A stretch of 34,710 bases of DNA from Sphaerobacteraceae bacterium. GTDB taxonomy: Bacteria > Chloroflexota > Chloroflexia > Thermomicrobiales > UBA6265. The translations under genes and the position numbers were made by a program. The stretch spans positions 1 through 34,710 of the forward strand of contig JADDPH010000049.1 in the NCBI GenBank assembly GCA_016781925.1, written 5' to 3'. Under the pieces are notes generated by a model, which saw only the letters and a list, made by a program, of their open reading frames with translations, was not told where the DNA came from and did no database searches. Every line of letters begins with the position of its first letter. Position 1 is the stretch's first letter. Below are positions 1 to 34,710 of this stretch, piece by piece.

Positions 1-1
1 A

Positions 2-520
2 CTGATCGCCGACGAGATTACGACCGGCTTGGTTGAAGAGCGCCTGGACGAGATTGCTCGCCGGCGAAGGCTTGGGGAGGGCGTTCACGGAGCGCTCTTC
101 GATGGTTTTCCACGCAACCGGGTCCAGGCGGAGGCGTTGGAAGCGGCTCTGCTGGAGCGGCGCGAGCGGATCAACGCGGTTGTCCAGCTCCAGGTGCCTG
201 CAGAGGTGTTGATCACGCGCCTTGCCGGACGGCGTGTCTGCGAGCAGTGCGGGGCGATTTACCACGTCGACACCAACCCGCCGAGGGTTCCCGGGGTCTG
301 CGATCGTTGTGGCGGTCGTGTCGTGCAGCGGGAAGACGACACGCCGGCCGCGATCCAGCGGCGCCTGGACACCTACTTCGAGCAGACTGAACCCCTGCTC
401 GCCTACTACCGAGACCGGGGACTCGTGCTCACGGTCTGCGCCGACCGGCCGATCGATGCGGTGACCGACGCGATCATCGAGGCGCTCGACCGCAAGAGAA
501 ACGCTGAGCCCGCCGCGTAG
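2..520 (+). CDS. adk: adenylate kinase, 5'-truncated by window edge
   Basis: Adenylate kinase interconverts ATP + AMP and 2 ADP in the cytosol. The open frame runs in from the window edge, so the P-loop and first part of the AMP-binding region are missing. Visible are the AMP-site segment DGFPRN and the LID domain with a four-cysteine zinc knuckle (CEQC...CDRC), the zinc-bearing LID type common in Gram-positive and many other bacteria. The end is intact, with a TAG at 518-520. Its position directly before map matches the standard secY-adk-map-rpmJ order of the ribosomal operon. Identity is secure; the true start lies outside the window. Confidence 0.97.
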   Translation: MIADEITTGLVEERLDEIARRRRLGEGVHGALFDGFPRNRVQAEALEAALLERRERINAVVQLQVPAEVLITRLAGRRVCEQCGAIYHVDTNPPRVPGVCDRCGGRVVQREDDTPAAIQRRLDTYFEQTEPLLAYYRDRGLVLTVCADRPIDAVTDAIIEALDRKRNAEPAA

Positions 521-552
521 GCGTGGGGCAGGTCGGGGAGGAGCGCAACGCG

Positions 553-1320
553 ATGGCTATTACGATCAAGAATGCACGTGAGATCAACGCGATGCGGGAG
601 GCCGGCCGGGTCGTTGCCCTCGTGCATTCCCGGATCGAGCCGGCTCTCGCCCCTGGCGTGACAACTGCCGACCTGGATGAGATCGCCCGGGACACGATTC
701 GAGCGGCGGGCGCCACGTCCTCATTCCTCGGTCACCAGGGCTTTCCCGGGTATATCTGCGCCTCGGTCAATGACGAGATTGTGCACGGCATCCCGGGGAA
801 GCGGGTACTCCGTGATGGCGACATCATCTCGGTCGATGTCGGCGCGATCGTTGACGGCTTTCATGGCGACTCCGCGTGGACTTATCCCGTCGGGCACATT
901 TCCGACGAGGCCGCGCGGTTGCTTCGCGAGACCGAAGCGTCTTTGTACGCGGGGATCGCCGCTGCTCGCGCCGGCGCTCGACTCGGGGCAATCGGGCACG
1001 CCGTAGAGCAGTATGGAGGCGCCCTGGGATTCGGAATTGTGCGTGGATATGGGGGGCATGGCATCGGCCGCCAGATGTGGGAGGAGCCGCATATTCCCAA
1101 CCATGGGAATCCAAACCGCGGTGTCCTGCTCAGGTCTGGTATGACGCTGGCGATCGAACCTATGCTCAACATCGGGGGCGAAGAGACGCAGGTGTTGGAA
1201 GACGAGTGGACCGTCGTCACCGCTGACGGCTCGCTCTCGGCGCACTTCGAGCATACCGTAGCAATCACCGAGGGGGAGCCGGAGATCTTGACGCAGCGCC
1301 TCGTGGCGGTGGTACAATAA
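553..1320 (+). CDS. map: methionine aminopeptidase type I
   Basis: This removes the initiator methionine from nascent proteins. About 255 residues, the usual size of the short type Ia enzyme without an N-terminal extension. The pita-bread fold metal ligands are visible: Asp of SVDVG, Asp of HGDSAWTY, His of GGHGIG, Glu of AIEPML and Glu of FEHTVAIT. A GTG at 523 would give ten more residues, but the ATG at 553 is preceded by GGGGAGGAG at 535-543 and gives the usual N-terminus (MAITIKNAREI), so I chose it. It follows adk by 32 bases and is likely co-transcribed with the ribosomal genes downstream. Confidence 0.96.
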   Translation: MAITIKNAREINAMREAGRVVALVHSRIEPALAPGVTTADLDEIARDTIRAAGATSSFLGHQGFPGYICASVNDEIVHGIPGKRVLRDGDIISVDVGAIVDGFHGDSAWTYPVGHISDEAARLLRETEASLYAGIAAARAGARLGAIGHAVEQYGGALGFGIVRGYGGHGIGRQMWEEPHIPNHGNPNRGVLLRSGMTLAIEPMLNIGGEETQVLEDEWTVVTADGSLSAHFEHTVAITEGEPEILTQRLVAVVQ

Positions 1321-1329
1321 CCATTCGTG

Positions 1330-1350
1330 GCGCATGTCGAAGACATGCGC
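1330..1350 (+). other. perfect 9-bp hairpin after map
   Basis: The arms GCGCATGTC (1330-1338) and GACATGCGC (1342-1350) pair perfectly around a GAA triloop, ten bases after the map stop codon. A weaker hairpin (CGGCG-ATAG-CGCCG) follows at about 1363-1376. No T-run follows either, so an ordinary intrinsic terminator is not supported. It may be a processing or attenuation structure in the space where infA usually lies. Confidence 0.5.
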
Positions 1351-1467
1351 TCTCTCCGTGTGCGGCGATAGCGCCGTAGCGGTGGTGGCGAGAGGTCCAT
1401 TGGCGGGTCGGATTCGTCCCCAATTGATGCTTGAACGTGAGATACAGCCAACGAGGAGTGGGTGGCG

Positions 1468-1581
1468 ATGAAGGTGGCGGCCTCGGTGACGAAGCGCTGC
1501 GAGCGCTGCAAGATCATACGACGAGAGGGAGTTATTCGGGTTATCTGCACGAACCCGAAGCACAAGCAGCGGCAGGGCTGA
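1468..1581 (+). CDS. rpmJ: 50S ribosomal protein L36
   Basis: A 37-residue protein starting at ATG 1468, preceded by GAGGAGTGGG. It has the zinc-ribbon form of L36: Cys11, Cys14, Cys27 and His32 (CERC ... CTNPKHKQ), the C+ type that binds zinc. L36 stabilises 23S rRNA folding late in large-subunit assembly. It lies between map and rpsM as in most bacteria, and no frame between map and this gene could encode IF-1. It is too short for most automated ORF cutoffs but unmistakable. Confidence 0.96.
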
Positions 1582-1633
1582 TTCGCGGCCGGGCAGGGTC
1601 GCCGGGTGAGACCGGCGGAGTAGAGGAACGACG

Positions 1634-2005
1634 ATGGCGAGAATCTCCGGAATCGACCTCCCACGGGAGAAGCGAGTCGAAGTTGGGCTGACCTACATCT
1701 ACGGGATTGGCCTCCACACGAGTCAGTCGCTGCTTCAGCGGACCGGAATCAACCCCGACACTCGTGTGCGGGATCTGACTGACGATGAGGTGAACCGGCT
1801 ACGGGATATCGTCGATAAGGAGATGCGCGTCGAGGGTGACCTCCGGCGTGAGGTCTCGATGAACATCAAACGCTTGATGGACATCGGCTCCTACCGGGGA
1901 CTTCGGCACCGGCGCGGCATGCCAGTCCGCGGCCAGCGCACGAAGACCAACGCCCGAACGCGGCGGGGTCCGAAGCGTGCCATCGGCGTTCGCAAGAAGG
2001 GCTAA
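1634..2005 (+). CDS. rpsM: 30S ribosomal protein S13
   Basis: 123 residues, typical length. It opens [22 protein letters not shown], has the helix-two-turn-helix head-binding part, and ends in the basic C-terminal tail ([14 protein letters not shown] followed by KKG) that reaches the P-site tRNA and the A-site finger bridge. S13 binds the head of the small subunit. ATG at 1634 follows GAGGAACGACG, an acceptable ribosome binding site. Part of the rpmJ-rpsM-rpsK-rpsD-rpoA-rplQ group; spacing to rpmJ is 52 bases. Confidence 0.97.
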
Positions 2006-2088
2006 CACCCGTTCGGTTACACGATGAACCGTCCCACGGGCGGAGATGCGCGCGTAAGGGGATCGGTTAAGGGAGGCACAGAAGCGCG

Positions 2089-2508
2089 ATGTCGGAGCGT
2101 AGGCGTGGTACCGAGGGCGGCAGGCGGGGCAAGACGCGGACCCGGAAGAGGGATCGCAAGAACATCCCTCGCGGGAAGGCATACATCCAGTCGACCTTCA
2201 ACAATACGATTGTGACCCTCACCGATCCGGCCGGGAATGTCATTTCGTGGTCAAGTGCCGGCTCGAATGGGTTTAAGGGATCGCGGAAGAGCACCCCGTA
2301 CGCCGCCCAGGTCACCTCCGAGCAGGCGGCGCGGAAGGCGATGGAGCATGGCCTGCGGCAGGTTGATGTGTTTGTAAGGGGACCGGGGTCCGGCCGGGAG
2401 ATGGCAATTCGCTCCCTCCAGACCAGCGGCGTGATGGTGGTCTCGATCACCGACACCACCCCGATTCCCCACAACGGGTGCCGGCCGCCGAAGCGACGCC
2501 GGGTCTAA
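2089..2508 (+). CDS. rpsK: 30S ribosomal protein S11
   Basis: 139 residues, with a lysine/arginine-rich N-terminal extension (about 28 residues) before the conserved core that begins [20 protein letters not shown]. The C-terminal signature [13 protein letters not shown] is intact. S11 lines the small-subunit platform near the E-site and the mRNA exit. ATG at 2089 is preceded by GGGAGG at about 2070. The gene sits 83 bases after rpsM, in the normal order. Confidence 0.97.
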
Positions 2509-2519
2509 TGATGAAGTGT

Positions 2520-2542
2520 GCCGGCGGCAACGTGCCGCCGGC
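2520..2542 (+). other. perfect 10-bp hairpin in the rpsD leader
   Basis: GCCGGCGGCA (2520-2529) pairs perfectly with TGCCGCCGGC (2533-2542) around ACG, starting 12 bases after the rpsK stop. No T-run follows. The position, ahead of rpsD, is where S4 autoregulatory or mRNA-processing structures occur in some bacteria, but this is a simple stem and not a recognisable S4-binding pseudoknot. Function is inferred only from location. Confidence 0.6.
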
Positions 2543-2576
2543 TCTCGCTGGGTTGGAACCTACCCGGCGTTCGCGA

Positions 2577-2618
2577 GCTGAAAGCTGACTGCGAATCGCT
2601 GATAGCTGAGGGCTCATC
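2577..2618 (+). repeat. degenerate heptanucleotide tandem array (GCTGANN)x6
   Basis: GCTGA occurs at 2577, 2584, 2598 and 2605, exactly in phase with a 7-base period, and the two remaining phase positions hold near-matches (GCGAA at 2591, GCTCA at 2612). It fills the gap between the hairpin after rpsK and the rpsD ribosome binding site at 2620. Such intergenic heptamer arrays resemble the short tandem repeats described in cyanobacteria and other phyla; their function is unknown. Confidence 0.6.
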
Positions 2619-2637
2619 TAGGAGGCAGCATCGAGCA

Positions 2638-3282
2638 ATGGCGAGGTACACAGGCCCCGTCTGCCGGCTTTGCCGGCGTGAGGGTATGAAACTTTACTTG
2701 AAGGGGTCGCGCTGCGACAGCCCGAAATGCCCGATCGTGCAGCGGGCGCCGGCGCGCAACTTCCCACCCGGTCAGCACGGTCAGCGCCGCACCCGGCGAC
2801 CTTCGGAGTATGGGCTCCAGCTGCGGGAAAAGCAGAAGGTTCGCCGGTTCTACGGCATCCTGGAGACGCAGTTCCATCGTCACTACGTTGAGGCGGCCCG
2901 GCGCGGCGGCGTCACCGGTGACAACCTGCTCCAGATTCTCGAGTCCCGGCTCGACAACGTCGTCTACCGAATGGGATTCGCCGACTCGCGGAAGCAGGCC
3001 CGGCAGTTGGTGCGGCATGGCCACTTCGTCGTCAATGGCCGCAAGACCAACATCCCGTCGTTCCTGGTGCGGCCGAATGACGTCGTCGCCGTTCGCCCGG
3101 AAAGCCGGAAGCGGGAGTACTTCACCGACTTCAACGAGGTGCTGGCGACCCGTCGAGCGCCGGACTGGATGACCATGGACGTCAACGCCATGAGTGGCAG
3201 GATTCTTCAGCTGCCTCTGCGTGAGCAGATTGAGGTCCCGCAGTTCAACGACGCGCTGGTCGTCGAGCACTACAGCCGCTAA
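2638..3282 (+). CDS. rpsD: 30S ribosomal protein S4
   Basis: 214 residues starting at ATG 2638 behind AGGAGG (2620-2625). The N-terminus [16 protein letters not shown] carries a zinc-finger form of S4 with Cys9, Cys12, Cys26 and Cys31. The S4 RNA-binding domain follows at about residues 100-165 ([12 protein letters not shown], then [14 protein letters not shown]). S4 nucleates 16S rRNA folding of the body and is often the repressor of this operon. An upstream GTG at 2518 would extend the frame across the hairpin and repeat region, which is not credible. Confidence 0.97.
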
Positions 3283-3383
3283 TCCGGCGCCGTCGAACGT
3301 TCAGACTTCGGGCCGGGGGCCGGGAGTTCATCACCGCACGATCGGGCACGGCATCATCCTTTACCGATCGTCCGGCGCCCACC

Positions 3384-3402
3384 GAGGAGGCGAGTCCGCT
3401 TG
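3384..3402 (+). promoter_or_regulatory. ribosome binding site deciding a TTG start for rpoA
   Basis: GAGGAGG at 3384-3390 lies nine bases before TTG at 3400-3402. No ATG or GTG in frame lies near the conserved N-terminus of the alpha subunit, and the next Met is inside the domain, so this site fixes the TTG as the start. Confidence 0.8.
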
Positions 3403-4500
3403 TTCGAGAAGCCGCAGTTCCAGATTGATACCATCGAGACCGGACTCAACTACGGCCGGTACAGGATCGAGCCGCTAGAGCCTGGCTACGGGACCACGAT
3501 CGGCAATGCCTTACGCCGCATTCTTCTCCGCTCCTTGGAGGGCGTGGCGATCTCTCGAGTCAGGATCGACACCGTCTGGCACGAGTTTTCCACGGTCGGA
3601 AGCGTGCGGGAGGACGTGACGGAGATCGTTCTCAACCTGAAGCGAATCCGACTCAAGCGGATGCTTGAGATGAACGGCGAGGTGCGAGCCCACCTCTACG
3701 TCCGCGCCGACGGCCAGCCCGAGCGGGTCGTCACCGCCGGTGATGTCAGCTGGCCGACGGAGGTTGACCTGATCAATCCCGATCAAGTCATCGCCACCAT
3801 CGACGCTCCGGACGGCGTGTTGGACATGGATATCTGGGTGACCCGTGACCGGGGCTACCGTCCCGCCGAGGCCCAAGAGACCTATGCCCTTGGTGAGATC
3901 CCGATCGACGCGATCTTTACCCCGATCCAGAAAGTGAACTTCGTCGTCGAGCACACCCGCGTCGGCCAGATGGTCGACTACGATCGGCTCATTTTCGAGA
4001 TTCTCACGGACGGCACCATCGAGCCGGACGACGCCCTCGCTCGCTCGGCCGAGATCCTGATGGACCACGCTCGGATCTTCGCGGACTTTAACCGCCAGGG
4101 CCGGGATGCCGCAGCGGGGGCGAGTCCCTTTATTTCAGACGAGGTTCAGAACAAAGCCCTCGCCGACCTTGGGCTCTCGCCCCGCGTGCTGAATGCGCTT
4201 CGCAGCCGGCAGATCGACAAGGTCGGCCAAATTTTGACCATGGACCCGGATCAACTGCTCTCGATCCGCAACTTCGGGCCTCGGTCGCTAACGGAGTTGC
4301 GCGAGAAGCTCGCCGAGTTTGGTTACCTGCCGGAAGGGGAGGTTACGGCCTTTGACGGGGCCGGATACCTGGACCAAGCTGAGGAAGCAAGCGACGAGGA
4401 CGGTGAGGACGCCGACACACAGGAAGTCGCCGAGGCCATCGCCTCGCTCCGAGCGAGTGGAGCGAGCGGCAACGACGGCGGAGAGGACGACGCGGTATGA
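3400..4500 (+). CDS. rpoA: RNA polymerase alpha subunit
   Basis: 366 residues from a TTG codon. The N-terminal dimerisation domain is at about residues 1-230 (LEPGYGTTIGNALRRILLRS is the assembly motif) and the C-terminal DNA- and activator-binding domain at about 255-315 (LGLSPRVLNAL, then NFGPRSLTELREKL). A low-complexity acidic tail of about 45 residues rich in Glu, Asp and Ala follows (AEEASDEDGEDADTQE), making it longer than the roughly 315-330 residues of E. coli or Bacillus. The subunit seeds core polymerase assembly. The stop overlaps the rplQ start by four bases (ATGA), indicating translational coupling. Confidence 0.97.
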   Translation: MFEKPQFQIDTIETGLNYGRYRIEPLEPGYGTTIGNALRRILLRSLEGVAISRVRIDTVWHEFSTVGSVREDVTEIVLNLKRIRLKRMLEMNGEVRAHLYVRADGQPERVVTAGDVSWPTEVDLINPDQVIATIDAPDGVLDMDIWVTRDRGYRPAEAQETYALGEIPIDAIFTPIQKVNFVVEHTRVGQMVDYDRLIFEILTDGTIEPDDALARSAEILMDHARIFADFNRQGRDAAAGASPFISDEVQNKALADLGLSPRVLNALRSRQIDKVGQILTMDPDQLLSIRNFGPRSLTELREKLAEFGYLPEGEVTAFDGAGYLDQAEEASDEDGEDADTQEVAEAIASLRASGASGNDGGEDDAV

Positions 4501-4850
4501 GGCATCAGCATGCGGGTCGTAAGTTCGGGCGCAACCCGGCCCAGCGCCGGGCGTTGCTGCGCCAGCTGGCGATCTCCATCATTCTTCATGAACGAATTAC
4601 CACCACAGAGGCCAAGGCCAAGGAGCTGCGGCCGGTGATCGAGAAGCTGGTAACCATCGCCCGGGAAGACTCGCAGTACCACCGGCGGTTGGTCCTGTCG
4701 AAGATCGACCACGAGCTCGCGGTGCTCAAGCTTTTTGATGTCATCGCCCCTCGCTATGAAACCACCCAGGGCGGGTACACCCGCATCTCCAAGCTTGGGC
4801 CGCGTCGTGGCGATGCCGCGCCAATGGCCTTAATTGAGTTTGTTGAGTAG
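4497..4850 (+). CDS. rplQ: 50S ribosomal protein L17
   Basis: 117 residues, beginning MRHQHAGRKFGRNPAQRRAL and ending in the G-Y-TRI..LGPRRGDAAPMALIEFV block that defines L17. It binds 23S rRNA near the peptide tunnel exit. Its ATG overlaps the rpoA stop codon, so translation is likely coupled with rpoA. The order rpoA-rplQ-truA-rplM-rpsI is the classic one in Gram-positive bacteria. Confidence 0.97.
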   Translation: MRHQHAGRKFGRNPAQRRALLRQLAISIILHERITTTEAKAKELRPVIEKLVTIAREDSQYHRRLVLSKIDHELAVLKLFDVIAPRYETTQGGYTRISKLGPRRGDAAPMALIEFVE

Positions 4851-4927
4851 AAGGCTTCCTGTTTGCCGCCTGCTCTCGGCCACGAACCGAGCACCAGGGG
4901 GTAGCCCGGGATGCCTACGTGCCGCCG

Positions 4928-5869
4928 ATGCAGCGGAAACAGCGAGGTGACGCTCTCCACAATCGAATTGACCGATCCGATCCACCATTGAGATCGGTCG
5001 TGCGAGGCCGAGAACCAGGGGCACATGCGCCGCGTGGATCTCTAGCATTGGTCCTCCAGTACGACGGGACTGGATTCGCTGGCTCCCAGCTCCAAGCAGG
5101 GATGCGGACTGTCCAGGGCGAGTTGGAGGCAGCGTTGAACGAGCTGTTCCACGAGCCGGTAAAGACGGCCTTTGCCGGCCGCACCGACCGGGGAGTGCAT
5201 GCCGTCGGCCAGGTGGTGAGCTGCCTCGATCCTCGACCGGTGTGGGGGATCGAGGCCGTTGGCAAGGCGCTGAATGCCCGGTTGGCCGATGACCTCGCCG
5301 TGGGGGCCATTGAGCGGCGGCCTGGCCGATTCCATGCTCGGTACGACGCTGCCTGGCGAGAGTATCGGTACCGGATCTGGAATGGTCCGTCCCAGCCGCT
5401 GCCGCGCGGTCAGGTCTGGCAGCGAGCAGAGCCGCTTGATGTCGCGGCGATGGCCTCGGGTGCGGTCCGCTTGCTCGGTCGGCAGGACCTGGCGGCCCTG
5501 GCCAGCGGCGGTGCCGGGGTGCCCTGGTCGGACTGGCGAGACCGGCCCCGCGGCACAGTGAGAACCGTGCTTCGGTGTCATTGTCGAAGGATGGAGCCGT
5601 GGTGGGGACCCGGCCACCAAGGCGGCCAGTTGGTGGAATTGCGCATCGTCGCCGACGGGTTCCTTCCACGTCTGGTCCGCAACGTCGCGGCGCTGCTGGT
5701 AGAGGTGGGTCGGGGAGCACGGCCGGTCGGGTGGGTTGACGAGGTGCTGGCGTCTCAAGACCGGCGCGTGGGTGGAGGCGCCGCTCCACCCCACGGGCTC
5801 ACCCTGTGGAAGGTTGGCTACGGCGCTGACGTGCCCGACCCCGACCCGGTGGACGACAAGGCGGCATAG
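4928..5869 (+). CDS. truA: tRNA pseudouridine(38-40) synthase TruA
   Basis: This converts uridines 38-40 of the tRNA anticodon arm to pseudouridine. The core begins LALVLQYDGTGFAGSQ and includes the catalytic aspartate in FAGRTDRGVHA, the ARYDAAWREYRYRI block and the FLPRLVRNVAALL motif near the end. The start is uncertain: GTG 4919, ATG 4928, GTG 5000 and TTG 5048 are all in frame, and none has a good Shine-Dalgarno. The first 35-40 residues before the conserved core are not conserved in the family, so the real start may be 5000 or later. It lies 77 bases after rplQ and 66 before rplM. Confidence 0.92.
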   Translation: MQRKQRGDALHNRIDRSDPPLRSVVRGREPGAHAPRGSLALVLQYDGTGFAGSQLQAGMRTVQGELEAALNELFHEPVKTAFAGRTDRGVHAVGQVVSCLDPRPVWGIEAVGKALNARLADDLAVGAIERRPGRFHARYDAAWREYRYRIWNGPSQPLPRGQVWQRAEPLDVAAMASGAVRLLGRQDLAALASGGAGVPWSDWRDRPRGTVRTVLRCHCRRMEPWWGPGHQGGQLVELRIVADGFLPRLVRNVAALLVEVGRGARPVGWVDEVLASQDRRVGGGAAPPHGLTLWKVGYGADVPDPDPVDDKAA

Positions 5870-5935
5870 ACGACAGAGGTGCTCAGGGACGGGCTGTGGG
5901 GTCCGATCCTTGGGGCCAGCGAGGAGCAGGAGGCG

Positions 5936-6409
5936 ATGGAGCGACGCACGTTCTCACCAAAGAAGAGCGAACAGAACCGGCAGTGGTTCGTCGTAGACGC
6001 TGAGGGGAAGACCCTTGGCCGGTTGGCTTCGGTCATCGCGCAGACGTTGCGCGGCAAGACCAAGCCGTCATTTGCGCCCCATGTGGATACAGGCGACTTC
6101 GTGGTCGTGGTCAATGCCGAGAAGGTCGTGGTCACGGGCAAGAAGGAGACCCAGAAGCACTACTACCGGCACTCGGGCTACCCGGGGGGCTTCAAGGCGA
6201 TCCCGCTCCGTGATGTCCGGGCTCGGCATCCTGAGCGGATCATCGAGTCAGCGGTGCGCGGGATGTTGCCGCGTAACGTGCTTGGGGAGCAGCAGTTGAA
6301 GAAGCTGAAGGTGTACCCCGGGCCACGGCATCCCCACGCCGGGCAAAACCCCCAAGAGCTTTCTGTTGACGTAATCGAGCGCGCGGGCGCGACCAGGCAC
6401 GCCGAGTAG
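5936..6409 (+). CDS. rplM: 50S ribosomal protein L13
   Basis: 157 residues from ATG 5936, preceded by GAGGAGCAGGAGG. The core includes [16 protein letters not shown], the [11 protein letters not shown] motif and MLPRNVLG...[15 protein letters not shown]13 is an early-binding large-subunit protein. About ten extra N-terminal residues ([10 protein letters not shown]) are normal for high-GC and Chloroflexota homologues. It is paired with rpsI 22 bases downstream, as in nearly all bacteria. Confidence 0.97.
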
Positions 6410-6431
6410 GCGCGCGAGGAGACGGACAAGG

Positions 6432-6842
6432 ATGGCTGAGCGAGCGGACGAGCCGCGTTACCACTACGGCACTGGCCGGCGAAAGACCTCCGTTGCCCGG
6501 GTTCGCCTCTACCCGGGCACTGGCAACATGACCGTGAACGGGAAGAGCGCGCGGGAGTACTTCGGCGGGCGGGATCTTCATCAGATCAATCTCCAGCTCC
6601 CGATGCGCCTCACCAACACCTTGGAACGGTTCGACATCCGGGTCCGTGTCGTGGGCGGAGGTGTCTCCGGTCAGGTCGGAGCGACCCGCCACGGGATTGC
6701 CCGGGCGCTGACCCGCTTCGATGAGGAGTTGCGCCCGATCCTGAAACGGGCCAAGTTGCTCACCCGGGATCCTCGGGCCAAGGAGCGGAAGAAGGTTGGG
6801 CTGAAGCGGGCCCGCAAGGCGCCTCAGTACACGAAGCGGTAG
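6432..6842 (+). CDS. rpsI: 30S ribosomal protein S9
   Basis: 136 residues. The [21 protein letters not shown]-terminal core, [19 protein letters not shown] in the middle, and the [12 protein letters not shown] tail identify S9; its terminal Lys-Arg contacts the P-site tRNA. The ATG at 6432 follows GAGGAGACGGACAAGG. It is the last gene of the ribosomal operon here and is followed 25 bases later by a strong terminator. Confidence 0.97.
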
Positions 6843-6867
6843 GCACAGGCACCTCGGCATTGGATCG

Positions 6868-6917
6868 AAACAGAGAACGAGCAGGAGGTCATTCGCCTCC
6901 TGCTCGTTCTCTGTTTT
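6868..6917 (+). terminator. bidirectional intrinsic terminator, 21-bp perfect stem
   Basis: A perfect stem pairs 6868-6888 with 6896-6916 around a 7-base loop (TCATTCG), flanked by AAA on the left and TTTT on the right. The A and T tracts let it work on both strands. It ends the ribosomal operon on the + strand and can also serve the convergent - strand gene ending at 7098. Confidence 0.93.
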
Positions 6918-7097
6918 GCGCTCTGGTCTTCCTCGTTCGCCGGAGCGGGATTTCGTCCGAGATCCTCATGGTCGGAGCCCTGGCATGCTGAGCGAGACGG
7001 CGTGCCCCGATGATGGCCGGGTGCGTCGTACGGCATGGCAAGTGGAGGGGCGGGTGGCCGAAGCTTCCCGTCAGAGCCACCCTTCCTAAGGGCTGGT

Positions 7098-7937
7098 TTA
7101 GAGAAGGTTCGGTCGCTCTCGGAACGACTTAAACTCCATCGGATGCTGGACCGTCGCGAAGCGCTCCCGCAGCGCTCCAGCCGATACTCGCGTGGCTTCG
7201 GCAATCGCCGGTCCCCACCAGCGCTGCCACATCCCGACCGAGGGCACAATGGCGATGTTCCCCGTGAAGCGGAGGTCCTTGAGGGTCGCCACGGTTCGTG
7301 CCGTCGTGCAATCGGGACCATGCTGCGCGTGGGGGCAGAGGGGCCAGCGCAGCCGGACCAAGGCTAGGCGGGGCAACAGGCGCATCAGGGCAGCTTCGAC
7401 TTCCCAGGCCGGGTCAATGCGCCCGGATACATCGAGCGCAAGTTGGAAGTCCCACTCCTCGGCGTAGCGGCGTAGCGCCGCCAAGGCGAACAGGTGGTCC
7501 CGGGTCCCCTCCAGGTCCCTCGATCGAAGCCCGATAGCGATTTGGGTCTTCGATGGAACCAACCTGCGGAGGTTCACCAGATCCAGAGGAACCATCCCAG
7601 CCCTGGCCGGGGTGGGGTTCATTCGCTCCACCACAACCGTGTCCACGGAACCCGCCTGGACAAGAGCCCATCCCTGCTGCTCACGTCGTCCGAACCACCG
7701 CCCTTTCGGGTGAGGGGGCAGGGGCGGGGGCAACCAGACGGAGCGAACGGCGACTCCGGTCGCGGCCGTGCGCGCCGATAGGTACTCAAGCCGTAGCCGG
7801 GTCAACCCGTGGGATAGATCCACGTCCAGCCCGTCTAACCCCGACATCAAGGCGATGGCAGGTAGGGCAGGCCCGGTGATCATCGACGAACCGCTGGTCG
7901 ACAGCGTGAATGACGGGAACAAAGCTGGCGTTCGCAT
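7098..7937 (-). CDS. unrecognised protein, possible TIM-barrel fold
   Basis: 279 residues; I do not recognise the family. Alternating beta/alpha segments (DTVVVERMNPTPAR, then TQIAIGLRSRDLEG, then FQLALDVSGRID, then LALVRLRWPLCPH, then NIAIVPSVG) look like a TIM-barrel of the sugar-isomerase/AP-endonuclease superfamily type, but typical metal-binding His/Glu clusters are not evident. There is no signal peptide or membrane segment. ATG at 7937 has AGGTG eight bases upstream on the mRNA strand. It is the last gene of a - strand run and is separated from the next one by 191 bases. Fold assignment is inference. Confidence 0.6.
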   Translation of the reverse strand: MRTPALFPSFTLSTSGSSMITGPALPAIALMSGLDGLDVDLSHGLTRLRLEYLSARTAATGVAVRSVWLPPPLPPHPKGRWFGRREQQGWALVQAGSVDTVVVERMNPTPARAGMVPLDLVNLRRLVPSKTQIAIGLRSRDLEGTRDHLFALAALRRYAEEWDFQLALDVSGRIDPAWEVEAALMRLLPRLALVRLRWPLCPHAQHGPDCTTARTVATLKDLRFTGNIAIVPSVGMWQRWWGPAIAEATRVSAGALRERFATVQHPMEFKSFRERPNLL

Positions 7938-8128
7938 CGCGGGTCACCTGGAGGTGAGGGCTCTACGCCTGCACGGGTCCGAACGCTCCCCATCGAGGGG
8001 TGGTTGAGGGCGGGTTGGGATAATCCACCTGACGCCAAGGGTCGGGCGTCGCGTCTCCGCCTGGGCAGTCTAGCATCCACCGGCTTGCCGTACATGGCCC
8101 GCTCACACCGTAGGCGGAGGTGACAATC

Positions 8129-9076
8129 TCAAGTCGCCTCCGCCGTCGGCAACGTCACCGCGTCGAGGATGGCCTGCTCCACCGCGACCTCCGCCGCTAG
8201 CGAGATCCTGAGCGATGCGGTCGTCGTGGGGGAACCCTCTCGCATGGTCGCGGCGAAGACGAGGTCGCCGTCGAAGAGCGTATGGCATGGGCGGATCACC
8301 CGAGCGAAGCCGTCGTGCGCGGCGGCGGCGCTTCGCGTCAATGTCGCGTGGTCGCTCGGGGCATCGACCAAAATGATGCCCAAGGTGGTTGTGGCGCCAA
8401 GCGTTCCTCTGACTCCCCCGGAAGCAATGACGTCCAACCTCGGGTCTGTCGTCTGCTCCACATCCCGACCAGGGGGCGGCATGAGCGGCGACCCAACGAT
8501 TTCTCCGAAGGCGTTGACCACGACAACTGCCGTCACCGATCCGTCTTCCCAGCTCACTTGGCTGACCCCCACACCGCCTGGCTGGGTTAACTCGGGCCGG
8601 ATCTTGCCCGCCGTCGCACCGCTACCGGCACCGACATGGCCCCGTGAGAGTGCGGATAGTGGCCCGGCCGCTTGACAGGCCGCATAGCCATCAGCCGCAG
8701 TCGGTGCGGTGGCTGACCCGACCGCGAGGTCATAGATCACGGCGGCGGGGACAATCGGGACCGGGCCGGCGGGGGTGGCAAACCCCCGTCCCCGCTCGGT
8801 GAGGAACCGGGCCACGCCGTCCGCTGCCGCTAATCCGAACGCGCTGCCCCCAGTCAGGAGAAGGGCATCGACTCGCCGCACCAGCCGATCCGCGCGCAGG
8901 AGGTCCGTTTCCCGGGTGCCGGGCGCGGCGCCTCGCACGTCCACCGCCGCCAGCGCGGGACGATCGAAGAGGAGGACGGTGCACCCAGTTTGAGCGGCCG
9001 CATCAGTCCAGTGTCCGGCGGAGACACCGTCAATGTCTCGTGTGACGCCCTGAGGCATAGGAGGATCCGATCGCAA
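8129..9076 (-). CDS. P1 family (DmpA/NylC-type) N-terminal nucleophile peptidase
   Basis: 315 residues. The opening GVSAGHWTDAAAQTGCTVLLF, LLLTGGSAFGLAAADGV and GAGSGATAGKI blocks are diagnostic of the S58/DmpA-like family, which includes beta-peptidyl aminopeptidases and nylon-oligomer hydrolases. These are made as one chain and cut themselves before a Ser/Thr that becomes the catalytic nucleophile. That region here is probably GATTTLGIILVDA at about residues 228-240, where relatives usually have Asn-Thr or Gly-Ser at the scissile bond. Substrate is unknown. A second Met at residue 7 is an equally possible start. The gene lies 24 bases after the MBL gene on the same strand. Confidence 0.85.
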   Translation of the reverse strand: MRSDPPMPQGVTRDIDGVSAGHWTDAAAQTGCTVLLFDRPALAAVDVRGAAPGTRETDLLRADRLVRRVDALLLTGGSAFGLAAADGVARFLTERGRGFATPAGPVPIVPAAVIYDLAVGSATAPTAADGYAACQAAGPLSALSRGHVGAGSGATAGKIRPELTQPGGVGVSQVSWEDGSVTAVVVVNAFGEIVGSPLMPPPGRDVEQTTDPRLDVIASGGVRGTLGATTTLGIILVDAPSDHATLTRSAAAAHDGFARVIRPCHTLFDGDLVFAATMREGSPTTTASLRISLAAEVAVEQAILDAVTLPTAEAT

Positions 9077-9100
9077 AGCGGAACCGATGGTCCGGCTGTC

Positions 9101-9880
9101 TCACCACTCCAAGGTCAGGCCCGGTTCAGCGAGGAGGAGTTGGCCGCCGAAATGCTCCTCCGCTTGCTCGCGATAGCGATCGACACCCCGCTCTTCCCAG
9201 GTATGGGTGAGGACCAATGTCTCGGCACCCGCAGTACGGGCCAGGCCAGCCGCTTCCTCCGCCGTTAGGTGACCGCGACTCGAAAACGGCTCCTCTGATG
9301 GCTCAAGCAGCGTCGACTCTGCCACCATGACGCCACACCCGGCGACAAAGCCCGCGAGGTCAGCAGCGGGACCGGTATCCGCCGTGTAGACGAGAGCGCG
9401 GCCTCCACCCGGGTGGGCAATCCTGATGGCCCAGCAGGGCACGTAATGCACCGTGGGCGCGAAGGTGAGTCGCGCATCACCGATCGTCAGGACCGAGGCG
9501 GGGTCATACTCATCGATATCGAAGACATCAGGGAAGAACGCTCCGGCCTTGCCCGGCTCGGCAAAGGCGTCGGCCACCCGATCAAGGAACGCCTCGCCCC
9601 TCGGCGGAAGTCGTAGCGGGACCAGTCCGGGAGGCCGGACGGGGTTATAGGCAAGGGCAAATCGGAGTGCAACGAGATCGAGTACATGGTCCACGTGCAG
9701 GTGGGAGAGGATCACGGCGTCCAGGGTTCGGAAGTCAGCATGACGGCGAAGTTCCGTGAGCGTGCCTGGCCCAAGGTCAAGCACAAAGGTTGCTTCGTCC
9801 GTCGAGATCAGGTAGCCGGAGCAGCCTCGCCCTGTTCCCGCCCCTGCGGCGCTGCCACCGAGCACTGTCAGTGTTGCCAC
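9101..9880 (-). CDS. MBL-fold metal-dependent hydrolase, RNase Z-like
   Basis: 259 residues. The metallo-beta-lactamase motif is SHLHVDH, and further ligands are His of VHYVPCW, Asp of YTADTGP, the GHLTAEEAA histidine and VLTHTWEE. The layout is that of the ElaC/RNase Z-like phosphodiesterase branch, but the exosite arm of true RNase Z is missing, so tRNA 3'-processing should not be assumed. It is probably a cytosolic hydrolase of unknown substrate. Its 5' end overlaps the 3' end of the histidine phosphatase by 13 bases, so the two are likely translated together. Confidence 0.85.
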   Translation of the reverse strand: MATLTVLGGSAAGAGTGRGCSGYLISTDEATFVLDLGPGTLTELRRHADFRTLDAVILSHLHVDHVLDLVALRFALAYNPVRPPGLVPLRLPPRGEAFLDRVADAFAEPGKAGAFFPDVFDIDEYDPASVLTIGDARLTFAPTVHYVPCWAIRIAHPGGGRALVYTADTGPAADLAGFVAGCGVMVAESTLLEPSEEPFSSRGHLTAEEAAGLARTAGAETLVLTHTWEERGVDRYREQAEEHFGGQLLLAEPGLTLEW

Positions 9881-10590
9881 GGGGCCGCCTCCGGTCGGTC
9901 CAACTCGTACAGCAGATCAAGGTGGGTCTGATCGTTGATGCGATGGACCATGGTGTGATCCGCCGTGACGTGGAGGTGGGTCAGGCTGCAGTTGCCGAGG
10001 GGGTACGCTTCCCAATCGTTGGGGGAAATCCCGTGGATCTGGGCAAGGTACGATCCGATAACGCCCCCGTGCGCCACGACAACCACCGTCCGCGACGCAT
10101 GGTCGGCCAGAATGGCCTCAAATGCCGCCAGGACGCGGAGGTGGAACCCGCGCCGGGACTCCCCGCCGGGCCACGCTAAATCGTCGTCGGTGAAGTCGCG
10201 CATGCGACGGGCGATTTCCGGATGTTCTGCCTCGATGCGGTCGACCGTCAGGCCCTCCAATGCGCCGAAGTCCATCTCCACCAATTCAGGTACGGCAATC
10301 GGTTCGATCCCGATGCGAGCGCCAATCATGCGGGCTGTCGTCAACGCACGAGCGAGTGGGCTTGAGAGTAGGGCGTCAACGGTGACGTCGGCGGCGATGC
10401 GCTCAGCGACGCACCGCGCCTGGCGAAGCCCATGGGCGTCTAAGGGCACGTCGGTGGAGCCGTGCAGAATCCCACGAACGTTGCTATCTGTTCGGCCGTG
10501 CCGGACCAGGTACAGCGTCGTTTCACTCGCCCGGGGGTGGCGGAGGTGGGGATGTTGGGCGGGATGTGACGACATGGGCATAGTAGGCAC
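9868..10590 (-). CDS. histidine phosphatase family protein (phosphoglycerate mutase-like)
   Basis: 240 residues. LYLVRHGRTDSN carries the phospho-accepting histidine, VEMDFGALEGLT the family core, PGGES the substrate loop, and VVVVAHGGVIGSY the second catalytic histidine. This branch includes cofactor-dependent phosphoglycerate mutases, alpha-ribazole phosphatase (CobC) and broad-range phosphatases; the sequence alone does not pick the substrate, but the short length favours a phosphatase over a mutase. Starts at 10590, 10581 and 10575 (all ATG) are possible; all overlap the end of nth (stop at 10523), and no clear ribosome binding site chooses among them. Confidence 0.88.
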   Translation of the reverse strand: MPTMPMSSHPAQHPHLRHPRASETTLYLVRHGRTDSNVRGILHGSTDVPLDAHGLRQARCVAERIAADVTVDALLSSPLARALTTARMIGARIGIEPIAVPELVEMDFGALEGLTVDRIEAEHPEIARRMRDFTDDDLAWPGGESRRGFHLRVLAAFEAILADHASRTVVVVAHGGVIGSYLAQIHGISPNDWEAYPLGNCSLTHLHVTADHTMVHRINDQTHLDLLYELDRPEAAPWQH

Positions 10591-11260
10591 AGCAGTCTGT
10601 CAGTGGGCACCGTTCGCAGCACGGGCGCCGGGCGGTGCACACGGCTCGGCCGTGGGCAATCATGTTGACATGGAAAGCGTAAACCCGGTCGCGGTCCGCG
10701 CCAAGGTCCACTTCGAGAAGCGCGTGTGCCGCCTCGGCACCCACCTCCGCTCCGATCAAGCCGAGGCGCTTCGCGACCCGATGAACGTGAGTGTCGACGG
10801 GTAGCGCTGGGCGCCCAAGGCTGAACAGCAGGATGCACGCCGCGGTCTTCGGGCCTACGCCGTTGAGCCGGAGCAGCCAGTCGCGGGCCTCGTCGAGCGG
10901 GAGGTCGACGAGGTGGTTGACGTCGAGGATACCGCGCTCAGAAAGGATGTCATTCAGGATCGCTTGGATTCTCAGTGCCTTCCGATCCGCCAGCCCTCCG
11001 GTGCGGATGGCGTCGGCCACGGCGCTCGTCGGGGCAACCCGCACCGCTTCCCAAGTCGGGTAACGGGTCCTCAGCGACCGGTACGCGCGCTCAGTGTTGG
11101 TGTCTGAGGTGTGCTGGGAGAGGACCGTCATCACCAACTCGTCCAACGGTGGCAAGTGCGCTTGCCACCTCCGGGGGCCGTAGGCCCTGTCCAATCGGTC
11201 CGCAATGCCATCGACAGGGGACACGTCCGAGGACTGGTGGCGGGATAGGGTGTGATCCAT
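10523..11260 (-). CDS. nth: endonuclease III, DNA glycosylase/AP lyase
   Basis: 245 residues from ATG 11260. This removes oxidised pyrimidines and cuts the strand at the resulting abasic site. The helix-hairpin-helix reads LNGVGPKTAACILLFSLG with the catalytic lysine after GP, and VDTHVHRVAKRLGL holds the catalytic aspartate. The [4Fe-4S] site C-x6-C-x2-C-x5-C is intact (CTARRPCCERCPLTDCC). A proline-rich tail ends the protein. The frame stays open upstream to 11668, but that part overlaps the M23 gene in another frame and is not conserved. It heads the - strand operon. Confidence 0.95.
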   Translation of the reverse strand: MDHTLSRHQSSDVSPVDGIADRLDRAYGPRRWQAHLPPLDELVMTVLSQHTSDTNTERAYRSLRTRYPTWEAVRVAPTSAVADAIRTGGLADRKALRIQAILNDILSERGILDVNHLVDLPLDEARDWLLRLNGVGPKTAACILLFSLGRPALPVDTHVHRVAKRLGLIGAEVGAEAAHALLEVDLGADRDRVYAFHVNMIAHGRAVCTARRPCCERCPLTDCCAYYAHVVTSRPTSPPPPPPGE

Positions 11261-11346
11261 GGCTTGGATTGTACGGTCAGCGCCGAGGGTGAGAAGGTCG
11301 CTCCACAGCGCAGCCCTCTCACCACTCGATCTCCAACCTGCCCCAC

Positions 11347-13145
11347 CTACGGGTAAATCAGCGTGCCATAGTGTTGGTTCCCCCCGCCGATGTCCGGAAA
11401 CTCGACGCCCGAGATGGCATTGATGCCCGTGAACGGAACCGCAATTCGGCTCCAGTTGCCACCATCGGCGGTTTGCCAGACCGTGAGATGGATGTGAGGA
11501 CCGCCGACAAAGCCCTGCCCGCCCGGCCCCGAGATGTAACCCATGTACTGTCCCTGGGTCACGGACTGGCCGGCAGCCAATCCTCCCGCTAAGGTGACGT
11601 GAAAAAAGGCCACCGCGTAGCCGTTGCCGAGATCGATTGACAGTCCCCCAGTACTGGGATCGATCCAACGAATCGTGCCGGAGGCTGGAGAAAGAACGGA
11701 CTGACTAGCCGTGTTCCCATCCGCGCGGGCAAGGTCCAGCGAGTAGTAATACTGCCATCCGCCCCCGCCGTTGTAGTGGCTGGAGCCGTTGTAGCCCTGC
11801 GTAACCCTCCAGGTACCGCCAGCGAACGGCCAGGCGATACCGGAGCCGCCACCACCCGGATTCCCCCGGGGTCGCTGCCAAAAGCGAGGTAGGCACCGGC
11901 GACCCAGCCGGCTCGACCACCAAAAGTGACCGGGTAGAACCCGTTCTGAGGGTCACCAGTGGTGCTGACAGTCGCTGCGGCCGGTATGACGGCAAGGACC
12001 GGGTAGCCAGTCCCTGGACCACCACGAAGATTCAGCGCGGTTGTGGTCGTTGCCGCCCCAGTGCCAGATCCTGGGTCTGGAGCAGGCGGTTGGTTGTCAC
12101 CCGTGTCCAGGAAGGCGGCGTAGGCCCACCCGGCGATCCCGTTGTAGGAGACCGACAGGAAGCCGCTGGCGCTTTCGCCGGTGAGAGTGACGAAACTCCC
12201 CGCCGGCATCACCGCCCGCACGGAATCTGACGTGCTCGGCCCCGAGCGGAGATTGAGATCACTGATAACACGAACGTCCCCGTCTCCGGCACCCGGATCG
12301 GGGGCCGGTCCGCTGCCATCGGTGTCCAGATAGGCGGCAAAGGCCCAGCCAGCGACGTTCCCGGAAGCGACGGAAAGAAAACCGTTCGCACTGTTCCCGG
12401 TGAGGGTCACGGTCGAGCCTGCGGGAAGGACCTGGATGACCGTGTCCGAGGTGCTAGGTCCCGCCCGCAGGTTGAGGGCGCTGGTCGTCGTCGCGGAACC
12501 GGTGCTGCTCCCCGGATCGGGGTCTGGTGCTGGGTCACTGGTGTCAAGGAAGCTCGCGTAGGCCCAGCCAGACGTGCCGTTGTAGACGACGGCGAGGAAG
12601 CCGTTGGCGGCGTCGCCTGTCAGGGAGACAGTGCTTCCGGCGGGAATAACCAGGAGCACGCGGTCGTTGGTGCTTGAACCGGCCCGGAGATTGAGGGCCG
12701 AGGTGGTGGTCGCTGTGCCGACGGAGGACGTCGCTGCCGCCGATACCTCCCTGTTGATCTCGGATGTGTCAATCTCTGAGGACGTAAGGTCCGGTTCGGT
12801 CCCGGCTGCCGCTCACCCGGCGGCGAGAAAGTCCGAGACGATGTAACCCTGGGTACCACCGGCGTCGACGCCGTACCAGAGGGATCCGTCGTCTGCCTCG
12901 ATTGGCCCCTCAAGCACGGCAACCGTCGTGCCCTCGCCGACCATATTCATGACCGCGGCATCGTAGCTGGGTGCGGATCGCAGCCAGACGTCGTCCCCGT
13001 CGGCGTAGGCCACGACCGCCGTGCCGCCGATCTCCAAGTCCGTTTCGGCGAGCGTGATGACCGGTACGCGCAGCGACGCGAGGCAGAGGAGCCCCACCAA
13101 TGCCGTGAGAAGCCAACGCGCGGGGCGTTGGGCGGTGATGAACAT
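11347..13145 (-). pseudogene. secreted SH3b-repeat / M23 peptidase protein, broken by a stop and a frameshift
   Basis: Read together, the pieces form one exported cell-wall peptidase. The ATG at 13145 (RBS GGAGGG) starts a signal peptide (ARWLLTALVGLLCLASL), followed by one divergent SH3-like domain up to DFLAAG. A TGA at 12815-12813 then interrupts the same frame. Translation resumes in frame with four more SH3b repeats (each about 55 residues: ALNLRAGPSTSD..V..V.PAGS.V.LTG...GF..V...G..GWA.A.FLDT). At 11863-11871 one base is missing in a C5G4 run; adding one restores a glycine linker and the M23 domain (WPFAGGTWRVTQGYNGSSH, SLDLARADG, GGPHIHL), complete to the TAG at 11347. No start with a signal peptide exists for the later pieces. 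Either a decayed gene or partly sequencing error. Confidence 0.82.
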
Positions 13146-13492
13146 GGCCTTCCCTCCAGTTTCGATGCGGCTGAGCAGCCACTCAGCCGTCCCAGGGGTA
13201 CCGGGCTGTGGACCCTTTGTCACCTCCCTTCGGGATAGTCCGCGGCAAGAGGATCCATCCACCCTCGTGCACGGATTGGATATTCACCCTGATGTTGGTC
13301 GCGTTCGCGCTTTTTGGATTTTGCCATAGCGGCGATTTTCCGCAAGGCCCTCACATTTGTGCATGTCGTACCGGCCAGACACTGAATGAATCGCGGGTAG
13401 CAGGTTCAAGGTGCGGATCCGGCAGCAGGACCGACGTTTCTCCAGCGATGCCGGGAGATGATCAGCCCGCTCGGCTCGCCGCAGCGTTTGGA
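13146..13492. other. intergenic stretch between the M23 gene and the pyr promoter
   Basis: The - strand ribosome binding site of the M23 gene is at about 13148-13160. The rest carries no frame that looks coding: an open + frame that continues into pyrC has no conserved content. A purine/pyrimidine-mixed, AT-richer patch (13300-13345) could hold the divergent M23 promoter, but I see no convincing -35/-10 pair on the - strand. Confidence 0.5.
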
Positions 13493-13522
13493 TTGACCGT
13501 CCCCCACCGGGCAGCCTATACT
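13493..13522 (+). promoter_or_regulatory. sigma70-type promoter for the pyr operon
   Basis: TTGACC (13493-13498) and TATACT (13517-13522) are each one mismatch from consensus and are 18 bases apart. Transcription would begin near G13528-13529, giving a leader of about 130 bases before pyrC. Confidence 0.75.
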
Positions 13523-13586
13523 TCCCTGGCCGCAGAAATAGACGAGGGAATAGGTGTTCTTGCCGCAGCCGCCGACCCACACCAGC

Positions 13587-13664
13587 ATGAGTGCGCCTCC
13601 TGGTCCGTCCCGGGCCACGGGGCCTTTTTTTTGCGCCGACCGTCCTCTGGAGGCGATGGCGTGA
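13587..13664 (+). CDS. putative 25-residue leader peptide of pyrC
   Basis: ATG 13587 opens a 25-codon frame (MSAPPGPSRATGPFFCADRP, then LEAMA) whose TGA (13662-13664) overlaps the pyrC GTG start (13661-13663) by two bases. It runs straight through the hairpin and T8 tract of the leader; the Phe-Phe codons are the T-run. A ribosome on it would disrupt the hairpin and deliver itself to the pyrC start. No clear Shine-Dalgarno precedes the ATG, which weakens the case. It resembles in principle the translated pyrBI leader of enterobacteria, not in sequence. Confidence 0.35.
   Translation: MSAPPGPSRATGPFFCADRPLEAMA
13602..13632 (+). terminator. intrinsic terminator/attenuator in the pyrC leader
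   Basis: A GC-rich hairpin is followed directly by eight T residues (13625-13632), 29 bases ahead of the pyrC start and about 75-105 bases after the predicted start of transcription. Two foldings are possible: GGTCCGT/ACGGGGCC with one bulge, or GGCC-ACGG-GGCC flush with the T-run. A terminator between promoter and first gene implies attenuation. In the same leader, CGCCTCC (13594-13600) is exactly complementary to the pyrC Shine-Dalgarno segment GGAGGCG (13649-13655). Confidence 0.65.
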
Positions 13665-14995
13665 GTCGTCGAAGCATCTTGATCCGGGGCGGCCATGTTG
13701 TTGATCCCCTGAATGAACGTGACGGCATCAGTGATGTTCTCGTGCGAGACGGGGTGGTCACGGATGTCGGTCCGTCACTCTCGGCGCCGGGCGGCGCTGA
13801 GGTCTTCGACGCCGCGGGCCTTGTGGTTGCGCCGGGGCTGATCGATGTTCACGTCCATCTGAGGGAGCCGGGCTTCGAAGCCAAAGAGACGATCGCGACC
13901 GGAACGGCGGCGGCCGCGGCGGGCGGGTTCACCACAATCTGCTGCATGCCCAACACCCGGCCGGTGCTCGACAGCGTCGAGGTCCTGGAGGATCTGAATG
14001 CTCGGGTGGAGCGGGACGGCCAGGTCCGGGTGCATCCCATCGCCGCGATCACGAAGGGGCGGGAAGGCGTGGAGGCGGTCGACTTCTCCGCGCTGGCGGC
14101 CACCGGGGCGGTCGGCTTCTCGGACGACGGCGACACGACCGCGGATAGCGCGATCATGCGCTCGGCGCTGGAAGCGAGCCGGGAGCTGAACCGTCCCGTG
14201 ATGGTCCATTGCGAGGACAAGGCCCTGGCGTCCGGCGCGATGCACGAGGGGGAGGTTTCGGGAAATCTCGGAATCCCCGGGATTCCGGCCGAGGCGGAGG
14301 AGATCATCATCGCCCGGGATTTGATGCTGGCGCGGCTGACTGGCGGCTGGCTCCACGTCTGCCACGTGAGCACCGGGCGCGGGATTGACCTTGTGCGGCG
14401 GGCCAAGGCCGAGGGCGTGCGGGTGACCGCCGAGGTCATGCCCCACCACCTGACCATGAGCGATGGGTGGGTGGCAGGTGAGCGGACCCTCCTCAACGTC
14501 GACGAGCCACCGGGCGCTCCCGCTCCCGCCGCCGATCCCGACACAAAGGTCAATCCACCTCTGCGCACCGCCGAGGACACGCGGTTGCTCTTGGCGGCGC
14601 TTCAGGAAGGGACCTTCGACGTCGTCGCGACGGACCACGCGCCCCACGCGGCGCCCGAGAAGCAGGGCAGCCCGTATGAGCGGGCGGCGTTCGGGCTAAG
14701 TGGTCTCGAATTTGCCCTTCCGCTGATGCTTGCGCTTGTCCGCGCCGGTCACTTCTCGTTGACGGACGTCGTGCGGCGGCTCAGCCTGGAGCCGGCCCGG
14801 TTGCTCGGAGTTCCACTTGGCAACCTGGCGCCCGGGAACATCGCGGACCTGGTCGTGTTTGATCCCGAGGAGCGTTGGGTCGTGACCCCGGACCGGTTGC
14901 GGACCAAGAGCGCCAATACCCCGCTGCTGGGCATGGAGTTGCGCGGCCGGGCGAAATTGACCCTCGTCGGAGGAGAGGAGCGCCACCGTGACTGA
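13661..14995 (+). CDS. pyrC: dihydroorotase
   Basis: 444 residues. It closes carbamoyl aspartate to dihydroorotate, step 3 of pyrimidine synthesis. It is a class I enzyme: the metal-binding DVHVHLREPG motif, MPNTRPVLD, the HCED segment, HVCHVS and the ATDHAPH aspartate are all present; the carboxylated lysine of class I falls within a region I cannot pin down by eye. The GTG at 13661 is chosen because GGAGG lies eight bases upstream and the conserved start (ILIRGGHVVDP) follows at once; a much longer upstream frame is open but non-conserved. It overlaps carA by eight bases. Confidence 0.95.
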   Translation: MSRRSILIRGGHVVDPLNERDGISDVLVRDGVVTDVGPSLSAPGGAEVFDAAGLVVAPGLIDVHVHLREPGFEAKETIATGTAAAAAGGFTTICCMPNTRPVLDSVEVLEDLNARVERDGQVRVHPIAAITKGREGVEAVDFSALAATGAVGFSDDGDTTADSAIMRSALEASRELNRPVMVHCEDKALASGAMHEGEVSGNLGIPGIPAEAEEIIIARDLMLARLTGGWLHVCHVSTGRGIDLVRRAKAEGVRVTAEVMPHHLTMSDGWVAGERTLLNVDEPPGAPAPAADPDTKVNPPLRTAEDTRLLLAALQEGTFDVVATDHAPHAAPEKQGSPYERAAFGLSGLEFALPLMLALVRAGHFSLTDVVRRLSLEPARLLGVPLGNLAPGNIADLVVFDPEERWVVTPDRLRTKSANTPLLGMELRGRAKLTLVGGEERHRD

Positions 14996-16181
14996 TGCGA
15001 TCCTCGACGAAACGACCCGGAAAGCGAACCGGCCTACCCCGTTGCCCGCCGATCGCTATCGTCCCCCGAGCGATGCCGCGCTGGCCCTGGCCGACGGTCG
15101 CGTCTTCCGAGGCCGGGCGTTCGGCGCTCCTGGTACGGCATCCGGCGAGGCCGTCTTCACCACGACGATGACCGGCTACCAGGAGGTCTGCACCGACCCC
15201 TCGTTCCGGGGCCAGATCGTCTGCATGACCTACCCCTTGATCGGCAACTACGGCGTCAACACGGAGGACGACGAGTCGCGCCGGCCTTGGATCGCCGGGC
15301 TGGTGGTACGGGAGCACAGCAGCCAGCCGAGCAACTGGCGGTCCGCGGGTACCCTGGACGCTTACCTCAAGCGCTACGACATTCCCGCCATCGCGGGCGT
15401 GGACACCCGTGCCCTCACCCGCCACATCCGCGAGGTCGGCGATGCGCGGGCGGTGCTCTTCCACGGAGCCGGGTCGATGCCGGACGAGGAGTTGATCGAG
15501 CGGGCCCGGGGGGCGGCGATCCCCGGTGAGCACGACGTGGTTGGGGAGGTGCTGGCGGCCGATATCGAGGTGCTCGGTCCGGAGGGTGGCCCTCACGTGG
15601 TGGTGGTTGACTGCGGCGTCAAGCGCAACATCGTGCGTTCCCTCGTCGCTCGTGGCGCAAGGGTCACCATCGTCCCCTACGGGACGGCATATGGCGAGAT
15701 CGCCGCGCTGCGGCCGGACGGCGTTGTCGTTTCCCCCGGGCCGGGCGATCCGGCGAACTTGAACGCGGGTCTGGATGTCGTCCGCTCGGTGCTCGCGGCT
15801 CAGGTGCCCTACTTCGGCATCTGCCTGGGTCACCAGCTTCTGGCGCGGGCGATCGGCGCGGAGACGAGCAAGCTCAAGTTCGGTCATCGCGGCGGCAATC
15901 ACCCGGTCCGGGACCGGCGGAACGGCCGGGTGACGATCACGGCCCAGAACCACAGTTACCGCGTCGATCCCGAGACCGTACCCACGGATCAGGACTGGGA
16001 GGTCGCGCTGGTCAACCTCAACGATGGCTCGGTGGAAGGTCTGACCCACCACCGCCTCCCGGTCCTCTCCGTCCAGTTCCATCCGGAGGCGTCGCCGGGA
16101 CCGATGGACAACGGCGTCCTCTTCGACGAGTTCCTCGCGATGATCTCCCGCAGTCAGGCCGACCGGGCAGGAGCGGCGTAG
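14988..16181 (+). CDS. carA: carbamoyl phosphate synthetase small (glutaminase) subunit
   Basis: 397 residues from GTG 14988, inside the end of pyrC, with GGAGAGGAG upstream. The N-terminal small-subunit domain includes FTTTMTGYQEV and DPSFRGQIV; the C-terminal class I amidotransferase domain has the nucleophile Cys in FGICLGHQLLA and the His-Glu pair in QFHPEASPG. It supplies ammonia from glutamine to CarB. An N-terminal extension of about 28 residues precedes the core. carB begins on the base after its stop, so the two subunits are made together. Confidence 0.96.
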   Translation: MTDAILDETTRKANRPTPLPADRYRPPSDAALALADGRVFRGRAFGAPGTASGEAVFTTTMTGYQEVCTDPSFRGQIVCMTYPLIGNYGVNTEDDESRRPWIAGLVVREHSSQPSNWRSAGTLDAYLKRYDIPAIAGVDTRALTRHIREVGDARAVLFHGAGSMPDEELIERARGAAIPGEHDVVGEVLAADIEVLGPEGGPHVVVVDCGVKRNIVRSLVARGARVTIVPYGTAYGEIAALRPDGVVVSPGPGDPANLNAGLDVVRSVLAAQVPYFGICLGHQLLARAIGAETSKLKFGHRGGNHPVRDRRNGRVTITAQNHSYRVDPETVPTDQDWEVALVNLNDGSVEGLTHHRLPVLSVQFHPEASPGPMDNGVLFDEFLAMISRSQADRAGAA

Positions 16182-19100
16182 GTGGCGACCCCGACGACAA
16201 CCTCGCAGGGCCCGGTCCGCAGCGTCCTCGTGCTCGGCTCCGGCCCGATTGTGATCGGGCAGGCGGCGGAGTTCGACTACGCGGGCACCCAGGCGTGCCG
16301 CGCACTGCGGGAGGAGGGGATCCGCACCATCCTCGTCAACTCCAACCCCGCCACGATCATGACCGACGAGGACATTGCCGACGCCGTCTACATCGAGCCG
16401 CTGACGCCGGACGTGATCCGGAGGGTGATCCAGCGCGAGCGGCCGGATGGTCTGCTTCCGACGCTGGGAGGCCAGACCGGCCTCAACCTCGCGGTCCAGG
16501 TGGCCCGGCTGGGCATCCTGGAGCGGTACGGCGTCCGGCTCCTGGGGACCCCGCTCGAGGCGATCGAACGGGCGGAAGACCGGGCGCTGTTCAAGCAGCT
16601 GTTGGACAAGCTGGGCGAGCCGACCGTTGCCAGCACTATCGTCACCACCCTGGAGGAGGCGCGGGCGTTTGCCAAGGAGGTGCCGCTGCCCCTGGTGATT
16701 CGGCCGGCGTTCACCCTGGGTGGCACCGGCGGCGGCGTGGCGCACACGCCGGAGGAGTTGGACCGGATTGTCGCCGGCGGCATCTCTGCCAGCCCGATCG
16801 GTCAGGTTTTGCTGGAGCGGTCGTTACTGGGCTGGAAAGAGATCGAGTACGAGGTGATGCGGGACGCCGCGGACACCTGCATCACGATCTGCAACATGGA
16901 AAACCTGGACCCGATGGGGGTCCACACCGGGGACAGCATCGTCGTCGCCCCGTCCCAGACGCTCTCCGACCGCGAGTACCAGATGCTGCGCTCCTCGGCG
17001 CTGCGGATCATCCGGGCGCTTGGCATCGAGGGCGGCTGCAACGTCCAGTACGCGCTGGACCCGCACTCGATGGACTACTCGGTTATCGAGGTCAACCCAC
17101 GCGTGAGCCGCTCCTCCGCGCTCGCCTCCAAGGCCACCGGCTACCCCATCGCGCGGATGTCCGCCAAGATCGCGATCGGCCGCCGCCTGGACGAACTGAC
17201 CAACGCGGTGACCGGGGAGACGACGGCCGCCTTTGAGCCCGCGCTCGACTACGCGGTGGTCAAGATTCCCCGCTGGCCGTTCGACAAGTTCGCCCGGGCC
17301 GAGCGCACGATCGGCACCCAGATGAAGGCCACTGGCGAGGTGATGGCGATTGATCGCTCCTTTGAGGGCGCGCTGCAGAAGGCCGTGCGCTCCCTGGAGA
17401 CCAACGCCAAGGATCTCGGCTGGGAGGATTCGACCTGGACCGACGAGGTGATCGAAGACCTGATTGCCCGCCCGAACGACCTTCGCCTTTGGGCCCTGAT
17501 GGCGGCGCTGCGCCGGGGCCAGACGCCCGAACGCCTCCACGAGTTGAGCCGCATCGATCCCTGGTTCCTGGACAAGCTGCAAGGCTTGGTGGATCTGGAG
17601 CGGCGGATCGCGAGTGATGGTATCGACGGGGATCTGCTCTGGACGGCCAAGCGGGCCGGCTTTTCTGATGCCCAGATCGGTCGCCTCTCGGGTCAGTCCG
17701 ACGGGCGCGTGCGCGCGCTTCGCGACCGCCTCGGGATGGCGCCGGTCTACAAGATGGTCGACACCTGCGCCGGCGAGTTCGCGGCGGCGACGCCCTACTT
17801 CTACGCCACCTACGAAGAGGAAGACGAGGCAACGCCGATCCCCGGGAAACGGGCGCTGGTGGTGGGCTCGGGCCCGATCCGGATCGGCCAGGGCATCGAG
17901 TTTGACTATTGCTCGGTTCAGGCGGCGCGGGCGCTGCACGACGCGGGCGTCGCCTCCATCATGGTCAACTCCAACCCCGAGACCGTCTCGACCGACTTCG
18001 ATGCGTCCGATCGCCTCTACTTCGAACCCCTCGATGCCGAGAGCGTCGGCGAGATTTTGCGCCACGAGACGGGCGGAGACGGCACAGGTGGGGAGGTGCC
18101 GCCGGTCATCGTCCAGTTTGGCGGGCAGACGGCGATCAACCTTGCGGCGCCGCTGGCGTCAGAAGGCGTGTCCATCTGGGGGAGTTCGCTGGACTCGATC
18201 GACCTGGCCGAGGACCGCTATCGCTTCGAGGCGTTCCTCCGAGGTCTCGGCATCCCACAGCCACCCGGCGCGGCGGTGACCTCGCTCGCGGACGCGGAGG
18301 AGGTTGCGAACCGGATTGGCTATCCCGTGCTGGTGCGGCCATCCTACGTCCTCGGAGGGAGGGCGATGGAGGTGGTCTACGGGGGGGACCACCTGGCCAG
18401 GTACATCCGCAACGCGGCGAGCCTGACCCCAGAGCATCCGGTGCTGGTCGACAAGTACCTCCTGGGCAAGGAGGTCGAGGTCGACGCGATCTGCGACGGG
18501 GAGGCCGTACTAATCCCGGGGGTCATGGAGCACATCGAGCGGGCCGGGGTTCACTCCGGCGACTCCTTCGCGGTCTACCCGGGCATCAACCTCTTCCCGG
18601 CCGAGATCGAGACGATCGTGGACTACACCACCCGGATTGCCCTCGCAATCGGGGCCCGCGGCCTGATCAACATCCAATATGTGATCCACGCCGGCAGGCT
18701 CTACGTGCTGGAGGTCAATCCCCGATCGTCGAGAACGGTGCCCTTCATGAGCAAGGCCACCGGCGTGCCGATGGTGAAGCTGGCGACCGGCGTGATGCTC
18801 GGCCGTTCGCTGAGGGAGCAGGGCTACGAGGGCGGGCTCTGGCCGCGCCAGCCGCTGGTGGCGGTGAAGGCTCCGGTCTTCTCGATGGCAAAGCTCCGCG
18901 GCGTCGAAGTCCACCTCGGCCCGGAGATGAAGTCGACTGGCGAGGTGATGGGCATCGACCGGTCCTTCGAGCCGGCCTTTTTCAAGGCATTGCTCGCGGC
19001 CGGGTTGGCCCTGCCGCCCCGCGGATCCATTTTGCTGACACTGGCGGACGAGGACAAGGCGGACGCGGTCGGGATGATCGGGCAGCTTGTGCGGATGGGT

Positions 19101-19433
19101 TACAAGCTCTACGCGACCGAAGGCACGGCAGCGCTGATCGAGCGGCACGGGATGCCGGTTCAGATGGTCACCAAGCGGATCGGCCGGGGCAATCCCGACA
19201 TGCTTGACGTCATCCTCCAGGGCACCGTTGACGGGGTGATCAACACGCCCGGCCCTGCTGACAAGGAGGTCCTGGACGGGCTCCAGATCCGCCGCGCGGC
19301 GGTGGAGCGCGGCATCCCCTGCATCACCTCCATCGATACTGCTCGGGCGATGACGGACGCCATGGCCTCCGCGGGGTCCGTCTATACTGTCCAGCCGGTG
19401 CCCGCCTATCGGCGGCACGGTTTCGGCTACTAG
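16182..19433 (+). CDS. carB: carbamoyl phosphate synthetase large subunit
   Basis: 1083 residues, full length. It has two homologous ATP-grasp halves: the first opens [20 protein letters not shown], the second [20 protein letters not shown] at about residue 565. The family-typical NVQYALDP and [18 protein letters not shown] blocks are in half one, and [18 protein letters not shown] in half two. An MGS-like allosteric domain, where UMP or ornithine act in other species, occupies about residues 935-1070. The GTG start immediately follows the carA stop with no gap, a strong sign of coupled translation. Confidence 0.97.
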
Positions 19434-19515
19434 GGGCAACGGCATCGCACGGCGGCCGAAACCCCTCGTGCCTGCCTGCCCGGCCGCGATGGATCACCGA
19501 AGGGTAAGACACCGG

Positions 19516-20361
19516 ATGGTCGAACTGGACCCGATTCTTGACATGGACTTCGTAGGGGCGGGCGGCGTCGTGGTGCGAGCTCGGGAGTTCGACAGCCGGA
19601 TCCTGGCCGTGGAACCGGTGATGGGCGATTCGGCGGTGCTCACCTTGTCGCTCCCGCCCGGCATGGCCGGCAGCCTTCGCGCCGGTCAGTTCGTGGATGT
19701 GCTGTGCCGCGTCGAGGGGTCCTACGATCCGCTCTTACGTCGGCCGTACTCGATCTTTCGCGCTGACCCCCGGACGGAGACGATGCAGTTGCTCGTCCGT
19801 CCCTACGGGCGGGGAAGCGCCTGGCTCGCCTCCCGGCCTGCCGGCACGATCCTGGATGTCTTGGGGCCGCTCGGCAATACGTTTCAGGTCAACCCCCGCA
19901 GCCGCAACCTGCTGATGGTGGCGGGCGGCGTCGGGGCGGCGCCGCTCGTGATGCTGACGGACCACGCGCTCGCCGACGGGCGCAATGTCACCTACCTCAT
20001 GGGAGCTGCCGACGCCGATGCGCTCCTGCCCGCCTCCTACCTCCCGAGCGATGTTGAGTATGCGGTCGCAACCGACAATGGCAGCAAGGGACATTGGGGG
20101 TTCGTGACCGACCTCGTCCCGGAGTACCTTCGCTGGGCGGATCAGGTCTTCGCTTGTGGGCCCGAGGCCATGTTCCGATCGCTACGTGCGGTGGCGAGCG
20201 CCCATCGCCTCGGCGGGAAGCCGCGGATTCAGGTCTCCGTCGAGCGGACGATGGCCTGCGGGCTTGGCGCCTGCCTCGGCTGCGTCGTGGAAACGAAGCA
20301 CGGCATGCAAACCTCCTGCGTCCAGGGTCCAATCTACGACATGGATGAGGTGGTCTGGTGA
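19516..20361 (+). CDS. pyrK: dihydroorotate dehydrogenase electron transfer subunit
   Basis: 281 residues from ATG 19516 (alternatives: GTG 19468, ATG 19489 and 19543). It passes electrons from dihydroorotate via FMN in PyrD, then a [2Fe-2S] cluster and FAD, to NAD+. RPYSIFRAD is the FAD-binding site, VAGGVGAAPLVML the NAD-binding loop, and CGLGACLGCVV followed by SCVQGP the four-cysteine cluster. Its presence shows that the pathway uses the class 1B heterotetrameric enzyme, linked to NAD rather than to quinone. It lies 82 bases after carB and 73 before pyrD. Confidence 0.94.
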   Translation: MVELDPILDMDFVGAGGVVVRAREFDSRILAVEPVMGDSAVLTLSLPPGMAGSLRAGQFVDVLCRVEGSYDPLLRRPYSIFRADPRTETMQLLVRPYGRGSAWLASRPAGTILDVLGPLGNTFQVNPRSRNLLMVAGGVGAAPLVMLTDHALADGRNVTYLMGAADADALLPASYLPSDVEYAVATDNGSKGHWGFVTDLVPEYLRWADQVFACGPEAMFRSLRAVASAHRLGGKPRIQVSVERTMACGLGACLGCVVETKHGMQTSCVQGPIYDMDEVVW

Positions 20362-20434
20362 GGGCTCCGTCGGGTTTGCCTCTCGTGAAAACCGCTCGCT
20401 GCCAAGTGACGGCGAGACGGACGGCCGACGCCTG

Positions 20435-21442
20435 ATGGCCGCTCCCTCGCTGGCCGTGGATCTAGCCCCCGGAAATCCGCGGGAGCTGGTCCTGGCAAAT
20501 CCGGTGATCGCCGCTTCTGGCTGCTTCGGGTACGGCCTGGAGTACGCCGAAGTGATGGACGTCCAGCGATTAGGCGCGTTCGTGAGCAAGGGGATCACCC
20601 CAAAGCCGCGCTCCGGAAATCCGATGCCGCGGATCACGGAAACGCCTGCCGGGATGCTCAACGCCATCGGCCTCCAGAACCCCGGAATCCGGGGTTTCGT
20701 TAAGAAGTATCCGAAGCTGTGGGAGGCGTGGAAGGTTCCCGCCATCGTCAACATCTCGGCCGAGTCGGTCGAGGAGTACGCGATGATGGCCCGGATTCTC
20801 GACGAGCAGCCGGGAGTGGCCGGCATCGAGGTCAACATCTCCTGCCCCAACATCGCCGCCGGCGGCTATTGCTTCGGGTGGGACGCGGTGATGTCGGCGG
20901 ACGTCACTCGAGCGGTTCGCGCTGCGACGACCCTGCCGTTGATCGTCAAACTCAGCCCGGGCGCGGTCGACATCGTCTCGGTCGCGCTCGCGGTTGAGGA
21001 GGCCGGGGCGGACGCCGTGTCGCTGATCAACACGCTGGTGGGGATGGCCATCGACGTGCGGACGCGACGGCCGGTCCTGGCTAATGCCACGGGAGGGTTG
21101 TCGGGCCCGGCGGTGAAGCCGATCGCGCTCAGGATGGTCTACCAGGTTGCCGTGGCGGTTCGGATCCCTGTGGTCGGGATGGGCGGCATCATGGGCCTAA
21201 ACGACGCGCTGGAGTTCTTCTTCGCCGGGGCAAACGCGATCCAGGTCGGCACCGCGATCTTTGCCCAGCCCGGTATGCTGATCCGCCTCATCGACGACCT
21301 TGAGGATTGGCTGAGGCGCGAGGGAGTCGGGAGCGTGCGGGAGATCGTCGGGGTGGCGCTGCCGGCCGGATTGCCGACCAGGCAGGCGGCCACGGAAGCT
21401 GATGTCGAGATCGACTTCGCGGCAGCAGTCGCGGCGGGATGA
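20435..21442 (+). CDS. pyrD: dihydroorotate dehydrogenase, catalytic subunit (class 1B)
   Basis: 335 residues from ATG 20435. It oxidises dihydroorotate to orotate with FMN. The Cys base of class 1 enzymes is in VNISCPNIAAGG. The FMN-phosphate loop is GMGGIMGLNDALEFFFAGAN followed by AIQVGTAIF. The GGLSGPAVKPIALRMVYQV block is typical of PyrD 1B, in agreement with the adjacent pyrK. A longer reading frame begins far upstream inside pyrK and is not conserved. The stop overlaps the cax start (ATGA at 21439-21442). Confidence 0.95.
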   Translation: MAAPSLAVDLAPGNPRELVLANPVIAASGCFGYGLEYAEVMDVQRLGAFVSKGITPKPRSGNPMPRITETPAGMLNAIGLQNPGIRGFVKKYPKLWEAWKVPAIVNISAESVEEYAMMARILDEQPGVAGIEVNISCPNIAAGGYCFGWDAVMSADVTRAVRAATTLPLIVKLSPGAVDIVSVALAVEEAGADAVSLINTLVGMAIDVRTRRPVLANATGGLSGPAVKPIALRMVYQVAVAVRIPVVGMGGIMGLNDALEFFFAGANAIQVGTAIFAQPGMLIRLIDDLEDWLRREGVGSVREIVGVALPAGLPTRQAATEADVEIDFAAAVAAG

Positions 21443-22490
21443 AGTTTCTCTATCCGCTGCTCGTTCTCGTCCCGATCGCCCTGGTCATGGAATTCGGCCA
21501 CATCGGTGGTCATAGCGCGATCTTTGTCGTCTCCGCGCTTGCCCTCGTTCCGCTGGCGGCGGTGCTCGGCCGCGCCACGGAAGAGACCGCGATCTACACC
21601 GGCCCGAAGATCGGGGCTCTCCTCAACGCCACGCTGGGCAATGCCCGGAGTTGATCATCACCATCGTCGCGCTGCGGGAGGGTTTGGTTGAGGTCGTCAA
21701 GGCGAGCATCGCCGGCTCGATCATCGGGAATATCCTGGTCGTGCTCGGCGCGTCGGTGCTCCTAGGCGGGCTCAAAAACGGCACCCAGCGCTTCGACGCG
21801 AAAGCGGCCGGCACCAACGCGACGATGATGGCTCTCGCGGTCGTGGCGATGGTGATCCCAGCGGTCTTTGCCCTCGGCAGCGCCGAACACCGCCCCAGCG
21901 ACCGGGACATCGAGCGGCTCAGTGACGGCGTTGCCGTCGTCCTCATCCTCATTTACGTGGCGTACCTCGCCTTTTCGCTGCGGGAGCAATCGCCCAACGA
22001 GGAGGAATTCGAGCACCACGGCCCGCCGACCATGAAGTTGCCGGTCGCGGGCGCGTTGCTTGTCGCTTCGACGATCGCGATCGTCTTTATGAGCGAGATT
22101 CTGGTGGGGGCGCTGGAGCCGACGGCGGAGCAGTGGGGGCTGACCGAGCTGTTCGTCGGCGTGATGCTGGTCCCCCTGGTGGGCAACATCGCCGAGCACC
22201 TGGTTGCGGTCCAGGTTGCCTATGCCAACAAGATGGACCTCAGCCTCGGCATCGCCATCGGCTCCGGGCTCCAGATTGCGTTGTTCGTGGCGCCGGTGCT
22301 GGTGCTGGTCAGCGTGCTGCTCGGGCAGCCGATGACACTGGTGTTCAACAGCTTCGAGCTGATCGCCCTGGTGGGCGCGGCCCTGATCGCGGTGCTGATT
22401 TCCCAGGACGGGGAGTCCAACTGGCTGGAAGGGGCCGAGTTGATCGCGCTCTACGCGATCCTCGGGATCGCGTTCTTCTTCGTGCCGTAG
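21439..22490 (+). pseudogene. cax: Ca2+/H+ antiporter (CaCA family), frameshifted
   Basis: The first 71-codon frame (21439-21654) ends in LLNATLGNA and then misses the expected PELIITIVALREGLV; that continuation sits in the next frame from 21651. Reading GCCCGG at 21643-21648 as GCCCCGG restores one protein of about 350 residues. It has about 10-11 hydrophobic segments and the two acidic CaCA repeats, GNAPELI (repaired) and GNIAEHLVAVQVA. The family exchanges cytosolic Ca2+ for protons. The start overlaps pyrD by four bases, so it is transcribed with the pyrimidine genes though it has no obvious link to them. One missing C could be natural or a sequencing error. Confidence 0.85.
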
Positions 22491-22532
22491 GCACCCCTCC
22501 CGTGCCTCTTCGCCGTGCCCTCCGTCGGCCAG

Positions 22533-22567
22533 ATTGGGACGGGCCGTCGGGATCGCGCCGTCCCAAT
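22533..22567 (+). other. perfect 10-bp inverted repeat upstream of pyrE
   Basis: ATTGGGACGG (22533-22542) and CCGTCCCAAT (22558-22567) are exact reverse complements around a 15-base loop. The repeat ends 16 bases before the chosen pyrE start and just before its Shine-Dalgarno. There is no T-run. It could be an RNA stem controlling pyrE or an operator; nothing in the sequence decides. Confidence 0.55.
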
Positions 22568-22583
22568 GACGCTTGGAGCGCCG

Positions 22584-23174
22584 ATGTCGGACGAAAATGA
22601 TCTCCTCGAACGGCTACGTGCGGTTGGCGCGCTGAAGGAAGGCCACTTCCTTCTGGCCTCGGGGCGCCACAGTGATCGCTACGTCGAGAAATTCGATCTG
22701 CTCCGGCAGCCGGTCACGACCTCTCAGGTCTGCCGGGCGTATGCCGATCGTTTCCGGGGTGAGCGCATCGACGTCGTGGTTGGACCGACGACCGGCGGGG
22801 TCATCCTTGCGTTTGAGGTCGCGCGGCAACTCGGCGTAGCTGCCGCCTACGCCGAGCGGCGCGCCGACGGGGCGCCAGGCCGCGAGTTCCGGCGCGGCAC
22901 GACATTCTCTCAGGGGCAGCGCATTGTCGTCGTCGATGACATCCTGACGACTGGGGGATCGGTGCGGGAGACGCTGGCGGCGCTCGCGGCTCAGCCCGTG
23001 GAGGTCGTCGCTGTGGCGGTGCTGGTGGACCGAAGTGGAGGGCGGGTGACCTTTGACGTCCCGCTCGTCGCGCTGACGACGCTTGACGTGGCGACCTGGG
23101 AGACGGATGGGTGCCCGCTGTGTGAGGCGGGAATGCCCCTGGTCAAGCCGGGAACGACCACCACGCCCGCATAA
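22584..23174 (+). CDS. pyrE: orotate phosphoribosyltransferase
   Basis: 196 residues from ATG 22584 (TGGAG upstream); ATG 22566 would add six residues. It joins orotate to PRPP to make OMP. The PRPP loop is RIVVVDDILTTGGSVRETL, the substrate lid region VVVGPTTGGVILAFEVA, and GHFLLASGRHSDRYVEKF the N-terminal core. An extension CPLCEAGMPLVKPG at the end is common in thermophile and Chloroflexota homologues. pyrF is not seen next to it. It follows cax by 93 bases. Confidence 0.95.
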   Translation: MSDENDLLERLRAVGALKEGHFLLASGRHSDRYVEKFDLLRQPVTTSQVCRAYADRFRGERIDVVVGPTTGGVILAFEVARQLGVAAAYAERRADGAPGREFRRGTTFSQGQRIVVVDDILTTGGSVRETLAALAAQPVEVVAVAVLVDRSGGRVTFDVPLVALTTLDVATWETDGCPLCEAGMPLVKPGTTTTPA

Positions 23175-23257
23175 GCACGACCGAAGACCGCCGACGCAGG
23201 CGACGGGCGTGGCGTGCATGGCGGAGCCAGGGAACCCGGGCGACCGGGGGGCAGCCC

Positions 23258-23476
23258 CTACTCCTCGCTCCGGGAGGCGTGCGCCATTCTGTGCTTGAGC
23301 TCGTCACGCTGGGCGAGGAGATCATCGAGACGTTGGTCGATCTGCTGGAGGATATCCGCGCGCGGGCGGTGGACGTATTCGTCGCGCAGTTCGATCAGCA
23401 TCTGCGCGATGCGAGCGATTGTGCGGACCGTGTGGACCGGGTCTTCCTCGCGCGACGGCAAGGTGTAGCCGCTCAT
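23258..23476 (-). CDS. small hypothetical helical protein downstream of ligA
   Basis: 72 residues from ATG 23476, behind GGAGACAGG. I do not recognise it. The composition is strongly helical and charged: a short N-terminal segment (MSGYTLPSREEDPVHTV) is followed by two predicted helices with heptad-like leucines (ARIAQMLIELRDEY and LQQIDQRLDDLLAQRDEL), so a short coiled-coil or helical hairpin is plausible. It lies 54 bases after ligA on the same strand and may share its transcript. A good ribosome binding site and helical regularity are the reasons to keep it. Confidence 0.55.
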   Translation of the reverse strand: MSGYTLPSREEDPVHTVRTIARIAQMLIELRDEYVHRPRADILQQIDQRLDDLLAQRDELKHRMAHASRSEE

Positions 23477-23530
23477 CCTGTCTCCCTCTGACCCTGGTCC
23501 AGACCTCAACCCGCCGGAGGCGAACGGACG

Positions 23531-27812
<4,282 letters not shown>

Positions 27813-28181
27813 GTTATCTCAGCAGTTTCCAGCTCCCGTTGCCGCTGAGTGGCCTGGACCATGAGGCTTCGCCGAGACGTTTCCTCTTTGTGCCACTCCT
27901 ATAACGTGGCGGTGAACTGGTCAGGTAGGAGTTGGTCCTCGGCGTCACCTGCTCGGTCTAGGGGTGTACGTGCTGGCTCTGTTGGCAGTCCTGATTCCGG
28001 CCCACAACCGGTCTCAGAACGCCGCGGTTTGTCAGCGTCAAAAGGCTTAGGCGCCCGAACAGTGACACGCTATGGTACGCTTCTGCCCCTGCGGAGGATC
28101 GTCCGTAGGGCCTCGGTCCGTCTGCGTCCAATTATTGGGATGTCCGTTGCTGGATCCTCGTCCCAGTCAGGAACTGAGGCC
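27813..28181 (+). other. 369-base non-coding leader ahead of the ebo cluster
   Basis: The frame that continues upstream from eboD is open but has no conserved content and low-complexity Ser/Arg codons, so I treat this as intergenic. It must hold the 3' end of the DnaQ-UvrC message and the ebo promoter. A short palindrome CCAATTATTGG sits at 28128-28138. A weak -10 candidate (TATGGT, about 28073) lacks a good -35. No T-run terminator is evident. Confidence 0.5.
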
Positions 28182-29429
28182 ATGCAAGGTACCGTCTTGC
28201 AACCGATCCATCAGGTTGCGGAGGTGACGTTTCGTTACCCCATATTCTTCACGCACGATTTGTTTGCGCCGGAGAATTCTCTTCTAATAGACGTTATGGG
28301 AGCCGGGCGGGACACAAGCGGTCCAAGCAAGGCCATCGTGGTCCTCGATCGTGGGCTGCTTGAGCAGAATCCGGACCTGCTCGATACCATCGAGGCTTAT
28401 GCCGGGCACCATCGCACCTCGTTCAATCTGGTTTGCCCTCCGCTCGTTGTCGAAGGTGGGGAACAGGTCAAGAATGACCCTGGCAACGTTGCGTCCGTCC
28501 ATCGCGGGATCCACGAGTTCGGCATTGACCGGCACTCCTATGTCGTCGCGGTCGGTGGCGGTGCGGTTATCGACATGGTCGGATACGCTGCCGCAACGGC
28601 GCATCGTGGCGTGCGTCTCATTCGGGTGCCCACGACGGTTCTTTCCCAGAACGATTCGGGTGTCGGTGTCAAGAACAGCGTCAACGCGTTTGGCAAGAAG
28701 AACTTTCTCGGCACGTTTGCCCCCCCGTATGCCGTGCTCAACGACTTGGCCTTTCTGACCACGCTCTCGGACCGTGACTGGCGCAGTGGCATTTCGGAGG
28801 CAATCAAAGTTGCCCTGCTGAAGGATGCTGATTTCTTCGCCTTCATCGAGGAGCACGCCCAGGAGCTAAACCGACGAGACATGATGGCCATGGAGTGGCT
28901 TGTCTACCGTTGCGCTCAGTTGCACCTGGAACACATAGCGACGGGCGGAGACCCTTTCGAGTTCGGCTCCTCGCGCCCCTTGGACTTCGGGCACTGGGCG
29001 GCGCACAAACTCGAGCAGCTGACGGATTACTCCGTGCGTCACGGCGAGGCCGTGGCCATCGGCATTGCCTTGGACTCGACTTATGCCCACCTCATGGGGC
29101 TGCTTCCCGAGGCCGACTGGCGGCGAATCCTCCGCGTGACCACGGCTGTGGGACTCCCCGTCTATGTCCCCGAGTTGAGTGAGGACGTGGCCGAGCGCGT
29201 TGATCGGCGCAGTGTCCTCAGTGGCCTGAACGAGTTTAGGGAACACTTGGGTGGACAGCTGACCATCATGCTTCTGGAGCGGATTGGGCGGGGTGTCGAG
29301 GTGCACGAGATGGACGAGGATCGGATTTCGGAGAGCATCCGGCTCCTCAAGGACTACCAAGCGAACGATTCCGCGGCGGACATTCATGGAGGTGTGGCAT
29401 GGCCACGGACGTCAGCAGCTGCCCCCTGA
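28182..29429 (+). CDS. eboD: EboD, 3-dehydroquinate synthase-like enzyme of the ebo cluster
   Basis: 415 residues from ATG 28182; ATG 28140 is also possible. It has the sugar-phosphate-cyclase fold: a NAD-binding [20 protein letters not shown] near residue 120, [34 protein letters not shown], and metal-site histidines in [11 protein letters not shown] and [12 protein letters not shown]. The NFLGTF-PP and [12 protein letters not shown] blocks separate it from housekeeping AroB (which usually has AEVIKYG), and match the ebo-cluster type. The reaction and substrate are unknown. It overlaps the next small gene by 31 bases. It is the first of six tightly packed genes. Confidence 0.9.
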
Positions 29430-29734
29430 CCCAGCGGCAGTTGATCGACGAGTACTTCATCGAGCACCGCACGAAGGTGCTGGACATTGCGGCCTTCCTT
29501 GACCGCATGGATCGGGCGTCGGCACGAGATGGGGAAGATGACTTCCGGTTCGTCGCCTTCCGTGAGACGCTTCAGGAACTTTGCTCGGGCGTGCCTGGGC
29601 GGATCGAGCGCGTTCAGATGATCCTCAGTGACCAGACGACGGAGCCGCTGGCCGAGTTGGATCGGAAGGCCGCGTACGGCGCCTCCATCCAACGCGTACC
29701 GGAGCAGGAGGAGGTGCGCGATGGAGTACATTGA
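29399..29734 (+). CDS. unrecognised 111-aa protein inside the ebo cluster
   Basis: 111 residues from ATG 29399 with GGAGGTG upstream, within the 3' end of eboD. I do not recognise the family. It looks all-helical and charged ([45 protein letters not shown]), with no signal peptide or membrane segment. It occupies the place between eboD and eboB, and its stop overlaps the eboB start region by 14 bases. EboA is normally much longer (over 200 residues) and I see no resemblance, so I do not call it EboA. Strong coupling on both sides shows that it is a real, co-translated member of the cluster. Confidence 0.8.
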
Positions 29735-30551
29735 TCTGCACGCCCACATGGTCTCGCGCACGACGGATGACTACGAGCGGATGGCTCTCAGCGGTTGCCT
29801 GGCCCTGACCGAGCCTGCCTTCTGGGCCGGATACGACCGGCGCTCGGTTGATGTCTTCGCCGACTACTTCGACCGCCTGACCGACTTCGAGCCAAAGCGG
29901 GCCGCGCTGTACGGCATTCAGCACTACACCTGGCTCTGCCTCAACCCGAAGGAGGGGGAGGACCGTGAGCTAACACAACAGGTCTTGGACATCATCCCGG
30001 AGTTCCTCGACAAGCCAAACGTTCTTGGTATTGGTGAGATCGGCCTCAACCGGGTGACCCGCAACGAGCTCGCGACCTTCCAGGATCACGTCGACCTTGC
30101 CGTCGCGCACGACCAGCTCATCCACATCCACACCCCGCACCTCGAAGACAAGTACAAGGGAACCAAAACCATCGTCGACGCCCTGGTCGCAGACGGCCGA
30201 GTCCAGCCGGGCCGGGTGATGGTCGACCACGCAGAGGAGCACACGCTCCCAATGATTCTCGAGCGGGGCTTTTGGACCGGCATCACCCTCTATCCGACGA
30301 CGAAGACATCTCCAGGGCGTGCCGTCGATATGGTGGAGCGGTACGGTAGTGAGCGAATTTGCGTGGCTTCCGCCTGCGACTGGGGCCCCAGCGACCCCCT
30401 TGCCGTGCCGCGCTTTATCTTGGAGATGCGGCGTCGCGGTCACGGCGAAGAGTTCATCCGCAAGATCGTCCTGGAGAACCCCGCCGCGTTCCTTGGCCAG
30501 TCCCCGAAGTTCCAGTTGCCCCACGCGCGCGCAGCTTCGGTTGTCGGCTAG
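29721..30551 (+). CDS. eboB: EboB, TatD-like metal-dependent hydrolase
   Basis: 276 residues from ATG 29721, behind AGGAGGAGG. It is an amidohydrolase/TatD-type barrel: DLHAHM (two His), GIGEIGLN (Glu), IHIHTPH (His), VDHAEEH (His) and [10 protein letters not shown] (Asp) give the full set of binuclear metal ligands. TatD proteins hydrolyse phosphoesters in nucleic acids, but the ebo branch ([17 protein letters not shown]) has no known substrate. It overlaps the preceding small gene and lies 20 bases before eboE. An upstream extension of the frame to 29628 is in the small gene and not conserved. Confidence 0.9.
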
Positions 30552-30571
30552 CGGGCGAAGAAGGAGCGGCG

Positions 30572-31780
30572 GTGCGACTCGGGCCCGATGGGTTCTTCCA
30601 ACTCACGTATTGCACGAACATCCATCCAAGCAACGGGTGGAACAGCGTGCTTGCGAACCTTCGTCGCTACGGGCTCCCGCTAAAGACCCGATTCGCCCCC
30701 GACGTACCGTTTGGGATCGGCCTCCGGCTTTCCGGCGAAGAGAGCCGCGAGCTGCTGGAGGGAACCAACCTTCCGGATTTCAAGTCGTTCCTTGATGAAC
30801 ATGGGCTCTACGTCTTCACGCTCAACGGCTTTCCCTATGGCCCCTTCCACCAGCAGCCTGTCAAAGCCGAGGTCCACGCGCCGGATTGGCGTGATGAGGA
30901 GCGCGTCCGCTATACGCTGAGGCTGGTTGAGATTCTGGCGACCCTTCTCCCTGCCGAGATGGACGGCGGCATCTCGACCAGTCCGCTCTCCTACGGCGCG
31001 TGGATCGATCAGAACGACCCACCCACGTGGGATCTCCTCGTCAAGAACGTAGTGCGGGTCGCTGCGGCGATCGCGCAGGTTCGGCAAGATCGGGGCAAGC
31101 TGATCCACCTCGACATAGAACCGGAGCCCGACGGGCTGCTCGGGACCTGCGCTGCGCTGACCGATTTCTACGAGACTCGGCTCCTTCCCCTGGGTGCTCC
31201 ACTCCTCGCGGAGGAGCTTGGCATCCCGCTCGCCGAGGCGCATGCCTGCCTCCTCGACCACATCCGGGTCTGCTTTGACGCATGCCACGTCGCGGTTGGC
31301 TACGAAGACCCATCCCAGGTACTCGACCGCTTCGCGCAAGTGGGAATCCGGGTTGGCAAGGTCCAGGTGAGTTCAGCCGTGAAGGTACTGTTGCCGGACG
31401 ATCACCACGTCCGGAGGGAGACGTCCACCTCGTTGGCGGCGTTCGCTGAGTCCACCTACCTCCATCAGGTCGTTCAGCGCAACCGAGACGGATCGTTCGT
31501 CCACTTCCCCGATCTTCCGGACGCCCTTCCCTCCATCTCCGACCCAGACGCGGCCGAGTGGCGGATCCACTTCCACGTCCCGGTCTTCGTCCAGCGTTAC
31601 GGGACTTTCGCCTCCACCCAGGACGACCTGCGGTCCGTGCTCGCGCTTCTGCGTGAGCGCCGATTCACCAACCACTTGGAGATCGAGACGTACACCTGGG
31701 ACGTGTTGCCGGCCGCGCTGAAGATGGATTTGCTCGATTCGATCGGTCGCGAGTACGCCTGGACCCTCGATGTCTTCTGA
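30572..31780 (+). CDS. eboE: EboE, sugar-isomerase-like TIM barrel protein
   Basis: 402 residues from GTG 30572 with AAGGAG at 30561-30566. The N-terminus FQLTYCTNIHPSNGW is the hallmark of ebo-cluster EboE. Metal-binding-like positions occur along the barrel: HLDIEPEPDG, FDACHVAVGYEDP, KVQVSSAVK, IHFHVPVF and LEIETYTWDVLP at the end, as in xylose-isomerase-type TIM barrels. The substrate is unknown. An alternative upstream start would extend into eboB and is unlikely. It overlaps eboC by 11 bases. Family assignment is firm by motif; function is only by association. Confidence 0.9.
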   Translation: MRLGPDGFFQLTYCTNIHPSNGWNSVLANLRRYGLPLKTRFAPDVPFGIGLRLSGEESRELLEGTNLPDFKSFLDEHGLYVFTLNGFPYGPFHQQPVKAEVHAPDWRDEERVRYTLRLVEILATLLPAEMDGGISTSPLSYGAWIDQNDPPTWDLLVKNVVRVAAAIAQVRQDRGKLIHLDIEPEPDGLLGTCAALTDFYETRLLPLGAPLLAEELGIPLAEAHACLLDHIRVCFDACHVAVGYEDPSQVLDRFAQVGIRVGKVQVSSAVKVLLPDDHHVRRETSTSLAAFAESTYLHQVVQRNRDGSFVHFPDLPDALPSISDPDAAEWRIHFHVPVFVQRYGTFASTQDDLRSVLALLRERRFTNHLEIETYTWDVLPAALKMDLLDSIGREYAWTLDVF

Positions 31781-32657
31781 GCGGGCGCTCCATTACCGGC
31801 ACCCGTGGTGGGGGCGCTTGCACGGGTATCTCGCCCTCGCGCGCGTGTCGAACAGTCCAACCGTGGTGAGTAACGTGCTGACTGGAGCGGCGCTTGGGGG
31901 CGCGCTCCGCCCGGACGGGGTTGTTGTGGCCCTTGCCGTGGCCATGGTCCTGTTCTACACGGCGGGCATGTATTTGAACGACTTGTGCGACTACGCGATT
32001 GATGTCCGAGAACGCCCTGGCCGGCCCTTGCCTTCCGGCTCCGTCTCCCGGAGTGCGGCTGGTGTCGGTGTTGTCGCGTTCTTCGCCGTTGGAAGTGCTC
32101 TGCTCTGGCTGGTCGGGACGGTGCCGTTTGGGACTGGCCTTCTTCTCATCGGCGTCATCGTCGTCTACGACCTGTGGCATAAGACCAATCCGCTCAGCCC
32201 GCTCCTCATGGCCGCAGCGCGTGCCCTGGTCTATGTCACGGCGTTCACCGCCTTCGCGTCCGTGCTCTCACGCTCGCTGATTGCCTGGGCGAGCCTGCTC
32301 TTCCTCTACGTGGTCGGTCTGACGTACATCGCCAAGACCGAAACCGGCCCACGGCTGACGGGATACTGGCCGGCGGTTCTGCTCTTCCTGCCGGCAATCG
32401 CCTTCGTAGCAGAAACCCCGGACATCAGGACCCTGCCCCTCCTCCTGCTTTTTGCTGGGTGGGTTGCCTACAGCGTCTCGTTCGTCTACCGGGCGGGTCA
32501 CCGGAGCGTTGGCCGTGCTATCGGGTACCTCATTGCTGGTATTGCGCTGCTTGACGCGCTGGCATTGGCGGTAGCCGGCTCAGGGATTGGGGTAGTCCTT
32601 GCGCTGGTCGCCTTCGGCTCGACGCTCTTCTTTCAGAGGTACATTAGGGGAACCTGA
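31770..32657 (+). CDS. eboC: EboC, UbiA-family membrane prenyltransferase-like protein
   Basis: 295 residues, about eight or nine hydrophobic segments, so an integral inner-membrane protein. The first aspartate-rich motif is N70-D71-x-x-D74-x-x-x-D78 (YLNDLCDYAIDVRERPGRP) and the second is weak (VVYDLWHKTNPLSP). UbiA enzymes transfer polyprenyl groups from diphosphates to aromatic acceptors using these aspartates and Mg2+. The start lies inside eboE (11-base overlap) and the next gene begins two bases after the stop. In ebo clusters this is thought to be the membrane component; the acceptor and prenyl donor are unknown. Confidence 0.9.
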   Translation: MSSERALHYRHPWWGRLHGYLALARVSNSPTVVSNVLTGAALGGALRPDGVVVALAVAMVLFYTAGMYLNDLCDYAIDVRERPGRPLPSGSVSRSAAGVGVVAFFAVGSALLWLVGTVPFGTGLLLIGVIVVYDLWHKTNPLSPLLMAAARALVYVTAFTAFASVLSRSLIAWASLLFLYVVGLTYIAKTETGPRLTGYWPAVLLFLPAIAFVAETPDIRTLPLLLLFAGWVAYSVSFVYRAGHRSVGRAIGYLIAGIALLDALALAVAGSGIGVVLALVAFGSTLFFQRYIRGT

Positions 32658-32659
32658 GC

Positions 32660-34039
32660 ATGCGGAAGACTGCCGTTCTCAACGTTGTTGGACTCACTCC
32701 CGATCTCCTCGGAGAGGCAACGCCGCGCTTGCGCGCGTTCGTCGACCGCGGCAAGTTGGCAACCGTGACGCCGACGTTGCCGGCCGTGACCTGCACGGCG
32801 CAGTCGACCTACCTGACCGGCACGCATCCGGATCAGCACGGGGTCGTCGCCAATGGCTGGTACTTTCGAGACGAGAGCGAGATCAAGTTCTGGCGGCAAT
32901 CCAATGCGCTCGTCCAGCGACCCAAAATCTGGGAGACGGCCCGGGCGCTTGACCCAACGTTCACCTGTGCCAACCTCTTCTGGTGGTACAACATGTATTC
33001 CTCGGTCGATTACTCGGTCACCCCGCGACCGATGTACCCAGCCGACGGCCGCAAACTTCCCGATATTTACACGCAACCAGCCGATCTGCGGCCGGCGCTC
33101 CAGGAGAAGTTTGGGCAATTCCCGCTCTTCAACTTCTGGGGACCGAACACCTCGATCCGTGCCACCCAGTGGATCGCGGACGCCGCGAAGTGGGTTGCGG
33201 AGCACTACGATGTGACCCTCACGCTCGTTTATCTGCCCCATCTCGATTACGGCCTTCAGCGCTTTGGACCCGACGATCCCCGGATGGCGGCGGAACTGCG
33301 AGAGCTAGACACCGTCTGCGGCGACTTGATTGACTTCTACCAGGCGCGAGACACCGAGGTGATTGTGCTCTCGGAGTACGGGATCGTGCCCGTCTCGCGT
33401 CCCATCCATCTGAACCGGCGGTTGCGGGAGCAAGGCCTGATCGCGGTGCGCGAGGAACTGGGCAGGGAGTTGCTTGACGCTGGGACAAGTGCCGCCTTTG
33501 CCGTGGCTGATCATCAGATTGCCCACGTGTACGTCAACGACCCGGCTCGCTTACCGGAGGTTCGCTCGCTGTTGCAGGAGACGGAGGGCGTCGCCGAAGT
33601 GCTAGACGAGGCCGGGAAGCGGGCGCACCATCTTGACCACCCCCGGTCCGGGGAGTTGGTCGCCCGCGCCGCGCCGGATGCCTGGTTTACCTACTACTAC
33701 TGGCTGGACGATCAGCGGGCGCCAGACTATGCACGGACGGTCGACATTCATCGCAAGCCCGGGTTCGACCCGGTCGAGTTGTTCCTCGACCCAACGCTCC
33801 GCCTGCCGAAGGCCAAGGTGGGCGTGACACTGCTCAAGAAGCAGCTCGGCTTTCGCTATCTGATGGACGTCATCCCGCTTGACGCGTCCCTCGTACGCGG
33901 CTCGCATGGCGTTCCAACAGCCCCGGGGGCAGGACCGCTGTTCGTGACCCAGCGGCCCGACTTCCTCGCAAGGTCAGAGATCGACGCAACCGATGTCTGT
34001 GGCTTGATCCTGAGCCACTTGCAGGGTGATGCTGGGTAA
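32660..34039 (+). CDS. eboF: EboF, alkaline phosphatase/nucleotide pyrophosphatase-superfamily protein
   Basis: 459 residues from ATG 32660. The superfamily core is recognisable: first metal Asp at about D15 (GLTPDLLG), nucleophile region T44/T46 (PAVTCTAQSTYLTG), THPDQHGVVANGW, and the C-terminal His in RGSHGVP. At the place where nucleotide pyrophosphatases have D..GH and SDHG, this protein has HLDYGLQRFGP and VLSEYGIVP, so one His, one Asp and one His ligand are replaced. No signal peptide is visible, so it is probably cytosolic. It ends the cluster; a palindrome follows 22 bases after its stop. Confidence 0.88.
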   Translation: MRKTAVLNVVGLTPDLLGEATPRLRAFVDRGKLATVTPTLPAVTCTAQSTYLTGTHPDQHGVVANGWYFRDESEIKFWRQSNALVQRPKIWETARALDPTFTCANLFWWYNMYSSVDYSVTPRPMYPADGRKLPDIYTQPADLRPALQEKFGQFPLFNFWGPNTSIRATQWIADAAKWVAEHYDVTLTLVYLPHLDYGLQRFGPDDPRMAAELRELDTVCGDLIDFYQARDTEVIVLSEYGIVPVSRPIHLNRRLREQGLIAVREELGRELLDAGTSAAFAVADHQIAHVYVNDPARLPEVRSLLQETEGVAEVLDEAGKRAHHLDHPRSGELVARAAPDAWFTYYYWLDDQRAPDYARTVDIHRKPGFDPVELFLDPTLRLPKAKVGVTLLKKQLGFRYLMDVIPLDASLVRGSHGVPTAPGAGPLFVTQRPDFLARSEIDATDVCGLILSHLQGDAG

Positions 34040-34060
34040 GAGCCTCCGGTGCTGGACTTA

Positions 34061-34084
34061 TTGAGGCGCCCGGCCGGGCGTCAA
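34061..34084. other. palindrome between eboF and the uracil-DNA glycosylase gene
   Basis: CGCCCGGCCGGGCG (34067-34080) is a perfect 14-base palindrome, framed by TTGA (34061) and TCAA (34081). As RNA it forms a 5-bp stem with GGCC loop; no T-run follows, so terminator function is doubtful. TATACT at 34103-34108 downstream could be a -10 for the glycosylase gene, though no strong -35 stands 17 bases ahead. Confidence 0.45.
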
Positions 34085-34088
34085 GCGG

Positions 34089-34710
34089 ATGGAAGGTCTC
34101 GCTATACTCACCGCCGCGAGTATGGTGGGCGACCTGGGGGATGGCGTGGGGAATGGGCAGGGTGCGGGCGAGCCGCAGGCGGTCATCGAACTGGAAGAGG
34201 TCGCGGCCGAGGTCAAGGTCTGCCCGAAGTGCGAGTTGGCCCGGACCCGGACCAACGCCGTCCCGGGAGAGGGCCATCCCAAGGCCCGGGTGATGCTGAT
34301 TGGAGAAGGGCCGGGCTGGCACGAAGACCGGCAGGGTCGCCCCTTCATCGGCAACGCCGGTAAGTTCCTCAACGAACTCCTCGCGAAGGCCGGCCTCCAG
34401 CGAGAGGACGTTTTCATCACCAACGTGGTGAAATGCCGGCCGCCGGGCAATCGAGACCCCCTGCCGGATGAGATGGCCGCCTGTGCGCCCTACCTTGAGC
34501 GGCAGATCGCGGCGATCGACCCTGAGGTCATTGTTACGCTGGGACGTTTCTCGATGTCCCGCTGGTTTCCGGGTGAGCGCATCTCCCGTATTCACGGGCA
34601 GCCGAAGCGTGAAGGCAGGCGGCTGATTGTCCCGATGTACCACCCCGCGGCGGCCCTGCACCAGGGGGCGCTCCGAGGGGCCATCGAGGAGGATTTTGCC
34701 AAGCTGCCGA
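34089..34710 (+). CDS. family 4 uracil-DNA glycosylase, 3'-truncated by window edge
   Basis: About 207 residues are visible. This excises uracil from DNA, the thermophile/actinobacterial Fe-S type. Motifs: CPKCELARTRTNAVPGEG holds the first two cluster cysteines, GEGPGWHEDRQGRPFIG is the family 4 active-site loop, NVVKCRPPGNRDP and MAACAPYL supply further cysteines, and MYHPAAAL is the C-terminal His motif. Starts at 34089 or 34122 are possible; the residues before CPKC are not conserved. If TATACT (34103) is its -10, the start would be 34122. The 3' end lies outside the window. Confidence 0.93.
   Translation, partial: MEGLAILTAASMVGDLGDGVGNGQGAGEPQAVIELEEVAAEVKVCPKCELARTRTNAVPGEGHPKARVMLIGEGPGWHEDRQGRPFIGNAGKFLNELLAKAGLQREDVFITNVVKCRPPGNRDPLPDEMAACAPYLERQIAAIDPEVIVTLGRFSMSRWFPGERISRIHGQPKREGRRLIVPMYHPAAALHQGALRGAIEEDFAKLP

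Follow-up and report, generated by a model that had tools for sequence, protein, structure and literature searches.

The ebo locus and its last gene

The window, that is, the whole 34,710-nt stretch of DNA analysed here, carries a run of ebo genes in the order eboD, candidate eboA, eboB, eboE, eboC and, as the last of them, eboF.

28173..29429, forward strand: eboD, encoding a sugar phosphate cyclase/3-dehydroquinate-synthase-like protein (start not fixed; PF01761, 119 bits; PRK06203, 591 bits)
29399..29734, forward strand: candidate eboA, 111 aa, named for its position in the run and for similar frames found in a few loci
29712..30551, forward strand: eboB, encoding a TatD-like hydrolase (start not fixed; PF01026, 30.7 bits against a cut-off of 27)
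30443..31780, forward strand: eboE, encoding a TIM-barrel protein (NF035939, 469 bits against a cut-off of 250)
31770..32657, forward strand: eboC, encoding a UbiA-type prenyltransferase (PF01040, 63 bits)
32660..34039, forward strand: eboF, 459 aa, with the PF01663 fold and a depleted set of metal ligands

The D-A-B-E-C-F order seen between positions 28173 and 34039 differs from that reported in eustigmatophytes and in many bacteria, which is A-B-C-D-E-F (PMC5133447). The start of eboE is not fixed, the NF035939 match beginning at residue 54 of the 30443..31780 stretch. The product of eboC has EboC as its top NCBIfam model, yet at 93 bits, below that model's cut-off of 250, and the candidate eboA product has no family match in Pfam or NCBIfam. 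At 25557-27812 on the forward strand we also noticed, by eye, what we take to be DnaQ-like exonuclease and GIY-YIG (UvrC/Cho-like) stretches in one frame.

The ebo cluster occurs in many bacterial phyla and in some algal plastids and has no established biochemical mechanism; in Nostoc it is needed for scytonemin production, apparently at the export step. EboF has been termed a putative hydrolase or pyrophosphatase homologue (PMC5133447, PMC6282210) and proposed as a possible prenyl-diphosphate phosphatase, and the Pfam PF01663 seed included five EboF sequences (PMC5133447). While the family, the operon and the mutant phenotype are known already, we found no statement of metal-ligand loss in EboF in the open-access literature searched. 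The main texts of PMC5133447 and PMC6282210, as far as available, do not discuss its zinc or catalytic residues (the term "active site" occurs once in PMC6282210, concerning EboC), and the accessible text of PMC6092422 does not mention EboF.

The coordinates, reading frame and DYGLQ, SEYGI and SHG motifs given for eboF in the initial annotation all agree with the 459-aa translation. The protein scores 219 bits against PF01663, where the Pfam cut-off is 23, and no other PF01663 protein was found in the source genome, an assembly put at 82% complete. Its high similarity to EboF proteins and the ebo cluster in its own window place it in the EboF subfamily; to the phosphonoacetate hydrolase model TIGR02335, in contrast, it scores 16 bits against an NCBIfam cut-off of 407.55. 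The stop-to-stop frame measures only 463 aa, so that there is no space for a signal peptide, and the first predicted strand already spans residues 4 to 9. The NPPs examined in PMC9173814 had predicted signal peptides.

Metal-ligand positions across the EboF family

An AlphaFold2 model of EboF, built on an alignment of 73 sequences, reached a mean pLDDT of 95.7 and a pTM of 0.93. The predicted fold is that of the alkaline phosphatases and NPPs, in keeping with the initial annotation: the model superposes on XacNPP (PDB 2gsn) with a Z of 30.4 and an rmsd of 2.8 over 336 residues (VIA; Foldseek E 6.3e-18), on ENPP5 with a Z of 31.3, and on phosphonoacetate hydrolase with a Z of 28.8.

Residues of EboF were paired with those of XacNPP through alignments to 2gsn and 1ei6, taking the XacNPP site to comprise, besides T90 and H214, what we presume to be numbered D54, N111, D210, D257, H258 and H363. 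The numbers T90 and H214 are those of PMC9173814. In NPP3, two zincs are held by D168, T206, D326, H330, D373, H374 and H483, and N227 touches the phosphate (PMC6052110). The corresponding EboF residues (V10, T44, N65, D196, Q200, E239, Y240 and H416 for D54, T90, N111, D210, H214, D257, H258 and H363) are listed below with their frequencies among the EboF members described further on, together with two segments specific to the family.

32687..32689, forward strand: Val10, where NPPs have the first metal-ligand Asp (XacNPP D54); Val in 159, Ala in 31 and Pro in 13 of 203 members, Asp in none
32789..32791, forward strand: Thr44, matching the NPP nucleophile T90; retained in 203 of 203
32852..32854, forward strand: Asn65, matching the phosphate-binding Asn of NPPs; retained in 202 of 203
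33245..33259, forward strand: D196-Y-G-L-Q200, in which D210 is kept (Asp in 206 of 206) and H214 is replaced by Gln (206 of 206)
33371..33385, forward strand: S238-E-Y-G-I242, in which D257 is replaced by Glu (Glu 179, Asp 25, Gly 2 of 206) and H258 by Tyr (Tyr 205, His 1 of 206)
33902..33910, forward strand: S415-H416-G417, at the position of the last-ligand His (H363); kept in all 189 members aligned there, the other 17 of the 206 having no letter in this column
33509..33526, forward strand: D284-H285-Q286-I-A-H289, a conserved turn specific to the family; D284 and H285 in 206 of 206, Q286 in 198, H289 in 184
33749..33778, forward strand: H364-R-K366-P-G-F-D370-P-V-E373, a conserved segment specific to the family; H364 in 205, K366 in 206, D370 in 206 and E373 in 205 of 206

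Four of the seven zinc ligands of the NPPs are thus replaced in the window's EboF (D54, H214, D257 and H258), and T44, D196 and H416 are kept. All of D54, D257 and H258 of the Zn2 site are gone; of the Zn1 ligands, D196 and H416 remain and H214 has become Q200. The nucleophile-position Thr and the phosphate-binding-position Asn are both present; the initial annotation had noted the Thr-rich nucleophile segment and the last SHG as remaining. With H214 gone, and with it the three Zn2 ligands besides the Thr, EboF is very unlikely to work by a dizinc mechanism. The loss of key ligands proposed from the sequence proved real and family-wide, although the number replaced is four rather than three, the difference being the first Asp, which had been thought to remain. 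An ungapped alignment of LNVVGL with SIDGL of 2gsn sets Val10 on D54, and the nearby D15 (GLTPD) differs among relatives. In the same alignment to 2gsn, DYGLQ falls on D210-xxx-H214, SEYG on SD257H258G and GSHG on the H363 segment; the last piece alone scores only 1.8 bits, and the assignment of H416 rests on the GSHG match plus the fold. In the predicted secondary structure, V10 lies directly past strand 4-9, T44 opens helix 44-53, D196 sits within helix 194-202, E239 and Y240 follow strand 233-237, and H416 is in strand 414-416, presumably where the topology of the superfamily would place them.

The family counts derive from a first set of 91 sequences, namely 11 from the window's phylum and 80 named loci, kept out of 592 relatives, in at least nine phyla by record titles. 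Top-scoring matches from genomes sampled in the phyla of Burkholderiales, Pirellulaceae, Desmonostoc and Pedosphaera records were added later, as were, in two of those phyla, very divergent matches. Two genome searches matched 230 and 110 genomes strongly; about 60 and 50 loci were read from them, and the lowest-scoring fragments of a further search were left out of the counts. The fetched loci held 254 matching frames, 226 of them distinct. Against the EboF profile, 206 of the distinct frames score at least 303 bits and 20 score 97 bits or less, with none in between, so that a gap of about 200 bits sets EboF members apart from ordinary PF01663 proteins. The window's EboF is 91% identical to the copy carried by a Thermomicrobiales MAG (L014) and 55 to 71% identical to the other 79 of the 80 named loci.

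Four of the seven ligands are replaced in 178 of the 206 members, three in 24 (those with Asp239 and Tyr240), two in a single member, L243, and at least three in the 3 members without a letter at the D54 column. None has the full NPP set, and the claim of the initial annotation that the usual two-zinc centre cannot form is supported. Judging from these alignments, ligand loss across the members read, accompanied by a fixed replacement set, is close to certain. Among 1,000 bacterial NPP sequences the conservation of H214 reaches 99.9% (PMC9173814), which makes the EboF clade a sharp exception.

Invariance of SEYG, put forward as a check, was very nearly borne out for its Tyr (205 of 206), while position 238 is Ser in 178 members and Gly in 28 and the Glu also varies; L024 and L054 read S-G-Y-G. 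Homologues with SDHG, which were to count against ligand loss, are absent from the 206 members. The sole G-D-H member, L243 (7088-8392, reverse strand), carries Ala in place of D54 and Gln in place of H214; in the tree described below it nests among A-D-Y members, so that its site has not been restored.

The replacements are themselves constrained. Ranked by conservation, six of the eight active-site columns fall within the top 34 of the 422 columns (hypergeometric P = 4.4e-6, treating columns as independent), and these six include Q200 and Y240, neither of them a ligand; the V10 (0.78) and E239 (0.87) columns are less fixed than the other six. In addition to the two segments listed above, N252 (206 of 206) and W342 (205 of 206) are fixed specifically in this family, and the invariant ionisable residues hold across phyla down to about 33-40% identity.

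Published mutants bear directly on what such losses would mean. Of the six Asp/His zinc ligands of ENPP1, five cannot be changed to Ala without abolishing activity on both substrates, whereas H362A, at the equivalent of XacNPP H214, still cuts ATP; likewise, XacNPP H214A crystallises without Zn1 and its ATP activity survives (PMC9173814). Loss of H214 alone would hence not end all catalysis, because ENPP1 without H362 still cuts ATP. For the annotated function, a dizinc hydrolase, the PF01663 match, the NPP fold and the published reading (PMC5133447) can be cited, but with four ligands replaced in most members, and with single mutants at the D54, D257 and H258 equivalents inactive in ENPP1 (PMC9173814), we consider it highly improbable. 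As published single mutants at most such ligands are inactive, there is no support for calling EboF a "phosphate hydrolase" of the dizinc kind.

Misalignment was ruled out as a source of the substitutions at D54, H214 and D257/H258 by 20 controls, PF01663-type proteins scoring under 75 bits that were aligned by the same EboF profile. The controls have Asp at the D54 column in 13 of 14 cases (the exception being Phe in L106), Thr in 17 of 17, Asn in 17 of 17 and Asp at D210 in 5 of 5. Letters were available for 6 of the 20 each at the H214 and D257/H258 columns, and for none at H363; these give His at H214 in 5 of 6 and Asp-His at 257-258 in 6 of 6. The apparent Gln of the sixth H214 control, L013, is a misalignment, its own D-G-L-Y-H sitting upstream.

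Descent, distribution and genomic partners of EboF

A tree was built from 90 EboF members, comprising every one of the 51 with scores below 600 bits plus 39 drawn from the remaining 155, and the 20 low-scoring proteins served as its outgroup. In it EboF forms one clade with a support of 0.989, within which the V-E-Y, P-E-Y, A-E-Y and A-D-Y states occur. No ligand-bearing lineage was seen at the base of the clade in this tree. The simplest account of these sequences is that EboF would have arisen by descent from the NPP/alkaline-phosphatase fold as a discrete clade, its dizinc centre having been dismantled once, in the common ancestor, before the family spread.

Gene decay was rejected as an explanation: the window's copy is free of stops, two of the four positions that changed show no variation, or almost none, in their new state, and dN/dS is low (0.011-0.270), a sign of purifying selection, in the 11 of 14 EboF pairs for which it could be computed, the other 3 being saturated. 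As the ligand loss is family-wide, the new set invariant and dN/dS low, the sequence record indicates a pocket that is re-purposed, not decayed.

The distribution of EboF in the window's phylum is patchy. Matches were obtained in 12 of 400 genomes; one of these, L013, is an ordinary NPP-type protein, which leaves 11 including the window's own, and 11 other listed genomes of the window's family and order were not matched, although the Thermomicrobiales MAG L014 holds its 91% identical copy. Transfer and loss are alternative explanations. In the phylum sampled around the Pirellulaceae record G405, 230 of 294 genomes have a best EboF match at E <= 1e-73, and 7 further genomes match only at about 1e-8 to 1e-6. 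G405 itself has a second, divergent EboF-like reading of 387 bits (C490:69-1289, reverse strand) with a TGA and a TAG inside, near the contig end, which may be a broken copy or an assembly problem.

By tblastn, the 80 named loci contain EboE in 67 cases, EboD in 66, EboB in 62, EboC in 60 and EboA, represented by likeness to the window's candidate, in 8; at least one of EboA-E is found in 70, and none in 10, some of which lie on short contigs. Profile searches of divergent loci located partners within 3 kb as follows: EboC (8), EboB (4) and EboD (4) among 14 planctomycete loci, and EboC (5), EboD (3) and EboB (2) among 20 verrucomicrobial loci; EboA was left out of these counts, its iterated profile having drifted onto EboE frames. 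A UbiA gene also adjoins EboF in L184 and L243 (Pfam), directly upstream in the latter. Thus, the prenyltransferase is the commonest EboF partner in the divergent branches, and EboD and EboE are slightly commoner in ordinary clusters.

When 40 loci from the planctomycete and verrucomicrobial phyla were taken with wide flanks, profiles detected no EboB-E in 24, some of them cut by contig ends; for the phylum sampled around G405 the figure is 10 of 20 EboF loci. Because those 24 loci have no detected ebo partner, the link between EboF and EboC is not a general one. Around stand-alone copies, no new common partner emerged; shared frames were mainly ones overlapping EboF, the synteny of one lineage, and UbiA. 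Solitary eukaryotic EboF copies have also been published (PMC5133447), which means that EboF can work without the other five.

Readings of the EboF pocket and comparison with known systems

The initial annotation offered three outcomes for a protein of this kind: a single metal, the use of other residues, or a binding protein. Since an invariant, family-specific ionisable set accompanies the kept Thr, Asn, Asp and His, the sequence favours the second. We tentatively regard EboF, at slightly less than an even chance, as a cytosolic enzyme with a rebuilt, metal-free pocket that acts on an anionic ebo metabolite. The pocket would retain Thr44 and Asn65 at the nucleophile and phosphate-binding positions, along with Asp196 and His416; the lost ligands would have given way to Val/Ala/Pro10, Gln200, Glu/Asp239 and Tyr240, with invariant Asp284-His285, His364, Lys366 and Asp370 added. 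We infer that these new residues line the pocket and that side chains, not zinc, might bind a small anionic molecule of the cytosol and act on it; this would probably be a phosphorylated or prenyl-phosphate compound in the pathway of the prenyltransferase EboC. A homologue of EboC farnesylates quinoline acids in vitro (PMC9235831).

A wider version of this proposal makes EboF the type member of a widespread clade whose chemistry in the ebo pathway is wholly metal-free and protein-only, performed around the old nucleophile Thr by Q200, E/D239, Y240, D284-H285, H364, K366 and D370; this we hold more tentatively still, as a possibility that may well prove wrong. Speaking against any metal-free pocket, D196 and H416 are both Zn1 ligands in NPPs and would suit one relocated metal, and 25 divergent members have Asp239, L243 among them also His240, which is part of the second metal site.

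A further reading is a single-metal enzyme with a relocated site, in which D196 and H416, joined by H285 or H364 in place of H214, would hold one metal. The near-invariance of all four residues is consistent with it, as is the ATP activity that persists in ENPP1 and XacNPP without the H214 equivalent (PMC9173814). The site that was lost (D54, D257 and H258), however, is the nucleophile-activating one, where Ala leaves ENPP1 inactive, and we judge this reading unlikely.

The published phenotype bears on the binding alternative. Deletion of eboF in Nostoc blocks scytonemin, with the monomer staying cytoplasmic, and the other ebo deletions made behave in the same way, which the authors take as pointing to a role in transport (PMC6282210). 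EboF might accordingly be a pseudoenzyme whose pocket binds a metabolite or prenyl carrier and hands it to EboC or an exporter. The accumulation of the same unmodified cytoplasmic monomer in all mutants made, including that of eboF (PMC6282210), would fit, as would the loss of four of seven ligands, including the whole nucleophile-activating site except the Thr; moreover, invariant residues are equally expected of a specific binding protein. Yet Thr44 and several ionisable residues do not vary from one phylum to another, which goes beyond the usual needs of binding, and on balance we think this reading rather unlikely.

The metal-free enzyme, if true, would represent an unusual path for a superfamily of metal enzymes that has been studied very thoroughly. 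About ten residues are named here, and mutating them would separate a metal-free enzyme, a single-metal enzyme and a binding protein. In any case, given the family-wide loss of the dizinc centre, the label phosphodiesterase/pyrophosphatase should not be assumed for EboF.

Sulfatases keep metal on the nucleophile side. The EboF pattern, in which the Thr and the Asn stay along with all Zn1 ligands but one, would be the reverse. In YejM/PbgA, another member of the alkaline phosphatase superfamily, enzyme versus non-enzyme is disputed in print; it belongs to a different subfamily from EboF, its Asp268 and Thr302 are conserved, and it binds Mg (PMC7576196). The EboF proteins of Yurchenko 2016 (PMC5133447) and Klicki 2018 (PMC6282210) are of the same family as ours, with the same operon partners. 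PhnA (PDB 1ei6, 3szy), the phosphonoacetate hydrolase compared above, resembles EboF in fold and has a profile match to it over residues 185-338, covering the D-Y that opens the D-x-x-x-H motif as well as the strand past DHQ; in contrast to EboF, it still has its metal ligands wherever the two align (V-D-G, D-Y-V-Q-H, D-H-G). With XacNPP (PDB 2gsn/7n1s) and ENPP1-7, EboF has in common the fold, the nucleophile Thr, the phosphate-binding Asn and the D210 and H363 equivalents; different from them, it lacks D54, H214, D257, H258 and space for a signal peptide, and carries the DHQ and HxKPGxDPxE segments.
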